Made by a program: the position numbers and the translations under genes | The notes under the pieces: model-generated | The model's database searches: none | What the model was told of the DNA's origin: nothing | The model's input: the letters and a program-made list of their open reading frames with translations, nothing else | Shown: positions 1 through 61,166 of the stretch, one piece after another | Numbering within the stretch: the stretch's first letter is position 1 | Layout: each line of letters starts with the position of its first letter | Source of the DNA: a virus | DNA: 61,166 nt | Reading direction: 5' to 3' (one strand) | Virus record (IMG/VR): IMGVR_UViG_3300042291_001346 | Coordinates: 1-61,166 of that record

Positions 1-2
1 CT

Positions 3-2228
3 AAATGGTACGATAAGAACTACGAGAAGATAGAAGCTGATGAAGATTTAAAAGCTTATCATGATTATGTTCTTAGAACACTTAATCAATTAAAATATAT
101 CTTACCTCCAAATAAACAAGCTTTAATGGGTGTAGGAGTTCTTCCTACTATGGAAAAAACCATGATGGATATCTTTAACGAGAAAGGTCTTATGATGGGT
201 ATTGTTCCTTTTTGGGACAAACTAAAACAACTACAAACTACTACTGACTTTGCTAAAACAGTATATTCTGATATTGACCCTTTAACAGGTGACATTGCTA
301 AAAATTTACAAGTACAGCATATTGTAGACACTAATGCTCAAGCCAAAGAGCTTGTTAAAGAAATGTCTATTAAGTACAAACAACAGACTGGTAAAACTGC
401 AGGCACAGAAGAGCGTAAACAGTTTAGAGAACAGGCTCTAGATATCTTGTCAAAAGAGAAATCATGGGATGTAAGTAAGATACTAAAAGCTTACTCACTT
501 ACTGTTCTTGCACATAAGCATAAGTCTATTATAGAGCCTCAAATTAAGCTAGCCGAGCGTGCATTTAAATCACGTAAAGAATTAGTAAGCAACAAAGCGG
601 GGCAGCCACAGAATAAACCTAAAGGTGGGGCAGTTACAGAAGAAGGATTAGATAATTATAAAAAAGCTCTAGACTTCTTTTTAGACTCTACTTTTTACGG
701 TGTTGGGTCTAGAAAAGTTGAAGGTGTAACCGATCAAAAGTTATATACTAAAGCTGAAGAAATACGTAAGAAAGAACTAGAGGAATTATTAGCTAATGAG
801 GAAGACCCTGAATCAAGAGAATTCTTACAATCACAAATTAATAATCTAGGAGGTTTCCGTACATTAAGCGGTACTGGGGATGCTGTGTTAAAGCTAATGA
901 CTTTAAAAGGATTAGGGTGGAACTTAGCTTCGGCATTCTCTAATATTGGTTTTGGTACTATTTCTAACTACATTGAAGCAGCTGATGGTCGTCTATATAC
1001 TCTAGAGAATCTTAATAAGGGATACATGCTGACTACTAATTCTATTGGTAGAAATGTTAGTGCAGATGTATTATTTAATGACCCTAATGGTACGGCTACA
1101 AAAATTAGAAGTATAATGGATGATTGGGATATCTTACAAACCTCAGCAAATGAGATGTATGATAATAGCCAAAAATCTAGCTTCTCTAAGCTTAAAAGAT
1201 TTGGTCCATATACTTTACAACAACGTTCAGAGTACGTCAACCAGGCACCAATTATGATTGCTGTATTGCTACAATATAAAGCAAAAAGTCCTAGTGGCGA
1301 AGAAGTATCTTTATGGGATGCATTTGGACCTGATGCAAAATTAAAAGAGGGCTATACTACCGAAGAAGATATCACTGCAATCATCCAAAAAATTCGTAGA
1401 ATTATCGAAATGAACCACGGTGATTACAACAATCAATTGATGGTTAAAGAAACTTTTGCAGGTAGAGCACTTACACAATTTAGAACTTGGATGTTTGAAG
1501 GTTTTGCTAATCGTTTTGAAGCAGAAAGTGAAGATCATTTACTTAGTTACGGATTAGAAGAAACATTTGTGCGTAAAGGTCGTTACCGAAGTTATACTAA
1601 AGGGCAACTTACTACAACAGGTGCTGCTATCGGAACAGCTGTATTACCAGGTATTGGTACTGCAATTGGAGCAGGAATAGGTTATCTGGGTGGTAAATTT
1701 TTTGGTATGCAGACAGGAGATAGCGCCTTACAGGATACACTATACTCTCTGAAGCAATTAGCTCGTAAGCTAATGTTTATGAAAACTACTTACGGTGATA
1801 AATTCAGCAAAGTAGATGCTGCCAACATGCGTAAAAACATGATGGAACTACATATTATGTTAGGTCTTATGGGATTAGCTTTATTATTTAAAGCTATGGC
1901 TGATGATGACGATGATGAGGACATGGTAGCTAACTTCTTACTTAACCAAACTATCAGATTACGTACAGATATCGGATTCTATACTAACCCACTAGAGTTT
2001 GAAAAATTAACTAAAACTGCTGTACCAATGGCAGGCTTAATTCAAGATGTTAGCACTGTTACTAGTGATATCTTTAAATTCTTTAATGATGATACTGATG
2101 ATGATGTATTCGAATCAGGACCATTTAAAGATGATGCTAAATTCTTAGTACATGCTGGAGAATTAATACCAGGAACTGCTCAAGGTATTAGATTATACCG
2201 TATGGGTGAAACAGTATTTGATAAATAG
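3..2228 (+). CDS. C-terminal part of a giant virion-associated protein (5' truncated)
   Basis: The frame is open from the first bases of the window, so the methionine at 126 is internal and the real start lies upstream. About 740 residues are visible. They are mostly helical and charged in the N-terminal part, with a glycine/alanine-rich hydrophobic stretch about two-thirds along (near 1610-1700) and a second hydrophobic helix near 1850-1900, followed at once by a run of acidic residues and a terminal globular part. This resembles the tail end of the very large ejected or cargo proteins at the end of the late block in crAss-like phages. That assignment is by position and style, not by a recognised domain. 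The gene ends in TAG just before a promoter-like sequence and a terminator, closing the plus-strand late block. Confidence 0.7.
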   Translation, partial: KWYDKNYEKIEADEDLKAYHDYVLRTLNQLKYILPPNKQALMGVGVLPTMEKTMMDIFNEKGLMMGIVPFWDKLKQLQTTTDFAKTVYSDIDPLTGDIAKNLQVQHIVDTNAQAKELVKEMSIKYKQQTGKTAGTEERKQFREQALDILSKEKSWDVSKILKAYSLTVLAHKHKSIIEPQIKLAERAFKSRKELVSNKAGQPQNKPKGGAVTEEGLDNYKKALDFFLDSTFYGVGSRKVEGVTDQKLYTKAEEIRKKELEELLANEEDPESREFLQSQINNLGGFRTLSGTGDAVLKLMTLKGLGWNLASAFSNIGFGTISNYIEAADGRLYTLENLNKGYMLTTNSIGRNVSADVLFNDPNGTATKIRSIMDDWDILQTSANEMYDNSQKSSFSKLKRFGPYTLQQRSEYVNQAPIMIAVLLQYKAKSPSGEEVSLWDAFGPDAKLKEGYTTEEDITAIIQKIRRIIEMNHGDYNNQLMVKETFAGRALTQFRTWMFEGFANRFEAESEDHLLSYGLEETFVRKGRYRSYTKGQLTTTGAAIGTAVLPGIGTAIGAGIGYLGGKFFGMQTGDSALQDTLYSLKQLARKLMFMKTTYGDKFSKVDAANMRKNMMELHIMLGLMGLALLFKAMADDDDDEDMVANFLLNQTIRLRTDIGFYTNPLEFEKLTKTAVPMAGLIQDVSTVTSDIFKFFNDDTDDDVFESGPFKDDAKFLVHAGELIPGTAQGIRLYRMGETVFDK

Positions 2229-2248
2229 GATTTTTTTAATATATTTGC
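2217..2248 (+). promoter_or_regulatory. Consensus Bacteroidota-type promoter sequence
   Basis: TTTG at 2217-2220, a 19-bp spacer, then TATATTTGC at 2240-2248. This matches the TTTG-N19-TAnnTTTG consensus of the primary sigma factor of Bacteroides/Flavobacterium. It overlaps the end of the upstream gene, and no plus-strand gene follows, only a terminator about 50 nt after the predicted start. It is either a short-RNA promoter or a chance match. Confidence 0.4.
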
Positions 2249-2278
2249 AATTCAGTTGGAATTGAATTTTTTTCTAGA

Positions 2279-2305
2279 GGGGCTATCGAGAGGTAGCCCT
2301 TTTTT
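2279..2305 (+). terminator. Rho-independent terminator of the late block
   Basis: Stem GGGCTA/TAGCCC (2280-2285 with 2294-2299), an 8-nt loop and a run of six T. It sits 50 bp after the last plus-strand gene, where transcription from the two arms converges. Confidence 0.8.
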
Positions 2306-2306
2306 C

Positions 2307-2354
2307 AGGTTATACCCTGATAGCGACACCCCCCTAAGTAAGGTTATACCCTGA
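2307..2354. repeat. 14-bp direct repeat, two copies
   Basis: AGGTTATACCCTGA occurs at 2307-2320 and again at 2341-2354. A related sequence in the opposite orientation (core GGGTATA) occurs twice at 2887-2900 and 2928-2943, on the other side of the small membrane-protein gene. Confidence 0.7.
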
Positions 2355-2390
2355 ATAAATAGCACCTATATAGTAAAAGTAGTGTAGGTG

Positions 2391-2486
2391 TGTCGCATAT
2401 TTAGTAGATATTTGCGACATTTCCGCCACAAATTTGTCCAGTTTATGTGACAAAAAACTGGACATTAATCGGTTTTATTCCGATTA
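2391..2486. repeat. Three consecutive stem-loops
   Basis: Perfect stems follow one another: TGTCGCA/TGCGACA (2391-2397 with 2413-2419), TGTCCAGTTT/AAACTGGACA (2435-2444 with 2455-2464) and TAATCGG/CCGATTA (2466-2472 with 2480-2486). They lie between the converging arms and may end or stabilise leftward transcripts. None has a clear U-tract. Confidence 0.65.
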
Positions 2487-2529
2487 TCTGCATGAATTTT
2501 ACCGTTATTTTTTGCCACACTTGTTTAAA

Positions 2530-2778
2530 TTACTGTGATAAAACTATAACAATAATTGCTCCTGTCATATAGCCAAAGCCTGATGCAAATGCCATCTTCC
2601 ATCTTTCTGCCCATGTCTTAGAGTCTATCATGTAACCTACAAATGGTAACCCTAAGAACGGACCAATAAAAGAGAAGAACATCATACCAATAGGATTTGC
2701 TTCAGCAACATTTCGTATGTAGAAAGTGCTACATATCTCTATTATCAGCGTGCTGATAAAAATAATAAAGTATCTCAT
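2530..2778 (-). CDS. Small integral membrane protein
   Basis: An 82-residue protein with three hydrophobic segments: residues ~2-20, ~30-48 and ~65-82, with a short charged loop (DSKTWAERWK) between the second and third. I recognise no family. It is the last gene of the leftward block, separated from the rest by a bidirectional terminator at 2941-2973, so it probably has its own promoter in 2779-2940. Repeats with a TATACCC/GGGTATA core lie on both sides of it. It is likely to sit in the host inner membrane, for example in superinfection exclusion, but that is only a guess from its size and topology. Confidence 0.6.
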   Translation of the reverse strand: MRYFIIFISTLIIEICSTFYIRNVAEANPIGMMFFSFIGPFLGLPFVGYMIDSKTWAERWKMAFASGFGYMTGAIIVIVLSQ

Positions 2779-2886
2779 GACTCAAAATTACAATATAATA
2801 TGATTTCGGCATAATATATTATTCATAAGTGGTCATATAAAGGGTAAAAACATATTATAATGTCCTTTTTAAGTTACATTTTACAC

Positions 2887-2943
2887 CTTATCGGGTATAA
2901 ATAATTTAATTTTCTATACATTAGTACCCTATCGGGTATAAAA
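2887..2943. repeat. Direct repeat with GGGTATAAA core, two copies
   Basis: CTTATCGGGTATAAA starts at 2887 and CCTATCGGGTATAAA at 2928-2943, 41 bp apart, within 170 bp of the start of the minus-strand gene at 2778. The reverse complement (TTTATACCCGATAG) resembles the repeats at 2307 and 2341. They could be regulator sites. The rest of 2779-2970 shows no gene. Confidence 0.55.
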
Positions 2944-2973
2944 AAGCTCATATTTTATACATATGAGCTTTTT
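2941..2973. terminator. Bidirectional terminator
   Basis: AAAAAGCTCATAT (2941-2953) pairs perfectly with ATATGAGCTTTTT (2961-2973) around a 7-nt loop, with A- and T-runs at the two ends. It overlaps the stop codon of the minus-strand zinc-ribbon gene ending at 2972 and probably ends the long leftward operon. Confidence 0.85.
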
Positions 2974-3109
2974 AATATTTTTCTACCCTAATAAGTTGAT
3001 CACAAGATCCACATCTGTACTCTAAAGTACCTCCTTTAATAGTTACTTTCCATACCTTAGTATGCAAACAAAATAGTTGTTTAATTGCTTTCCAAATTCT
3101 TGATTTCAT
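2972..3109 (-). CDS. Small zinc-ribbon-like protein
   Basis: A 45-residue protein with start ATG at 3107-3109 inside the end of the upstream gene (29-bp overlap) and TAA at 2972-2974. It begins MKSRIWKAIKQLFC and has cysteines at 14, 33 and 36 (C...YRCGSC) plus His16, which could bind one zinc ion. The pattern CxH then CxxC near the C-terminus is common in very short phage proteins of unknown role. It is too short for a usual ORF cutoff, but it fits the tightly packed minus-strand operon. Confidence 0.6.
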   Translation of the reverse strand: MKSRIWKAIKQLFCLHTKVWKVTIKGGTLEYRCGSCDQLIRVEKY

Positions 3110-3458
3110 CTTCTGATAATTCTGTGATTTTACAAGTTGCTAAGTTAAAGCCTTTTCTTGTAAGTAGAGTTATCGCAGATAGAGAAGTTCCGTCTCCTTG
3201 TGCAATTTGTTTGCCGATTAGCTCAATAGCATACATCATATCAGCCGCTTTTTCAGGATCAACTTTCCAGATAGCTTTATGATTATGAGTATTTTTAAGA
3301 TTCATCATATTAATAGCTTCTCTTACTTTCTGTCTAATTTTCCCTTGGTCATATACTGTTCCTTCAAGTTCTAATTGGCAATTGAGTACTACTTGAAATG
3401 CTGCTAGCATTATGATGTAAGTAACTGATTCTTCTGACGGTTTAGTTAGATTCTCCAT
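3081..3458 (-). CDS. Hypothetical helical protein
   Basis: I take the start at 3458 (MENLTKPSEE) rather than the upstream ATG at 3494. A good Shine-Dalgarno sequence, AAGGAG, sits 4 nt before this ATG, which is unusual here because most genes lack one. The resulting 125-residue protein is mostly alpha-helical with no membrane segment. I recognise no family. The start overlaps the end of the preceding gene by 17 bp, so translation is probably coupled. Confidence 0.65.
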   Translation of the reverse strand: MENLTKPSEESVTYIIMLAAFQVVLNCQLELEGTVYDQGKIRQKVREAINMMNLKNTHNHKAIWKVDPEKAADMMYAIELIGKQIAQGDGTSLSAITLLTRKGFNLATCKITELSEDEIKNLESN

Positions 3459-3780
3459 CTTGCTCCTTAATTTTATCTTTGATACTTGCTTCACATAGGA
3501 TTAGATAATTAATTAAATCTCCTATTTTCTCATTCACAGTTTCCTCTTTAGGAAACTTTCCATTGTCCATATCATCGAGCATATCTAAGAAAGACACATG
3601 ATGTTTTAGTGCAAATCCCCAAAGAACTTTCTCTCTAGATTGACCAGATAATTTAGCGCCTCTATTAAAGTTATGTAATGGATCGTTGTTTCTGCGGTAT
3701 TCTTTGCCTTTTATAAGCAAACTTAATCTAATTGCTCGGAGACGACTCTCCAAGACTTCATCAAAATGATTAATCTCCAT
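3442..3780 (-). CDS. Conserved phage protein, possible all-alpha NTP-pyrophosphatase relative
   Basis: A 112-residue helical protein. It has the pattern seen in a widespread phage family: LLIKGKEY, then NFNRGAKL, then a central WGFALKHHVSFLDM and a C-terminal EKIGDLINYLIL. The last block resembles the E-x-x-D helix of MazG-like nucleotide pyrophosphohydrolases, but I cannot see the full metal-binding set, so function is uncertain. It lies 500 bp from a clearer MazG-like gene, which would suit a role in shaping the nucleotide pool. Confidence 0.6.
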   Translation of the reverse strand: MEINHFDEVLESRLRAIRLSLLIKGKEYRRNNDPLHNFNRGAKLSGQSREKVLWGFALKHHVSFLDMLDDMDNGKFPKEETVNEKIGDLINYLILCEASIKDKIKEQDGESN

Positions 3781-3793
3781 ACTTTTTTAATTT

Positions 3794-4111
3794 TTAAACT
3801 CCTAACAATTCTGTTAGATCCATTGTTTCTACTTCTTCTTCTGTTGCTTCATCAGCAGTAAGTTCCAAAGGCTTAAACCTAAATGTACCAAACGCTGGTT
3901 CTTGTTCTCTTTTTAATAAATGAATGTACACAGGGGGATTTTTAACTTCTTTTAATAAAATTCCTGGTACGATATCATCATTAGGTAATATTGCTCTTAT
4001 AGTATAAATACTTCCTTCCTTAAGCCAGTTAGGATAAGCATAACCTACGTATGCTAGTTTACCTGGTTTTATGGAATCGTCTATACAAACAACACGATCT
4101 CCTACTTTCAT
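3794..4111 (-). CDS. Small SH3-like phage protein
   Basis: 105 residues. It opens with MKVGDRVVCIDD, followed by beta-strand-rich sequence with LKEGSIYTI and FRFKPL, a layout typical of small SH3/KOW-like beta-barrel proteins frequent in phages of Bacteroidota. The C-terminal 18 residues are strongly acidic. Function unknown. Its start overlaps the end of the upstream gene by 53 bp, so one of the two reading frames carries a constrained tail. Confidence 0.6.
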   Translation of the reverse strand: MKVGDRVVCIDDSIKPGKLAYVGYAYPNWLKEGSIYTIRAILPNDDIVPGILLKEVKNPPVYIHLLKREQEPAFGTFRFKPLELTADEATEEEVETMDLTELLGV

Positions 4112-4280
4112 TTTTTAATTTGTTCATTTGATTAATATACGCTTGAGCACCTTTCTTTGTGTCAAAAAAAGTAATTGTTCCATCTAGAGCTCTCACAAAG
4201 TCTCTTGTAAACCATGATGTTTTATATTGTACAACATACTTTACAACAAATCTTCTGTGATATTCTCTAACTTTATACAT
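4059..4280 (-). CDS. Small protein of a GAQAYIN-motif family
   Basis: 73 residues, basic and aromatic-rich, with no membrane segment. Residues ~43-49 read KGAQAYIN after a tryptophan/phenylalanine-rich half. The same motif, in the same place relative to an aromatic N-terminal half, is in the protein at 21836-22024, so the two look like paralogues. The last ~17 codons overlap the next gene, and the Arg/Cys-rich tail there may be a by-product of that overlap. Function unknown. Confidence 0.55.
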   Translation of the reverse strand: MYKVREYHRRFVVKYVVQYKTSWFTRDFVRALDGTITFFDTKKGAQAYINQMNKLKNESRRSCCLYRRFHKTR

Positions 4281-4282
4281 GG

Positions 4283-4735
4283 CTACAATTTCGGAAATTT
4301 AAATTTATGACTTTTTAATACTTTATGCGTTTCTGCATTATAAGTTATTACCATTCCATTGTTAACTTTCTGAAAAGTATCTATGCCCAGCTCTTTGTAC
4401 TTCTCTTTTGTAATCTTACCGTCTTCCTCGCTGATATCAGCTTTTGACATGTTAGATTCGTAAATTGCTTCAATAGTACTTACAGGATCAACTCCAAACT
4501 CCATCATTGCCCTTACAGTTACCCATAAAAGATCTCCAAGAGCATCCTTAGCATCTTTAATGTCTTTATGGTCTACTGCTTGTACAAGTTCCATAAACTC
4601 TTCGTCAATTAGATCTAAACATAATCTGGTTCTATACTCTTCAGGGAAACTTTCTGTAGTCTTAATTGGCAAGCTAAATGTTTTACTCCAGTTTTCAATC
4701 ATTTCGAAAACATCTTTCTGTTCTTTCTTCTTCAT
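4283..4735 (-). CDS. MazG-like nucleoside triphosphate pyrophosphohydrolase
   Basis: 150 residues. The N-terminal 100 residues follow the all-alpha NTP-PPase pattern: an EEF-MEL helix (E-E-x-x-E) near residues 40-46, then KDALGDLLWVTV (E/D-x-x-D type) near 63-74, and a conserved ESNMSK turn near 93-98. Family members hydrolyse non-canonical or canonical (d)NTPs to monophosphates. The C-terminal ~45 residues (KEKYKELGI, QKVNNG) are a usual phage extension. In phages such enzymes adjust dNTP pools or work with base-modifying enzymes. Here it lies two kilobases from UDG-like and radical SAM genes. Gene overlaps the upstream one by 4 bp. Confidence 0.75.
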   Translation of the reverse strand: MKKKEQKDVFEMIENWSKTFSLPIKTTESFPEEYRTRLCLDLIDEEFMELVQAVDHKDIKDAKDALGDLLWVTVRAMMEFGVDPVSTIEAIYESNMSKADISEEDGKITKEKYKELGIDTFQKVNNGMVITYNAETHKVLKSHKFKFPKL

Positions 4736-4968
4736 TCTTCTAAATTTAAGTTATAGTCTTCTAATATTTTTCTTAATTCTTCTCTAAGCATTTCAGATGC
4801 TTCAATTTCTAGTGAAGTAGCTTGTCTACCTTTAAAATGTTCATTTCTAATAACACTTCTAAGTTGTTGATCTAAATTCCACATAGCAATCCTCCATTTG
4901 CTTCCATCTAATGCAGCTTGAAGGTCTTCTCTTTCTTCGTGTCCGTCAAATTCAATTGTTACTTTCAT
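4732..4968 (-). CDS. Conserved small phage protein
   Basis: 78 residues. The segment FDGHEEREDLQAALDG followed by KWRIAMWNLDQQLRS is a recognisable signature of a small protein found in many unrelated phages, usually of unknown function. It is helical, charged and soluble. Start and stop overlap both neighbours by 4 bp, which places it firmly in the operon. Confidence 0.7.
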   Translation of the reverse strand: MKVTIEFDGHEEREDLQAALDGSKWRIAMWNLDQQLRSVIRNEHFKGRQATSLEIEASEMLREELRKILEDYNLNLEE

Positions 4969-5207
4969 ATCATATTGTGTTTAGTAAAATACTCTCCGAC
5001 TTCTCCAAGAGTATCAAATTTAATAATATCAAACTTAAGTTCTTGAAAATTATACTGTACTATGGATTTTTTCTTTACAGCTGATTCAAAATTACATATC
5101 TTACATACCCTGTTTCTTCCAAGGTCTGTCTTCAATGTATAGTGCCTCTTGTTCTCAGTAAAATTATCTAATGATAGCATCCTTTTACATTTAAAGCATT
5201 CTTTCAT
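4965..5207 (-). CDS. Zinc-finger protein with two CxxC pairs
   Basis: 80 residues. The N-terminal half has CFKC at residues 4-7 and CKIC at ~36-39, separated by a basic segment with FTENKRHY. This is the four-cysteine zinc ribbon seen in small HNH-like or recruitment proteins of phages. No HNH catalytic histidines are visible, so nuclease activity is unlikely. The C-terminal half has no recognisable feature. Overlaps both neighbours by 4 bp. Confidence 0.65.
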   Translation of the reverse strand: MKECFKCKRMLSLDNFTENKRHYTLKTDLGRNRVCKICNFESAVKKKSIVQYNFQELKFDIIKFDTLGEVGEYFTKHNMI

Positions 5208-5575
5208 AACAAATTCTCTATTTTATATTTGTAATAAAAGTCTATCTCTGCTTGAGATAAGCTCTCCCATGTATAAGGCTCCTCTTCTAGCATTTCCTTC
5301 TCAGTCTTAAAATCCCATAAAGTCTTTTTACCTAAGATAAAAGTAGATCTAACTTGTTTTTCTGGTACAGTAGTTCTATACTTAGCGTGAATGTGATCGT
5401 CAAATATTTTTTGAATAACTTCTCTACTAGCTCTATGCTTTGTGATAATTTCTGATAATAGTACTCCATCAATTAAATCTTTTTTAATATCCTCAATGTC
5501 TTGAAGAGTATAATTAATTTTATTGATGCCTTTTTTCCATTTACCAGTTAATTTTATAACCGCTTCCGTCTCCAT
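5204..5575 (-). CDS. Hypothetical protein with possible helix-turn-helix
   Basis: 123 residues. Residues ~22-60 (LQDIEDIKKDLIDG, then ITKHRASREVIQKIF) have the spacing of a resolvase-type helix-turn-helix, so it may bind DNA. The rest is charged and helical. Function unknown. Its start overlaps the end of the UDG-like gene by 35 bp. Confidence 0.55.
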   Translation of the reverse strand: METEAVIKLTGKWKKGINKINYTLQDIEDIKKDLIDGVLLSEIITKHRASREVIQKIFDDHIHAKYRTTVPEKQVRSTFILGKKTLWDFKTEKEMLEEEPYTWESLSQAEIDFYYKYKIENLL

Positions 5576-6239
5576 ACAATTTTTTTATTAAATTATCTGC
5601 TTGTTTAAAATTAGGACAATTCCATTCTCTGTTTTCTTGTGCTGCTACACTTGGGCATTCCCACGTAAACACATGTTGATTAGTAAGTAAGGGAGAAAGT
5701 GCTTTAGCTTCCTCGCCCCATAAAAAGAATATAATCCCAGGATCATGCTGTACAAAAGACCGCAAAAGTGCGGTGGTAAATTGATTCCATGGTCGCAGAT
5801 GACTACCTGTTTCTTCTCCCATTACAGTAAAACTTGTGTGTAGGTGAACAACTCCTTGTGACTCCCAATGATCAAAATCATGATCGCATTGCAAATATAT
5901 CGAACTATCGCCACAATATTCTCTAGCAATGCAATCATAGATCTTGTGATAAGAGATATTGTGCATGCAGTCGATGTAGTTATCAGCATAAGGTAACTTA
6001 AAATTACTTGCGTTAATTCCTGGCTCCTTTGTGAGTATTACTACTCTTATTTTTTCTATGGGAATTTCTTTAAGTTTCTTAAAGATGTTAGACTCATGAG
6101 GATGAATCCTTTGCATAGCATACTGCATTGCTAAGAAGTTCATTAGCTTATCCATATAAGGACTCTTTAATGTTTCCTTCAGCCTCATAGCCCACTCTTC
6201 TCCTAACTTATCAACCCAGTATTGCTTTGTTTTACTCAT
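5541..6239 (-). CDS. Uracil-DNA glycosylase-like protein with altered active site
   Basis: I chose ATG 6239, 2 nt after the upstream stop; an ATG at 6269 is also possible. The ~232 residues align by eye over the whole length with family-1 UDG. The fold is recognisable: VVIL before motif 1, a central QGVVHLHTSFTV, then FFLWGEEA and a final ANxLxxxxxxxIxW-like end (QADNLIKKL...INW). The catalytic motifs differ: GQDPYH reads TKEPGI (Asp to Glu), the uracil-reading Asn region LLNT reads HLHT, and the His-containing HPSPLS loop reads ECPSVA. It may act on another base, bind DNA without cleavage, or serve as a decoy. It follows a radical SAM gene. Confidence 0.7.
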   Translation of the reverse strand: MSKTKQYWVDKLGEEWAMRLKETLKSPYMDKLMNFLAMQYAMQRIHPHESNIFKKLKEIPIEKIRVVILTKEPGINASNFKLPYADNYIDCMHNISYHKIYDCIAREYCGDSSIYLQCDHDFDHWESQGVVHLHTSFTVMGEETGSHLRPWNQFTTALLRSFVQHDPGIIFFLWGEEAKALSPLLTNQHVFTWECPSVAAQENREWNCPNFKQADNLIKKLYGDGSGYKINW

Positions 6240-6241
6240 AT

Positions 6242-7105
6242 CTAAAAAATATAACGTATTGTGTTCCAAGGGATTATCTTCCCATGCATTTCTTTAAATT
6301 CTTGAATGTATCTACTTTTTAAGTCCCTACGATATCTAACGTTTTTACCGCCATAAGAAGAAATCTTTCCCTCTTGATTATCAGGGGTCCATAGTAACTC
6401 TTCGCCAGCAATTCCGTTAGCCATATTGTAATGATGTTTCTGTTCATTATGAGTAAGAAAGATAACCTCGGATTTAACGAGTTCCTTGTATTCTACATAT
6501 TGATCCATCATCATAAACAGTTCTTCGTAATCTTCTTGCCATCCGTCGTAAATAACTACAGGTGAATAATTAACATGCACATCGTATCCTGCCTCGATAA
6601 AGGCATCGATTGCTTTAATTCTATCAATAATTTCTGCAGTATTTGGCTCTAAGATACTAGATATTTTTTGAGGCATCAAACTAAATCTAATTCTCACCTT
6701 ATATTTAGGATTAAAATTTAGAAAACTAGTAGGCACAATCTTAGTAGCTAAAGTAGCTTTAGCAACAGGGTGGTCTCTAAAGAATTCAAATATCTTTTCC
6801 CAAGGATAGTACTTAGCGTGAAGAGCAAAGTCCTCATTGCATGCTAAATCATAAGTGATGTAAGTATCATCTGTTTGATTAGGCTTCTCTACATCAGCAT
6901 AAAAGTATGCATGGTTATTAATACTAGTTAGGATATCCCCAATGTTCTTTGCTACAGATAAACCTTCAGGTTTGTGCCTCTTCATATAGCAATATGAGCA
7001 CTGTAGCAAGCAGCCGTAGCCAAATGATGGAGTTATATAGTCACTAGATCTACCAGATTCTCTGATAGTAAAAGTTTTTCTGGTTACTTTTTCTAAAATA
7101 CTCAT
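6242..7105 (-). CDS. SplB-like radical SAM protein (spore photoproduct lyase family)
   Basis: Start taken at 7105 (MSILEKVTRKTF) because the longer frame to 7270 would run through a terminator. The 287-residue protein has C32, C36 and C39 in a CxxxCxxC motif (GCLLQCSYC) for the 4Fe-4S cluster. It also has the family signatures TLATKIVPTSFL and RFSLMPQ, and the VNYSPVVIYDGW block near the end of the TIM barrel. Characterised SplB repairs thymine dimers of the spore-photoproduct type; most phage relatives are uncharacterised and could modify or repair DNA. It is followed 2 nt later by the UDG-like gene, so the two are probably co-expressed. Confidence 0.8.
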   Translation of the reverse strand: MSILEKVTRKTFTIRESGRSSDYITPSFGYGCLLQCSYCYMKRHKPEGLSVAKNIGDILTSINNHAYFYADVEKPNQTDDTYITYDLACNEDFALHAKYYPWEKIFEFFRDHPVAKATLATKIVPTSFLNFNPKYKVRIRFSLMPQKISSILEPNTAEIIDRIKAIDAFIEAGYDVHVNYSPVVIYDGWQEDYEELFMMMDQYVEYKELVKSEVIFLTHNEQKHHYNMANGIAGEELLWTPDNQEGKISSYGGKNVRYRRDLKSRYIQEFKEMHGKIIPWNTIRYIF

Positions 7106-7125
7106 AGTGATTAAATTAAATAAAT

Positions 7126-7157
7126 AAAAAAAGGAGAGCAGCCTAAGCCACTCTCCT
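7126..7157 (-). terminator. Rho-independent terminator (leftward)
   Basis: Read on the minus strand: AGGAGAG (7157-7151), a 12-nt loop, CTCTCCT (7138-7132), then a run of seven T. It lies 20 bp upstream of the radical SAM start codon. A second terminator is 40 bp before it. Confidence 0.85.
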
Positions 7158-7194
7158 GTACGGTTTCCCGCCTTCTTTGTAAAAGATTGTAGAT

Positions 7195-7221
7195 GAAAAA
7201 AGGGGAGCTTAAAACTCCCCT
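7195..7221 (-). terminator. Rho-independent terminator overlapping a stop codon
   Basis: AGGGGAG/CTCCCCT stem (7221-7215 with 7207-7201 on the minus strand), 7-nt loop, then a T-run. It overlaps the stop codon of the gene ending at 7209. With 7126-7157 it forms a tandem pair. Confidence 0.85.
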
Positions 7222-7829
7222 GTTGGTGATAATTCTTTTTTTGTCGTAATCCTAGACATGATAGAATCATTCAATTCTTCATTTTCCGACTCGATAATTG
7301 GCCATACTTCTTGATCTTTTAGTTCTGCTGGGGATCCAGGTGTACTTAACCTTTCTTCCCAACTGTTTTTGAGTGCCTCTGCTTTATTCAAAATCAACGG
7401 TAAGGTAAATGCTTTACCAGAAAAGAAATTATTCAGTAGAATAGCTTTCTTTGCTTCCGCACTTACTTCAGAATATTTACCGTTTTTGATTAAATTAAAA
7501 TCTTTTTGGCGTTTCTCAGGAACATTAAAGATAAAGATGCAACAGCCTTGACTATCATAATCATCTACATAATTTGGAAATGCTTGAAGAGTTGTATAAA
7601 ATCTATCATAATCTACATCTTGATAATTTTTAACCACTATAAACACATAGTCTACATCTGCTTCATTGTACTTGTTAATACATTTATTCTTGCTGAAAGC
7701 ATTTATAAATCTATTATTAATCTTAGTACGTCCGAATACATCTTTGATATTACAATCAAAGAGTGACTTAGGTATGTTTAATAGTGGAAAAAGAAAAGTT
7801 GCAGTTTTGGTAAATTTTAGTTGACTCAT
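7209..7829 (-). CDS. Hypothetical protein of the replication block
   Basis: 206 residues, soluble, mixed alpha/beta, with an acidic C-terminal third (EVWPIIESENEELND). I recognise no motif. Gene overlaps the start of the PD-(D/E)XK nuclease gene's stop by 4 bp and ends inside a terminator, so it is the last gene of the leftward replication transcript. Its fixed place next to the nuclease suggests a role in replication or recombination, but nothing in the sequence shows one. Confidence 0.6.
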   Translation of the reverse strand: MSQLKFTKTATFLFPLLNIPKSLFDCNIKDVFGRTKINNRFINAFSKNKCINKYNEADVDYVFIVVKNYQDVDYDRFYTTLQAFPNYVDDYDSQGCCIFIFNVPEKRQKDFNLIKNGKYSEVSAEAKKAILLNNFFSGKAFTLPLILNKAEALKNSWEERLSTPGSPAELKDQEVWPIIESENEELNDSIMSRITTKKELSPTGEF

Positions 7830-8845
7830 AATGTAATAGGCATTTTTCCATTTAATTGATAATACTCCATAGGATATTCCCAGGCATTGTTTTCATGAGC
7901 ATATTTATATCTCAAGATAGCTTGTTCAAAGCCTTCATACTCTCGGTTAAATACTAAACCTCCTTCTAAACCTATTTTTATAATATTTTTAGATACTTCA
8001 AATACCATGGGAGAGTTGTATAACTCAGTTTCGACTACAATGTACAAGAAATTAAGTAGCTTATATCCTTTGTCTATCAGCTCTTTAATCTCAGGATGTT
8101 TAGATAGGCCCAAAGTATACACTGCTGCTTGGAAATCATATCTGTACTTCCAGAAATCACTGTTGAACATGCCAACAGTTTTGCCTGTAGACTTGAAGTC
8201 AATTGGTTGAATAGTTTGAGTATTATGATCTATAATAACTCTATCTAATTCACCTTTGAAATTTAATAATTTATGTTCAAAAGCCACAATAAATTTATCT
8301 AAAATGTCGATATTCTTACCAGGCTTCTTTACACAATAAGGAGCAGTAAACTTATCTCCTCGTAATGCCATTGTGCAATTGGTTGCTTTTGCATAATCAG
8401 TTTGAGTAATTAAAGACTTACCCTCTGATAATATTTTAATAGCCATATACTGATTACCTGCTTTAATCATAGCATCTATTCTAGTATCGTCTTTCCAATT
8501 GCCTTGATAGTTTTGAAATTTAACATGTTTTAAGATAATATCTCTTTGGGTATCCCACGTGCCTAAATCTGCTTTTGCCTCTATCAATTCTTCATAGATA
8601 TTGTCTAGTATAACTTTAACGGCATCGGTGACTCCCATACTATCTGGTACAATAGCAAACTTGCTATTGAATTCTTCTCTTGTGCTAGTCAACATTAAGT
8701 CTATAGCACTCCCTAAAATAAAGTGATCCTCAGTAGATGCCTCACGAGCCTCCATCTTCTTTACTGCTTGTAAAAAAGATTGAGGGCTCGTAAGTATTTT
8801 CTTTAGAGTACTTTGATTTAGAGCTCTTATTTCTCTATAATCCAT
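7826..8845 (-). CDS. PD-(D/E)XK nuclease, Cas4/RecB-like
   Basis: 339 residues. The N-terminus (REIRALNQSTLKKILTSPQSFL) is the helical entry typical of phage RecB-like nucleases. The core has FKGELDRVIID followed ~13 residues later by PIDFKST, giving the E-x-D...(D/E)-x-K catalytic arrangement. A downstream YDFQAAVYTLGL helix supplies the usual Q-x-x-x-Y motif. Such exonucleases process DNA ends and pair with annealing or recombinase proteins; a Sak4-like ATPase is encoded 7 kb upstream in the same block. Cysteines of an Fe-S cluster as in Cas4 are not evident. Confidence 0.8.
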   Translation of the reverse strand: MDYREIRALNQSTLKKILTSPQSFLQAVKKMEAREASTEDHFILGSAIDLMLTSTREEFNSKFAIVPDSMGVTDAVKVILDNIYEELIEAKADLGTWDTQRDIILKHVKFQNYQGNWKDDTRIDAMIKAGNQYMAIKILSEGKSLITQTDYAKATNCTMALRGDKFTAPYCVKKPGKNIDILDKFIVAFEHKLLNFKGELDRVIIDHNTQTIQPIDFKSTGKTVGMFNSDFWKYRYDFQAAVYTLGLSKHPEIKELIDKGYKLLNFLYIVVETELYNSPMVFEVSKNIIKIGLEGGLVFNREYEGFEQAILRYKYAHENNAWEYPMEYYQLNGKMPITL

Positions 8846-9338
8846 TTGTCTTTAAAGTTGTTAATTCGTAAACTAATTTGCGCTCTTTAAGCGTTGCTAC
8901 AGGTATAAATTCATAAGAAGTTTTTCTAATAAATTCTACTGTGTCGTCGGGAAGAATCCCTTTCTTAATAATCACATCGTCTAGACACTTAAGCCAGACT
9001 AATGCTAAATTACCTATATCCCAATTTGGTTTATAGCCTACAGGCGCAGGTCTCCAACTTACTTGTCGTTTTCCTGTCTGCTTGTTTTGAATCATTTTCA
9101 TTGCTCCATAATTTACAGGCGCATATACAATTAGCTTTGTCTCTATTGGACCCTGAATGGTTAAATTTTCTGGTATATGTTTTTCTATGTAACCGTGCAT
9201 AGCAGCCACTAGAGCTGCTCTTGTTGCAAAATGCACGGATGCATGGATTTTATTATAACCAATCTTAACCCAAACTTTCTTACTTTGTGGTATATGCGTA
9301 ATAAATTCTGGAAACTCTAATTGAAGCCTACTCACCAT
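8835..9338 (-). CDS. RusA-like Holliday-junction resolvase
   Basis: 167 residues. The region KPNWDIGNLALVWLKCLDD...GILPDDTVEFI reproduces the RusA signature of D-x-DN-x-x-K, then LDxL, then GI-x-DD, with the first part divergent (WDIGNLAL). RusA dimers cut four-way junctions before packaging. The N-terminal half has the beta-strand pattern and a VAPVNYG-like segment. Overlaps the nuclease gene by 11 bp. The divergence from the usual D-DN-K makes the enzyme call good but not certain. Confidence 0.7.
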   Translation of the reverse strand: MVSRLQLEFPEFITHIPQSKKVWVKIGYNKIHASVHFATRAALVAAMHGYIEKHIPENLTIQGPIETKLIVYAPVNYGAMKMIQNKQTGKRQVSWRPAPVGYKPNWDIGNLALVWLKCLDDVIIKKGILPDDTVEFIRKTSYEFIPVATLKERKLVYELTTLKTNGL

Positions 9339-9356
9339 ATCAACCCTCCTCTTAAA

Positions 9357-10544
9357 TTAAAACCAAGAAAAATCACTCGATTTCTCTACTATTGGTTCTG
9401 TTACTACTGCTGGAGTCTCTTCCTCTTCCAATTCTATTTGTTCTACTGTTTCTACTGGTGCTGGTACAAAATCTTCTGTAATTTGATTAGAGTAATTAGC
9501 ATTTAATATTTCTAATACTTCAGTACTCATAGTAAATGTTTTAACTTTAAAATAAGTAGTACTGCCGTAATGCCCTAACTCCTCACTGTATCTGTTAATT
9601 AATACATCAAGTTTATCTTGACTTAATACTTTTTTACTAATTAAAGATTGAACAATGTTGTCTAGATTAGTATCAAGATATCGACTGTTTTTATTTAAAT
9701 AACTAAGTAAAGACTTAAAGTTTACGTGTTTCTTGGCATTACAGTTAGAGATCCTATGAGCACATTCTTTAAACAACATTTCTAGATACAACAAACTATC
9801 AGAATAATTACAATTGGCCATAATTTCTAGAGCCAAAGTTGCATTATCCTCATCACTACTATACAACATAGTTTTAAGTTGATCAAAGATTGTCTCATCA
9901 ATAATTATTGCATCATCACCATTTACATGAGCTAATAATCCACTCTCACTATACAAAGTACATTGAGAAATGTCACTATATAAAGTCTCATAATCACTTT
10001 TAATAGCCGTAACTCTAATAGAATTATTATACTGAAGTTTTAATAAATTTTGTTGAAATCTTAAATCAGTCATACAAGGTAAAACATTATCAAAACCTAA
10101 CAAAATCCTTCTAGTGTTATAATCACAATAGATATAAGGCTCTTCATAATCAGCAGTTGCTAGCAATAATTTAGTAAAATCATAAGAATCGATATCATCC
10201 TTAGCAATCTGCAAAAAATTAGTTAAAGCAATTGTATCTAGTGTATTATGCCATTGGATTTCTCCTATCTTACCGCTAGTATCTTTACCTGCAAAAATAT
10301 GAGTGGCATCAGTTATATCTCTAACAGTTTTAATATTGTAAGTAGTAGTTAAATTCTTTAACTTAACTCTTGGAATATTGACCCCAGGAAGAAAGAATAA
10401 CTTGTCGTTCATTCCTGGAGTATAATTTTTAGTTAATACTTGAGGTTCAAAATCGTCATTAAAAATTGTTTTAAAATTTAAATCTACTCCTGTAATTTTA
10501 GAAGCATCTCCATTAAGATGGAGGTGTACATATAATATGCGCAT
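9357..10544 (-). CDS. Large hypothetical protein next to MoxR/VWA genes
   Basis: 395 residues, no recognised motif. The N-terminal ~130 residues are beta-rich and the middle is helical. The last ~35 residues are a Glu/Pro/Val-rich acidic linker (VEQIELEEEETPAVV) ending in a hydrophobic SDFSWF, the style of a short C-terminal docking peptide. It is encoded 16 bp after the MoxR-type ATPase and the VWA protein on the same strand, so it could be their partner or substrate. That is inference from order only. Confidence 0.6.
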   Translation of the reverse strand: MRILYVHLHLNGDASKITGVDLNFKTIFNDDFEPQVLTKNYTPGMNDKLFFLPGVNIPRVKLKNLTTTYNIKTVRDITDATHIFAGKDTSGKIGEIQWHNTLDTIALTNFLQIAKDDIDSYDFTKLLLATADYEEPYIYCDYNTRRILLGFDNVLPCMTDLRFQQNLLKLQYNNSIRVTAIKSDYETLYSDISQCTLYSESGLLAHVNGDDAIIIDETIFDQLKTMLYSSDEDNATLALEIMANCNYSDSLLYLEMLFKECAHRISNCNAKKHVNFKSLLSYLNKNSRYLDTNLDNIVQSLISKKVLSQDKLDVLINRYSEELGHYGSTTYFKVKTFTMSTEVLEILNANYSNQITEDFVPAPVETVEQIELEEEETPAVVTEPIVEKSSDFSWF

Positions 10545-10560
10545 ATTAAATAATTTAAGA

Positions 10561-11730
10561 TTAACTAATAGCCATTTTAACTACTCCAGGATTGAGCATT
10601 AATTTAGCAAACTTACTTTTGTTTCCGTTTACAATTTCTTTAACTAAGAAATATCGTAAATCATTAGTAAATGACTCGCAGTCAGTGGTCAATTTTACCA
10701 AACGGTTAGTGATATCATCAGTAATAGTATTTGTTTTAGCATATACTAGTGAGAAGTTAGCCAAACGAGTAGCCATTACACTAGAGATATCTGCACGGAA
10801 ATCCTCTCCTTCACCAACTGCATTACGAAGAGCTGTCAATACATAAGTCTCGTCTTTTGTAAGTGTGTCAAAAGGACTAATGATTCTGTCTAACTTGTTG
10901 TTGATAAACATTACAAACAATGCTGCAAAGTCTGCTCCTACAGAACCTTCACCAATCATTTGGATAAGCGGCAAGTTATCTTCAAACTTAGGAATAGAGC
11001 TAATAGCATTAAAGAACGTAGTTACAGATCGTGGATTAATGCGTTGAGTAACACTCTCAGGGTGCATCAACATAAAGTTAATACAACGACCGTCGATTCC
11101 TGCTTGCTCGGCCCATTTAGCCCACACATCTACATCAAATTTAAGCTCTACAGAGATGAAACGAGTTTTTTGTGCAACGTCTAATGTAGTTACATTATAG
11201 TCACCATTATCAGGATTAGTAGTCAAGATAACATGCCAATCTTTTGGAAGCTTCCATGATACATATTCTTGACGATCTAGGATCTCCATAGTAGCTTGCA
11301 TAAAACGAGCATCTGCACGAGTATAGTCATCTAATACTAAGAAACCGCCTTCACCTTTACCTTGAATCCATTCAGGAGCAGCATGCGTCATTCTCTTATC
11401 TACTACTCGATAACCTTTAGAATTAGCAGTCTCAATCTCATGCTCAGTAATCCATAAAGTTTTACCTTCAGAGTTTTTAACTTGGAATTCTTTAATCGGA
11501 AAGCCGACTAAGTCACCTAATTCTTCTAACTGAGATAAGTTAAGTTTTACAACTTGCTTGTTCATCTCTTGGCCCAATTGCATAATAGCTGAGGTTTTAC
11601 CGAGACCAGCATCACCCTCGATGTTGATGGCTACTGGTACTTTACCTTGTGCTTGGATCAATTGGTTATTAATCACCATATGTTTGATGAAATCTTTTAA
11701 TTCTTCTACGTTTAATTGTGTTTGATTCAT
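10561..11730 (-). CDS. MoxR-type AAA+ ATPase
   Basis: 389 residues. Walker A is GDAGLGKT at 39-46, Walker B is FLVLDD at ~130-135, and sensor 1 lies in the LTTNPDNGDY segment at ~169-178. These fit the MoxR/CoxD branch of AAA+ ATPases, which act as chaperones that remodel or activate complexes together with VWA-domain proteins. The very next upstream gene encodes exactly such a VWA protein (12 bp gap). In the phage replication block the substrate is unknown. Confidence 0.85.
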   Translation of the reverse strand: MNQTQLNVEELKDFIKHMVINNQLIQAQGKVPVAINIEGDAGLGKTSAIMQLGQEMNKQVVKLNLSQLEELGDLVGFPIKEFQVKNSEGKTLWITEHEIETANSKGYRVVDKRMTHAAPEWIQGKGEGGFLVLDDYTRADARFMQATMEILDRQEYVSWKLPKDWHVILTTNPDNGDYNVTTLDVAQKTRFISVELKFDVDVWAKWAEQAGIDGRCINFMLMHPESVTQRINPRSVTTFFNAISSIPKFEDNLPLIQMIGEGSVGADFAALFVMFINNKLDRIISPFDTLTKDETYVLTALRNAVGEGEDFRADISSVMATRLANFSLVYAKTNTITDDITNRLVKLTTDCESFTNDLRYFLVKEIVNGNKSKFAKLMLNPGVVKMAIS

Positions 11731-11741
11731 TTTTCTAATTT

Positions 11742-13043
11742 TTATAATTCTAACTTAATTACTTTCCCAGGAAGTGATGTGTTTAACGAAGATCTCTCCG
11801 ATATAACCCACAATACATTTCCTCTAGGTTTAATGCTAGCATATGCTTCACCATCAGTGAAATATACTAGACTCGTGAATTTCTTAAGGTTCTCATTGAA
11901 ATAATCAAGAACGGGGTCAAAGTATGTCCCGCCTCTACCTGATACTTTAAGCTCATGTTTGCCTCGATACGGCTCAATTGACTGTATTTCTGTATCACAT
12001 TGCACAATAGTTATATCTACTCCTGTTTTATAGATATGATGAATTTCGTTCATAAACTCTTTTAATTCATCGTCGCTTACTGAGCCTGAAGTATCGATGG
12101 CCAACAACATATGTTGCTTCATCTTTATCTTAAGACCTGGGTTATCAGAGAATCTTCTATTCTCTTTTCTGCGTATCTTCTTAGTAAATACTCTTGTGCT
12201 TACTCCAGTAAACCTGCGAATAAATCCGCGCCAATCAAATTTAGGAGGAACAATCTCCTCGATAACAATTACTCCGTTAATCTCTCCTGGTACTGTGCCT
12301 TGACGTTTTACTGTTTGTTCTTTTGCTTGATTAAGGACACGCTGTGTCTGCTTATCTACAAGTTTTCTTTCTGCCTCAGACAGATCGTCAAATATTTCCC
12401 AATCGTGATTTGTAGGATCTTCTCCATTACCCAATTCATCTAAAAGATTATCCATAGCAGGGCTACCTGAACTTCCTTTTTCATCTTTATCTTTTTGCGC
12501 TTTACGCAATGCATCGTAGTAATATCTACAGCCTGCTCTCTGATTAAGATTTAATTCAGCATAATCCTCAATCATAACACCTCTTGCAGGAAGTTTCTTA
12601 CTAATAGCAAGAAGTTCTTCAGCAGTTGCATTGTTACTTTTAGCTTGAGATAACTCTTGCTTTACAGATTCTTTAAGTTCTTTATACTCATCGGCAGTTA
12701 AATCACCACCTGGAAGCATATTAGCATCTATGTACTGATTAATTTCCATATCCATAGCCACATTAGCGAGCCTTTTATCGCTAAAGTTGAAATGCATAGT
12801 AAGATGATTAAAAGCAATATGAAGTAATTCATGCTTAAGGAGACCCATCTTTTTAGCATCATCCAACGATGTCCAAAATTCTTCATTGATTCTTAGTTGA
12901 TAGTTAATACCATTCTTGCCTACACAGGCAGTAGGGATTTGTTTATCCCATATTTTATTTAGCATTAAAAGAAAAAAGCCGTAATACGGCTCCTTCAATA
13001 ATAACTCTTTGCTGACTTTACTCAGCGATAATACTTTGTCCAT
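11742..13043 (-). CDS. VWA-like protein with zincin-type metallopeptidase domain
   Basis: 433 residues. HELLH at 71-75 (H71, E72, H75) is a zinc-metalloprotease motif in an N-terminal domain. Residues ~115-300 are a charged linker. The C-terminal domain begins LLAIDTSGSVSD (D317-x-S-x-S321), a metal-ion-dependent adhesion site of a von Willebrand A fold, and ends with a VYFTDGEA segment. This two-domain layout matches the DUF2201-type 'putative metallopeptidase, VWA-like' family. It is paired with the MoxR ATPase downstream. The motif set looks intact, so metal binding and possibly proteolysis are plausible. Confidence 0.85.
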   Translation of the reverse strand: MDKVLSLSKVSKELLLKEPYYGFFLLMLNKIWDKQIPTACVGKNGINYQLRINEEFWTSLDDAKKMGLLKHELLHIAFNHLTMHFNFSDKRLANVAMDMEINQYIDANMLPGGDLTADEYKELKESVKQELSQAKSNNATAEELLAISKKLPARGVMIEDYAELNLNQRAGCRYYYDALRKAQKDKDEKGSSGSPAMDNLLDELGNGEDPTNHDWEIFDDLSEAERKLVDKQTQRVLNQAKEQTVKRQGTVPGEINGVIVIEEIVPPKFDWRGFIRRFTGVSTRVFTKKIRRKENRRFSDNPGLKIKMKQHMLLAIDTSGSVSDDELKEFMNEIHHIYKTGVDITIVQCDTEIQSIEPYRGKHELKVSGRGGTYFDPVLDYFNENLKKFTSLVYFTDGEAYASIKPRGNVLWVISERSSLNTSLPGKVIKLEL

Positions 13044-13046
13044 GTT

Positions 13047-14042
13047 TTAAATTTTTAAATTCTTATAAAATTTAATTGCTTCATCTTTACCTGTGACTTT
13101 TACAAGATCACTAAAATCTGTAACGCCAGGTAGCTCAGGTACAAAAAAGTGAGGTATGTTATACTTCTCACTAAAATTAGCAGATAACTTTTTACCTGCT
13201 TCGTCATTATCAAATAGACAAATTACTTTTTGAAATCTAGATTTATATTCATCCATCACCGAGTCTTTCATCATCACAGATTCAGACTGCAAACCAATAG
13301 CACATATGCCTAAGCAATCATGAATACTCATTACATCTTTTAGAGATTTAGTTATAATGAGTAATTCGCCTTTACCAGGCAATTGCATATAACCTTGATG
13401 TACAGTATAATTTGCATTATTGATCCACTTCTTGATTTTAGTCTCGAATGGTTGATAAATCTTATAGCTTGTTCTACCATCTTTAGTTTCTACATATGCA
13501 TAAGCATATTCGTGTGATTTTACAGCAGTATCATTATAGAAGACATGGCTTATAGGGAAAACGTTGAATTTAATTAGAGTCTTTTTGTGGATACCAAAGG
13601 CTGTCCAATAATCTCTATCCTTTATATTCCATAGACGTAGCTTTACGCCTAGCTCTATGCTTTCCTTACTTACTATTCTTGTATAGTTTACCTGCTGATT
13701 GTTGACGTCTACACTTTGATTAGTTAACCCCATATCATATGCAATCTTTCTAATTGCATTCTTATAATCTAGGTTAAACATCTTAGTTACCAACACAACA
13801 AAATCACCGCAGTCACTAGTGGCAAAATCTTTAAACATTAGAATATTTCTATCCAAACGATGAAAATATAATGCAAAAGAAGGTATATTATCTTTCCTTA
13901 ATGGACTATGAAATACTCCAAGGTTTCTAATATCTTCCCCTACATAAAAACTATAGATTTCTTCTTGAGTGACATGTTTAAGTATGTCCTCTCTCGTAAT
14001 AATACTATTATATACTATTGAATTTAGATTGATTTCGCCCAT
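13047..14042 (-). CDS. DnaG-like DNA primase
   Basis: 331 residues. The N-terminal part has SPLRKDNIPSF and FKDFATSDCGDFVVLV, the phage version of the CHC2 region in which the zinc cysteines and histidine are largely lost. A TOPRIM domain follows: LLIITKSLKDVMSI, where the usual acidic residue of the first motif is replaced, then VICLFDNDEAGKK with the D-x-D metal site. No C-terminal helicase-binding domain is obvious. It would prime DNA synthesis with the DnaB-type helicase encoded 2.6 kb upstream. Confidence 0.85.
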   Translation of the reverse strand: MGEINLNSIVYNSIITREDILKHVTQEEIYSFYVGEDIRNLGVFHSPLRKDNIPSFALYFHRLDRNILMFKDFATSDCGDFVVLVTKMFNLDYKNAIRKIAYDMGLTNQSVDVNNQQVNYTRIVSKESIELGVKLRLWNIKDRDYWTAFGIHKKTLIKFNVFPISHVFYNDTAVKSHEYAYAYVETKDGRTSYKIYQPFETKIKKWINNANYTVHQGYMQLPGKGELLIITKSLKDVMSIHDCLGICAIGLQSESVMMKDSVMDEYKSRFQKVICLFDNDEAGKKLSANFSEKYNIPHFFVPELPGVTDFSDLVKVTGKDEAIKFYKNLKI

Positions 14043-14051
14043 AGATAAATT

Positions 14052-14075
14052 AAAAAGAGGGCCCGAAAGCCCTCT
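14052..14075 (-). terminator. Rho-independent terminator (leftward)
   Basis: Minus strand: AGAGGGC (14075-14069), loop, GCCCTCT (14062-14056), then T-run. It follows the gene at 14094-14690 and lies just before the primase start at 14042, so primase expression depends on read-through or a separate promoter. Confidence 0.8.
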
Positions 14076-14093
14076 CCAAAATTAATGATTTTC

Positions 14094-14690
14094 TCACCAA
14101 TCATCACCCACTGTTGCAGCTTCTGCGGAAGCGCTTGGTGATGAAGTAGTTACATTATCTTTATCCAATCGAGCCATAGCATCGATGTTGCTTACTTTCA
14201 AACGAGAGTTAGCAGCATCTACAGACATTGGCTCAACAAATGGAACCCAAGAACGAGGCTGAATATAATTCTTCACAGATTGAGTAGAACCATAGTTAGC
14301 AAACATTCTGAATTTGTGTCCAGCAGCAGATCCTTCACGAACCAATTTCATACAACCATCTAGCATTTCTTTTGCAGATTGGAAATTAGGTAATTGGAAA
14401 TCTCCACCATAAATAGCGTGAAGTACGTGTTTAAGGATTGTACCTTGTTTTTTGATTTGCTCCTCTACAGTTGCGTAAGCAGTAGCTTGTTCAACATACC
14501 AGAAAGAACTATTACAAGTTGCACCCGATGCATCAGTGAATGTTAACTTGTACTCAGGAGACCCTTGCTTATCTTCAGGTTTCTTTTTGTTTACAGTTAA
14601 TGTAACGTTTTCTACTACACCTGCTTTTCCTTCATTGAAAATAGCTACTCCTGCTTTTGCGTCAAATGCGCTGTCATTTAAATTGATCAT
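14094..14690 (-). CDS. Possible single-stranded-DNA-binding protein
   Basis: 198 residues. The first ~70 residues are beta-rich (VENVTLTVNKKK, YKLTFTDASG, SFWYVE) in a way compatible with an OB fold. The middle is helical, and the last ~20 residues are a low-complexity Ser/Ala tail ending VGDDW. A disordered tail with acidic end and terminal aromatic residue is a hallmark of SSB proteins. The neighbouring upstream protein also ends in an acidic tail and tryptophan. Gene order between primase and recombinase supports a DNA-binding role, but no SSB family motif is certain. Confidence 0.5.
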   Translation of the reverse strand: MINLNDSAFDAKAGVAIFNEGKAGVVENVTLTVNKKKPEDKQGSPEYKLTFTDASGATCNSSFWYVEQATAYATVEEQIKKQGTILKHVLHAIYGGDFQLPNFQSAKEMLDGCMKLVREGSAAGHKFRMFANYGSTQSVKNYIQPRSWVPFVEPMSVDAANSRLKVSNIDAMARLDKDNVTTSSPSASAEAATVGDDW

Positions 14691-14723
14691 TTTACTCTGT
14701 TTTTATTGTTTAAAAATTGTTTA

Positions 14724-15311
14724 TTACCAAACTGATTCTTCTTCAGAATCATCTTCATTTGTATCAGACTCAGTCATTTGTGCCATATCTTCTACTTCAT
14801 CTGCTGCAGCAATACCTAAGCTTTCTGTTGTAGGAATACCACGTAAGTCAGGACCTAAATCCTCTTCGTCAGAGATTTCTCCTACATCAGTAGTATTAAT
14901 CTCAAACACAACTTCCTCTTCTTTTACAGTACCTTCTAAAACTGGAGATAAAGTATTTAATCCATTAACCTCAGTAATCTCAAAATGATTCTCTACTGCT
15001 GTATTTAGACCAAAGATCTTTACCATAAATTCATAAGTTCTCTTGTCACTAATAGTACAAGCTTGAGTCAAAGGAAATCCTTGATCTCCTGTAGCTTTAC
15101 GAACTGCTGCAAGTTTTTTATCAGTACTAAAACCGAAAGAGATACGGTCTCCACCAGTAATGTCTAAATGTTTCTGCGCAGCTGCATTAAAACTAAATTT
15201 ACGACCAGCTCCTAACTTTGTAATAGCTGACAATGTAATTACAGGAAACGCAAATTGTTCTTGTTTTCTTTTTCTTTGTGCGGGAACTTCATCCCAAATT
15301 AATCCTTCCAT
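14724..15311 (-). CDS. Replication-block protein with long acidic tail
   Basis: 195 residues. Residues 1-110 form a globular beta-rich region with basic patches (QRKRKQEQ, KLGAGRKFS). Residues ~140-195 are strongly acidic and end DDSEEESVW. Such tails occur on phage SSBs and polymerase-clamp partners. It lies between the Sak4-like ATPase and another tail-bearing protein. Function is inferred as ssDNA binding or processivity; I did not recognise a family. Confidence 0.5.
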   Translation of the reverse strand: MEGLIWDEVPAQRKRKQEQFAFPVITLSAITKLGAGRKFSFNAAAQKHLDITGGDRISFGFSTDKKLAAVRKATGDQGFPLTQACTISDKRTYEFMVKIFGLNTAVENHFEITEVNGLNTLSPVLEGTVKEEEVVFEINTTDVGEISDEEDLGPDLRGIPTTESLGIAAADEVEDMAQMTESDTNEDDSEEESVW

Positions 15312-15337
15312 TTTTTGGTTTTTAAGGTTTGATTTGT

Positions 15338-16012
15338 TTAAATTGAATAATAATCTCTGATCGTTTCGTTTATTGCGATTAGATCGTTTTCTACTTCGTT
15401 CTCTTCGAACATTTCTAGAGGAGTTTTACAAGTATCATTACCTGAAGACACAGTGCGGAACACGTGTTTATTAGGTTGACCAGGTGTCTTTACAATCTCT
15501 GCATACAACACGATAGTACTAAATGATTCTGGTACAAATTTCTCTAGCATTTTACCCTGTACACCAATACGTTCAGAAGCAAAGCCTGCATCGTCATAAT
15601 GTGTCTCAGGATGAGCAATAAGATATACGATAATATCTTCTCGCATACCGTCATTGATAAAGTTGATCAAATCATATTGAGCAGCTGCCATTTTACCCCA
15701 CTTGTCAAAGCCTTTCTCAGCTCTGAAACTAGGATTCATAATAGCATCAGTCATAATTCTTGACCAAGTATCTACAACAACAGTCTTTACATGAGAAAGC
15801 TCATTGACTTTCTTTAATGTAGCCAGTACTATATTAACATCAGAAGTCTTGCGATAATTACGTTTCTCTTCGCTATAATTTAGACGAAAAGCCTTGAATG
15901 GCAACGCTTTCTGATCGGTGTTAATAATTACTGTCTCTTCAGGATTTAAGTTCCTTAAAGAGGTAGATTTCCCACTTCCTGATTTTCCAACCAGGAATAC
16001 TAATTGACCCAT
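15338..16012 (-). CDS. RecA-fold ATPase, Sak4-like recombination protein
   Basis: 224 residues. Walker A GKSGSGKST at 9-17 is followed by a conserved TDQKALPFK, and Walker B TVVVDTWSR ends in D81, the 'DSWS' style of AAA_24/Sak4 ATPases. These compact RecA-like phage proteins promote strand annealing or exchange together with an SSB. Two SSB-like candidates lie directly downstream. A UvsX-type C-terminal extension is absent. The start matches the conserved GxxVFLVGKSG opening. Confidence 0.75.
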   Translation of the reverse strand: MGQLVFLVGKSGSGKSTSLRNLNPEETVIINTDQKALPFKAFRLNYSEEKRNYRKTSDVNIVLATLKKVNELSHVKTVVVDTWSRIMTDAIMNPSFRAEKGFDKWGKMAAAQYDLINFINDGMREDIIVYLIAHPETHYDDAGFASERIGVQGKMLEKFVPESFSTIVLYAEIVKTPGQPNKHVFRTVSSGNDTCKTPLEMFEENEVENDLIAINETIRDYYSI

Positions 16013-16067
16013 AAAATTGTTTTTTGATTGTTTGAATTACCTAATAAAGATAAGAATTTTTCTTGTA

Positions 16068-16325
16068 TTAAACAAGTTCTTGTACTACTGTTATTGACAC
16101 TACATCGTGATTAGTTTTCAACCACTGCTTAGCTTTATCAACATCATCTTTAGTATGTTGATGTTCCTTAAACAGCTCAAAAGAACCGCCATTGTGATGT
16201 GTCATTGCCATTTTGTAAAATAAAATTCTCTCTGCTTGCTTTTTAGCCTCATTAATTCTTGTGGATGGAATGCTACCTGCAATTCCATCAGGTTTACCCC
16301 AATCTTGAAAAGTTTCTAATCTCAT
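16068..16325 (-). CDS. Small hypothetical protein
   Basis: 85 residues, helical, with a His-rich centre (MAMTHHNGG, EHQHTKDD). I recognise no family. The start overlaps the upstream stop by 4 bp, so it belongs to the helicase operon. Confidence 0.6.
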   Translation of the reverse strand: MRLETFQDWGKPDGIAGSIPSTRINEAKKQAERILFYKMAMTHHNGGSFELFKEHQHTKDDVDKAKQWLKTNHDVVSITVVQELV

Positions 16326-16612
16326 AAATTAATAATTTCATCCTTAACTTCATCTTGTTTTGCCTTGCGCTGTTTGTATAGCTTACCCCTTAGATGCGGA
16401 TGCTCTTCCTGTATCTTTCTACTCGCTCTGCCAAAAGAATCTATATAAGGAATAGTTCTTGATTCCATATCTTTTAAAAATTGTTTAATAGGCTTGTCTA
16501 TATCGTAACCTATTTCTTTAAGGTACGTATAATACAGTCCTTCATTACTGTCTCTGAATTTTGGGTGCTTAGATAATTGATCTTTAACCCAATCTAGTTT
16601 GTCTACGATCAT
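16322..16612 (-). CDS. Small basic hypothetical protein
   Basis: 96 residues. The C-terminal half is very basic (SRKIQEEHPHLRGKLYKQRKAKQDE) and helical, suggesting nucleic-acid contact. It also has a conserved-looking RTIPYIDSFGRAS segment. Located directly downstream of the DnaB-type helicase with a 4-bp overlap. Function unknown; a helicase accessory role would fit its position. Confidence 0.6.
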   Translation of the reverse strand: MIVDKLDWVKDQLSKHPKFRDSNEGLYYTYLKEIGYDIDKPIKQFLKDMESRTIPYIDSFGRASRKIQEEHPHLRGKLYKQRKAKQDEVKDEIINL

Positions 16613-17688
16613 ACTGTTTCTGTTCTAGTTCGATAATATTCATCAATTTGTTTAAGCATTTCAGGTTTACCCATAAGCTCTTCAGCTTTAGGCAATTGAT
16701 AATAACCGCCGAACTCGCCAATAAATAAGAAACTGGCAAGAAGATTTACATCACCGTCACGATTCTTGCAGACTTTGGCAAGTCTGTAGCGATTTTTAAA
16801 CTTGGTGATATCATACCCCAAGCACTTATCAACGCCAAAGTAAAAAGGACTAGCCAAGCCTATTGCAGTATTACAATCTTCTGCCACATTACCTGTGTTT
16901 TTGATATCACTCAACATAGGCATCCAACTATCTCCCTCACGTCTATCCATTTGCTCGGATCCTCTGTTAATCTGAGAGATAACCACAGGACTAAAGTTGA
17001 ACATGTTTCTGAAGAATACTAGAGTTCTAGAAGCCTTGTCAATTGCTTCCTTCAAGTCCTTGTAATTATTATAGTTGATCAAGCCAATATGGTCAATCAC
17101 AACTAAAGTAATTAGTCCAGGATTATTAGGAATGTAATCAACAATAAGCCCTTCCTTACTTCTTACTACTTGTCCACGATTCTCTGCGTAGGATATAAGA
17201 TCCTTGTATAGAAAATCAGGATTTAGAGTAGATCGGTAGTGAAGATACTTATTCTGGATCTCCTGCATTCTATCCTCATAGAGAGGAATTAATGCTTCAA
17301 CTTCAGGTCTAATAGCTAGATCACCCTTGGATAATATCTCATCCATAGAAGTCATAATACCGTGTTCGCGCCAGATCAAACTTGCAATATGTTTAGCTAT
17401 CTGATGCTCAGGGGGAATCTCTAAAGAATAATAAATAATCTCGATATCATGAATGTAACCAGGATTATTTTGTAAGAATTCTATAGCCCCATAAACATAA
17501 GTGCTATTTACAAATGCAGTCTTGCCTACGCTGGTACCTGCAAAAATTAAATCATAACGACCTTGTTGAATATTCTTAATGTGTTTACTTAAAGTAGTAA
17601 AGCCTTGAAAGGGAATACCTGTATTTAAACCTTGTTTACCTCTTTCTATGCTTGTTTTTAATCGATCCCAATATTTAATTTTAGTCAT
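16609..17688 (-). CDS. DnaB-like replicative helicase
   Basis: 359 residues. RecA-type core with Walker A AGTSVGKTA (50-58), Walker B LVVIDHIGLI near 195-204, and VVISQINRGSEQ before an arginine-rich stretch, all characteristic of DnaB/gp41 family helicases. It starts almost at the RecA domain, so the N-terminal primase-binding domain of bacterial DnaB is missing or very short, as in several phage helicases. Primase, loader-like protein and polymerase are encoded on the same strand. Confidence 0.85.
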   Translation of the reverse strand: MTKIKYWDRLKTSIERGKQGLNTGIPFQGFTTLSKHIKNIQQGRYDLIFAGTSVGKTAFVNSTYVYGAIEFLQNNPGYIHDIEIIYYSLEIPPEHQIAKHIASLIWREHGIMTSMDEILSKGDLAIRPEVEALIPLYEDRMQEIQNKYLHYRSTLNPDFLYKDLISYAENRGQVVRSKEGLIVDYIPNNPGLITLVVIDHIGLINYNNYKDLKEAIDKASRTLVFFRNMFNFSPVVISQINRGSEQMDRREGDSWMPMLSDIKNTGNVAEDCNTAIGLASPFYFGVDKCLGYDITKFKNRYRLAKVCKNRDGDVNLLASFLFIGEFGGYYQLPKAEELMGKPEMLKQIDEYYRTRTETV

Positions 17689-17708
17689 ATGATTAATTAT
17701 TTAAGGTT

Positions 17709-18269
17709 TTAAATTGAGTCAGTATTCCACTCTTGTTCCTCTGTTCCAACATCCTGTATAAATACATCCCATTGTTCCCAAAGATTGTTATTCAATACTG
17801 TTTCCATTTGTGGAAGAAATTGCAAACTATTAGTCTGCTTTTTCTTATTCACAAAAGCCGTAAGAGCCGCGATAGCTCTTGAGTGTTCCGACGCAGTTTT
17901 AACTCTCGCCAAGTACTTCTTTTCATGCTTTAATGCTACCTGGGAGGTAGGACCTGCGCTACGTAGTACGCGAGATCCTACCTTTATTGGATAAGCATTA
18001 TAAAATTCCCAGAAGTTGATTTCGTCAGATCGTATTCTCAGAAGCTTTTCTACTAACTTATTACTAAGTGTAGTTTCTGTAAATTTGCCAGATGCATCCA
18101 AGATGTAATCAGTACCTAATAAGTTTTTACGTATTTCGAATGCACGTAATGCTCCAAACACTACTAATATATCATCATACTTTTTATGATACATTAAATA
18201 CAACCATACATACTCATCAGGCTTTAACGACTTTTTTGCTAGTTCTTTTAGATTTAGGCTTATTTCCAT
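17709..18269 (-). CDS. Possible helicase loader / replication organiser
   Basis: 186 residues. The C-terminal half carries FWEFYNAYPIKVG, then a basic region, LARVKTASEH, and finally NNNLWEQW. This is the pattern of the C-terminal domain of phage O/DnaD-like replication proteins (F..fYP.K.g ... tfLn...W). The N-terminal half (VWLYLMYHKKYDDILVVFGALRAF) is helical. It is encoded between the SF2 helicase and the DnaB helicase, which fits helicase loading. Overlaps the SF2 helicase gene by 53 bp. Assignment is by pattern only. Confidence 0.5.
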   Translation of the reverse strand: MEISLNLKELAKKSLKPDEYVWLYLMYHKKYDDILVVFGALRAFEIRKNLLGTDYILDASGKFTETTLSNKLVEKLLRIRSDEINFWEFYNAYPIKVGSRVLRSAGPTSQVALKHEKKYLARVKTASEHSRAIAALTAFVNKKKQTNSLQFLPQMETVLNNNLWEQWDVFIQDVGTEEQEWNTDSI

Positions 18270-19368
18270 CTTTCAATTCTTGAATTGTACATTCTTTAAT
18301 TTTACTTGCCTCAAAACCTTTTAATGCAGATCGCATCCATACTTCATCTTGTGTATTTCTTAGGTACACAATATAAATAGTTGCTTTTCTTCCTTTTTCC
18401 ATATTCATAGCACGCATTGCTTGTTGCACTGCTAAATTCTCACCGCTCTTAAGCTGATTGAATACTGCTACTTTTAGATCAGGAATAGTAACACCCATGG
18501 AGACCATCGACACCACACTCAGCTTATCAATTTTTCCTTCAGAAAAGTGTTTCAAGGAATCTTTATCAGATTTACTGTGAAAAGAGTTATCCCCCAGCTT
18601 GTCTGCTATATCTTGCCTACCTGAAAATATAATACACCTATCAACTAGGGATAATATATCTTCAGTAATCTTCTGTTTAGACCTTGCGTTATAAATAACA
18701 TCCAATCTCTTGGACATTAAGAATCGTAAAGAACTCCATTTTTGTCTTTGTTTTGCTTGAGTATACGATGTATCCCAGTAAGAATACGCTTCTAACTCCG
18801 TCTGTAAAAATGGATTTTCTTTATTTCCTCCTAATACATATTTATCTGTATAGTCTAAATCACACCCAACACAAATAATTTCATAGTCAGCGATAATCTT
18901 ATCAGCGATAGCTTGCTCTACACTATATGTATACAATACATTTAGCTTAAGCATTGTCTCTAATAAGAATTCTGTATCACCATCTAATGTGCCTGTTAAC
19001 GCTAATATTCTTGTGCCCTTCAATTGCTCTTTTGACAAGAGATTGAGGACTTTAAGATTATAAGCATGTATCTCATCGGCAATAATTAGATTGTAAGCCT
19101 TTTTGTTTTTACTTATGCTGTTGCTCCAAAGGAATTCTACTTTAATATTATCTCTAAGATTCCACTTCTCCATCTCTTCTTTCCAACTCTCAAAAATCTC
19201 TTTTCTCGGAGCTAATATTAATACGCTAATTTCTTTTTCTACTGTATTTAATGCATCTATAGTAATCTTAGTTTTACCTACACGAGGTGCTACTTCAACT
19301 ACACCTACAAATCTATTGAATACTATTGTATTCGTAGCTATAGATTGCACTTGGGTTCTTATTTGCAT
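18217..19368 (-). CDS. SF2 DEAD/H-like helicase (UvsW type)
   Basis: 383 residues. Motif I is APRVGKTK at 27-34, motif II DEIH at 98-101, motif III LTGT follows, and motif VI is QQAMRAMN near the C-terminus, with LSVVSMVSMGVTIPDLKVAVF before it. This is a complete superfamily-2 core without extra domains. Phage UvsW-like helicases move branched DNA and convert replication initiation modes. The C-terminus is lysine-rich (KPKSKRTSKKVVK). The start at 19368 lies within the end of the HTH gene. Confidence 0.85.
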   Translation of the reverse strand: MQIRTQVQSIATNTIVFNRFVGVVEVAPRVGKTKITIDALNTVEKEISVLILAPRKEIFESWKEEMEKWNLRDNIKVEFLWSNSISKNKKAYNLIIADEIHAYNLKVLNLLSKEQLKGTRILALTGTLDGDTEFLLETMLKLNVLYTYSVEQAIADKIIADYEIICVGCDLDYTDKYVLGGNKENPFLQTELEAYSYWDTSYTQAKQRQKWSSLRFLMSKRLDVIYNARSKQKITEDILSLVDRCIIFSGRQDIADKLGDNSFHSKSDKDSLKHFSEGKIDKLSVVSMVSMGVTIPDLKVAVFNQLKSGENLAVQQAMRAMNMEKGRKATIYIVYLRNTQDEVWMRSALKGFEASKIKECTIQELKDGNKPKSKRTSKKVVKA

Positions 19369-19783
19369 ATTTTTCTATTTTTTGTAGTGCAAAACGTCTT
19401 ACATACTTGTTTTTATTAATACTTAATTCATCGTAATCTCTTCCACTATAAGTTACAGGATATACACCATCTTTCATCCATTGTTTGTAAGAAGCTTTAA
19501 CTGTTTTTACTACATATGGTTGACTTTTTGCTTTAATATTTTTAGATACATTGCAATAGGTAATACCAAACATTCTGCCCATTTCTGAATAAGAAAATCC
19601 TTCTTTGTGCAATCTTTTTGCTGTTACTCTACGCAATTCAACCATATAAATATTAACTACATTTCTTAAAGGTTTAAAATAAAGTTCTAGTTGTTTTAAT
19701 TCTGTAAGTCTCTCTATCTCTTTATGTAATTGAGATATTCTGTCTTCATAAGAAGTTGTTTCTAATTTTATTGATACTCCCAT
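19313..19783 (-). CDS. Helix-turn-helix DNA-binding protein
   Basis: Start taken at 19783 (MGVSIKLE), which lies outside the polymerase gene; ATG 19807 inside it is an alternative. The protein has an N-terminal coiled-coil-like region (SQLHKEIERLTELKQLELY), then RLHKEGFSYSEMGRMFGITYCNVSKNIKA, a clear helix-turn-helix of the DnaA/sigma-like type (about residues 60-90). A C-terminal basic region follows. It could be a transcription regulator or origin-binding protein. It sits between polymerase and SF2 helicase and overlaps the latter by 56 bp. Confidence 0.65.
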   Translation of the reverse strand: MGVSIKLETTSYEDRISQLHKEIERLTELKQLELYFKPLRNVVNIYMVELRRVTAKRLHKEGFSYSEMGRMFGITYCNVSKNIKAKSQPYVVKTVKASYKQWMKDGVYPVTYSGRDYDELSINKNKYVRRFALQKIEKYANKNPSAIYSYEYNSIQ

Positions 19784-19794
19784 AATTTTTAGTT

Positions 19795-21804
19795 TTAATG
19801 TTGCCATTGATGGGTCACCATCGGTTCTGCTTTTAATTTTACTACCGTACAGAATACTTTACCAGCTTCTTCCATGCACAGTTGCAATTGATCCTTGATA
19901 ACATCACTCATATTTTCAGGACATTCTACTATCCATTCATCATGAACGACATTAGGCATTTTCACAGTAAAAACTAGATTATTGGCTACAAGATAACGAA
20001 AAAAATACACACCTGCAAGCTTTGTGATGTCCGCAGAAGTACCTTGAATAGGATAATTCAAGGACATACGCTCAATATCACCTTTTTTCATAAAATACTC
20101 TCGTACTTTAGGCTTGTAGTGATTAATAAATGTGTCTGTATTCCTTGCTTTATGGTCCTTATAATCATCCCAGAATCCTTTTGTATTGTAGATATCTTCG
20201 TGAAGCTTTTTGTATTCTTCAAAATAAGGAATAAAACATTTACGATTACTCACACCATTAAATTGTATATAACCCAACTCTAGTGCTCGTTTCTTCTCTT
20301 GTTTAAAATAATCAGCTAATCCTGGAAAAGCTTTAAAATATGCTGTGTAAACTGCTTCACCTTCTTCTAAGGGTATGCTCAAATTTTGCGCAATAGTTAT
20401 ACCTGTACCGCCATAGTTAATAGCGAAACCTGCAGATTTTGCAATTTGTCTCTTACCCTTATGCTTATCTTTAATTTCATCTAAAGTGAGTTGTGACAAC
20501 TCAGGAAATATTTTAGACGCAATAAAGCTGTGCATATCACCCAACCCTTGGCTGTAGAAATACAGTAAGTCAGGATCTAAAGACTTGTTAGCAAGTACAA
20601 TCTGCTCTTGCCCGCTATAGTCGCTTACTATTAGTACATTGCCAGGCTCAGATTGAAAGCAACTTCTAGTTCGTTTGTCGCTTGGTATATTTTGCATGTT
20701 AGGTGCTTGAGGAATACCACGTTTTCTATCTCCTTTCTGGCCACTAGACAATCTGCCTGTGTTCATAATTTGAGTATAGTTACTATGTATTCTACCTGTA
20801 GCTTTATTAATATATCCAAACCAGTTCTCACCATAAGTACTCACAACCTTTTGATGCTCAGTATACTCTATGTAAGTCCCAATGATAGGATGCTTAGACT
20901 TTTGAGGGCCTAACACTTTCTTATCTACTGAATCCTTAAATAATCCTGTGTCTTTGTCTTTAGTTAAAGTGTCTACACCTAAAGATTTCATAAACGGAAT
21001 TACTTGTTTAGAAGAGGCCCAGTTTAACTTGCATGTCACACCTTCAGAAAATAAACTCAATTGGTTATTTACAAACTCAGGATATTTAGCAGAGTTATCT
21101 AGAATATATTGATCAAGTATTTGCTTTACAGCTTCTAAATCTTTTTGATCATCTTCACATTTCTTGCGCCAGTCTTCGCTATTCATATAGAATCCACAGA
21201 ATTCTATGTAAGCCAGGACTATAGCAAACTCATTGTCAAGAGTCATAGTTCTAGTAAGATTCAGTTCCTTCAGTGCTACTTCTTGTTTACGTTTTACCTG
21301 ATGTAAATACTTCACATCATCAGCAGCATATTTAATTACTCTAGTGGATAAACCTTCTCTATGAATGTTACCTCTAATAGTTTTATCAAGTTCAATTTTG
21401 CAATACTTATACACTACTGCATCTAATGAGCGTCTTGCTGTGTCGATACCTGTAGTCAGGATTCTCTCAGCTAAGAAGCTATCATATACTTTAGTAGGTA
21501 TAATTCCATAATAGAATAAAAATCTAACGTCGAATTTAGCATTATGCATGATTAGCATTTTGCTTTCTAGTAGATCTTTATAAGCTCTAGGATCTACAGT
21601 TGTACAGTCAACAACATATTGTCGTTGCTGATCACCTAATTGCATAGATAATAAAGCTTTAGTAAATGGGTCCAAGCCCATAGTCTCAGTATCGAAACCT
21701 ATAATATTTAAGGTTTGTAGATACTCTAACGATTCTTCAACACTAGCCAAAGAATAACCAGGCGCCGTAAACAACGACGCTTGGTTAGTTACTAAATAAA
21801 TCAC
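19795..21804 (-). CDS. Family-A DNA polymerase with 3'-5' exonuclease
   Basis: 669 residues. Exonuclease motifs: FDTETMGLD (D38, E40), HNAKFDVRF (D92) and YAADD (Y159...D163). Polymerase motifs: A VSDYSGQEQ, B RQIAKSAGFAINYGG, and C VVHDEWIVE near the C-terminus. All catalytic acidic residues are present, so both activities should be intact. There is no 5'-3' exonuclease domain, as in T7-like polymerases. It is the most upstream large gene of the leftward replication block. Starts at the first ATG; no SD, as expected for a Bacteroidota phage. Confidence 0.95.
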   Translation of the reverse strand: MIYLVTNQASLFTAPGYSLASVEESLEYLQTLNIIGFDTETMGLDPFTKALLSMQLGDQQRQYVVDCTTVDPRAYKDLLESKMLIMHNAKFDVRFLFYYGIIPTKVYDSFLAERILTTGIDTARRSLDAVVYKYCKIELDKTIRGNIHREGLSTRVIKYAADDVKYLHQVKRKQEVALKELNLTRTMTLDNEFAIVLAYIEFCGFYMNSEDWRKKCEDDQKDLEAVKQILDQYILDNSAKYPEFVNNQLSLFSEGVTCKLNWASSKQVIPFMKSLGVDTLTKDKDTGLFKDSVDKKVLGPQKSKHPIIGTYIEYTEHQKVVSTYGENWFGYINKATGRIHSNYTQIMNTGRLSSGQKGDRKRGIPQAPNMQNIPSDKRTRSCFQSEPGNVLIVSDYSGQEQIVLANKSLDPDLLYFYSQGLGDMHSFIASKIFPELSQLTLDEIKDKHKGKRQIAKSAGFAINYGGTGITIAQNLSIPLEEGEAVYTAYFKAFPGLADYFKQEKKRALELGYIQFNGVSNRKCFIPYFEEYKKLHEDIYNTKGFWDDYKDHKARNTDTFINHYKPKVREYFMKKGDIERMSLNYPIQGTSADITKLAGVYFFRYLVANNLVFTVKMPNVVHDEWIVECPENMSDVIKDQLQLCMEEAGKVFCTVVKLKAEPMVTHQWQH

Positions 21805-21835
21805 TTCTTATTTAACTTTACAGAATTATAAATTC

Positions 21836-22024
21836 TCAGTTTTTCTGTTTTCTAACAGAAGATTTTAAGTTAATATAAGCTTGTGCTCCACGTTTTGTAC
21901 CACTTTGCCAGCGTAACAATGGATATTTAGGGTCATTTAAGTATTTCCAAGGAAGAAACCAATATCTCTTCATCATAACATTAAACTTGCCATACTTATT
22001 CTCTACAATTTTAAACTTTGCCAT
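21836..22024 (-). CDS. Small protein of a GAQAYIN-motif family
   Basis: 62 residues, basic. The N-terminal half is aromatic (YWFLPWKYLND) and residues ~46-52 read RGAQAYINL. The same motif and general layout occur in the protein at 4059-4280, indicating two paralogues in one genome. No membrane segment and no known domain. Confidence 0.6.
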   Translation of the reverse strand: MAKFKIVENKYGKFNVMMKRYWFLPWKYLNDPKYPLLRWQSGTKRGAQAYINLKSSVRKQKN

Positions 22025-22050
22025 ATTATTTGTTATTTGTTATTACTTAA

Positions 22051-22233
22051 TCATTTACTTGGTGAAAGTATAATACCTTCATGTACAATCTTATCTAAAA
22101 TTTGAGTATGGCCATTAATCACAGTAGGCTCCAATGTATTCTTAGATAGTTGTTCAAGTGCTATTTTCTCCAAATCATTTTCGGGAATGAGCACTAATTT
22201 AATAGTTCCATTTAAAATAACCTCTGTTTTCAT
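22051..22233 (-). CDS. Small hypothetical protein
   Basis: 60 residues, mildly acidic and soluble. No motif recognised. It lies in a run of short genes upstream of the polymerase, separated from neighbours by under 30 bp on each side. Confidence 0.5.
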   Translation of the reverse strand: MKTEVILNGTIKLVLIPENDLEKIALEQLSKNTLEPTVINGHTQILDKIVHEGIILSPSK

Positions 22234-22238
22234 AGTTA

Positions 22239-22367
22239 TTATTTTAGTTTTGAGTTAATTACTAGTCCTACTAAGATTACAACTAAGCAAATGGCTGATA
22301 CTATTAATGCAGCCATTTTACTTTCATAATCTCTTGGAACTCTTTCGTATTCTTTGCGCTTTTTCAT
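22239..22367 (-). CDS. Tiny single-span membrane protein
   Basis: Start taken at ATG 22367 (MKKRKEYERVPRDYE), which overlaps the upstream stop as ATGA; the longer frame to 22433 would lie inside the upstream gene. The 42-residue product has a basic N-terminal cytoplasmic part and one hydrophobic helix (residues ~20-38, AALIVSAICLVVILVGLVI). Function unknown. Confidence 0.55.
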   Translation of the reverse strand: MKKRKEYERVPRDYESKMAALIVSAICLVVILVGLVINSKLK

Positions 22368-22585
22368 AGTAGCAACAATAATATACCTCCAAATCCTATA
22401 CCTGCTAAGAAATAAATAGCATTCCATAGCCATTGTGGATAAAGACTTTTAGGCTTATCACTGATTGCTGCAATAGCTAAACGTTTGTGGAGAATATCAA
22501 TTCTCTCTTGCATAATAGTAATTGTACTATCTTGTACTTCTATTATTTCTTCATACGTTTCAATAATTTTATCTATTTCGTCCAT
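22364..22585 (-). CDS. Small coiled-coil membrane protein
   Basis: 73 residues. Residues 1-40 form an acidic heptad-like helix (IDKIIETYEEIIEVQDSTI) and residues ~50-73 are a C-terminal membrane helix ending in five leucines. Translationally coupled (ATGA) to another single-span protein downstream. The pair resembles small phage membrane complexes such as immunity, holin-regulator or spanin-like proteins, but no specific role can be assigned. Confidence 0.6.
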   Translation of the reverse strand: MDEIDKIIETYEEIIEVQDSTITIMQERIDILHKRLAIAAISDKPKSLYPQWLWNAIYFLAGIGFGGILLLLL

Positions 22586-22603
22586 TGTCTTTAGATTTAA
22601 GTT

Positions 22604-22762
22604 TTAATAATGTCTAGGCTTATTTTGAGCTCTTACAATACTCTTAGGTACATAAGCTTTCTTAGCATGACATGTTCTTGCTGTTGAGCAACTTGTTAAT
22701 CCTAATGATAATCCGTACATAAATAATATTAGTAACGAGATGTTAAGTTTTTTCTCTTTCAT
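22604..22762 (-). CDS. Small predicted lipoprotein
   Basis: 52 residues, start ATG at 22760-22762, TAA at 22604-22606. It has a basic start (MKEKK), a hydrophobic stretch, then GLTSC, a lipobox-like signal with the cysteine at residue 25. The remaining 27 residues are basic with one more cysteine. It is below the usual ORF cutoff but has a convincing signal and fits the spacing between neighbours. Likely an outer- or inner-membrane lipoprotein of unknown function. Confidence 0.6.
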   Translation of the reverse strand: MKEKKLNISLLILFMYGLSLGLTSCSTARTCHAKKAYVPKSIVRAQNKPRHY

Positions 22763-22842
22763 TGTTCTTGTTGTTTAGTTATCATTTCTATTTAATTTAT
22801 GTGGTAAAAATTGCCACTTATCCTAAATAGAAATGTTATTAA

Positions 22843-23292
22843 TTAAAAGTTTTTTTGAATGTATTTTAATGCTAGTGTACTACCAGACATATTAAATGTA
22901 TAAACACTTTCACCGCATGTGCTGTCGTTTATTCTAACTTTTACGTCACTGCATACTTGAAAGTCTTCATCAGCTTTAGAGCCAAGTAAGTCCCATGTAA
23001 AGAATAATACGTCGTGATCTTTACTAGCTTCTGATACAAAAGTGTATTTAGAGTATTCATTGTTTATTAAGAATGATAGATCAACTACAATCTCATCTTC
23101 ACATACGTACATACCTTGAATATAGAATACAACTTTGCCATTTACATTCTCAAGTTTGAGTATAGCTCCGTCTACTTCTTTACTGTGACATATACGATAA
23201 GGTTCATCAAATCCATTGTTGACAGTTTTTGTAGTCCATTGTGAGTGTGCAATAGAGCTGCACAGTACAAATAATAATAATAATGTTTTCAT
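22843..23292 (-). CDS. Secreted protein with signal peptide
   Basis: 149 residues. A clear signal peptide (MKTLLLLFVLCSSIAHS) is followed by a beta-rich domain with four cysteines that could form disulfides in the periplasm. No family recognised. An exported product in the early/accessory region could modify the host envelope or block superinfection; this is inference. Next gene upstream also encodes an exported peptide. Confidence 0.6.
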   Translation of the reverse strand: MKTLLLLFVLCSSIAHSQWTTKTVNNGFDEPYRICHSKEVDGAILKLENVNGKVVFYIQGMYVCEDEIVVDLSFLINNEYSKYTFVSEASKDHDVLFFTWDLLGSKADEDFQVCSDVKVRINDSTCGESVYTFNMSGSTLALKYIQKNF

Positions 23293-23297
23293 GTTTT

Positions 23298-23462
23298 TTA
23301 TTTTGAAGTGTTATAAATATGATCCAGATACATTTTTCTTGGACCTGTTACTGTTGATGCCCATTCTTTAGGTTTACTTACCACTTGCACCTGTTGTTTA
23401 GGTGCAGGTGGATAAGTAAATGTAGTACAAATGGTTACCAAGAAAAGCAATAATGATTTCAT
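23298..23462 (-). CDS. Small secreted peptide
   Basis: 54 residues, ATG at 23460-23462, TAA at 23298-23300. N-terminal signal (MKSLLLFLVTICTTFTYP) followed by a Pro/Lys/Gln-rich ~35-residue peptide. It ends 5 bp before the next secreted protein gene. Short but well placed; function unknown. Confidence 0.55.
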   Translation of the reverse strand: MKSLLLFLVTICTTFTYPPAPKQQVQVVSKPKEWASTVTGPRKMYLDHIYNTSK

Positions 23463-23473
23463 GGTGTTAAATA

Positions 23474-23740
23474 TTACATTATGAAATTAAGACCAGTCAC
23501 ATCATAGTATGCTTGGCGACGATTTTCTACTTCGTAGTCTTCACCGATAACCTGAGCATAGTAATGTGATAAATCTTCATAGTATGTTACATCTTCTTCA
23601 AGACATAATACACCAAAATGTTGAGTAACTAATGCAGCTCTTTCTTTATTATCGATAGGCTCATAGTCAAGTTCAATAGCAGATAAGTACATGCCTAGTT
23701 CGTGCATCTGTACTCTTGGGAGGGTGTGAGTATTTGACAT
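23474..23740 (-). CDS. Small acidic hypothetical protein
   Basis: 88 residues, rich in Tyr, Glu and Asp (DVTYYEDLSHYYAQV), soluble. No family recognised. Strong negative charge is common in phage proteins that mimic DNA or bind host factors, but there is no direct evidence here. A terminator from the upstream gene lies just before its start, so it likely has its own promoter or receives read-through. Confidence 0.55.
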   Translation of the reverse strand: MSNTHTLPRVQMHELGMYLSAIELDYEPIDNKERAALVTQHFGVLCLEEDVTYYEDLSHYYAQVIGEDYEVENRRQAYYDVTGLNFIM

Positions 23741-23764
23741 AATAGTTAAATTTTAAGTAAATAA

Positions 23765-23790
23765 AAAGGGCAGTTGTTACACTGCCCTTT
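23765..23790. terminator. Terminator hairpin after the 23817 gene
   Basis: AAAGGGCAGT (23765-23774) pairs with ACTGCCCTTT (23781-23790) around 6 nt. On the minus strand it is followed by TTTATT, so it ends the transcript of the gene at 23817-24329. Confidence 0.85.
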
Positions 23791-23816
23791 AATCAAAAAG
23801 AAATTAAATAATTAGA

Positions 23817-24329
23817 TTATTTAGCTAATGCAGCAGCAATTGCAGACGCTGCAGAAGTCTCAACACGTGTAGTATCAGTAAGGATGATATGTTTAGCCTC
23901 ACCCAATACTACGCTTGTGCGTACATAAATGTACATACCATTGTGCATAATAAAGTCACCGTCTTTTCCTGCACGTTTAGCACGTGTGTCAAAGTTTGCT
24001 ACTTCGAAGTCACTACCTTTAGTAGTCTCGTTAATTTGAATGTTCAATGGTTGTGATTCGAAACCAACAAAACGTGGATCAACCATGTCTAATTGTAATT
24101 CCTCACCTTCAGCCAAGGCCAAGTCCAAACCTAATAGTTTGTTAACGTCAGCTGGTTGTGCAGATAACCATGCATAACGAGGCTTAGATTGATTAAAGCG
24201 ATCATCAGATGCATTTAATAAACCTAACACGTTAGTAGGATTGTTACCTGTGTTTACTACTTGAGCAAATGTTAATTGTACTTTGCCACCTTTTACTCCT
24301 TTTGCTGATTCTAAAACGATTTTGTTCAT
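23817..24329 (-). CDS. Abundant-type conserved hypothetical protein, possible ssDNA-binding or structural
   Basis: 170 residues. Beta-rich with an Ala-rich C-terminus (TSAASAIAAALAK). Codon and base use look more optimised than the neighbours, it has its own terminator, and it follows a large structured leader region (24386-24710), which together suggest strong, separate expression. I considered a crAss-like single-stranded-DNA-binding protein, but no OB-fold motif is certain. Segment FIMHNGMYIYVRTS is the most distinctive stretch. Confidence 0.55.
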   Translation of the reverse strand: MNKIVLESAKGVKGGKVQLTFAQVVNTGNNPTNVLGLLNASDDRFNQSKPRYAWLSAQPADVNKLLGLDLALAEGEELQLDMVDPRFVGFESQPLNIQINETTKGSDFEVANFDTRAKRAGKDGDFIMHNGMYIYVRTSVVLGEAKHIILTDTTRVETSAASAIAAALAK

Positions 24330-24385
24330 GATAATAGTTTTTAATAATAAATAAATAGATAAATAATAGATTGTACTCTGAAATC

Positions 24386-24710
24386 AGACTTATAAAGTCT
24401 TGAAATTAAGCATGCTAGAGTGACATGCTTAAAGTTATCCTTCACTGTATTTTTTCGACGATGCTAACAGTATGGATTAATAAAAGTTTAATGATTAGTT
24501 TAAAGACCCTCATCAAATAACCGTCAAATAAGTGTCCAATTTAAAACGATTGATTATTTAATGAGGGTTTACCTTAAAACATTGCGTAGTTAGAACATGA
24601 TCCAACTTGATCTAACTATGTGGTTGTTCGGGATTTCCGACTAACCACTTGGTGAGTTACTATTTAGTAAGTAATTAATCCTCCTTATGCACTACACACA
24701 AGGAGGATTA
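24386..24710. repeat. Hairpin array 1 (gene-free 24330-24717)
   Basis: At least seven stem-loops follow one another: AGACTT/AAGTCT (24386-24400); TTAAGCATG/CATGCTTAA (24406-24432); ACTGT/ACAGT (24444-24471); ACCCTCAT with ATGAGGGT plus flanking AAATAA/TTATTT (24506-24568); TAGTTAGA/TCTAACTA (24587-24618); GTGGTT+TCGG with CCGA+AACCAC (24620-24648); TTACTA/TAGTAA (24657-24670); and an 11-bp perfect stem TAATCCTCCTT/AAGGAGGATTA (24676-24710). No open frame fits. It may be a structured RNA, a leader of the 23817 gene, or an origin. A second array is at 25703. Confidence 0.75.
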
Positions 24711-24717
24711 AATTTAA

Positions 24718-24951
24718 CTACCTCTTTTCACTTAACCACTCCCCAGTCTCTGCTAGAAAAAAGATGTATAGAATAATGTTCAGCACCCATAATGCAGCTG
24801 ATGATGTTACATCATTAAATGTTAAGGGTGTCAGGATTGATAATCCTAATGCTACTATAAATGTAATAGTACATACCATGATGAATGGTACAATAAATAA
24901 TGCTAGTACTTTAACAGGTCTAGCTGTTGTTTTTAAGTCTTTAAATTGCAT
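24718..24951 (-). CDS. Small membrane protein
   Basis: 77 residues with two hydrophobic helices (residues ~14-40 and ~50-68) and a short charged end (ETGEWLSEKR). First of a cluster of four or five very small membrane proteins between the two hairpin arrays. No family recognised. Confidence 0.6.
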   Translation of the reverse strand: MQFKDLKTTARPVKVLALFIVPFIMVCTITFIVALGLSILTPLTFNDVTSSAALWVLNIILYIFFLAETGEWLSEKR

Positions 24952-24994
24952 AATAGTTGTTTTAATAGTGAGTAATTTGATACAAGTTATAGCA

Positions 24995-25156
24995 TTATCT
25001 TCGTGCTATGTCGAGAAGTAGGTTAATAGCAAAGCCTAACATTGAGGCTAAAGATATTAATGTACCTAAGTTAGGCGCTGTATTATTAATTAATACAATG
25101 CCTAACATAAAGAATACTGTAAATACAAAGTACATGAATATAACTAATTGATTCAT
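24995..25156 (-). CDS. Small membrane protein
   Basis: 53 residues, ATG at 25154-25156, TAA at 24995-24997. Two hydrophobic helices (residues ~4-22 and ~30-48) with a short loop, ending in DIARR. Its start overlaps the stop of the next small membrane gene as ATGA, so the pair is translationally coupled. Shorter than usual cutoffs but coherent. Confidence 0.6.
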   Translation of the reverse strand: MNQLVIFMYFVFTVFFMLGIVLINNTAPNLGTLISLASMLGFAINLLLDIARR

Positions 25157-25335
25157 AGCTTAGTATGTTTAGTTTGATAGTCATAGTCCAGTATAGCAAC
25201 AAATGCTAGTACAGCAGACAAGATAAATGCGGTTACAGATCCTACTATTTCATTGTTTGTAGTAGATGTCCATAGTGAGCAAACACTAGTAAGCATTAGT
25301 ATAATGCCTAAAGAGATAAAGAATAATTGTTTCAT
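25153..25335 (-). CDS. Small membrane protein
   Basis: 60 residues: two hydrophobic helices (~4-22 and ~30-48), C-terminal charged DYDYQTKHTKL. Layout is like the 53-residue neighbour, to which it is coupled. The two could be diverged duplicates or subunits of one small membrane complex. Confidence 0.6.
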   Translation of the reverse strand: MKQLFFISLGIILMLTSVCSLWTSTTNNEIVGSVTAFILSAVLAFVAILDYDYQTKHTKL

Positions 25336-25337
25336 GG

Positions 25338-25406
25338 TTATTGTATTATGATTAAGTAAATAGTGAATGTTAATATCACTGCTGAGATTATGATGCCTAG
25401 TATCAT
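25338..25406 (-). CDS. Possible 22-residue membrane peptide
   Basis: ATG at 25404-25406 and TAA at 25338-25340 give a 22-residue peptide that is almost wholly hydrophobic (Ile/Leu/Val/Thr). It fits the gap before the next small membrane gene, but length alone makes it uncertain. Confidence 0.3.
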   Translation of the reverse strand: MILGIIISAVILTFTIYLIIIQ

Positions 25407-25440
25407 ATGTAATAGTTTAAAGGTTTATAATAGAGTGGTA

Positions 25441-25677
25441 CTATTTACCGTACCACTCGTCTAACATATCTCCCATAATCTCTTCGATTATAGCATTGTC
25501 GTGCATTTCTTGTGCTATTTCACCATTGAATTTAAATCTAGGTGTAGGCTTAGGTGCTTGTACTCTTGTGCTATTTCTAATGATAAGCTTAAGAGTATTA
25601 CGTAAGTGATTGATATCCATTGTATCAACATCAATCTTCTGACCATTCTTCATAGTCCAGTATACAGGTGAGTTCAT
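25441..25677 (-). CDS. Small soluble hypothetical protein
   Basis: 78 residues. Charged and helical in the C-terminal half (EMHDNAIIEEIMGDMLDEW), basic in the middle. No family recognised. It lies at the edge of hairpin array 2, which may form its untranslated leader. Confidence 0.6.
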   Translation of the reverse strand: MNSPVYWTMKNGQKIDVDTMDINHLRNTLKLIIRNSTRVQAPKPTPRFKFNGEIAQEMHDNAIIEEIMGDMLDEWYGK

Positions 25678-25702
25678 AGTATTAATGTTAAGGTAAATAA
25701 AA

Positions 25703-26042
25703 TGAGCAGTTTGTCTACATGCTCAGGTATACGACGAATATCACGTCCTTTCGTACTCTCACAAGGTTGCAACCCCTGATGTTTCCTTCTGAAACTTACT
25801 TTCTTTATCTGATGTCCGTTCTATTATCTTGCGTCCAAAATACTTTATTTGACGGCTTTAGTATAATACTATTATACTTACTTGACATAAGAAGATCCTG
25901 CTTGGATGAGAGCATTTACATTAAGCCATATCTATTATATGATAGGGCTTATCACGCATACTATGCGTTGGTGTTTACTACCCATGATAGGATAGTAACC
26001 ACACCGTTAACAACGACTAACTTGTTCATACTTAGTGAGTTA
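25703..26042. repeat. Hairpin array 2 (gene-free 25678-26081)
   Basis: Consecutive stem-loops: TGAGCA/TGCTCA (25703-25725); palindrome GGTTGCAACC (25765-25774); GTTTC/GAAAC (25781-25795); GTATAAT/ATTATAC (25861-25877); AAGCC-TATC/GATA-GGCTT (25923-25950); ACGCAT/ATGCGT (25954-25968); and an 11-bp stem with a 2-nt bulge (25970-26005, GGTGTTTACTA with TAGTAA-CC-ACACC). The words CGACTAAC and ACTTAGTGAGTTA (26014-26042) recur nearly exactly in array 1 (24638-24659), hinting at common origin. A long plus-strand frame across it looks non-coding. Confidence 0.7.
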
Positions 26043-26081
26043 AGTGTTAATAATAAGGTTGTATTTCATGCCTTCGGCGGT

Positions 26082-26103
26082 AAAAAAACCCCCTTTCGGG
26101 GGC
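26082..26103 (-). terminator. Strong rho-independent terminator
   Basis: Minus strand: GGGGG/CCCCC stem (26089-26093 with 26098-26102), GAAA-type loop, then seven T. It lies 6 bp after the stop of the GC-rich gene and isolates that gene from array 2. Confidence 0.9.
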
Positions 26104-26108
26104 ATTGA

Positions 26109-26417
26109 TTACCATGCCAATAGCACTCGCTTGCCCTTGGCAATGCTCCACGCACCATTCGGTCCGTCTTCGCCACTTGCGTCACGCACTGCCTCGAACT
26201 CACCTGCGGTGAACGTGTAGCTTGCGTCGCTTGTGTCGTGCCCTGCATCGATTGCAGATTGACGGATGCGGATATAATAACCGTCGTTCATAAACGTGTT
26301 AGCGTCTACGACTGTTACCTCGGACGCATTGAACTCGCCCAATTCCTGCACTAATGCATATAACGGTGCCCCGTACTGTTTGATGTCGGCAGATACCAAC
26401 GATAAATTTAAACCCAT
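26109..26417 (-). CDS. GC-rich hypothetical protein, likely recent acquisition
   Basis: 102 residues, acidic, soluble, with FTAGEFEAVRD and WSIAKGKRVLLAW near the end. No family recognised. The gene is visibly above 50% GC, whereas its surroundings are about one third GC. It has its own strong terminator and a GC-rich hairpin upstream (26448-26464). A single transcription unit with foreign composition is typical of a moron, a gene gained recently and independently expressed. It is the first leftward gene from the divergent control region. Confidence 0.65.
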   Translation of the reverse strand: MGLNLSLVSADIKQYGAPLYALVQELGEFNASEVTVVDANTFMNDGYYIRIRQSAIDAGHDTSDASYTFTAGEFEAVRDASGEDGPNGAWSIAKGKRVLLAW

Positions 26418-26447
26418 GATTGCTATGTTTTAAGGGTGTAAGAGCCA

Positions 26448-26464
26448 CGGGGGTGTTTCCCCCG
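26448..26464. repeat. GC-rich hairpin
   Basis: CGGGGG (26448-26453) and CCCCCG (26459-26464) around TGTTT, in the leader of the GC-rich gene. In the plus direction a short T-run follows (26470-26474), so it could also block rightward read-through. Confidence 0.6.
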
Positions 26465-26710
26465 CGCCATTTTTAGTAGGGGTTGTTGGTTTAGGTGGTA
26501 ACCACGCCCTTCATATCATAGACCCCCTAAAAAATATATATCATATGATGGGGGGGGTATATTTTGGAGACAGGTACTGATGATATTTTTAGGGCACTTC
26601 CCAAAAAATATTATAGATAGAAAAAAGGATTCCTAAATAATATCAAGCGTGAAAACAGAAAAAATCTTCTATACCCTATACTGCTCCTACGCTACAGAGG
26701 ATTTATACGA

Positions 26711-26758
26711 GTCCCCTAAAAGGGACTTATAAGGGCCTAAAAGTCCCCTAAAAGGGAC
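26711..26758. promoter_or_regulatory. Twin 16-bp inverted repeats, probable operators or iterons
   Basis: GTCCCCTAAAAGGGAC occurs identically at 26711-26726 and 26743-26758. Each copy is itself an inverted repeat (GTCCC-6-GGGAC), and starts are 32 bp apart, about three helical turns, so a protein could bind both on one face. A related GGGCCTAAAAG lies between them. They end about 31 bp before the -7 element of the first rightward gene. The rest of 26465-26710 holds no gene; it has a run of eight G (26550-26557) and A/T-rich stems. Confidence 0.7.
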
Positions 26759-26789
26759 AAATAAGTACTATACTATCAAAAAATTATAT

Positions 26790-26797
26790 TAACTTTG
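26790..26797 (+). promoter_or_regulatory. -7 promoter element (TAACTTTG)
   Basis: Matches the Bacteroidota -7 box TAnnTTTG. Only 4 nt separate it from ATG 26802, so the transcript would be leaderless or start inside the codon region. No good -33 TTG is visible, which would suit an activated or phage-controlled promoter. Confidence 0.5.
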
Positions 26798-26801
26798 TAC
26801 C

Positions 26802-27320
26802 ATGGGAAACAAAATTACACAACCAAGAATTAGAAAGAACGTAGAGTTTGATTTAGAAACCTATGTAAATATCGAGACAGGAGAAATGTTAAGCTCGTCT
26901 CTAGGAAAAGATAAGTTATCTATAAGTGTAACAGAGAAAGGTGACTACGTAGTAATGTCTTCTGATGACTATGTAGTACTAGATAGTGCAACTGTAAGAT
27001 TCTTATCTAATGAACTATCCAGAGCTGAACTCAGTAACGTACTGATGATGGCCACTGATCTTAAGACTCCCCTGAACTTAGTATATAATGGACCTCAACC
27101 ACACAGCAATGAGTCACTACAATCTTTTCTAGGCTATTCTTCCAGAGATAAATTCTTTAAACTCCTTAAGAAACTTATGGAGCTTGGAGTACTTTATCAA
27201 ATAAAGGGAAAGATCTCAGGAGAACTTCGTGTAGTATATATGCTTAACCCTTACATAGCTCGTAAGCGTAAGACAATAGACAATACTGTCTTCAATGTAT
27301 TCCAGCCTTTTATAAAATAA
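26802..27320 (+). CDS. Rep-like winged-helix protein, candidate early regulator or initiator
   Basis: 172 residues. N-terminal beta-rich segment; the C-terminal half contains ESLQSFLGYSSRDKFFKLLKKLMELGVLYQIKG (residues ~105-140), a winged-helix pattern close to RepL/plasmid-initiator domains, followed by RVVYMLNPYIARK. It is the first gene right of the control region and lies directly downstream of twin inverted repeats, so it could bind them as initiator or autoregulator. Possible leaderless mRNA. Confidence 0.6.
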   Translation: MGNKITQPRIRKNVEFDLETYVNIETGEMLSSSLGKDKLSISVTEKGDYVVMSSDDYVVLDSATVRFLSNELSRAELSNVLMMATDLKTPLNLVYNGPQPHSNESLQSFLGYSSRDKFFKLLKKLMELGVLYQIKGKISGELRVVYMLNPYIARKRKTIDNTVFNVFQPFIK

Positions 27321-27343
27321 TTATAATAACTATAGAAATTTCT

Positions 27344-27372
27344 TTTGTTATTATAAATTATTTATATATTTG
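27344..27372 (+). promoter_or_regulatory. Bacteroidota-type promoter
   Basis: TTTG at 27344-27347, 17-bp spacer, TATATTTG at 27365-27372, then 4 nt to the ATG at 27377. Spacing is inside the 17-23 bp range known for Flavobacterium promoters. Predicted start is at or within a few bases of the ATG. Confidence 0.6.
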
Positions 27373-27376
27373 TCCC

Positions 27377-27649
27377 ATGATATTAGTACATCTTGACGTC
27401 AGAGACAGTATATTGCTAAAGTGTAACGACAATAGCTTCCATGCCCTATATCATATTATGAAGCAGATGGACCTAGAGAATAACATCTGGTACGCTGATA
27501 AAATTAATAAGGGACATATCTGTTTTCAACTTCAGATATCTAATGTCACATTAGAGAAGATGATAGCTTCACTTAGAAAAAGAGATTTAATTATTAAACT
27601 CTCTCGTGGTAAGTACAAGCTATCTAATCATTTAATAGAAGACTACTGA
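27377..27649 (+). CDS. Small winged-helix (Rep-like) protein
   Basis: 90 residues. ISNVTLEKMIASLRKRDLIIKLSRGKYKL (about residues 52-84) is a compact winged-helix with recognition helix and wing, as in RepL and MarR-like regulators. It has its own promoter with the start codon 4 nt after the -7 box. With the preceding 172-residue protein it makes a pair of DNA-binding proteins at the beginning of the rightward arm; transcription control is the likely role. Confidence 0.6.
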   Translation: MILVHLDVRDSILLKCNDNSFHALYHIMKQMDLENNIWYADKINKGHICFQLQISNVTLEKMIASLRKRDLIIKLSRGKYKLSNHLIEDY

Positions 27650-27867
27650 TGGAAATTGGAGAATTCACATCTACTTGTCTGAACAAGTTAATTAGACAGG
27701 AAAAACATATGAAGAGAAAGTTTGGATCTTATTGTAGACAGCACAGTAAGATCCTTTCTTCTCAGTATTTCCTGGGCGAAGAGAAACATATTTTAAAATT
27801 TACTTTAACAAAAAGACATGGGAACATCAGAGAAACTAGCAATAGCGAAGGAGATGCTTGCGACTAG
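27649..27867 (+). CDS. Small basic hypothetical protein
   Basis: 72 residues, ATG overlapping the upstream stop (TGATG), so coupled translation is likely. Rich in Lys, Arg and His with three cysteines. No family recognised; the last 17 codons overlap the next gene. Confidence 0.45.
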   Translation: MEIGEFTSTCLNKLIRQEKHMKRKFGSYCRQHSKILSSQYFLGEEKHILKFTLTKRHGNIRETSNSEGDACD

Positions 27868-28237
27868 CTTTATGCTAGCAACAGAAAAATCAATGGCCCA
27901 AGGGCTTCAGTATGCATACAAATCTTATCCTGTAGATCAGGATAATGAAGACGGTACTTCTTATAAGGCATGGCATATGGATATCATTGTTAAAGAGTTG
28001 GGTTACGGAGAGAAAACTATTCAGCAACTAAGATTCTTAAGACCTAATAACATCGATGCTAAGAATATGGAGTATCATGTTATTGTTGAAACAATGGCTG
28101 CTATGACACAAGGAGCATTAACAATGTGGTATGAAGTAGGCAAAATGCTTGCAACTGATAAAGAACTTCAAAAAGAAATTAGAGATGATGCAACGAAAAG
28201 TGATTTCACTACCAACGAACCAGAGCAAAGTTTATAG
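27818..28237 (+). CDS. Hypothetical helical protein
   Basis: 139 residues, mostly helical and soluble (EKLAIAKEMLATSF, YHVIVETMAAMTQGALTMW). No motif recognised. It precedes a group of early head-side genes and overlaps both neighbours. Confidence 0.6.
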   Translation: MGTSEKLAIAKEMLATSFMLATEKSMAQGLQYAYKSYPVDQDNEDGTSYKAWHMDIIVKELGYGEKTIQQLRFLRPNNIDAKNMEYHVIVETMAAMTQGALTMWYEVGKMLATDKELQKEIRDDATKSDFTTNEPEQSL

Positions 28238-28745
28238 ACAGATACTTGCCTTCATGAACTTCATGCTTAATCTTACTCCACAAGAGCGAGATGTGTTAGC
28301 TGAACTTATTAAACTAGACAACGAATATGAAGCTTTGCCTGTTGAGAAACGGGCAAAGTTTATTTTGTCTACTGATATGCGTAAGGAAGTTAGAGAATAT
28401 CTTGCAATGGAAGAGAAGCAATTTAATGTTGTGATCTCAAGATTAAAGAAGAAGATGTTATTCAACAGACCCTTACTTGATGATAAAAATATTTTACATC
28501 CAGAGCTTAAGTATAAACCAGATAGCGAAGGATTTAAAATAGAAATCAACTTTGTAATGACTGCAGCGCCTACTCCTAGCCAACCTACGGTAACAGAAGA
28601 AGAGCCTAGTAACGAAGTAAGTAACCAAGAAAGTAACGAAGTAAGTGAGCAAGTAATTCCTGTAGAATATAAGCATGATGCTGCTAAGGCACCAGTAATT
28701 GAAGAGGAACAATTTGACTTTACTATATCCTCACCAGATGAGTAG
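28188..28745 (+). CDS. Hypothetical protein with acidic low-complexity tail
   Basis: Start taken at 28188 (MQRKVISLPTNQ; 28185 is also possible), since the longer frame only extends into the previous gene. The ~110-residue helical N-terminal part (LTPQERDVLAELIKLDNEYEAL) is followed by a disordered Glu/Asn/Ser/Val-rich segment (SNEVSNQESNEVSEQ) and a short acidic end. No family recognised. N-terminal region could be a winged-helix-like regulator. Confidence 0.6.
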   Translation: MQRKVISLPTNQSKVYRQILAFMNFMLNLTPQERDVLAELIKLDNEYEALPVEKRAKFILSTDMRKEVREYLAMEEKQFNVVISRLKKKMLFNRPLLDDKNILHPELKYKPDSEGFKIEINFVMTAAPTPSQPTVTEEEPSNEVSNQESNEVSEQVIPVEYKHDAAKAPVIEEEQFDFTISSPDE

Positions 28746-29031
28746 TAGACAGCAAGAAGTAATAGTAAAGTTAGCACGCCTCCATGGCATTACCATAGGC
28801 CAAGCTGAGGAGATATGGTCTTCTTTCGGCACTACTATTGCTACTCATATTAGCTCTGCTCAAAAGAATGATGAAGGGTATTTTATTGAAGACTCATTTC
28901 CTATCATTCACATAGAAAATTTTGGCAAATTTGTACCTAATAAACGTAGGATCAAGTACGCTAATCATTGCATAACATATAAAAAGAAACAAAATGAACA
29001 TAACACTTCCGATACTACACTTCAAGAATAG
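28738..29031 (+). CDS. HU/IHF-like DNA-binding protein (candidate)
   Basis: Start at 28738 (MSSRQQEVIV), overlapping the upstream stop by 8 bp. 97 residues: two N-terminal helices (QQEVIVKLARLHGITIGQAEEIW), then a FPIIHIENFGKFVPNKRRIKY segment comparable to the HU/IHF core 'I.GFG.F.v..R'. The arm region is short. crAss-like phages are known to carry IHF-like proteins. A second candidate is at 54915-55454. Confidence 0.5.
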   Translation: MSSRQQEVIVKLARLHGITIGQAEEIWSSFGTTIATHISSAQKNDEGYFIEDSFPIIHIENFGKFVPNKRRIKYANHCITYKKKQNEHNTSDTTLQE

Positions 29032-29215
29032 TACTGCTTCTGTAAAAGATTTAGAAGTAACTTATGAACTTGAAGATTGTTCTGTTAAAAACGTAACATT
29101 CTATAGAGTAGATGCTATCTCACCATTTAAAGATAGTTACTCTACTATCTATGTAGGAGGACGAGAATTTATTTGTAGTTCTACTTACGGAGAACTGTGG
29201 GATAAACTAAAGTAA
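28994..29215 (+). CDS. Small hypothetical protein
   Basis: 73 residues, beta-rich (VTYELEDCSVKNVTFYRVDAI, STIYVGGREFIC), soluble. Overlaps the previous gene by 38 bp. No family recognised; sits directly before the packaging genes. Confidence 0.6.
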   Translation: MNITLPILHFKNSTASVKDLEVTYELEDCSVKNVTFYRVDAISPFKDSYSTIYVGGREFICSSTYGELWDKLK

Positions 29216-29216
29216 G

Positions 29217-29738
29217 ATGAAGGCACAACATGATTATAGTTTCTGGGAGATTAATCCTGAGCTAATCGTAATAGAGGAGTTCTCTAAGTTTTACGAGCAG
29301 GATAAGAGTAAGCACAAAGCTGACAGCTCTAGAATTATGTGGGCTATTCACTACGGGTTTCATCCAGAGTCTAAGTTTTTCAATCTATCCAATAAGTTAG
29401 ACATTCTTGCTAAAGATTTTTTGAAGAATCCGAAGTTCAAGTGGAACAGTGTTCAGACCCTAATAGACATCTTTAAAAACTTAGTTCTTACTGATGTTGA
29501 AAAGGCACTGGTAAACTGGAACGAGATAATGACTATGCGTGATACTTCTCTTAAAGACATGTACATGGGAGCTATTAATAATAAAGACACAGACGAACTA
29601 GTTAAACTAGATAAGATGTTGTCTAATACTCCTAAGATGTTTGAAGACTATAAAAAAATCCGCAAAGATTACGACGAAGAAAAGATAACTAAGAAAGGCA
29701 AGCACATTGCCTCTCTATCAGATGCAGGAGAAATATGA
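29217..29738 (+). CDS. Hypothetical protein upstream of terminase
   Basis: 173 residues, highly charged and helical (KFYEQDKSKHKADSSRI, DTDELVKLDKMLSN). It occupies the place where a small terminase subunit would be expected, two genes before the large subunit, but I see no helix-turn-helix, so that role is only possible. Ends with 4-bp overlap into the next gene. Confidence 0.6.
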   Translation: MKAQHDYSFWEINPELIVIEEFSKFYEQDKSKHKADSSRIMWAIHYGFHPESKFFNLSNKLDILAKDFLKNPKFKWNSVQTLIDIFKNLVLTDVEKALVNWNEIMTMRDTSLKDMYMGAINNKDTDELVKLDKMLSNTPKMFEDYKKIRKDYDEEKITKKGKHIASLSDAGEI

Positions 29739-29995
29739 CACCACAAGATATTTGGGAAAATAAAAAAGAGATACTTGCAGGTATTAAAAATACTATACGC
29801 AAGCAAGCTTATGTAGAAGAGATTGCTGGAGATAGACTAGCTATTTGTAATGCATGTCCTCATAAATCTACTGACTGTGCTGCATTAATTACAACATGCT
29901 GTTCAGTATGCGGATGCTCTCTTAATTTTAAAACAAGATCTTTACAATCATCATGCCCAGAAGGTAACTGGCCAGCTTTAGAAGAAAAGAAATGA
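29735..29995 (+). CDS. Cysteine-rich zinc-binding protein
   Basis: 86 residues. Nine cysteines in the C-terminal half, including CNACPH, a CxxC-GC pair (CSVCGC) and a final C before PEGNW, suggesting one or two zinc sites. Small Cys-rich proteins with this CPEGNWP ending are a familiar companion of Bacteroidota-phage terminases. Coupled to both neighbours by 4-bp overlaps. Function unknown. Confidence 0.65.
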   Translation: MTPQDIWENKKEILAGIKNTIRKQAYVEEIAGDRLAICNACPHKSTDCAALITTCCSVCGCSLNFKTRSLQSSCPEGNWPALEEKK

Positions 29996-32166
29996 TAATA
30001 GAAAATTCTAATTTTAGATTAAAAGAGATACCTAGATTTCATCCAGAGTTAGAGTACTATGAACGTGTTACATTTTGGAAAGATCAAAAGCGTAGATGTG
30101 TAGAAGGATATTGGGTATCTGGAAAATGGATGCCTGGGCCTTTGTACTATTACATTAACTTTCACAACATTCAGTTTGAGGATGATACGTCAGTAGCACA
30201 GGCTTTTGGTCTACCTTTCTTGCGTGACATTGACTGGGAGTTGTTCTTATTATACGAAGAGTGTAGAGGGTTCTCAGGATTTGCTGATGATAAGAAGTAT
30301 ACCTGTGATAGAAAGTACGGCCCTGAGTTAGACTTATCTATTAGATTAAACAGGATTACTGAAGCAGAAGCTAAAACTAGAGAGTACATTCCTGCTAGAG
30401 AATACTTAAGAAAAAACCATAGTAAATCCCTAGGCAAACCTTTATACAAAAACTCGGCAAAACATTTTATGTCGATCCAGGCCCGTGGTTCTGGTAAGTC
30501 TTATTCATCTGCAGGGATTGCCGCGCATAACTTTTTGTTTGATGGTGCTACTGACTACGATGATTACCTAGAGCGTAAGAAACTAAAACAATATACAGCA
30601 TCAGATACAATCATCGGTGCCATCGATACTAAGTATACGGAGCCATTGATGAAGAAGATTAGAACTGCCATGGAATTATTACCTGGAGGTTTTCAATTAG
30701 GAGACGAGTTATATCCTTCTCCTTTAGCTATTAACTTCTCAGGTTCACTAGCACCTAACAGAGATGCTACATCACTGACAGGATCAGTAATACGACATCG
30801 TACATTTAGAGATAACCCGCTAGCAGCCAATGGTACACGTCCTAACTTGTGTATCATTGATGAGGTAGGTTTCATGCATAACATCAAAGAGGCATGGGGA
30901 GCAATCGAAGCTACCCAAGCATCAAAGGCAAAAAAGAATCTAGTTATCTGGGCCCTGGGAACAGGAGGGCTTGTATCTGGTCGAGCAGCATTATATGCTG
31001 AAAGTATTTTTAGAAATCCTGACGACTACAACTGTATATCTTTTGACGATACTTATGAGCAACGAGGTTCAATAGGATACTTTGTGCCATACCGTCGAAC
31101 TCTAAATGAGTTTAAAAAAGGGCCTAACAAAGAGACTGATGAAGCTTTATCAAAATTATACATTGAGAATAAACGCGCGATAGCTAAGAAGTCTTCTGAC
31201 CCAACAGTATATCAGACAGAAATTATCAATGGCCCAGAGGTACCATCAGAAGCATTCTTGGTACTAGAGGGCGCTTTCTTTCCTACACTACTACTCAAAG
31301 AACAGCTTGCAGAAGTTGAAGGAGGTAAATACAAGAAGTATACTGAAGCTTCGTTTAGAGGCCACATATCTTTTAATGCTGCAAACGAGCCAGAGTTCTA
31401 CACTAACCAAGATGCTGAACCTATTCGTAAGTTCCCACTAAGTAAAAACGACGAGAAGAAAGGTTGCATAGAAGTGTGGATGAAGCCACAGAAGAATCCT
31501 GAAGGAGTTATTCCTCGTAATGTTTACATTGCAGGAATTGACGTTGTCGATAAAGATAAATCAACTACAGACTCATTGCCTTCAATAGTAGTAATGAACA
31601 GGCTTACTAGACAACTAGTAGCTGAATACACAGGACGTACAGGAGAAGCTAAAGATTTTTATGAGGTATGTAGAAAATTATTACTATATTACAACGCGAT
31701 AGGAATGTATGAGAAAAACCTTATCGGTCTATATAATTACTTTGATCAAAACAAATGTACTTATCTCTTAGCAGATACACCGTACCAGTTACGATCTAGC
31801 GATACTTACAAAGCAGGAACTAACACAGCTAAAGGTATCAATGCATCAGGAGCAGTAAATGCTGAAGCACGTAACATGATTAAATCATGGCTCCAAGAAA
31901 GAATCTCAGATAGAACAGAGACAAGAGTTTACGAGACTATCTATTCTCCAGCAATGCTAACAGAATTAGTAATGTGGAACCCTAGTGGAAACTTCGACAG
32001 GGTATCAGCGTTAGGTATGTTAATGTGGTTAGACTCTACTATGTATAAAGAGGTCACACAGAAAGCAGAACAAATAAAAACTTTTTTAGATGATCCTTAC
32101 TTTGCACAAATGGGTGTATTAAAAAAGAAGGTGACTGGAACTATAGATTCAAATTTTTATTCATAG
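29992..32166 (+). CDS. terL: Terminase large subunit
   Basis: 724 residues. ATPase domain with Walker A-like ARGSGKS at ~164-170 and Walker B LCIIDEVGF (D290, E291). The C-terminal nuclease region begins YIAGIDVVDKDKS (first catalytic Asp near 520) and has LLADTP as a likely second acidic site. The protein is large for terminases, as usual in crAss-like phages. It pumps DNA into the prohead through the portal encoded 26 bp downstream. Confidence 0.9.
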   Translation: MIIENSNFRLKEIPRFHPELEYYERVTFWKDQKRRCVEGYWVSGKWMPGPLYYYINFHNIQFEDDTSVAQAFGLPFLRDIDWELFLLYEECRGFSGFADDKKYTCDRKYGPELDLSIRLNRITEAEAKTREYIPAREYLRKNHSKSLGKPLYKNSAKHFMSIQARGSGKSYSSAGIAAHNFLFDGATDYDDYLERKKLKQYTASDTIIGAIDTKYTEPLMKKIRTAMELLPGGFQLGDELYPSPLAINFSGSLAPNRDATSLTGSVIRHRTFRDNPLAANGTRPNLCIIDEVGFMHNIKEAWGAIEATQASKAKKNLVIWALGTGGLVSGRAALYAESIFRNPDDYNCISFDDTYEQRGSIGYFVPYRRTLNEFKKGPNKETDEALSKLYIENKRAIAKKSSDPTVYQTEIINGPEVPSEAFLVLEGAFFPTLLLKEQLAEVEGGKYKKYTEASFRGHISFNAANEPEFYTNQDAEPIRKFPLSKNDEKKGCIEVWMKPQKNPEGVIPRNVYIAGIDVVDKDKSTTDSLPSIVVMNRLTRQLVAEYTGRTGEAKDFYEVCRKLLLYYNAIGMYEKNLIGLYNYFDQNKCTYLLADTPYQLRSSDTYKAGTNTAKGINASGAVNAEARNMIKSWLQERISDRTETRVYETIYSPAMLTELVMWNPSGNFDRVSALGMLMWLDSTMYKEVTQKAEQIKTFLDDPYFAQMGVLKKKVTGTIDSNFYS

Positions 32167-32192
32167 ATTTGTGTTTTAAATAAAAAATCACT

Positions 32193-34634
32193 ATGAGCTC
32201 ACCTGTAAAGATGCAAGGCTACATTAGTTTCCCTAGACAGAAACTATCTGATAAGCAGAAAGATGATAATTGGTACAAGAAGAATATTGACTTCGCAGAA
32301 CACTTACTTACATCTGATGTAAACCTTCGCTCTAACTTTAAGAATAAGAAAGCTAACTATAATCTGAGAGCTAATATTATTAACTCTAAGGATTTTGAAA
32401 AATATATCAATCCTGATAACTTAGATATGGAATCACTTCCTGCAAGTTTTCAGCACGTAGGAATTGAGAATTCTAAAATTAATTTACTCTTAGGCGAATA
32501 CTCTCGCCGTAAAAAAGAATTTAAAGCATATATCTCTTCTAATGATTCAGAAGCAATCTCTCGTAAAGAGCAGGCGTTGATGGAGCAAATTAAAACAGAG
32601 GTTACTAGTATGATTACTAGTACATCTATCACTGAAGAAGAGATTCAAAAAAGATTACAAGCTTTAGAAAAATATAAGACATATGAATTCCAAGATATCG
32701 CTGAGATAGTATCTAATAAAATTCTTAAGAAAGAATATAAAGAAGGAGACTTTGATTTTACTTTCTTAAAAACTTTTGAAGATCTATTAGTTGGTGGTGA
32801 GGAAATTATGTATTGTGGCGTATTAGGAGGTGTTCCTGTAATGCGTCGTGTTAATCCAATGAACCTTTATACTATGGGAGGTAACTCTATGTATATTGAG
32901 GATGCGGATATTATTGTAGAGTACGGTTACAAATCTATTGGGCAAATTATAGATGATTACTGGGATACGTTATCGGCAGATGATGTTGACTTCTTAGAGC
33001 GCGGTAAAACAGATGCATCAGCAGGCGGCGGAGGTATAGGCCTTAACCGAGATATTTCTGTTTATGATTACTACGGCGAGCAAGGAGCACTATCTATTTT
33101 CCATCCCAATGAGATGGGAACTAGAACATTTGCAGGTGCATTTGATACATACGGAAACGTGCGTGTATTGAAAGTATGTTGGAGATCAAGACGTAAGATT
33201 GGAGAGTTAACTTATTTTGATGATGAAGGTCAAGAGCAAAAAGACTGGGTTCCAGAAGACTACAAACCTAAAAAAGAATTAGGAGAAACAGTAGAATGGA
33301 AATGGGTAAATGAATGGATGGAAGGTACAAAAATTGCTGACCATATCTACACACTTATGCGTCCAGTGCCTTATGCATCTAAATCATTAGTAAACAAATC
33401 TAAAGGCACTCCTCCATACGTAGGCTCCGTCAACTCCACCAACGATTACAAAGTCCAATCCCTTATGGACATTATGAAGCCTCTTGCATATTCTTATGAT
33501 ATCGCCTACTATAAAAGAGAGCTAGAAATCGCCACGTATAAGGGTGCCTTTACTGCTATCAACTCGTCGCTTATTCCGTCAGGTTGGGATCCTAAAGAAT
33601 GGATGAGATATGTAACTATCAACAAGTTTGCGTGGTTAGATCCTACAAATGAAATTTTAAAAGGCCCATCTCAAGGTAAATCTGCAGGAGCATTTAATAC
33701 ACTTACTGCTCAACAAATACAAATGGGAGATCCTAATGCTATTGGTATGTATACAAACTTACTATTAGACATTGAGACTACTCTAGGTAAATTAGCAGGA
33801 GTATCAGGAGCAAGAGAGGGAGAAATCAGCAACCGTGAAGCAGTACAAAATGTTGAGCGCGAGATGACTCAAAGTTCTAACATTACTGAGAAGTGGTTCG
33901 CTATCGATGCTAACTTCCGTAAGCGCGTACTTACTAAATTCTTAGAGTGCTGTAAATATGCATACAAAACAAATCCTAAAAAGGGTCAATACGTATTAGA
34001 CGATATGGGCCAGGAAGTAGTATCTAAATTCGACGAGTTTGTATCTACTGAGTATGACGTACACGTTTCTAACTCTACTAGTGATACACAATTGTACAAT
34101 GACCTAAGAGCACTTTCTCAAGCGGCTATTCAAAATGGTCAAGCAACTATTGCGGATCTTGTGGCTATCTCTCAATCAGAATCTGTACAAGAGATTGCTA
34201 AAAAACTTGAATCTTCTTCTAGAAAAATTAGAGAAGAAAATCAAGCAATGGAAGAGAAGAAAATGAAACAAGCGCAGCAGCAAGCACAGCTTGAGGCACA
34301 AGATAGACAAGCACAACGTGACTTCGAAATGAAGAAACATGATGATGAAATCGCAGTTAAACGCGAGCAGATTCAAGCTAACTTAGAATTAGGACACATC
34401 AAAGAAATGGGTAGTGAAGTAAGACATCAACGCGATAATAGTACGCGCGTAGATACTGATAAAAACGGTATCGATGATTTTTTAGATTTACGTCGCACAG
34501 ATATTGATGAGAACTATAAAAATGAACAAGTACGTTTAGAGGAGGAAAAGCTAGCAGAAACACAGCGAGCTAACATGGAAAGAGAAGCTATTCAGAGAGC
34601 AGCTCTTTCTAAGAAACCTACAAGCTCTAAATAA
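32193..34634 (+). CDS. Portal protein
   Basis: 813 residues, the usual size for crAss-like portals. It follows the terminase and precedes scaffold-like and capsid genes. The middle has features of portal wing/crown regions (GGEEIMYCGVLGGVPVMRRVNP), and the last ~200 residues form a long Gln/Glu/Lys-rich coiled coil (KMKQAQQQAQLEAQ) extending as a barrel. The C-terminal segment DTDKNGIDDFLDLRRTD looks like a Ca-binding DxDxNG-type loop. It forms the dodecameric vertex ring for DNA passage. Confidence 0.85.
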   Translation: MSSPVKMQGYISFPRQKLSDKQKDDNWYKKNIDFAEHLLTSDVNLRSNFKNKKANYNLRANIINSKDFEKYINPDNLDMESLPASFQHVGIENSKINLLLGEYSRRKKEFKAYISSNDSEAISRKEQALMEQIKTEVTSMITSTSITEEEIQKRLQALEKYKTYEFQDIAEIVSNKILKKEYKEGDFDFTFLKTFEDLLVGGEEIMYCGVLGGVPVMRRVNPMNLYTMGGNSMYIEDADIIVEYGYKSIGQIIDDYWDTLSADDVDFLERGKTDASAGGGGIGLNRDISVYDYYGEQGALSIFHPNEMGTRTFAGAFDTYGNVRVLKVCWRSRRKIGELTYFDDEGQEQKDWVPEDYKPKKELGETVEWKWVNEWMEGTKIADHIYTLMRPVPYASKSLVNKSKGTPPYVGSVNSTNDYKVQSLMDIMKPLAYSYDIAYYKRELEIATYKGAFTAINSSLIPSGWDPKEWMRYVTINKFAWLDPTNEILKGPSQGKSAGAFNTLTAQQIQMGDPNAIGMYTNLLLDIETTLGKLAGVSGAREGEISNREAVQNVEREMTQSSNITEKWFAIDANFRKRVLTKFLECCKYAYKTNPKKGQYVLDDMGQEVVSKFDEFVSTEYDVHVSNSTSDTQLYNDLRALSQAAIQNGQATIADLVAISQSESVQEIAKKLESSSRKIREENQAMEEKKMKQAQQQAQLEAQDRQAQRDFEMKKHDDEIAVKREQIQANLELGHIKEMGSEVRHQRDNSTRVDTDKNGIDDFLDLRRTDIDENYKNEQVRLEEEKLAETQRANMEREAIQRAALSKKPTSSK

Positions 34635-34648
34635 AGCTATACGATTAT

Positions 34649-34680
34649 AGAGGGGTAAGTAAAAATTATTACTCCTCTTT
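34649..34680 (+). terminator. Hairpin terminator after the portal gene
   Basis: AGAGGGGTAA (34649-34658) pairs with TTACTCCTCT (34669-34678, one G-U), followed by TTATAAAAATAATTTT. Probably attenuates rather than stops late transcription. Confidence 0.65.
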
Positions 34681-34723
34681 ATAAAAATAATTTTAATATT
34701 GTAACCAATTAACGACAGCAAAA
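34681..34723 (+). promoter_or_regulatory. A/T-rich late-gene leader element
   Basis: ATAAAAATAATTTTAATATTG followed by GACAGCAAAA just before the ATG. A similar A/T block (ATAAAAATAATTAATATATT, 35891-35910) precedes the capsid gene and GACAGCAAAA recurs before the gene at 37549. Could be a phage late promoter plus translation leader. Confidence 0.4.
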
Positions 34724-34724
34724 T

Positions 34725-35894
34725 ATGGCAGAATTAGGAAACGACTTATTTGATGGGCTTCAAATAATGTCACCCGAAGAGTTAAACTCAGCAGTTAGAG
34801 CTACTGAGGAAAACGATGAGGAAACAGAAACTACAGCAGCGTCAGAGTTTACACTCGAACCAGTAGAAACTGAAAAAGGAGAAGGAGCATACGAAAACAA
34901 AACACCTGCGACAAAGGTCACAGAAGAAAAAATAGATACTTCAGCAGCTAAAAGTGAAGCAGTGTACAAGGCCTTAATGAAGGAATTAGTTACATCTGGA
35001 ATCTTGACCTCAGCAGAAGTAGAACAATTAGATGAGTTACCAGGTACTCTTGATACTATCAAAGACTTGATGACCAAAACAGTAGAGACAAACTTTAAAA
35101 CCAAAGAAGAAAATTGGAAAAGAAGTTTGCCTTCAGAAAAGAAACGTTTTCTTGAGATAGAAGATGCGTTTGATGAAACAGACCAAGCGATCCTAATGGC
35201 GCAACGTCTAGAGTTCTTTGAAAATGTTAATGCAGAGCAAATTAAAAATGATGTTAATTTGCAAAAGCAGATTTACTTTGAGCAATTAAAGTCAAAAAAC
35301 TTTAGTGATGAAGATGCGTTAGAAGCTATTGCAGATGCAGAAGCAGTAAACAAACTTCAAGACAAAGCTTTTAAAGCAATTCCTGAATTAAAGTCACAAG
35401 CTAACCAGGTAATCCAATATGGAAGATCTGCTAAAGAAGCTAAGACTAAGGCAGAGCAAGAAGCACAGTCTAAAATGTTTGACAGTTTAGTATCTAACAT
35501 CGATAGCAGAGATGCATTCATCGATGGTTTAAATCTAAACAAAGTTGCCAAAGATAAATTAAAACAAAACATTATGACTCCTGTCTACAAAGATCCAAAG
35601 ACAGGTTCAGAGTTAAATAGTTTGATGTACAAACAACAAAGAAACCCAGTAGAGTTTGAAATGTTGATCAACTATTACGACACAATTGGATTATTTAATT
35701 TAGATAAAGAAGGTAAATTTAAACCAGACATTACTAAATTAAAAACAGTAGCTAAGACAGCAGCAATCAACGAACTTGATAAAGTGATTGCCGCAGAAGA
35801 GCAGAGAGGTGTAGGCCGAAATACTTCAGTCGAAACGTCTCAAAAAACAGAAGGCCTTCTCAATATGCTCGAAAGTGCATTTGCTAAGAAATAA
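34725..35894 (+). CDS. Scaffold-like capsid assembly protein
   Basis: 389 residues, strongly acidic N-terminus (ATEENDEETETTAASEFTLEPVE) then long helices rich in Lys/Glu/Ala/Gln (KSQANQVIQYGRSAKEAKTKAEQEAQ). Such elongated, acidic, helical proteins encoded between portal and major capsid are typically scaffolds or protease-scaffold fusions; no protease motif is seen. It would guide head assembly and be removed before packaging. Confidence 0.7.
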   Translation: MAELGNDLFDGLQIMSPEELNSAVRATEENDEETETTAASEFTLEPVETEKGEGAYENKTPATKVTEEKIDTSAAKSEAVYKALMKELVTSGILTSAEVEQLDELPGTLDTIKDLMTKTVETNFKTKEENWKRSLPSEKKRFLEIEDAFDETDQAILMAQRLEFFENVNAEQIKNDVNLQKQIYFEQLKSKNFSDEDALEAIADAEAVNKLQDKAFKAIPELKSQANQVIQYGRSAKEAKTKAEQEAQSKMFDSLVSNIDSRDAFIDGLNLNKVAKDKLKQNIMTPVYKDPKTGSELNSLMYKQQRNPVEFEMLINYYDTIGLFNLDKEGKFKPDITKLKTVAKTAAINELDKVIAAEEQRGVGRNTSVETSQKTEGLLNMLESAFAKK

Positions 35895-35938
35895 AAATAA
35901 TTAATATATTCCGTCTAACAATTTAATACAAACAAACA

Positions 35939-37450
35939 ATGGCTCAATTACTTCCATTACAACGGTATGAGGCTAAAGACTACAATGGTTTGGTTACTGA
36001 TAACCACTTCCATTCTTTGTACCAACAAAAACCACAGTTGATTAGCAACGTGATCAAAGAGATCTACAAAACTAATCTTCAAGGTAAATTACGTGAATTC
36101 GTTGATCGCTTCCCAGTAAAAGAAGTTGAACAAGAAAACGGATTCTACAACTGGATGTTGCAAGGTCAACATGACAAAAACTTGCCTCTAGTTGATGCAG
36201 AAACTATCTCAGGAGCATCTATCTCTGCAGGGACATTCCCAGCAAACGTAGGAGCAAACGGTGAGCGTTTCTACTTAATCTTTGACGAGCCTTTATTCGA
36301 AGAAACTAACGTTCTTCGTGGAGAAGTTGATGACTACCATTTATTGGTTAAGAAATCAATGGATGCAGGTTCTCGTTACAAATTTGAAGTTGAATTAGTA
36401 ACTGACAATGCTAACAAAACTATTCCTTCTGAGGAATTAGCTATCGGTACTCGTTGGTCTAAATTCTACTCATTGTCCCCTTCAACGTTGTCTTACCAAG
36501 GTGCTAAACCTTATTTCACTTCTCCTTGGAGAATGGAAAACCGTCCTTCTACACTTCGTATGGAGTATGAAGTAGCAGGTAACACAATCAACAAAGGTAA
36601 AAATGAGCCTTTAGAGTTTGGTTTCAATTACAAAGGTCAACAAGAGTCTATCTGGATTAACTACCAAGATTTAGTAGCTCACCACCAATGTGAAGAAATG
36701 TTCGCTCGTATGTTGATGTACGGTAAGAAAAACTGGACAGCTGATCACAAGTACTTGAACAAAGATGACAAAACTAAATATGCAGTTGAGTCAGGTGCAG
36801 GTTTCTTTGATCAAATCGCTCCATCAAACGTACACTACTACAATACTTATGACTTAGATTGGCATTTAGAGTTGTTGTTAGATATGGGAGTTGGTAAAAT
36901 TGAGCGTGGAAAACGTACTATCCACTTGTTAACAGGTGAGTTTGGTGCAATTGAAATCTCTAAACAAATCAACGCTAAATCTGGAAGCGGTAAGTTTACA
37001 GTTATCTCTGACAAATTCTTAACGTCAAACACTAACCCAGGAAACTTAGGTGGTAAAAACACTAAAGGTTTAATGGAGCCACAGTGGAACGTGTACGAAT
37101 GGTACAACGGAGTAGTTATCATGGTTGAGATCGTAGATTTCTTTGATGATGATGTATACTTCCCACAACGTCACCCAGATGGAAAAGGTATCGTAGAATC
37201 TCACCGTATCCTTGCTTTGGATTATGGAGATAATGCTGGTATCTACCGTGTTAAACCAAAAGGAGTTCCAGATTACAACTGGGCATATATCCCAGGTATG
37301 AGAGATCCATTCTCTCCTGCAGGAAAAGGTTCACCGAAAATGGTTGCATCACGTGTTGACGGTTATGAAGTACATTTCCAGAAATGGGGAGGTATGATGA
37401 TCGAAGATCCAACTAAAGTAGTTGACTTGCGTTTGGCAGTAGAAAGATAA
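35939..37450 (+). CDS. Major capsid protein
   Basis: 503 residues, matching the length of crAss-like capsid proteins (HK97 fold expected). It follows terminase, portal and scaffold in the standard order. Base composition and codon use differ from neighbours (more GGT/AAC/TTC-type codons), as expected for a highly expressed gene, and the gene is followed by a strong terminator. The segments VVIMVEIVDFFDDDVYFPQRHPDG and IPGMRDPFSPAGKG near the C-terminus look like the most conserved part. Confidence 0.85.
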   Translation: MAQLLPLQRYEAKDYNGLVTDNHFHSLYQQKPQLISNVIKEIYKTNLQGKLREFVDRFPVKEVEQENGFYNWMLQGQHDKNLPLVDAETISGASISAGTFPANVGANGERFYLIFDEPLFEETNVLRGEVDDYHLLVKKSMDAGSRYKFEVELVTDNANKTIPSEELAIGTRWSKFYSLSPSTLSYQGAKPYFTSPWRMENRPSTLRMEYEVAGNTINKGKNEPLEFGFNYKGQQESIWINYQDLVAHHQCEEMFARMLMYGKKNWTADHKYLNKDDKTKYAVESGAGFFDQIAPSNVHYYNTYDLDWHLELLLDMGVGKIERGKRTIHLLTGEFGAIEISKQINAKSGSGKFTVISDKFLTSNTNPGNLGGKNTKGLMEPQWNVYEWYNGVVIMVEIVDFFDDDVYFPQRHPDGKGIVESHRILALDYGDNAGIYRVKPKGVPDYNWAYIPGMRDPFSPAGKGSPKMVASRVDGYEVHFQKWGGMMIEDPTKVVDLRLAVER

Positions 37451-37469
37451 TCTACTGATCATATAAAAT

Positions 37470-37515
37470 AAAAGGACCCTCCCCTGGGAGTTGAACGCCT
37501 CAGGGGACCCTTTTA
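37470..37515 (+). terminator. Strong terminator after the capsid gene
   Basis: TCCCCTG (37480-37486) with CAGGGGA (37501-37507), extended by outer AAAAGG/CCTTTT pairing with a bulge, and TTTTATAAT after it. It follows the capsid gene by 20 bp. Confidence 0.85.
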
Positions 37516-37548
37516 TAATGAGAGAATTAATTTTAAGACAGCAAAAAA

Positions 37549-38490
37549 ATGGAAAAAACAGCAACAGCTGAAAAGATCGTCTACGGGTCTTTTCTTCAAG
37601 ACAGAATTGTCAGCATTAAACCAGTAGAATCAGCGGGTAAATGGAGTAACTTATTAGTTGCAAATCAGGATAATAAAAAGGATCCTTTTTTGTACAACAA
37701 AATAAAAAGAAGCTACCAAGTTCCTCTTAACAGTGAGAACCGTGGTGGTGGAGTAAAAGTAATTTTGGATGACTCAGTAAGAGTAAAAATCCAAAAATAC
37801 ATGGAGTCTCATCCAAACGGGATGACTCAAAAAGAGTTCTTTGAAAAAGAATTAGGAGTAGATTTAAACCCTACACTAATTGCAGATAAAAACTTCTGGA
37901 GATCAGATAGAAGAGGTCGTGTAATTCTAACTAAAGAAGGAGCTACATTAAACCTTAACTATTCTCTAGACATGCTTAAGTACTTAATCTTATTATCTAA
38001 TAAGATGCTAGTTTCTCCATCTTACGATGAAAGAGTAAACAAAGCAACTTACGAGTTTATGATTGTAGACGAAAGCAAAGTAACGACTAAGAAACTTGCA
38101 GAGGCAAATGTTAAAGCACAAGCTTTTGTTAAGTTCGCAGAAATTACAAACAGCAAGAAATCTACTATTGGATTTATTAAATCTCTTGGTAGAACAATTC
38201 CTGCTACAGCAACAGAAGATTGGTTGAAAGCAGAGGTGCTTAATATTGTTGATACAAATCCTAATTATTTCTTGGATATTGTAAACCATCCACAATATAA
38301 TGAGCGTATCTTTGTACAAGAAGCTACAGAAGCTGGAGCTATTATTAGAAAAGGTGAGAAGCGTTATACACTTGATAACGGAGCAGAGTTAGGAGAACTT
38401 ACAGATGTAATTAACTACCTACTTAATCCTGACAATCAAGAAGTTAAACTTCGCATCAAAGCAAAAATTGACATGACTAAACGTAATTAA
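37549..38490 (+). CDS. Structural-block protein, unknown
   Basis: 313 residues, basic and soluble, no motif recognised. It lies just after the capsid gene and its terminator and starts after the leader element GACAGCAAAA. The basic N-terminal half and helical C-terminus would suit a minor head or head-completion protein. Ends 2 bp before the next gene. Confidence 0.6.
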   Translation: MEKTATAEKIVYGSFLQDRIVSIKPVESAGKWSNLLVANQDNKKDPFLYNKIKRSYQVPLNSENRGGGVKVILDDSVRVKIQKYMESHPNGMTQKEFFEKELGVDLNPTLIADKNFWRSDRRGRVILTKEGATLNLNYSLDMLKYLILLSNKMLVSPSYDERVNKATYEFMIVDESKVTTKKLAEANVKAQAFVKFAEITNSKKSTIGFIKSLGRTIPATATEDWLKAEVLNIVDTNPNYFLDIVNHPQYNERIFVQEATEAGAIIRKGEKRYTLDNGAELGELTDVINYLLNPDNQEVKLRIKAKIDMTKRN

Positions 38491-38492
38491 AA

Positions 38493-39257
38493 ATGACTGC
38501 AAATCAAATGGCCGATGAGTTAGAACTAAAGTTAGATCGTTCAGACAGCTTTGGTTCTCCAGGATACGAGGATTTTGAATTATCTTCTGTCTTAACAGAA
38601 GCGGAACATTTGTATGTTAAAAAGTTTTACGATGAGTTAAATAATCGAAAAGGCAAAGGCTTTGAGGAAATTGAAATACGAAACCAAGGACTAGCAGCGT
38701 TAGTACAAGACGCTGCTTCTTGTCCAGTTTCAGCGTCGCAAGTAGGCGTACTTGCAACGAATAATGTGATAGGCAAGTTCTTTGATTTACCAAGTAATCA
38801 CATGTATACTATCTTTGAGCAGTGTACCATAAATAAAAATTTATGTGGAACCACTACTCCTATGAAAGCATATGTTATCACTGTAGCGCACAGTGAAATA
38901 CAAAGATTCGATTGGAGTAAGTACAAACGTCCTTACTACAGCACAACAGGTGACGCAAGAGTATGGCGTTCAGAGTTTAGCAGAACAGTGTCAGGTATTA
39001 ACCCTAATACTACTGCTACAGCGAAACGCCACGAGCTATTCACTGATGGAACTTTTAATATCGTAGATTACAATATGCGATATCTTAAGAATCCTGAAGC
39101 AATAGTAGTAAACAGGGTGTCTCCTTCGAGTCAAAAAAATTGTGAGTTTGATGAATCAACTCACAGAGTAATTATAGACATGGCAACAGATTTAATGATG
39201 CAACGTGTCAAAGAACAAAAAGCACAACTTATAGAGCCACTTAAGGATCTAGAATAA
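38493..39257 (+). CDS. Structural-block protein, possible head-completion/adaptor
   Basis: 254 residues. The end (INRVSPSSQKNCEFDESTHRVIIDMATDLMMQRVKEQKAQLIE) resembles the C-terminal helix of crAss-like proteins encoded downstream of the capsid gene. No enzymatic motif. Position between capsid and a beta-rich surface protein suggests a head or connector component. Confidence 0.6.
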   Translation: MTANQMADELELKLDRSDSFGSPGYEDFELSSVLTEAEHLYVKKFYDELNNRKGKGFEEIEIRNQGLAALVQDAASCPVSASQVGVLATNNVIGKFFDLPSNHMYTIFEQCTINKNLCGTTTPMKAYVITVAHSEIQRFDWSKYKRPYYSTTGDARVWRSEFSRTVSGINPNTTATAKRHELFTDGTFNIVDYNMRYLKNPEAIVVNRVSPSSQKNCEFDESTHRVIIDMATDLMMQRVKEQKAQLIEPLKDLE

Positions 39258-39290
39258 ATAACGATTATTAATTTTAAAACTTAAACAAAA

Positions 39291-40580
39291 ATGTTTAGAG
39301 AAGCAAACAACGTATTTAGTGTCGTTCTTAGTGACGTAACTAAATTAACTGCTAACCTACCTGCTGTAGGAACTGTGGTAACAAATGCCAACCTTGAGTC
39401 TGGCGCAGTAGTATTATGTGATATGGGAATGCGTCGTTTAGATGCAACTGCATATACAGCTTTGGCTGCTACAGCACAATACTTTGTAGTACAAGGTCGT
39501 GGAGCAAACACTTCACTTATGAGATCTCCTGCGATTACTAAAGGAACTACAAATTTTTCTATTGCTAAATACAAAGCACCAGTACAACAAGTAACTTATG
39601 TTGGTTACAATGGTACAACAGGAGCTTTGCCAACAGCAAACAACAGTGATTTCTGGATCAAAGTTCGTAAACGTGATAACGATGCTGCTAACCGTTCTCA
39701 ACCAATGAGTTTATTTGCAGGTCCAGTTAAAACTGACGCTACAGGTAATCAAGCAGAGTTGGCTACATTGTTAGTGAAATCTGGTTACAAAAACTTTACA
39801 TCACAAGAGCCTGCAAATGGTTACTTGAAAATGGAAGCAGTTTGTAACAATGCTGGTGCTTCTATTACAGGTGCTCCAACATCTTTTGGTGTAACTTACC
39901 GTTCTAAAGTAGTTACTATTACAGGTACAGCTACTTCTAACGTTGCTGTAGGAGATTACATCCGTTTAGGAGGTACTACAACTACAACTCCAGTTTACCA
40001 AGTTGCTGCAGTAACTGCAACAACTATCACATTGTCTTCTTTCTATGTAGGTGATACAGCAACTATTCTTGTAGCAAGTGCTCAAGTTATTGCTGCTGCA
40101 ACTGCTGCAACTGCTACATTTGGAATTAAATTGACAGGTGTTCCTGCTCCATTTAACGTAAACACTATGCGTGATTACTACGCAAACCGTTTCACTACTA
40201 CTTTCTCTGATTCTTCAGTATTGATTTCAGTAGCTGGTGCTCAAAATGGTAATGGTGCTTGGCAACAAGTTGCAATGGACGAATACTTATCTTACGGATT
40301 CGAAGGAGAAAACAACCAATTGGCTGTTCCATCTTTAGCTCGTGATCAGTATGTTAAGATCCCTGGTGTTGGTTCTCTTGTAGCTGCTGACTGTACATAC
40401 TCTGCATTAAGCATTGCTTGGACAGAAGATATGAGAGGTCTTGTATCTATGGCTCCTGCTAAAGGAAACGTAATTGTTTGGTTAAACCTTTCAAGTGCAG
40501 GAAGTTTATCTGCTACTACTAATACAGGTAACCAATTAGTAACGTCTTTTGGATTAACTGCATCAGACTTTAACGCGTAA
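39291..40580 (+). CDS. Beta-rich virion protein, possible capsid auxiliary or head fibre
   Basis: 429 residues, Thr/Ala/Gly/Val-rich and beta-stranded (VVTITGTATSNVAVGDYIRLGGTTTTTPVYQV is an Ig/beta-sandwich-like repeat in the middle). Codon use is optimised like the capsid gene, and a terminator follows, both signs of an abundant virion protein. The exact role (capsid decoration, head fibre or tail) is not clear. Confidence 0.65.
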   Translation: MFREANNVFSVVLSDVTKLTANLPAVGTVVTNANLESGAVVLCDMGMRRLDATAYTALAATAQYFVVQGRGANTSLMRSPAITKGTTNFSIAKYKAPVQQVTYVGYNGTTGALPTANNSDFWIKVRKRDNDAANRSQPMSLFAGPVKTDATGNQAELATLLVKSGYKNFTSQEPANGYLKMEAVCNNAGASITGAPTSFGVTYRSKVVTITGTATSNVAVGDYIRLGGTTTTTPVYQVAAVTATTITLSSFYVGDTATILVASAQVIAAATAATATFGIKLTGVPAPFNVNTMRDYYANRFTTTFSDSSVLISVAGAQNGNGAWQQVAMDEYLSYGFEGENNQLAVPSLARDQYVKIPGVGSLVAADCTYSALSIAWTEDMRGLVSMAPAKGNVIVWLNLSSAGSLSATTNTGNQLVTSFGLTASDFNA

Positions 40581-40592
40581 TTCTCCGCCCAC

Positions 40593-40643
40593 AGTAGTCC
40601 CATCACAAAAATTTTGCTGTCTTTGTGGTGGGCTACTATATTT
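40593..40643 (+). terminator. Long hairpin terminator
   Basis: AGTAG...CCCATCACAAA (40593-40609) pairs with TTTGTGGTGGG...CTACT (40622-40637) to give a ~16-bp stem with one bulge, followed by ATATTTTCC. Confidence 0.8.
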
Positions 40644-40673
40644 TCCTTAAATTTGATTAAATAATTAATTCGT

Positions 40674-41504
40674 ATGGCACTAGTTCCTAAAATATCGGTT
40701 TCTTTTACAGGTAAATGTAACAAAGTCACTTTAGTCGAAACTACTAAGCCATATGAAGCAGCAAACTTAGGAGGTTGGGGAACTCCTAATATTAATACAT
40801 CAGTTATTACTTTAGCTTATGTTTCATTTTACCCTACCTCTACTCCTCCTACAGCTATTAATGCTTCAGGTACAGGTTCAATATCAGGTAATGTATTTAC
40901 TGACACTACTCATCTCTCTGGTACTTTTGCAATTGGGCAAACGTTAGTAGGAATAGGTATTGCTACAGGTACTACAATTACAGGATTTCTTACAGGAACA
41001 GGTAATAACAATGGAGGCACTTACACAGTAAGTATCCCTCAAACAGTAACATCTACAACAATTTCAGGTATATCTGTCTCTGCTAATTACTATTTAAAAA
41101 ATGGTAGCACAAATGTATATGCAACAGCTACGGGTGCTCCTACACCAGGGACGTTTACAGCTATTAATGAAGCTTCATGGACAAATCCTGATGGAGTATA
41201 TCAAGTAGTATATACTGTACAAGTAGGAGCTACTACTTACAAAAATAAAACACAGCATGTTTTATTTTTATGCAATTTATGCAATTGCAAGGATGCTTTA
41301 ATAGTTAAATTATTAAAAGCATGTGATACTAAGGCAGTTATTAAATTAAAAGAACAAGTAGATCAGATGGAGATTTTTATGTATGGAATCAAATCAGCTT
41401 TTGCTTGTGCAGATTTTGATACAGTAGAAACTCTTTTAGATGCTGCAACTAAATATTGTCAAACAATTTCTGACTGCGCCGATTGTGGTTGCGGTGGATG
41501 CTAA
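40674..41504 (+). CDS. Virion protein with Cys-rich C-terminus
   Basis: 276 residues. N-terminal ~190 residues are Thr/Gly/Ser-rich beta repeats (Ig-like or adhesin-like). The last ~70 residues are helical and cysteine-rich ([28 protein letters not shown]), comparable to the C-terminal part of the protein at 42094-42654. It starts a run of surface/fibre genes. Confidence 0.6.
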
Positions 41505-41515
41505 TACTTTTTATT

Positions 41516-42094
41516 ATGTGCGACTGCGCTAACTGTGATGAAATAACGTTATTTGAAGGTACTGACGGTAACGGTATTGTTTCTACATCTTATAATTCAG
41601 GAACAGGAGTTTTAACTTTGTATTATACTGATGGTACAACATATAGTACTACTAGTTTAATAGGGCCGACAGGACCCGCTGGACCTACTAACTATGCACC
41701 TGTTTTATATACTAATAATGCATTAGGGTCAGGAACATCAGGGACTTTTCCTACAAGTGCTGTATTACCGAGCATGACTTATACGATTCCTGCAGGAGGA
41801 GCAGGTACTTACGAAGTATTATTTGTAGCAAGTTCTGAATTTACTTTCAGCAGTACGACAAATAATACTATAGGAATTAATATATTTAAAAACGGTACTA
41901 TAGTCGGAGCTAATAATAGTAAAGCAATTAAAATGAGTGGTGTATCTGGAGAAAGTTTTAGTATTCCAGTTACAGTACTAGCTAGTAACATTACAGGAGC
42001 AGTAGGAGATATTATCACAGTACAAAGTACCTCTACATCACCTACAACTGCTTATTTAATATTAGGAATTTTAAAAATTAATAAAGTAGCATAA
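41516..42094 (+). CDS. Small fibre-like protein
   Basis: Start taken at 41516 (MCDCANCDEITLFEG), the first ATG after the upstream stop; a TTG further up lies inside the previous gene. Beta-rich 192 residues. A short collagen-like Gly-Pro stretch (IGPTGPAGP) is followed by a compact beta domain of the tail-fibre knob type (PVLYTNNALGSG, TYTIPAGGAGTYEV). Likely a trimeric receptor or fibre protein. Confidence 0.65.
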   Translation: MCDCANCDEITLFEGTDGNGIVSTSYNSGTGVLTLYYTDGTTYSTTSLIGPTGPAGPTNYAPVLYTNNALGSGTSGTFPTSAVLPSMTYTIPAGGAGTYEVLFVASSEFTFSSTTNNTIGINIFKNGTIVGANNSKAIKMSGVSGESFSIPVTVLASNITGAVGDIITVQSTSTSPTTAYLILGILKINKVA

Positions 42095-42654
42095 TGTCGT
42101 GTACTTGTCTACAAGTTAATGTAACACCCGCATCTACAGGTATAGCAGAAACTATACAGGTAAATGGCGTTTTAGTGTCAGGTTCTTATACCTATACATT
42201 TACTGTTGATGGGCAAGAATATACAATATTTTGGGATGGGGAACAATGGTCATTATTTGCCGTAGTTGCAGGTCCTGATATTTTTTTAGGATCCAATAGT
42301 AATATAGATTGTCCTACAGGAGAATGGACATTAGATCCTGATTTATGGCCTTATTACTTTGATGCATTCGGTACAACAAATTGCCCAGATCCAGAACCTA
42401 CTCCACAAGAAGTGGCCACTAATTGTTATAATTTATTAGTTTGGAAGAAGCAATGTGAGTTTGGAAAAGAGGTTGCTAAATATTTAAAATTACTACAGTT
42501 TGGAGTTACTTGTTGTAATGAATTAGAAGAATTAAAAAATAAGCGTAGAGCGTTATTAATTCTTAATTGTTACGATACAAGGGATATTCCGAACAATACC
42601 ACTGAGTATAATACTTTGACATATAGTCAAATAAAAGAATTATTAGAATATTAA
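42094..42654 (+). CDS. Virion protein with Cys-rich helical C-terminus
   Basis: 186 residues. Beta-rich N-terminal ~100 residues, then a helical cysteine-containing C-terminus (NLLVWKKQCEFGKEVAKYLKLLQFGVTCCNEL). It shares layout with 40674-41504, so the two may be paralogous partners. Start overlaps the upstream stop (TAATG). Confidence 0.6.
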   Translation: MSCTCLQVNVTPASTGIAETIQVNGVLVSGSYTYTFTVDGQEYTIFWDGEQWSLFAVVAGPDIFLGSNSNIDCPTGEWTLDPDLWPYYFDAFGTTNCPDPEPTPQEVATNCYNLLVWKKQCEFGKEVAKYLKLLQFGVTCCNELEELKNKRRALLILNCYDTRDIPNNTTEYNTLTYSQIKELLEY

Positions 42655-42673
42655 TATATGTAATTTTAAAATT

Positions 42674-43552
42674 ATGACACAATATGATGTTAAAGTGGCT
42701 AATGACGCTTCTATACAAGAAATTTTTTTTGACAAAAATACTAACAAACTATCTTATAAAAATGAATACGGTATTATTGTAGCATTTGCTCCTATAACTG
42801 GCGCACCTGCTTGGTTCGAATTTAATGCTACTGACTTAACCATTTGGAATAATGGTAAAGGAAATTTTGATACTAATACCTCATATGGAGATAGAGCTTT
42901 ACGTTCAAATATTGGAGCTACTGGAAGTACAGCTATTGGTTATAATGCACTGTCTACTTCAGTTAGTGCCTCTAATAGTACTGCTGTAGGTTATTCTGCT
43001 TTGGCATCTTCGTTAACAGGAGGAAATAATACTGCTGTAGGATTTCAAGCTTTAATGAGTACAACAACAGGAAATTCTCTTGTTGCTGTTGGAGATAATG
43101 CTCTATCTAGTAATACACTTGGTAATAATTCTGTTGCAGTTGGTTCAAACGCATTATCAAGTCAAATTGGTCAAAATGGTGTTGCTACAAACAATGTAGC
43201 AGTAGGTAGTAACGCACTTACAAATACAACGACTAGTAAAGAGAATACCGCTATTGGATCAGTATCATTTCTTTCTAATACAACAGGTATTGCAAATGTT
43301 GGTTTAGGTTATTTTACTGGAACAGGTAATACTACTGGTTCAGGTAATATTGCTATAGGCCATACGGTAGCTACGGGAAATTTCAGTAACTCAATTATAA
43401 TAGGTAGAGAAGCTTCTGCTACTGCAAGTAATCAATTTGTAATTGGATCAGCAACATACAACGCTGGTGCTGTAACTACAGAGGCTGTATCAAGTACTAA
43501 AACTTGGACAGTAGTAATTAATGGGGTTGTTCAAAAAATACTTTTAGCATAA
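42674..43552 (+). CDS. YadA-like beta-roll fibre protein
   Basis: 292 residues. From about residue 70 to 240 there are some ten repeats of the type A-(I/V)-G-x-x-A-L with S/T/N/G-rich spacers (TAIGYNALS, TAVGYSALAS, VAVGSNALS and others), the left-handed beta-roll of trimeric autotransporter adhesin heads. A short beta domain with WTVVINGVVQKI ends the protein. In phages this fold makes trimeric host-binding fibres. Confidence 0.75.
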   Translation: MTQYDVKVANDASIQEIFFDKNTNKLSYKNEYGIIVAFAPITGAPAWFEFNATDLTIWNNGKGNFDTNTSYGDRALRSNIGATGSTAIGYNALSTSVSASNSTAVGYSALASSLTGGNNTAVGFQALMSTTTGNSLVAVGDNALSSNTLGNNSVAVGSNALSSQIGQNGVATNNVAVGSNALTNTTTSKENTAIGSVSFLSNTTGIANVGLGYFTGTGNTTGSGNIAIGHTVATGNFSNSIIIGREASATASNQFVIGSATYNAGAVTTEAVSSTKTWTVVINGVVQKILLA

Positions 43553-43755
43553 TGGAAAATTTAACTCAAGAGCAAATTGCTCAGAACGTAGCAGCTGCAT
43601 TTGATAGCGTAGATTTAATTAATCTAGCACAAGAAGATGCTGATACAATTGAAAGAAATATTGAACATCTTACAATTATGATGAGCAAAGATTGGTTTGT
43701 GAATGCCTTAACCAATACACAAAAAATAGATATTACTAAAATTATTACTAATTAA
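43552..43755 (+). CDS. Small helical protein, possible fibre chaperone
   Basis: 67 residues, acidic and helical (VDLINLAQEDADTIERNIEHLTIMMSKDW). Directly coupled (TAATG) to the YadA-like fibre gene. Small acidic helical proteins in this position often help fibre assembly, as in the tfa/gp38 case, but this one matches no family I know. Confidence 0.55.
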   Translation: MENLTQEQIAQNVAAAFDSVDLINLAQEDADTIERNIEHLTIMMSKDWFVNALTNTQKIDITKIITN

Positions 43756-43786
43756 TATATTAATTTAGTACTTAAAAAAATAAATC

Positions 43787-44122
43787 ATGCCAAATAGAGA
43801 AGTCAAAATACACGGAGGTCCTAGTAACACTGCCGTAAAAGTCAATGGACAAGAAGAGCTGTTAGTAAAACAAAGTATGGTAGGTAGTTCTACATTAGTT
43901 ATCAATGATAATAATGCAGTTACTGGAAATTTTGAATCTATTGTAGTTTTAGAAGATACTTTGTTCAGTAACATTTCAGTTGCAGGTGCTAATGTTTTAA
44001 CTTCATTAGTTACTACTCCAGCAACCGCTGTAAAAGCAGGTGCTATTATTTCTTGGGGTTTAGGACAACCTATTACAACTATTCAATTAGCTAGCGGTTC
44101 AGTATTAGCAGTAAGAAAATAA
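43787..44122 (+). CDS. Small beta-rich virion protein
   Basis: 111 residues, beta-rich (VVLEDTLFSNISVAGANVLTSL), basic at the N-terminus (MPNREVKIHGG). Coupled closely to the following gene. Likely a minor fibre or decoration protein; no motif recognised. Confidence 0.6.
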   Translation: MPNREVKIHGGPSNTAVKVNGQEELLVKQSMVGSSTLVINDNNAVTGNFESIVVLEDTLFSNISVAGANVLTSLVTTPATAVKAGAIISWGLGQPITTIQLASGSVLAVRK

Positions 44123-44123
44123 A

Positions 44124-44996
44124 ATGAGTTACGGTCTAGCATATACTCCTTATAATACTAATCTATTTTTAAATAATAGTGGTAGTTTCCCAGTATTTGA
44201 TCCAGATGCTATGGCATTTATAGCTGCTGCCAATATTATTGATATGACGCAACAAAGTGCCATAAATAATCTTGTAGTCAGTTTAAAAGCAAGCAATATT
44301 TGGGATAAAATGAAAGCAATCTACCCATTTGTAGGAGGTACTGCATTTTCTCACAAATTTAACCTTAAAGATCCTAGAGATTTAGATGTTGCATTTAGAT
44401 TAGTATTTAGCGGAGGGTGGATTCATGACTCAAATGGAGTTATTCCAAATGGAATAAATGCTTATGCAGATACAAAATATATTGCTTCTGTTAATAACAA
44501 TTCCACAGACTATTCATCATTATCTTTTTACTCAAAAACAAATAGTATTACATCTGCTATTCAAGTAGAAATGGGAGCTTCCCAGTTTTCATCACCTACA
44601 GGAGCCTTTGCTTTATTTGCATCATTTAATGATGTAGGACAAAATGCAAGTTTTCAATCAGATTTTCCAAATGCGTTTCCTTATAACTATTGGTCAGTAG
44701 CAGCCCCAAATACAAACACAACAGGGTTTTATTGTGGTAGCGCAGGTTCTGGTAATATAGATCTTTATAAAGACGGTATACTACTTGCGCAAAATACAAG
44801 TGCTAAAGTATCAACAAGAACTTCCCCAACTATTCCTCTAATTATAGGAGCTGATAATTATAATGGAGTACCAAGAAGATATTCTGTTAAAAACTGTGCA
44901 TTTGCACATATTGGAGCAACTCTTGATAATAGCGCTGCAGTTAATTTATATGATGCAGTACAACATTTTCAAACAGATTTATCCAGACAAGTATGA
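44124..44996 (+). CDS. LamG-like/concanavalin-like domain protein
   Basis: 290 residues with an all-beta, Asn/Ser/Thr-rich sequence whose spacing (YSSLSFYSKTNSITSAIQVEMG, GFYCGSAGSGNIDLYKDGIL, LIIGADNYNG) resembles LamG/laminin-G jelly-roll domains in phage adhesins. Carbohydrate or cell-surface binding is likely. N-terminal 60 residues are helical and may attach it to the virion. Confidence 0.6.
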   Translation: MSYGLAYTPYNTNLFLNNSGSFPVFDPDAMAFIAAANIIDMTQQSAINNLVVSLKASNIWDKMKAIYPFVGGTAFSHKFNLKDPRDLDVAFRLVFSGGWIHDSNGVIPNGINAYADTKYIASVNNNSTDYSSLSFYSKTNSITSAIQVEMGASQFSSPTGAFALFASFNDVGQNASFQSDFPNAFPYNYWSVAAPNTNTTGFYCGSAGSGNIDLYKDGILLAQNTSAKVSTRTSPTIPLIIGADNYNGVPRRYSVKNCAFAHIGATLDNSAAVNLYDAVQHFQTDLSRQV

Positions 44997-45244
44997 AGCT
45001 AGTAGATATAACAACAGAAAATTTAAACACATTAGTAGGATTACTAACTGTAGAACAAAAAGAATCATTAGTAGGCGTAAAATACACAGATGATTCATAT
45101 TATAATCCTATTCAGGATATAAATGATAATTGGGTAATATCTACAGAAGAGATGATTTACACTACTAATCCTGATACAATGTGGGTTAAAGACCTTGATC
45201 TAATTGATTATATAGCTAAACCTGAAGCTCCAGAGCTTAATTAA
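44993..45244 (+). CDS. Small hypothetical virion-block protein
   Basis: 83 residues, acidic and soluble. Coupled to the LamG-like gene by a 4-bp overlap. No motif recognised. Confidence 0.55.
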   Translation: MKLVDITTENLNTLVGLLTVEQKESLVGVKYTDDSYYNPIQDINDNWVISTEEMIYTTNPDTMWVKDLDLIDYIAKPEAPELN

Positions 45245-45252
45245 TTATAACT

Positions 45253-45585
45253 ATGTTAAACTTAACTGCCAAACGAGGAGATACTTTTAATGAAGTACCT
45301 TTTCAAATAAATAAAGATGGAGTTCCAATTGATTTAACAGGTGCTGTCATTCACATGCAGTTACGTAAAAGTCCTAATACTCAAGTATATTTAAATTTAA
45401 TTTCGACAGGTAGTGCAGGTATTACTATTACTAATGCTGTCAATGGAGAATTTAAAATTAATCAAATGATTATGACATTAGAAGCTAATGTCTATCTTTA
45501 CGATATTGAAATTACATTTCCTACAGGCGAAGTTAGAACTTGGATTTCTGGACAATTTACAGTTGTAAATGATATTACACAATGA
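45253..45585 (+). CDS. BppU-type N-terminal domain protein
   Basis: 110 residues: AKRGDTFNEVPFQINKDGVPIDLTGAVIHMQLRK matches the start of phage baseplate/upper-tail proteins of the BppU type, an Ig-like domain that docks fibres. It ends with VRTWISGQFTVV, the expected last strands. The whole protein is one domain, so it is probably a docking or adaptor subunit for the fibre encoded next (4-bp overlap). Confidence 0.65.
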   Translation: MLNLTAKRGDTFNEVPFQINKDGVPIDLTGAVIHMQLRKSPNTQVYLNLISTGSAGITITNAVNGEFKINQMIMTLEANVYLYDIEITFPTGEVRTWISGQFTVVNDITQ

Positions 45586-48500
45586 GTGAAATTATTGATA
45601 TATCAGTTGGCATTACAGAAGAGCGTATTGAAATTAGCACTACAGAAGTTGGTATTCCCGAAATTAATGCTACGCCAACTATTATTGAAGTAAATATTGT
45701 CACAGGCACAGCTATTAATCCTCAATCTTACGATTTAAGCGATTTTACTAATAATAGTTCTAATCCTTTTGTACAGTATAGTGCTTTAGCAGGATTTGTT
45801 CCTACATCAAGATTAATTACAATTAATGGAGTTACTCAAGATTTATCTATTGATCGTTCTTGGACAGTAACAGCCGCAACTGTTTGGGGAGGTATTACAG
45901 GTACATTAGCACTACAAACAGATTTACAGTCAGCATTAAATGCTAAACAAAATATTCTTACATTAACTACTACTGGTTCCAGCGGTGCGTCAACATTAAT
46001 TGGTGCTACATTAAATATTCCTACTTATACTTTAGCAGGCCTTGGGGGCATATCTCTTACATCGTTAAGCTCTACAGCAACAGGATTAACTTACACTAAC
46101 ACAACAGGTGTATTTAGTTTAACATCAGGATATTTAATACCTACAACAGCCAGTTATAACAATGCAAATTGGGATTCAGCTTATACAAATAGAATAACTA
46201 GTTTAACGACTACTGGCTCAGGTGCTGCTACACTCATCGGTAACGTATTAAATATACCTACTCCTGCAGCAGCAACATTTGTATCATTAACTACAACTGG
46301 ATCATCAGGCTCTTCTACTTTAATAGGAGGAATACTAAATGTACCTACATACACATTAAGTGGATTAGGAGGAGTCCCTGATTCCCGCACACTTACTATT
46401 AATGGTACGACTTATGATTTATCGGCAGATAGATCTTGGACAATTGCAACAGGCCTTACTGTAGGAACTACCCCTATTTCTTCTGGAACAGTTGGTCGTA
46501 TACTATTTGAAGGTGCAGGAAATGTACTTCAAGAATCAGCTAACTTGTTTTGGGACAATACAAACGGAAGATTAGGAATTGGAGGAACTCCTGGTGCATT
46601 TAACTTAGATGTGGTAGGTACTGCGAAAGTGAGTGGGAATATAACAGTCGGTTCATCTACTCAATATTTAAATACTTATTCCGATGGAAGTGGGTATAAA
46701 GGAATAAATATGTTTAGCAGCGGAAATTTTCAGACAAAAATTATTTCTGCTGCTGGGGGCGCTCAATTTTCAGGTTATGACGGTAGCGATGTTTTACATT
46801 GGAGACTACAATCAGGTGCATTAAATATTAATAGAATCTTTAGCGGTTCCTTAGCATCTGTTACTTATTCTCCTTTAGCTTTTGAATCAAATTACTTTCC
46901 TACATCTACATCAGTTGCTGCATATACTTTTAAAACCTTTACATCATCAGGGAGTGGTGTAACTATTCAACGTTTGCAAATGTTTAATGGTGATAATGGA
47001 AAAATTGTACTTAATGAAACAGGCGGTAATGTTCTTATAGGTACATCTACAGATGCAGGATTTAAATTAGACGTAAACGGAACCACTAGGCTACAAGCTA
47101 ACACTACTATTGTTGGAACAAATACACCATTATCAATTACAGGAAATGGAACATCTGCTTTTTCAATGAATTCAGGTAATGATGTTTATTTTGCTTTTAG
47201 TTCACAAAGTGCAGTAGGTAGGTTTTATGCTAACCCACAAGGAACAATTCAAAATACTTATGACAGACCTGTAAGTGTTGGATTTGTTGGAACATTAGCA
47301 GGTAGTGATGTATGGTATGGTAATATGCATCCTAATGGAGGAGCGGTTAAATATAATGCTTCTGAAAATGGAGCAAGTCATTCGCACATTTGGTATTATA
47401 ATTTTACTGAGAGAATGCGCTTAGTTTCATCAGGTAATTTACTTATTGGAACTAGTACAGATTCAGGTTACAAGTTAGATGTTCAAGGTAATACTAGAAT
47501 TACAGGAGCTATATATGATTCAACTGCTTCTCCAGGAACATCTGGTCAAGTACTATCATCTACAGTTACAGGTACTGCTTGGCAATCTCTTCCTTCGCTT
47601 ACAGGATTTGTTCCCTACACGGGAGCAACTACAAATGTAGATTTAGGTGAATACGAACTTAAAGCAGGGCAGTTAACTCTAGATTTAACTCCAACAGGTA
47701 CTGCCGCTATAGGTACAACGCAGTGGAATGATTCTATTGGAGCTTCCCAAACTACTTTAAAAGGTGGTACAGTTATCTTAAAAAATGGAGTAGACTTAGT
47801 TGCTAGAGTAGTAAACAAAGTTACTCCTAATGCTACATTAACCAAAGCAAATTATACAGCAGTAAGAATAAGCGGTGCACAAGGTCAAAGGTTAGCAGTA
47901 GAATATGCACAAGCCAACAATGACAATAATAGTGCTGATACAATAGGATTAGTATGCGAAACAATTGCTACTAATCAAGAAGGTTTTATTATTACTGTTG
48001 GGCAAATTGAGGATGTTAATACAACAGGTAGTTTACAAGGTGAAACATGGGCAGATGGGGATGTATTATATTTATCGCCTACTGTTGCAGGAAGACTGAC
48101 TAATATTAAACCAACTGGGTTAACAGGGCATATTGTTGTAATGGGGTATGTAGAGTATGCACATGCAGTACATGGAAAGATATATGTAAAAGTAATGAAT
48201 GGTTGGGAGCTTGATGAGCTTCACAATGTATATATTAATACGACTACTCTTGCTAACAATGATTTGATTCAGTATGATTCATCAGATTCATTATGGAAGA
48301 ATAAATCATTATCAGCAGCTGGTATTCAATCTACAATAACATTAACTACTACAGGAACAAGTGGGCCTGCTACATTAGTTGGATCTACATTAAACATTCC
48401 TCAGTATGGAGGAGGAGGTGGTGGAGGAACTATATATAAATTAACTGCACAGACATTAACTGCTGCTAGCTGGACTTTGTCAGGAAGTTATTATATTTAC

Positions 48501-48692
48501 ACATTCTCTAATGTGAATATTACAGTGAATACAAGAGTTGACTTTACACCTGACAATGCTAGTTATTCAGAAGTAACTACTTGTGGTATGTTACCTCAGG
48601 TTGATGTATTTGCAGGAACTTGTACATTCTACTCTTTATTTCCACCTCAGAATGATATTACAGGCGAAATAACAATATTCCCAACAGTATAA
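45582..48692 (+). CDS. Large modular tail fibre
   Basis: 1036 residues, Thr/Ser/Gly/Asn-rich. It has at least four copies of a unit LTTTG(S/T)SG..TLIG..LNIP within the first 270 residues and near 920-950. Longer units of the type GN(V/L)LIGTSTD(A/S)G(F/Y)KLDV(N/Q)G.TR occur around 480 and 620. The DRSWT/TINGTTYDLS strands recur too. A C-terminal beta domain (WTLSGSYYIYTFSNVNITVNT) ends the protein. No intramolecular chaperone (endosialidase type) domain is obvious. A receptor-binding fibre is most likely. Confidence 0.75.
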   Translation: MSEIIDISVGITEERIEISTTEVGIPEINATPTIIEVNIVTGTAINPQSYDLSDFTNNSSNPFVQYSALAGFVPTSRLITINGVTQDLSIDRSWTVTAATVWGGITGTLALQTDLQSALNAKQNILTLTTTGSSGASTLIGATLNIPTYTLAGLGGISLTSLSSTATGLTYTNTTGVFSLTSGYLIPTTASYNNANWDSAYTNRITSLTTTGSGAATLIGNVLNIPTPAAATFVSLTTTGSSGSSTLIGGILNVPTYTLSGLGGVPDSRTLTINGTTYDLSADRSWTIATGLTVGTTPISSGTVGRILFEGAGNVLQESANLFWDNTNGRLGIGGTPGAFNLDVVGTAKVSGNITVGSSTQYLNTYSDGSGYKGINMFSSGNFQTKIISAAGGAQFSGYDGSDVLHWRLQSGALNINRIFSGSLASVTYSPLAFESNYFPTSTSVAAYTFKTFTSSGSGVTIQRLQMFNGDNGKIVLNETGGNVLIGTSTDAGFKLDVNGTTRLQANTTIVGTNTPLSITGNGTSAFSMNSGNDVYFAFSSQSAVGRFYANPQGTIQNTYDRPVSVGFVGTLAGSDVWYGNMHPNGGAVKYNASENGASHSHIWYYNFTERMRLVSSGNLLIGTSTDSGYKLDVQGNTRITGAIYDSTASPGTSGQVLSSTVTGTAWQSLPSLTGFVPYTGATTNVDLGEYELKAGQLTLDLTPTGTAAIGTTQWNDSIGASQTTLKGGTVILKNGVDLVARVVNKVTPNATLTKANYTAVRISGAQGQRLAVEYAQANNDNNSADTIGLVCETIATNQEGFIITVGQIEDVNTTGSLQGETWADGDVLYLSPTVAGRLTNIKPTGLTGHIVVMGYVEYAHAVHGKIYVKVMNGWELDELHNVYINTTTLANNDLIQYDSSDSLWKNKSLSAAGIQSTITLTTTGTSGPATLVGSTLNIPQYGGGGGGGTIYKLTAQTLTAASWTLSGSYYIYTFSNVNITVNTRVDFTPDNASYSEVTTCGMLPQVDVFAGTCTFYSLFPPQNDITGEITIFPTV

Positions 48693-48694
48693 CC

Positions 48695-50893
48695 ATGGCA
48701 TTTAATCTACCAGTACAGAATTATTTTAGAAGAATTCAAGGACCTGCTACATGGGTAAGGCCTGCTGATTGGCCAGTGATTACAGATGTGGCTAATGAAG
48801 TACAATTCTTAATGTCAGATCTAGGAGATTCAAACTGTTCATTGAGAGCGAACTTTTCAAGAACATCAGGATCCCAAGATATGGTTATTGATTGGGGGGA
48901 TGGAACAACAACAACAATTAGTTCTACCTTAGGTACCGTTACTAATAAAACATATACACCAGGTACAGGAACACCTTGCTCACTTGGGTATACTACATTT
49001 AAAATTAGAGTATATTTTACAGGAACAGGTGTATCTGTTATAACTCAATGTCAAATTACTGCTGTCTATATTTCAGGTAATACATTTAGTACACAAAATT
49101 GTGCAGTACTAGAAGCTTATTATGGAGATGGCACAGTTCCATCAAGCATACCAACATTTTATGCATCAGGAGGAGCTTCAGCATCTCCTAGTTATTATAA
49201 TAATCTTACATATGTAAAACTCCCAGCAACTGTTACTTGGAGTAATATATCAAATATGTTTGCTGGCTGTACAGCTGTAAGAAAAATAGTAATGCCTACG
49301 TCAGCTTCAGCATTAACTAATATATCAAATACCTTTTTTAACTGTTATCTATTAGATGAATTAACGTTACCATCTAATGCAACACAAATAAGTACATTTA
49401 GTACTTCATTTCAAAACTGTTGGTATATACAAAAAATAACATTGCCTACTTCATTAAATCAAGTCAGTACTTTTCTTAATGCTTTTAATGCAAATTTTAA
49501 CCTTAGAAATATTACATTTCCATCTATAAATAATGCTACATCTTTTGGTACTGCATTTGGAAACTGTTATAGCTTAGAATGGGTTAAATTTACTAGCATG
49601 CCTACCGTAGCATTATCTGCTACATTTGCTAGTGCATTTTTAAATTGTCAGAATTTGCAAAATGTATATTTTCCTGCTACTGGTTCTTCAGCTCCTACTT
49701 GGGATTTTTCACAATGTTTTTCAAATTGTCGACAATTAAAAAGTGTTGTATTTCCTTCAGGTATAAATGTATCAGCATTTACTTCTACATTTGCAAGTAG
49801 TAGTAGTTTAGTGTCTTGTGTGCTTCCAACAAATGTTCCATCCTGTACTACATTTGCAAATTTATTTCAAGATTGTTTTGCATTAACTAATGTTACTTTG
49901 CCTTTAACTGCAGCATCAGTAGTAAGTTTATCAAATTCATTTTTAAATTGTTATAAGTTAGAAAAAATAACCATACCTTCAACTTTAAATATAGGGAGTT
50001 TATCTCAGACATTTAGTGGTTGTGCATCATTAAAAACAGTTAATTGGACTCCAGGAGCACAAAATTCTATGACAAGTCTTGTTAGTGCATTTGCTAGTTG
50101 CCGTAATTTAGAGTCCATAACATTACCAACTAGTATGAATTCTTGTTCTAATTTAGGAAGTACTTTTAGTGATTGTACTATGCTGAAAAGTGTTACATTT
50201 CCAGCATCTTTAAATGTTTGTATTTCAATAAGTTCGCTATTCAATCGTTGTAGTAGTTTAACTTCAGTTACCATGCCTACATCTATGAATGCTTGTAATA
50301 GCTTTACACAAGCATTTCAAGGATGTAGATCATTAACCTCTATTACATTACCTAATACTGTATCTACAGCAACAACTAGCTTTAGTTCAACATTTAATGA
50401 TTGCGGTTCTTTAAAGACTGTAGTACTTCCTGGATCAGCTCAATTAATCAATGTAACTTCAATAGATGGTATATTTAGTGGTTGTTCTAATTTAGTTACA
50501 ATAACAAACTTTGATAAAATTGGATCATTAGGAGCTACACCTTTAATTGGTGGTAGTAATAATAGCCTTGCTAGACTTACATCTATTTCATTTGTAGGGC
50601 CATATTCTACACTTTGGCTTAATGGAGCACCTATAAGTACAGGAAGAACAGATGTACAAGCTGTAAGATTACTTAACACATCAGCAGGACAATGGACAGG
50701 AAGTTCTCCGCAAATTAACGTATCATATACTAACATGTCTACTGCTAATTTAGTACAATTATTTACTGATATGGCAGCACAAGGTAACGTTGTAAGTAAA
50801 ACAATAAATATTACGGGAGCAACAGGAGCAGCAGGATTAACAGCAGCAGATAGATTAATAGTAACATCAAGAGGTTGGACAATAACAGGATAA
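48695..50893 (+). CDS. BspA-type leucine-rich-repeat surface protein
   Basis: 732 residues. After an N-terminal beta domain with VIDWGDGTTTTI (PKD-like, residues ~68-80) there are about sixteen ~23-24-residue repeats of the form F..C..L..(I/V).LP.S.......F, e.g. NMFAGCTAVRKIVMPTS and SAFASCRNLESITLPTS. This matches BspA/LRR_5 repeats of bacterial and some phage adhesins. A C-terminal non-repeat domain follows. Such an LRR is unusual for tailed phages and would bind host surface molecules. Confidence 0.8.
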   Translation: MAFNLPVQNYFRRIQGPATWVRPADWPVITDVANEVQFLMSDLGDSNCSLRANFSRTSGSQDMVIDWGDGTTTTISSTLGTVTNKTYTPGTGTPCSLGYTTFKIRVYFTGTGVSVITQCQITAVYISGNTFSTQNCAVLEAYYGDGTVPSSIPTFYASGGASASPSYYNNLTYVKLPATVTWSNISNMFAGCTAVRKIVMPTSASALTNISNTFFNCYLLDELTLPSNATQISTFSTSFQNCWYIQKITLPTSLNQVSTFLNAFNANFNLRNITFPSINNATSFGTAFGNCYSLEWVKFTSMPTVALSATFASAFLNCQNLQNVYFPATGSSAPTWDFSQCFSNCRQLKSVVFPSGINVSAFTSTFASSSSLVSCVLPTNVPSCTTFANLFQDCFALTNVTLPLTAASVVSLSNSFLNCYKLEKITIPSTLNIGSLSQTFSGCASLKTVNWTPGAQNSMTSLVSAFASCRNLESITLPTSMNSCSNLGSTFSDCTMLKSVTFPASLNVCISISSLFNRCSSLTSVTMPTSMNACNSFTQAFQGCRSLTSITLPNTVSTATTSFSSTFNDCGSLKTVVLPGSAQLINVTSIDGIFSGCSNLVTITNFDKIGSLGATPLIGGSNNSLARLTSISFVGPYSTLWLNGAPISTGRTDVQAVRLLNTSAGQWTGSSPQINVSYTNMSTANLVQLFTDMAAQGNVVSKTINITGATGAAGLTAADRLIVTSRGWTITG

Positions 50894-50895
50894 TC

Positions 50896-51060
50896 ATGGA
50901 AGATACATCAGGATTTTACAAATTTGAAGATGACAATTGGCAGTATGCACCTAACTTTGTATACGGTCCAGGATACGAATTACTTAGAGAAAATAAAGAC
51001 ACTTACAACTATCCTGTAGAAGGATGGAGTTGGTATGATGAATCACCTATAACAGAATAA
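50896..51060 (+). CDS. Small virion-block protein
   Basis: 54 residues from ATG 50896 (MEDTSGFYKFED), just after the upstream stop. Aromatic-rich (WQYAPNFVYGPGYEL). It could be a short fibre-tip or anchoring peptide; no motif recognised. Confidence 0.55.
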   Translation: MEDTSGFYKFEDDNWQYAPNFVYGPGYELLRENKDTYNYPVEGWSWYDESPITE

Positions 51061-51064
51061 TAAA

Positions 51065-51337
51065 ATGAAAACAACAACACCAGTACAAGGGGTAGCAATA
51101 GAACCTGTTTTATTCCCTCTTAATCAAGGTACAGCAACAAGGATGACTGTATTAGTACTTAATTTTGCAACAGATGCAACTACAGCAACTACTTATTGGC
51201 AGTTATTAACAGAAGAAGGAAAACAACTTGCTCAAGATAATTACACATTAACTGCTGAAGAATTTGCAAATTGGGGAGAAAATAATAACTTTGTGAATGA
51301 ATGCGTAGCAAACGCAATTGGCGTAGTATTAATTTAA
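51065..51337 (+). CDS. Hypothetical virion-block protein
   Basis: 90 residues, Thr/Ala-rich, soluble (MTVLVLNFATDATTATTYW). It ends the fibre gene run before the lysis cassette. No family recognised. Confidence 0.55.
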   Translation: MKTTTPVQGVAIEPVLFPLNQGTATRMTVLVLNFATDATTATTYWQLLTEEGKQLAQDNYTLTAEEFANWGENNNFVNECVANAIGVVLI

Positions 51338-51347
51338 TAAATAAAAA

Positions 51348-51566
51348 ATGACAGCAAATCAACCACAAGCACCAAGACAGATTGTTTTAAATGAGGAACA
51401 CATTAAAAATTTAGAGGCTTACATTAGCGAAATACCAACTAGATTAGGACTTCCTTTAATCAATTTCTTGAACGCGCTTGCTCAAGAACAAGGAAATGAA
51501 AAAAATTCTGTGGAGCCTATTGATCCTATCGTTGCTGCTAGCATGCAGTCCAGCGAAGAGGTTTAA
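51348..51566 (+). CDS. Small soluble protein overlapping the spanin gene
   Basis: 72 residues, acidic (NEEHIKNLEAYISEIPTRLG), no signal or membrane segment. The last 71 bp overlap the lipoprotein gene in another frame. Function unknown; lysis-cassette position suggests a regulator. Confidence 0.55.
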   Translation: MTANQPQAPRQIVLNEEHIKNLEAYISEIPTRLGLPLINFLNALAQEQGNEKNSVEPIDPIVAASMQSSEEV

Positions 51567-51948
51567 TCGCTTAATTACTAAGCACCCTGAGTTACTTACT
51601 ATTGATAGTGTAGTAATATACGACACTATTACCCTATATGTACCAGAAGTACATACTGACACAGTAGTAACCTTAAAAGAATTAGTTGATACAGTAACTC
51701 TAACAAAAGATAGGGTTACTGTAAAAGCTTGGTATGTACCAAAAGAAAAAAAGGTATATATTAAAGGGGCATGTGCTCCTGTGTACATTACAAAAGTAAT
51801 TACCAAAAAAATCCCTGTAAAATACTACGAACATTATCCCTGGTGGAAAAAGTTTCTTAATAATGCATTAGCATTTCTTTTGATTTTTGGAATTCTATAT
51901 TTAATCTATATATTAGTTACCAAATATTTTAAGTTAATGCGACTGTAA
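51496..51948 (+). CDS. Probable unimolecular spanin (outer-membrane lipoprotein with C-terminal membrane anchor)
   Basis: Start taken at 51496 (MKKILWSLLILSLLLAC) rather than TTG/ATG 51478. The signal ends in LLAC, a lipobox with cysteine 17. A ~95-residue periplasmic domain rich in beta-strands (TVVTLKELVDTVTL) follows, then a C-terminal helix of ~24 hydrophobic residues (FLNNALAFLLIFGILYLIYILV) and a basic end. A lipoprotein that also carries an inner-membrane anchor is the u-spanin topology, which fuses outer and inner membranes at lysis. Directly upstream of holin and endolysin genes. Confidence 0.7.
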   Translation: MKKILWSLLILSLLLACSPAKRFNRLITKHPELLTIDSVVIYDTITLYVPEVHTDTVVTLKELVDTVTLTKDRVTVKAWYVPKEKKVYIKGACAPVYITKVITKKIPVKYYEHYPWWKKFLNNALAFLLIFGILYLIYILVTKYFKLMRL

Positions 51949-51967
51949 ATACAATTATTAAGAAATC

Positions 51968-52465
51968 ATGAAAGAAAAAATTGCAATATTTATTGTGGGA
52001 ATAGGAGCAGTAGTAGCTCCAGTTGAGATGTGTGCATTGTTATTAATGTTTGTAATTTTAATTGACACAATTGTTAAATTAATTTCCCTTAAAAAAATCG
52101 CATGCGTAGAGGGAAGAAAATACAGAGATGTATTTAAATCAAAAATCTTAAGAAGAGGATATATATTTAAAGCTGCAGGTTATTATATTTTTGCTGGAGC
52201 TTTATTTCCATTAGACTATTATGCACTTACTCCTTTTAGTAATGGAATAATTAAAGCATTAGGTTATAACTTAACTCTTCCAACTCAAGCTGTATACACT
52301 AATTTATTACTTTGTTTATTTGCTTTAATAGAGTTAGCATCAATAAACGAAAATTGGTTCGATATTACAGGAAACAATATGCTTAAGTCTGTTTTTACTG
52401 TAGTTAAAAAGATAAGAGGAACTATCGAGAAAATCTCGGATACATACAAAAACATAAAAAATTAA
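51968..52465 (+). CDS. Phage holin
   Basis: 165 residues with three to four hydrophobic helices (residues ~6-38, ~63-82, ~105-122) and a basic helical C-terminus (KKIRGTIEKISDTYKNIK). The charged hairpin between helices 1 and 2 (KLISLKKIACVEGRKYRDVFKSK) is typical of the Phage_holin_4/TIGR01593-like family. It lies between spanin and endolysin genes; it would form inner-membrane holes to release the endolysin. Confidence 0.75.
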   Translation: MKEKIAIFIVGIGAVVAPVEMCALLLMFVILIDTIVKLISLKKIACVEGRKYRDVFKSKILRRGYIFKAAGYYIFAGALFPLDYYALTPFSNGIIKALGYNLTLPTQAVYTNLLLCLFALIELASINENWFDITGNNMLKSVFTVVKKIRGTIEKISDTYKNIKN

Positions 52466-52468
52466 TTT

Positions 52469-52987
52469 ATGAGTTATGACTTTCTAAAATCGGAAACTTC
52501 TCCGAAACTCCTTGTCGAAGCAGTGAAGCTATTAGGAACAAAAGAAGTAGTGGGTAAACAACATAACCCTGTAATTTTAGGATGGGCAAAAGAGTTAGGC
52601 CTAAGTAAAGTTTATACAGCAGACGAAATTCCATGGTGCGGATTAGCAATTGCTTATGCTTGTCACAAAGCAGGAGTAGGAGTAGTAGACAAACCATTAT
52701 GGGCGCTATCATGGGCCAAATGGGGAACCGAAGTAAAGGAACCGATGCTAGGAGATATCCTAACATTTAAAAGAGATGGTGGAGGACATGTAGGAATATA
52801 TGTTGGTGAAGATAAAGATTGTTACCACGTGCTTGGCGGAAATCAAGGAAACGCAATGAGTGTAAGTAGAATTGTAAAATCAAGATTGTATCAAGCAAGA
52901 AGAACCACATGGAAAGTTGCTCAACCAGCAAATGTTCGTAAAGTAATTCTAGATGCTAAAGGTGCTATCAGCAAAAACGAAGCATAA
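52469..52987 (+). CDS. Endolysin (CHAP/NlpC-P60-like, TIGR02594 type)
   Basis: 172 residues. Catalytic features: DEIPWCGLAIAYACHKAG with the cysteine nucleophile (Cys at ~55) and GGGHVGIYVG with the histidine (~99), as in CHAP/NlpC-P60 peptidoglycan amidases of the TIGR02594 family. It has no signal peptide, as expected for a holin-dependent endolysin. A C-terminal ~35 residues may bind cell wall. It is translationally coupled to the next gene. Confidence 0.85.
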   Translation: MSYDFLKSETSPKLLVEAVKLLGTKEVVGKQHNPVILGWAKELGLSKVYTADEIPWCGLAIAYACHKAGVGVVDKPLWALSWAKWGTEVKEPMLGDILTFKRDGGGHVGIYVGEDKDCYHVLGGNQGNAMSVSRIVKSRLYQARRTTWKVAQPANVRKVILDAKGAISKNEA

Positions 52988-53865
52988 TGGAATTAGTAAA
53001 ACATGCAAAGAATATCCACGAATTAAAGATTCGTGGATCAAAAGTTAAAATCGGAATGTTTTCTGATATCCATTGGGATAATCCCAAATGCGATTGGGAT
53101 TTACTAAGAAAAGATTTAGATTACTGTCTTAAGCATTCAATACCAATGATGTTTAATGGGGATACTTTCTGCCTTATGCAAGGTAAATGGGATCCACGTG
53201 GCACTAAGTCTGACATACGACCAGAGCATAATAACATTAAGTATTTAGACTCTATCGTAGAAACAGCCGTAGATTTCTTTTCTCCTTACGCACATCTTAT
53301 TACTGTTATAGGATATGGTAATCACGAGACTGCTGTAATTAAAAGACAAGAGACTGATATCCTTCAACGATTTGTTGACCTACTTAATTATAAGAATGGT
53401 AGCAATGTACAAACTGGAGGATACGGAGGATGGCTAATTATTCGACAAGAGAGTAGACCTAAGTATCATACAGTTACTAAGATTAAATACTTTCACGGAT
53501 CAGGTGGAGGAGGAATAGTAACTCGCGGAGAAATCAATCTTACCAGAGCTCTAGAAATGTGTGAAGATTTTGATGTGTTTGCTATGGGGCATATACATGA
53601 AAATAAATGTACAAATGTTTCACGTGATGCTTTAGAACACCATGCTCTTACGGGATATAGACACAAGCAACGACAAATACATTTAATGATTACAGGTACT
53701 TATAAAGAAGAGTACGGTGATGGATCAAAAGGATGGCATGTTGAAAGAGGGGCTCCGCCAAAACCTGTAGGAAGTAGAATACTAATAATTGATACAAGAA
53801 GAGATGCATCTAATAACAAAGATGTTACTTTAAAATCATTTGATAGTATTAAATTCCCTATTTAA
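52987..53865 (+). CDS. Calcineurin-like metallophosphoesterase
   Basis: 292 residues with the full set of MPE motifs: SDIHWD (D-x-H), MMFNGDTF (GD), VIGYGNHET (GNHE), KYFHGSG (H), and FAMGHIHENK (GHxH). Family members hydrolyse phosphodiesters or phosphomonoesters, including DNA, RNA, cyclic nucleotides and phospholipids. It sits between lysis and tail genes, an arrangement seen in crAss-like phages. Substrate unknown. Confidence 0.85.
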   Translation: MELVKHAKNIHELKIRGSKVKIGMFSDIHWDNPKCDWDLLRKDLDYCLKHSIPMMFNGDTFCLMQGKWDPRGTKSDIRPEHNNIKYLDSIVETAVDFFSPYAHLITVIGYGNHETAVIKRQETDILQRFVDLLNYKNGSNVQTGGYGGWLIIRQESRPKYHTVTKIKYFHGSGGGGIVTRGEINLTRALEMCEDFDVFAMGHIHENKCTNVSRDALEHHALTGYRHKQRQIHLMITGTYKEEYGDGSKGWHVERGAPPKPVGSRILIIDTRRDASNNKDVTLKSFDSIKFPI

Positions 53866-53885
53866 TAATTTTTTATATTTACATT

Positions 53886-54044
53886 ATGAAACTAAGAAAC
53901 AATTGGAAAAATGTCAATAAGCAGTGGGATAAAATCATGATTAGATTTAGAATCTCTGCAGTTGATATAATTAATATTGAGATAGACAAGTCAAGAAACT
54001 TCTATCTTATTACTATTTGTAACATTACTTTAAAGAATAGATAA
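53886..54044 (+). CDS. Small hypothetical protein
   Basis: 52 residues, ATG at 53886, TAA at 54042-54044, overlapping the next ATG (TAATG). Basic, rich in Lys/Asn/Ile (WKNVNKQWDKIMIRFRI). A -7-like TATATTTA lies 4 nt before the start. Below usual ORF cutoffs; no motif recognised. Confidence 0.5.
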   Translation: MKLRNNWKNVNKQWDKIMIRFRISAVDIINIEIDKSRNFYLITICNITLKNR

Positions 54045-54184
54045 TGGCTAAGATTAAAGACACTACGGGAGGTGCTAAAGCTAAAGTAAAAGTATCTCGT
54101 CCAGGAGTACACGCTAAAACACAGACGTCTAAGATTAAAAGTTCTAAGAACTATAAAAAAGCTTACGGCGGCCAAGGCAGATAA
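54044..54184 (+). CDS. Short basic phage protein
   Basis: 46 residues, ATG at 54044, TAA at 54182-54184. Extremely basic with SRPGVHAKTQTSK and a KKAYGGQGR end, a pattern I associate with a small protein next to the tail genes in Bacteroidota phages. It could bind DNA or another virion protein. It is below usual ORF cutoffs but coupled to the previous gene. Confidence 0.6.
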   Translation: MAKIKDTTGGAKAKVKVSRPGVHAKTQTSKIKSSKNYKKAYGGQGR

Positions 54185-54195
54185 TTAATTAATCG

Positions 54196-54203
54196 TATAT
54201 TTG
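54196..54203 (+). promoter_or_regulatory. -7 promoter element (TATATTTG)
   Basis: Matches TAnnTTTG and lies 5 nt before ATG 54209. No -33 TTG is visible at the right distance. Similar elements stand 4 nt before ATG at 26802 and 27377. Confidence 0.45.
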
Positions 54204-54208
54204 TAATT

Positions 54209-54928
54209 ATGTTATCACTAAATGATTTACATGCTCAGATTGATGAGTCGTTAGAAATAAACTCGATAGAGTCCTCAAATTCCTATGAGCTCTATACGGA
54301 TTTAATTAACGAGCAGAGATCACTATGGATCAGAAATGAGTATAATAAGAATCGTAGTATAGATCCATATATATTACAAGAGATAACATGTTTAGAATTA
54401 GAGTTAGTTAATCCTATTGATTGTTGCATAGATGTACCAGCTGGTTGTCAAGTATTACGTACTGTTAAAGAGATACCTAATACAATTGAGTTTTTCTTTA
54501 CAAAAGGTATTGCAAGTGTTGGCCCTGCTGACATAATGAAACCTAGATTTATACTTATTGATTACTCTCGCGTACCTTACATAGGTCACGGTAGGACTAC
54601 TCAAAAAAGCATTTACACTTTCTTCTACGGTAAACATTTATATATTACAAGTAAATCATCTGCACATTTAATGATGAAGTACCTTAGTATTAGAGGAATC
54701 TTTGAAGATCCTACTGAGTTACAAGGATACTACAACTGTGCAGGAGAAGCTCCTTGTTGGACATCGTCAAGCGCTTATCCATTAAATATGTGGATGTGGG
54801 CATATATTAAACCGTTAATACTTCAACAATTGATGCAAAAAGGAATTGGTCAAAAAGATGAAGCTAATAATGCACAAGATCAAAAAAGTAGCTTAGGCAT
54901 AGGAGGACAACCAAGTGGAGGACAATAA
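54209..54928 (+). CDS. Neck/ring protein candidate
   Basis: 239 residues. Helical N-terminus (LNDLHAQIDESLEIN, YTDLINEQRSLWIRNEYNKNR), beta-rich middle with CIDVPAGCQVLRT, and a Gln/Gly-rich end. It is the first gene of the tail/neck set in the order expected for crAss-like phages, where several ring proteins join portal and tail. The precise ring number cannot be told from sequence. Confidence 0.6.
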   Translation: MLSLNDLHAQIDESLEINSIESSNSYELYTDLINEQRSLWIRNEYNKNRSIDPYILQEITCLELELVNPIDCCIDVPAGCQVLRTVKEIPNTIEFFFTKGIASVGPADIMKPRFILIDYSRVPYIGHGRTTQKSIYTFFYGKHLYITSKSSAHLMMKYLSIRGIFEDPTELQGYYNCAGEAPCWTSSSAYPLNMWMWAYIKPLILQQLMQKGIGQKDEANNAQDQKSSLGIGGQPSGGQ

Positions 54929-55454
54929 TTTTTTAAAGAGAGGTAAAGGTAAACTAACTGGTGATATCAAGAAGGACCAGTTTTACAAATACTACTCAGA
55001 GAATGCAAAAGAAAAAGTAGTTGAGCGCAGCACTTATAACAAATTTATAAAAGATTTGTTACAAACTTTTAGCCAAGAAATTGTAGAAAAAGGCTTAGAG
55101 TTAAAGATAAATCGAGTAGGTAAGTTAAGAGTAAGAAGTCGTGAGATGCATTTCTTTAAGAAGAATGGAGAACGCTCCAAAAGCTTAAGAGTAAATTGGG
55201 TCGCTACCTGGGAATACTGGCACACTAAGTATCCAGGATTAACTAAGGATCAAATTACAGAAGAAACAAACAAGACGTTAATTTATCATGAAAATGATCA
55301 CAGTAACCAAGAGTACTATGAGCATTTTTGGGATAACTTTACAGCTAATTTAAAATACAAGAGTTTTTATACTTTTAAAGCATCTAGACAATACTCTAGA
55401 TTAATTGCTCAAATAGTTAAAGACCCTAACCGTAAAACATTTTATTATGGATGA
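54915..55454 (+). CDS. HU/IHF-like protein in the tail block
   Basis: 179 residues. The N-terminal ~90 residues fit the HU/IHF arrangement: helices (STYNKFIKDLLQTFSQEIVEKG), then LELKINRVGKLRVRSRE as the beta-strand/saddle region. The C-terminal half is aromatic-rich and has basic helices (YHENDHSNQEYYEHFW, FKASRQYSRLIAQIV). crAss-like phages are known to have IHF-like proteins in the virion gene block. Overlaps both neighbours. Confidence 0.55.
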   Translation: MEDNNFLKRGKGKLTGDIKKDQFYKYYSENAKEKVVERSTYNKFIKDLLQTFSQEIVEKGLELKINRVGKLRVRSREMHFFKKNGERSKSLRVNWVATWEYWHTKYPGLTKDQITEETNKTLIYHENDHSNQEYYEHFWDNFTANLKYKSFYTFKASRQYSRLIAQIVKDPNRKTFYYG

Positions 55455-55722
55455 TGCAATGGAAATGACAACAGGAGGTAAAGCAGTAGAATCTACTGTT
55501 AAAATTACTCGTAAAGAATTTGAAGACGGCGGTTCAGAAGAAACTCGTATCGAGCAAGTTGACGGAGGATTCATTATCACTAAAGAATGTCGTTGTAAAA
55601 ATGACAAAGGAGAGTGGGAATGGAAAACAGAAAAATCGGTAAGCACAGAAGATCCTTCTTTAGATAAAACTTCTGAAGGTATTGCTAGCCGCTTAGAATC
55701 AGTGCTTAAAAACTTAATGTAA
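55447..55722 (+). CDS. Small acidic tail-block protein
   Basis: 91 residues, acidic, beta-hairpin-rich (STVKITRKEFEDGGSEETRIEQVDGGFIITKECR), with C-terminal helix. No motif recognised; coupled to neighbours (8-bp and 1-bp overlaps). Confidence 0.6.
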   Translation: MDDAMEMTTGGKAVESTVKITRKEFEDGGSEETRIEQVDGGFIITKECRCKNDKGEWEWKTEKSVSTEDPSLDKTSEGIASRLESVLKNLM

Positions 55723-56546
55723 TGTACTCAGGTAAAACAGTCTCCTATAAAACAATCCTTGATAAAACTATCAGGGATTTTGGTTTTAACTACGACGTCA
55801 AAGAAGAAGAAGGCGTTGAGTGGCTTGCAGAGTTTATGGCGCATACTAATGTGCCCGTAACTATGGAAGAAAAAATCGCTTATATTCAAATTTGCGATGG
55901 GAGAGGTGATTTACCTTTTGACTTATATAAGATAGGACAAACTGCTCATATTGTAGGAGTTAGTACTATAGAGGAAGCAGAATGTGGTAAAGGTAGAATG
56001 TATCCAATGCGTTGGAAAACTGACTACTTCCACAACAGATATCATTTAGATGATAGAGATTATACTACCGAGGGTCGCGAGACTTATACAGTAGGACAAG
56101 GATATATCTTTGGTTCTATGAACGAAGGATTTGTAGCAATGTCATACAGCGCTATTCCTACAGACGAATGTGGATATCCTACTATTCCTGCAGAGCAACA
56201 ATGGTTGGAAGCAGGAGCACATTATATAGCACAACGAATCGCACGTAAGTTATTAATCCGTGGAGAAATCAACCCACAGGTTTATCAAATGATCGAGCAA
56301 GATAAAGAATGGTACTTTGCACAAGCAGTTAATCATGCTAAACAATGGAACGGCGTAGATGAAGCAGAAACAGTTAAAAACTCTGTTGTTCGTACTATTC
56401 CTCAATTGCAAGACCATGCATCATTCTTTGCAAATATGCAGTTACCTGAGCAACGTAAATTTAGACCTAAATCTGGTGTAGCATTAGTATCTACTATTAA
56501 TGCAGTATCACCAAGTGTCAATGGGCCAAACCCAGCAACATCCTAA
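55722..56546 (+). CDS. Tail tubular/head-tail adaptor-like protein
   Basis: 274 residues. Contains GVEWLAEFMAHTNVPVTMEEKIAYIQICDG and ARKLLIRGEINPQVYQMIEQDKEWYFAQA, a layout typical of the ring protein directly before the muzzle in crAss-like phages, comparable in position to tail tubular protein A of podoviruses. It would connect the portal/neck to the tail. Role inferred mainly from order. Confidence 0.65.
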   Translation: MYSGKTVSYKTILDKTIRDFGFNYDVKEEEGVEWLAEFMAHTNVPVTMEEKIAYIQICDGRGDLPFDLYKIGQTAHIVGVSTIEEAECGKGRMYPMRWKTDYFHNRYHLDDRDYTTEGRETYTVGQGYIFGSMNEGFVAMSYSAIPTDECGYPTIPAEQQWLEAGAHYIAQRIARKLLIRGEINPQVYQMIEQDKEWYFAQAVNHAKQWNGVDEAETVKNSVVRTIPQLQDHASFFANMQLPEQRKFRPKSGVALVSTINAVSPSVNGPNPATS

Positions 56547-56555
56547 CAGCACAAC

Positions 56556-59500
56556 ATGGAGCAACATATAAATACCTACCAAGGAATGAATAAAGATACT
56601 GCCTACGATAGTTTGGCAGCTACTTTTTATATTGATGCTTTAGATGTAAGAATTACTACAACTACAGGAGATTCCTTAGGAGGCTTCACTAATATTAAAG
56701 GCAATGATTTAGCAGTCACATTGCTTACATCAGGAACATTTAACAGTTCTAGTTGGTCAGCATTAAATCCTGTTGTAATAGGTTATGCTACAATTAGAAC
56801 AAAGATTATTCTTTTTGTTGCTGATGATAGCGGCACTAAAGGTTGGATATATAATCTAGAATATGATCCTGCAACTAAAGCTGTTACTACTTTTAATTTA
56901 GTTTATTATAATGCAGCATTAAACTTCAAGAAGCAATGGCCAATTGAAGCACTAGGGCGTTTTGAAACAGAAACTATTCAAAGAGTTTATTGGACAGATT
57001 ACAATAACTTTTTTAGATCTATTAATGTAGTAGATTCTAATTTAGCTAGTTTACCTGTAGGACTGATAGATATTTTCCCAAATGTTAAATTTACTCAACC
57101 TTTATTTATTAATATAGCAGGAGGAGGTAGTTTAAATACAGGAGTCTATCAAATTGCTTATCGATTAATTACTGCTGATGGAAAGCAAACTTTAATATCT
57201 CCGCCAAGTAATTTAATTCATATTGTTTCTGATTCTGAAACAGGTGGAAATTCTAATACATATAATGGAGATAGTACAGTAATTAACAGTGGGAAAGCTA
57301 TTACTATTACTTTAGATTCTAGTGACTATTTAAATTTTTACAAAATAGAATTCATTTCTGTTTATAAATCTTCCATTACCGCAACAACAGAAGTTACTTC
57401 GATAGAAGAAGTTGTTATTGCTAATCAAACAAGTATTACTTTTACATATACAGGAGGAGAAAATAGTATTTTTGATTTAGAACTATTTGATTTTTTATCC
57501 AGAAATTATGCTTTTAAGACTCCTAAAACTATTACTCAAAAAGATAGTTCTTTATTAATTGCTAACATTAAAGACTCAGCAGTAAGCCTTAAAGATTTAC
57601 TACCTGCTGGACAAACATTTGATGCAAAAACTAGGAGATATAAATATAATGGAGGTTCTCCAATTCCACCATTTACTCCAGGTACACCCACTAACGATTT
57701 AAATAATGCATTTAATACTGATTACAATTCTGATGCACATTGGAATACAACTTGGCAAACAAATTCTCAATACAGATATCAGAGTGACGGTTTACGTTTA
57801 GGAGGAGAAGGTCCAAATATTACTTATAATTTCCATTTAGAAGAATTTACATTAGACGAAACTGCCCCAGTTGCAGGAAATACAGTAGGAACAGTTTTTG
57901 TAAATGATGTTCCTGGCACTGCTGTTCACGATTTAAACGATGGTTACGGACCATATGCTAATACAACTTTTCCTAATAATGCATCTCCTTTTATATCTGG
58001 GTTATTACGTGGCTACAAAAGAGGAGAAACTTATCGTTTTGGAATTATATTTTACACTATTAAAGGCGAAGCTACATTTGTAGAATATATAGGGGACATT
58101 AAGTTTCCAGATATTTCTGAAAGAGATTCTGTAGCAAATGCTTCAGGATATAAATTTTGGCCTATTAGTAAAAAAAGACCTGCTAGTGAACATACTTTAG
58201 GATATTCTATGGGTATTGAGTTTAATATTGACTTTAGTACTTGCCCAGGTTTATTAAATAATATTACGGGATACCAAATAGTTCGAGTAAAAAGAGAAAA
58301 TATTGACAAGAGACGTCTTACTCAAGGATTAATTAAAGGATTTTATTACAATCCTGTTCTATCCCCACATTTTACAGGTTCAGGAGGATTTGATTTACAA
58401 GTAAATGGAAATAATAATGTATTACACTTATACCCTTATTATCCACCTGCATCAGAACCTAATGCATCTTTTGCTACATTAGAAGATAGCTCTACAACAA
58501 GTTATGTTCCAAAATATGAAGATTATTTAATTAAAGGAAATTCTTTCGGATTTTATTCTCCAGAAATTTCTTTTGATAAAAATAATGTAGCAGATTTAAT
58601 GTTAAATTTAGGAAGTAACCCTTGTATATTAATTACAGGAGCTTATTCAAATAGATTGCTGTATGCTACTCCTACTTTGACTTTTGAGGCAGAAGGTTTA
58701 GGAAATAGATCACAAGATATAAGAAACCAGTATTACGACACTTATCCTGTAAATTTTAATAGTATTGAAAATATTAAACGATGGAAATTCAATACTAAAT
58801 TTAAAATGGAAGCTGATTCAGATTACACTGTAAAAGTAACTGGATTATTTGACGGAGATTACATGAGAAATTACTGGTGCATGGATAATTATTTTGATGC
58901 ATCAGATCCACAAGTTAATCCAAATAGGCCTCAACAAGGTGCGGGAACTAGTGAAGTTCCTGAATTCTTTAAAGGAGGCTCAAGTGTTGTAGGTAAAGTA
59001 GAAAAAATTACTAATGACTTTTTTACTAATGACATTATAACAGGATCAACTGCTGATTACTTCAAAGCTCCTAATAATGTATTTCCTGTAGACAGAAGTA
59101 CTTTTGCTCCTACAGGAAGTTATAATGGGTATTTCCCAATTGCAGAGAATATACTACCTAAATTAGAAGTATATGGCGGATATAACATGGATAGTTTAGA
59201 AGCTAATCAATTTATTCCTGCTTCTCCTATTATTGATCCAGCAAATACAAATCCTAAAGTATTTGGAGGAGATATTTTTGTAAATATGTTTATTGTACAA
59301 ACAGGATTAGTAGAATTTAATACAGCATTTTATTCAGATAATAAATATCGTAAGGACAGTACTCGTACAGATATTGTTGGACTAGAAAGTGAATTAAATC
59401 TTGATTTAGCAAATGGGGCGACTCTTCGTACAGGAGTTCAATATGAATTTTCTGGTACAACAATACCAGCTTTTAGACAAGAAACTGGTAATGCTATAGC

Positions 59501-60875
59501 GCCTTATGCAAAAGTATTAGATATGTATAATTATAATACAGTCTATTCTCGTCAAAATGATGATTTAGGTTTTTATGTTCAGCCTGCAAACATGCAAACT
59601 AATGGGGCTAATGATATTAGAGCCTACTTATCTAATGTAAAAATTAATGAAGAAGTAGTAGACTCTTGGACTAAGTTCGGTTTAAATAACTATTATGATG
59701 TAGATGACTACGGGCCTATTAATAAAGTAATTAACTGGAAAGATACTGTATACTTTGTTCAAGATAAAGGAATCGGGGCATATGCTATTAACCGCGCCGC
59801 TGTCACTACTACTGCTGATGGAGTACCTACTCAATTGGGTACAGGATTAGGATTTGGTAAACATATCTACTATTCTAAAGTACATGGGGCTATTCATCAA
59901 TGGGCAGTAGAAACTACCGAAGCAGGTATTTATTTCTTTGATGCATTCCATAGAAAGATATTTATGATGCAAGCACAATCAGGACAAACTGCAAATAGTG
60001 CTATATCAGAAATTAAAGGGATGCATAGTTTCCTGCAATTATTACCTAATGATGTATTTACTCGTAAATCAAATGGAGGAGATAATCCTATTTTAGGCAA
60101 AGGGGTTCATATTGGTAAAGACATTATTAATGATGAAGTACTATTTACTTTTATGAGTAAAGCGGCTTTCAGGACTTTAACTATTAATACTTTATATACA
60201 GAAGGAACTTTAGTTTATTCTTCAAGTATTAATGCTTACTATTATGTAACTAATACATTTACTTCAGGAGTTAATCCTATAGCAGCAATAGCAACATTAA
60301 TAGCAAATAGTTTACCCGCAACTGCTAAACAACTATATAATTCGAATACTTTAGTATTTGATGAATTAGCACAACAATTTTCTTCTAGATACTCAATGGC
60401 TCCAACTATTTGGATTCAAAATGGTGATATTATTTTAACTCCTAATCCATTAGATCAAAAAGAATTATATACTAATGCTATAGGTGATTGGGGAGTATTT
60501 TACGGTGTACAAGAACCATGTGAATTGACTTTAGTAGTTAACCCACAAGCTGACGTTAATAAGATACTACGCACAATGGAATTTAATTCTATTGTAAGAG
60601 ATAATAATAAAATTATAGATAGAGGACAAACTATTACTGCTTTCCGAATATCTACACAATATCAAGATACAAATGTAGTACCTTTTTCTCCAGATAGATT
60701 TAGAAGAAAGTTTGACAAGTGGAGACTTAAAATTCCTAGAGATCAAAATAGTTCTAATCAACAAGGACGTTTACGTAGTACGTATTTTGTTGTAACTTTA
60801 TACTTCGATAACTCTCAGAATAAAGAGTTAATCATGAATCGTTTAATGTCTTACTTTGATTATCAAGTATTCTAA
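56556..60875 (+). CDS. Muzzle-like large tail protein
   Basis: 1439 residues, the size of the crAss-like muzzle. Beta-rich throughout with aromatic-rich repeats; the N-terminus is MEQHINTYQGMNKDTAYDSL. No catalytic motif. It immediately follows the adaptor gene and precedes a cargo-type gene, in the expected order. It forms the distal tail through which cargo and DNA pass. The upstream gap is 9 bp with ACAGCACAAC before the ATG. Confidence 0.75.
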   Translation: MEQHINTYQGMNKDTAYDSLAATFYIDALDVRITTTTGDSLGGFTNIKGNDLAVTLLTSGTFNSSSWSALNPVVIGYATIRTKIILFVADDSGTKGWIYNLEYDPATKAVTTFNLVYYNAALNFKKQWPIEALGRFETETIQRVYWTDYNNFFRSINVVDSNLASLPVGLIDIFPNVKFTQPLFINIAGGGSLNTGVYQIAYRLITADGKQTLISPPSNLIHIVSDSETGGNSNTYNGDSTVINSGKAITITLDSSDYLNFYKIEFISVYKSSITATTEVTSIEEVVIANQTSITFTYTGGENSIFDLELFDFLSRNYAFKTPKTITQKDSSLLIANIKDSAVSLKDLLPAGQTFDAKTRRYKYNGGSPIPPFTPGTPTNDLNNAFNTDYNSDAHWNTTWQTNSQYRYQSDGLRLGGEGPNITYNFHLEEFTLDETAPVAGNTVGTVFVNDVPGTAVHDLNDGYGPYANTTFPNNASPFISGLLRGYKRGETYRFGIIFYTIKGEATFVEYIGDIKFPDISERDSVANASGYKFWPISKKRPASEHTLGYSMGIEFNIDFSTCPGLLNNITGYQIVRVKRENIDKRRLTQGLIKGFYYNPVLSPHFTGSGGFDLQVNGNNNVLHLYPYYPPASEPNASFATLEDSSTTSYVPKYEDYLIKGNSFGFYSPEISFDKNNVADLMLNLGSNPCILITGAYSNRLLYATPTLTFEAEGLGNRSQDIRNQYYDTYPVNFNSIENIKRWKFNTKFKMEADSDYTVKVTGLFDGDYMRNYWCMDNYFDASDPQVNPNRPQQGAGTSEVPEFFKGGSSVVGKVEKITNDFFTNDIITGSTADYFKAPNNVFPVDRSTFAPTGSYNGYFPIAENILPKLEVYGGYNMDSLEANQFIPASPIIDPANTNPKVFGGDIFVNMFIVQTGLVEFNTAFYSDNKYRKDSTRTDIVGLESELNLDLANGATLRTGVQYEFSGTTIPAFRQETGNAIAPYAKVLDMYNYNTVYSRQNDDLGFYVQPANMQTNGANDIRAYLSNVKINEEVVDSWTKFGLNNYYDVDDYGPINKVINWKDTVYFVQDKGIGAYAINRAAVTTTADGVPTQLGTGLGFGKHIYYSKVHGAIHQWAVETTEAGIYFFDAFHRKIFMMQAQSGQTANSAISEIKGMHSFLQLLPNDVFTRKSNGGDNPILGKGVHIGKDIINDEVLFTFMSKAAFRTLTINTLYTEGTLVYSSSINAYYYVTNTFTSGVNPIAAIATLIANSLPATAKQLYNSNTLVFDELAQQFSSRYSMAPTIWIQNGDIILTPNPLDQKELYTNAIGDWGVFYGVQEPCELTLVVNPQADVNKILRTMEFNSIVRDNNKIIDRGQTITAFRISTQYQDTNVVPFSPDRFRRKFDKWRLKIPRDQNSSNQQGRLRSTYFVVTLYFDNSQNKELIMNRLMSYFDYQVF

Positions 60876-61166
60876 TGAAAAAGACTCCTAGTATTATTGA
60901 CGCTTATTATAAATCTTTAGGTACAAAGATCTTTAGAGATACTACTGAAATACCTTTTGCAGATGGGGGACCTCTTAATGATAGAAACATTCATGGAGAT
61001 TTATTACCAAGTGTATATGCATCAGCATTAGGAAGATATTACGGTAATGGAGGAATGATTAAACGTGCAGATGGATCTTATTCTAAAAGAGGATTGTGGG
61101 ATAATATTAGAGCTAATGCAGGTTCAGGAAAAGAGCCTACAAAAGAAATGTTATCACAAGAAAGAA
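60875..61166 (+). CDS. Cargo/structural protein, 3' truncated by window end
   Basis: ATG at 60875-60877 overlaps the muzzle stop (TAATG) and the frame stays open to the last base (97 codons). The start KTPSIIDAYYKSLGTKIF and the segment SKRGLWDNIRANAGSGKEP are recognisable from crAss-like late proteins encoded just after the muzzle, thought to be ejected cargo or maturation-related proteins. The rest lies outside the window. Confidence 0.65.
   Translation, partial: MKKTPSIIDAYYKSLGTKIFRDTTEIPFADGGPLNDRNIHGDLLPSVYASALGRYYGNGGMIKRADGSYSKRGLWDNIRANAGSGKEPTKEMLSQER

Follow-up and report, generated by a model that had tools for sequence, protein, structure and literature searches.

The locus studied here raises the question of what two hairpin-rich tracts are doing among the small genes of a phage genome. 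The window, the whole stretch of DNA that was analysed, is a virus record of 61,166 bases that encodes a Crassvirales capsid protein; its match to PF23898 (Crassvirus major capsid protein; E 7.1e-84, residues 6–500) places the virus, a crAss-like phage, in that order. Genes lie on the − strand, read leftward, up to ~26.4 kb and are read rightward beyond it, so both tracts, array 1 (24386–24710) and array 2 (25703–26042), are situated inside or between leftward transcription units. In the explanation that we favour overall, with a probability of roughly 0.6, both arrays would be RNA features of the − strand transcript. Array 2 would be a small gene followed by compact pseudoknotted RNA modules placed between small accessory genes, with recombination exchanging module arms and order. 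Array 1 would be an inter-operon region in which 3'-end hairpins and a terminator-like stem are followed by a conserved 5' leader before a 170-aa gene.

The abundance of hairpins, the starting point of an earlier note on this DNA, is real. Compared with dinucleotide shuffles, array 1 folded with z = −7.8 on the − strand and −6.2 on the + strand, and array 2 with z = −3.5 (−) and −2.5 (+); both out-folded all or nearly all shuffles, with the larger effect on the − (gene) strand. Several long stems, 24674–24711 among them, are almost perfectly paired. A 120-nt sliding scan gave windows near z = −4.5 to −4.9 in both arrays, against a background 5% quantile of ~−3.0. A few other window sites fold as strongly or more (e.g., 32701 and 8701), so the arrays, though strong, do not stand alone. 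Both of these sites are very strong predicted folds inside protein genes, at 32701–32820 (−; z ~−8, antisense) and 8701–8820 (−; z ~−6).

The arrays had also been suspected of being duplicates. They are different things and not a duplicated pair: no module is common to them, and the words they share are near chance. Two 13-mers are common to both (≤1 mismatch) compared with 0.25 expected, a count reached in 5.7% of shuffles. On the array 2 side the shared words fall in the 5'UTR and start of a 22-aa ORF, and on the array 1 side in a stretch for which BLAST matched none of the relatives examined. The ORFs between the arrays had been described as membrane-protein genes, which by eye fits the small hydrophobic ones (77, 53, 60 and 22 aa) and does not fit a 78-aa ORF, which looks unlike a membrane protein. 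This last gene (YWTMKNGQKIDVDTMDINHLRNTLK; 25441–25677, −, from the ORF list) lies directly downstream of module C. It matched no Pfam or PHROG family, and genes similar to it follow RNA arrays in L090, L229 and L231, which belong to other crAss-like lineages.

Relatives of the locus were brought in via the 170-aa gene left of array 1, which yielded 13 contigs. Their alignment with the arrays showed short conserved noncoding blocks with variable spacers between them; one conserved block of array 2 is the 22-aa gene and another is the 3' end of module A. The description of the arrays as gene-free consequently fails for array 2, in which this ORF (MNKLVVVNGVVTILSWVVNTNA; 25961–26029, −) is conserved and coding-like. 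Read on the − strand, array 2 consists of this microgene and then two RNA modules, A and C. The microprotein family is 19–24 aa long with the pattern M..YVII.GV[VL]T...W..N[TP]NA-stop. At least 25 distinct copies occur in relatives (including L023, L024, L046, L049, L069, L092, L110, L112, L162, L224, L321 and L322), and differences from the window copy by codon position were 117/73/179 in the same-length set, third positions varying most. A hairpin over the stop codon (ACGCAU/AUGCGU; 25954–25968, −) has compensated forms in relatives, AAUGCU[UAA]AGCAUU in L112 and AACUCU[UAA]AGAGUU in L321 and L328. A second predicted hairpin (AAGCC...GGCUU; 25923–25950, −), between microgene and module A, recurs with altered sequence in L002, L030, L112 and L321, and in L046, L049, L069, L092 and L110 a terminator-like hairpin stands immediately 3' of the microgene stop. 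A leader-peptide or attenuator layout is a possible reading of this arrangement.

Module A (25754–25914, −) is a predicted RNA pseudoknot whose ends are fixed and whose arm is exchangeable. It has an 8-bp closing stem (UGCUCUCA/UGAGAGUA), a conserved UCCAAGCAGG and a variable arm at about 25779–25896, and the loop UUGC of the hairpin CAGGG-GUUGCAA-CCUUG pairs with GCAG to form the pseudoknot. The ends read UACUCUCA-UCCAA(UU)GCAGG ... CAAGGRUUGCAACCUUG-UGAGAGUA. IMG/VR was scanned with 17 bases of the module A end and with 18 bases of a further module, B, which gave at least ~120 stretches each. Both modules were first found by exact sequence words, and such searches favour near-identical ends; the contigs are metagenomic and all copy counts are lower bounds. 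When module A copies were picked for clustering by the internal motif and hairpin only, IMG/VR held at least 104 distinct elements in at least 51 arm clusters. Each of the more frequent clusters is found in 4 to 10 different surroundings, and the same surroundings are also seen with different arms. The shortest copy (L021) has ~49 nt and no real arm; other arms reach ~200 nt.

Compensatory changes supported this structure. In 29 distinct module A cores, 98.6% of cells were paired, a figure inflated by the complementarity filter applied to the A and B alignments (the leader and module C hairpin 1 were not filtered in this way). Double changes occurred at 8 of the 17 pairs, and double-change cells numbered 20 compared with 3.5 in shuffles, none of 500 shuffles being as high. 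Sliding the 3' partners as a control lowered pairing to 46% or less. At the pseudoknot pair 17–29 both sides have changed in five sequences, and the variants GUAG x UUAC or CUAC replace GCAG x UUGC in L037, L179 and L089. A test of the closing stem P1 without the complementarity filter found compensatory types, too few of them to stand apart from the shuffles (98 observed, shuffled maximum 98). The arm class of the window copy is also carried by L128, L094, L071 and L064 with compensated stems. By eye, the stems of its last hairpin are GUUUC/GAAAC, ACUCU/AGAGU, AUACC/GGUAU and ACAGU/ACUGU, and those at the arm base are UGUC/GAUA, UAUC/GAUA and UACU/AGUA. In L009 (3270–3385) a different closing stem (AAGAGUGUG/CACACUCUU) encloses GGACAUCAGA in a layout resembling the window arm, and the same arm class may therefore sit on different scaffolds. 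A possible mimic of the 23S rRNA sarcin-ricin loop (AGUACGAAAGGAC; 25745–25757, −) was rejected because just the window and L002 have it, at the junction of modules A and C.

Module C (GAAAGGACGUGAUAUUCGUCGUAUACCUGAGCAUGUAGACAAACUGCUC; 25704–25752, −), a predicted two-hairpin RNA, adjoins module A in this virus and in several relatives. Its copies, at ~20 loci, are about 80–93% identical. Double changes were seen at 5 of its 10 pairs (14 double-change cells vs. 5.5 shuffled), including 3 of the 4 pairs of hairpin 1, which was unused in choosing copies. Relatives carry further modules, often in tandem, of which module B is an example absent from the window. Its layout is UAAUGCACCAUAACUCAC-UUCCCAAGG-GUGAGCAGUUGUAA, then 28 to ~185 nt, then UUACAACUGAGUGCAGAGGG, and a loose search gave at least 164 distinct copies, a few of them spurious. 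In 42 cores, 16 of 23 pairs showed double changes (115 cells vs. 24 shuffled). The predicted three-way junction has strongly covarying P1, P2 and P3, and a pseudoknot between hairpin loop and 3' flank (UCCC x GGGR) is kept in 96% of cells. This pseudoknot hardly varies and therefore rests on conservation, plus one compensated copy, CAC x GUG in L168. The predicted plan, a three-way junction whose hairpin loop pairs just 3' of the closing stem, resembles that of flavivirus xrRNAs. Module B differs from these in lacking an Rfam xrRNA match, in having the knotted hairpin as its first arm and not its second, and in belonging to DNA phages.

Two kinds of evidence indicated the molecule in which these elements fold. 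Read on the gene strand, module A has 38 G.U cells to 3 A.C cells and module B 38 to 5. In each module one conserved pseudoknot pair supplies roughly half of the G.U cells or more; without that constant pair the ratios are ~11:3 and ~16:5. A DNA hairpin would prefer neither strand, so this one-strand preference points to RNA. Orientation agrees: the next downstream gene is on the module strand for 80 of 87 copies of A and 80 of 82 of B. The modules therefore appear to act as RNA. In modules A, B and C and in the leader of array 1, compensatory changes in stems are far above shuffles, and we consider it very likely that the modules and this leader are conserved RNA elements. Among the candidates of the earlier note, structured noncoding RNA is thus the one that gained strong support, from these compensatory changes, the excess of G.U over A.C and the gene-direction orientation; its proposed check for conservation and covariation in related phages was run and left the idea standing.

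The elements could instead act as DNA, as folded single-strand recombination sites of the attC kind or as miniature inverted-repeat mobile elements. They do have paired conserved ends around a variable interior, they are present or absent at module edges, and the same element occurs in many surroundings; integron attC arrays are likewise modular, with conserved paired ends enclosing a variable terminal structure. This reading is nevertheless very improbable in view of the G.U preference, the covariation of the module A pseudoknot and the orientation with genes. attC sites function as single-stranded DNA with a GTTRRRY core used by an integrase. The ends of module A (TACTCTCA / TGAGAGTA) do not carry that GTTRRRY / RYYYAAC core, no target-site duplication was evident in the pairs inspected by eye, and the shuffling can be accounted for by recombination between conserved ends. 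A replication origin, also put forward for the region, is less probable still, to the point of being hardly credible. The region is structured, lies near the divergence of gene directions and is close to the cumulative GC-skew minimum at about 22–25 kb. That minimum is broad, however, and coincides with the change of gene direction; no iterons or initiator-type repeat family was found in 23800–26700, and module order and content vary between relatives.

The modules are spread across the order. A Crassvirales capsid was found in 32 of 34 long module-bearing records, with scores from 27 to 328 bits, and several lineages are therefore involved. In a sample chosen without regard to modules (11 capsid relatives of at least 45 kb, the window left out), module A was present in six and module B in four, and in several of these records module A precedes the leader by about 1.3–2.2 kb, the same arrangement as in the window. 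Turnover was seen between close relatives. Around the array, L229 and L231 are 89–97% identical and L228 and L229 78–90%, and module blocks are present or absent among the three; after one shared module, L231 has A and L229 a variant of B. The earlier idea of recombination sites that move the cassette is wrong as stated, because the arrays have no shared ends, and keeps a true part in that modules are gained, lost and swapped. Judged from these sequences, the module pair of array 2 is reused and shuffled by hundreds of related uncultured bacterial viruses. A noncoding block of ~390 nt (L229:4950–5332; L228:5612–5997), 90% identical between these two and largely missing from L231, looks like a larger structured RNA.

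Searches for known counterparts were negative. No Rfam family of 4227 scored above its curated threshold in the window, nothing was found inside the arrays of 12 relative loci (only tRNAs elsewhere), and permissive Rfam scans returned chance-level matches only. Among INPHARED cultured phages, the window arrays and the large L090 array were unmatched, bar a 46-base chance match in a Vibrio tail gene. A cellular or prophage origin was rejected: a 17-base word gave two matches in 84,980 genomes, both in ordinary-looking coding DNA and taken as chance. No description of the modules was found in the full-text literature outside subscription papers. A Crassvirales review and a comparative study (PMC10136315, PMC7886860) deal with introns, inteins and tRNAs; neither of them mentions structured noncoding RNA. 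The phage tRNA arrays of crAss-like genomes are also tandem structured RNAs (PMC10136315). They differ from the present arrays, as a tRNA search of the window found none and the modules are not tRNAs by Rfam.

GOLLD and ROOL, which are large ornate phage RNAs, share with the modules that they are phage-carried structured noncoding RNAs with structure under selection. Those are single long RNAs, whereas here many short module classes without Rfam match stand in tandem and are shuffled.

Array 1, read leftward, holds a long hairpin, a second hairpin, a terminator-like stem and the leader. The long hairpin (UUAAUCCUCCUU / AAGGAGGAUUAA; 24674–24711, −), predicted from inverted repeat and fold, comes just after the 77-aa gene, and the part around it had no BLAST match among the relatives. 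At the position of these first hairpins, L002 carries an additional gene (1636–1935; up to 99 aa), which the window seems to have lost. The hairpin AGUUAGA/UCUAACU (24587–24619, −) is compensated in the same place in L002 (AGUCAGGA/UCCUGACU), and L003 and L006 have other hairpins there. Between the two transcription units, a predicted long stem (ACCCUCAU...AUGAGGGUCUUU; 24500–24570, −) is terminator-like with a weak U-run of its own; relatives have AAGCCCU..GGGGCUUUAUUUU at this position.

The leader RNA (24383–24480, −) consists of an outer stem, a stem P2 with the conserved loop NGCAUCGUCRNAAAAN, a variable hairpin and the hairpin AGACUU-UAU-AAGUCU. It precedes the 170-aa gene (23817–24329, −) in 13 of 13 relatives, even where the arrays differ completely. 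Most of the independent capsid-chosen records have a leader-like loop, and in almost every copy inspected this same gene comes next. In 15 leaders picked by the loop and last hairpin (P4) only, double-change cells numbered 36 compared with 13.4 shuffled; 34 of the 36 are in P2, in which both sides change at every pair. The leader probably regulates the 170-aa gene. Its layout of structured RNA, AU-rich tract and start codon recalls the T4 gene 32 leader. The parallel is one of layout only, because the 170-aa protein has no single-stranded-DNA-binding match in Pfam, PHROGs or a fold search. This protein had no Pfam, PHROG or phage match, and its predicted model (pLDDT 71) no credible PDB match; a single-stranded-DNA-binding protein, which would have supported gene 32-like autoregulation, thus found no backing in family, PDB fold or phage matches with a medium-confidence model.

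The modules could likewise be cis-regulatory leaders or aptamers for the next small gene. The tie of the array 1 leader to one gene in all relatives speaks for this, as does a next same-strand gene some hundreds of bases downstream (median). We regard it as improbable, since the modules show no usual terminator or translation switch and no Rfam riboswitch match, and since their tandem arrangement and free change of partners leave no class tied to one gene.

For the modules we tentatively prefer a role in message processing and stability, which we put well short of even odds. They would be co-transcribed, take up their fold during transcription and work in cis. As knotted barriers in the polycistronic message, they would set where it is cut, in the AU-rich linkers, and which piece survives exonucleases. 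Action in cis is preferred because the modules are in tandem between same-strand genes, have compact closing knots and tolerate any neighbour. Conserved arm classes count against this mechanism, as they are more than a pure barrier needs.

Such classes, conserved and swappable, are better explained if the modules are trans-acting RNAs cut free at the AU-rich linkers, the knotted base being a scaffold and the arm the active part, aimed as a decoy or antisense at host factors or defence. In favour are the many arm clusters on one scaffold, their within-cluster conservation with compensatory stems, frequent swapping, the location of modules among variable small genes and the L009 arm in its different closing stem. 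A position inside same-strand operons, however, fits cis action too; we consider this reading possible and somewhat less probable than the first. A fuller version is a little more doubtful again: an order-wide system of interchangeable knotted scaffolds and swappable effector arms in tandem arrays, diversified by recombination, with the arms acting in trans against host factors or defence. The cis and trans readings leave about a third of the probability for ligand regulation, a DNA-level function or something unforeseen.

crAss-like phages rank among the most abundant known viruses, and the modules would amount to several new families of structured RNA, present in hundreds of copies across several Crassvirales capsid lineages and combined like cassettes. 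As stability elements they would give a DNA phage a novel means of shaping its messages; with trans-acting arms they would be a novel and rapidly changing type of phage RNA weapon or shield. In both cases they are testable RNA markers in genomes whose small genes are mostly functionally unassigned.

Upstream of array 2, a 102-aa gene (26109–26417, −) lies in a stretch of higher G+C (41.5% at 26–27 kb vs. ~34%). It is ended by a clear intrinsic terminator (GCCCCCGAAAGGGGGUUUUUUU) at 26083–26104.
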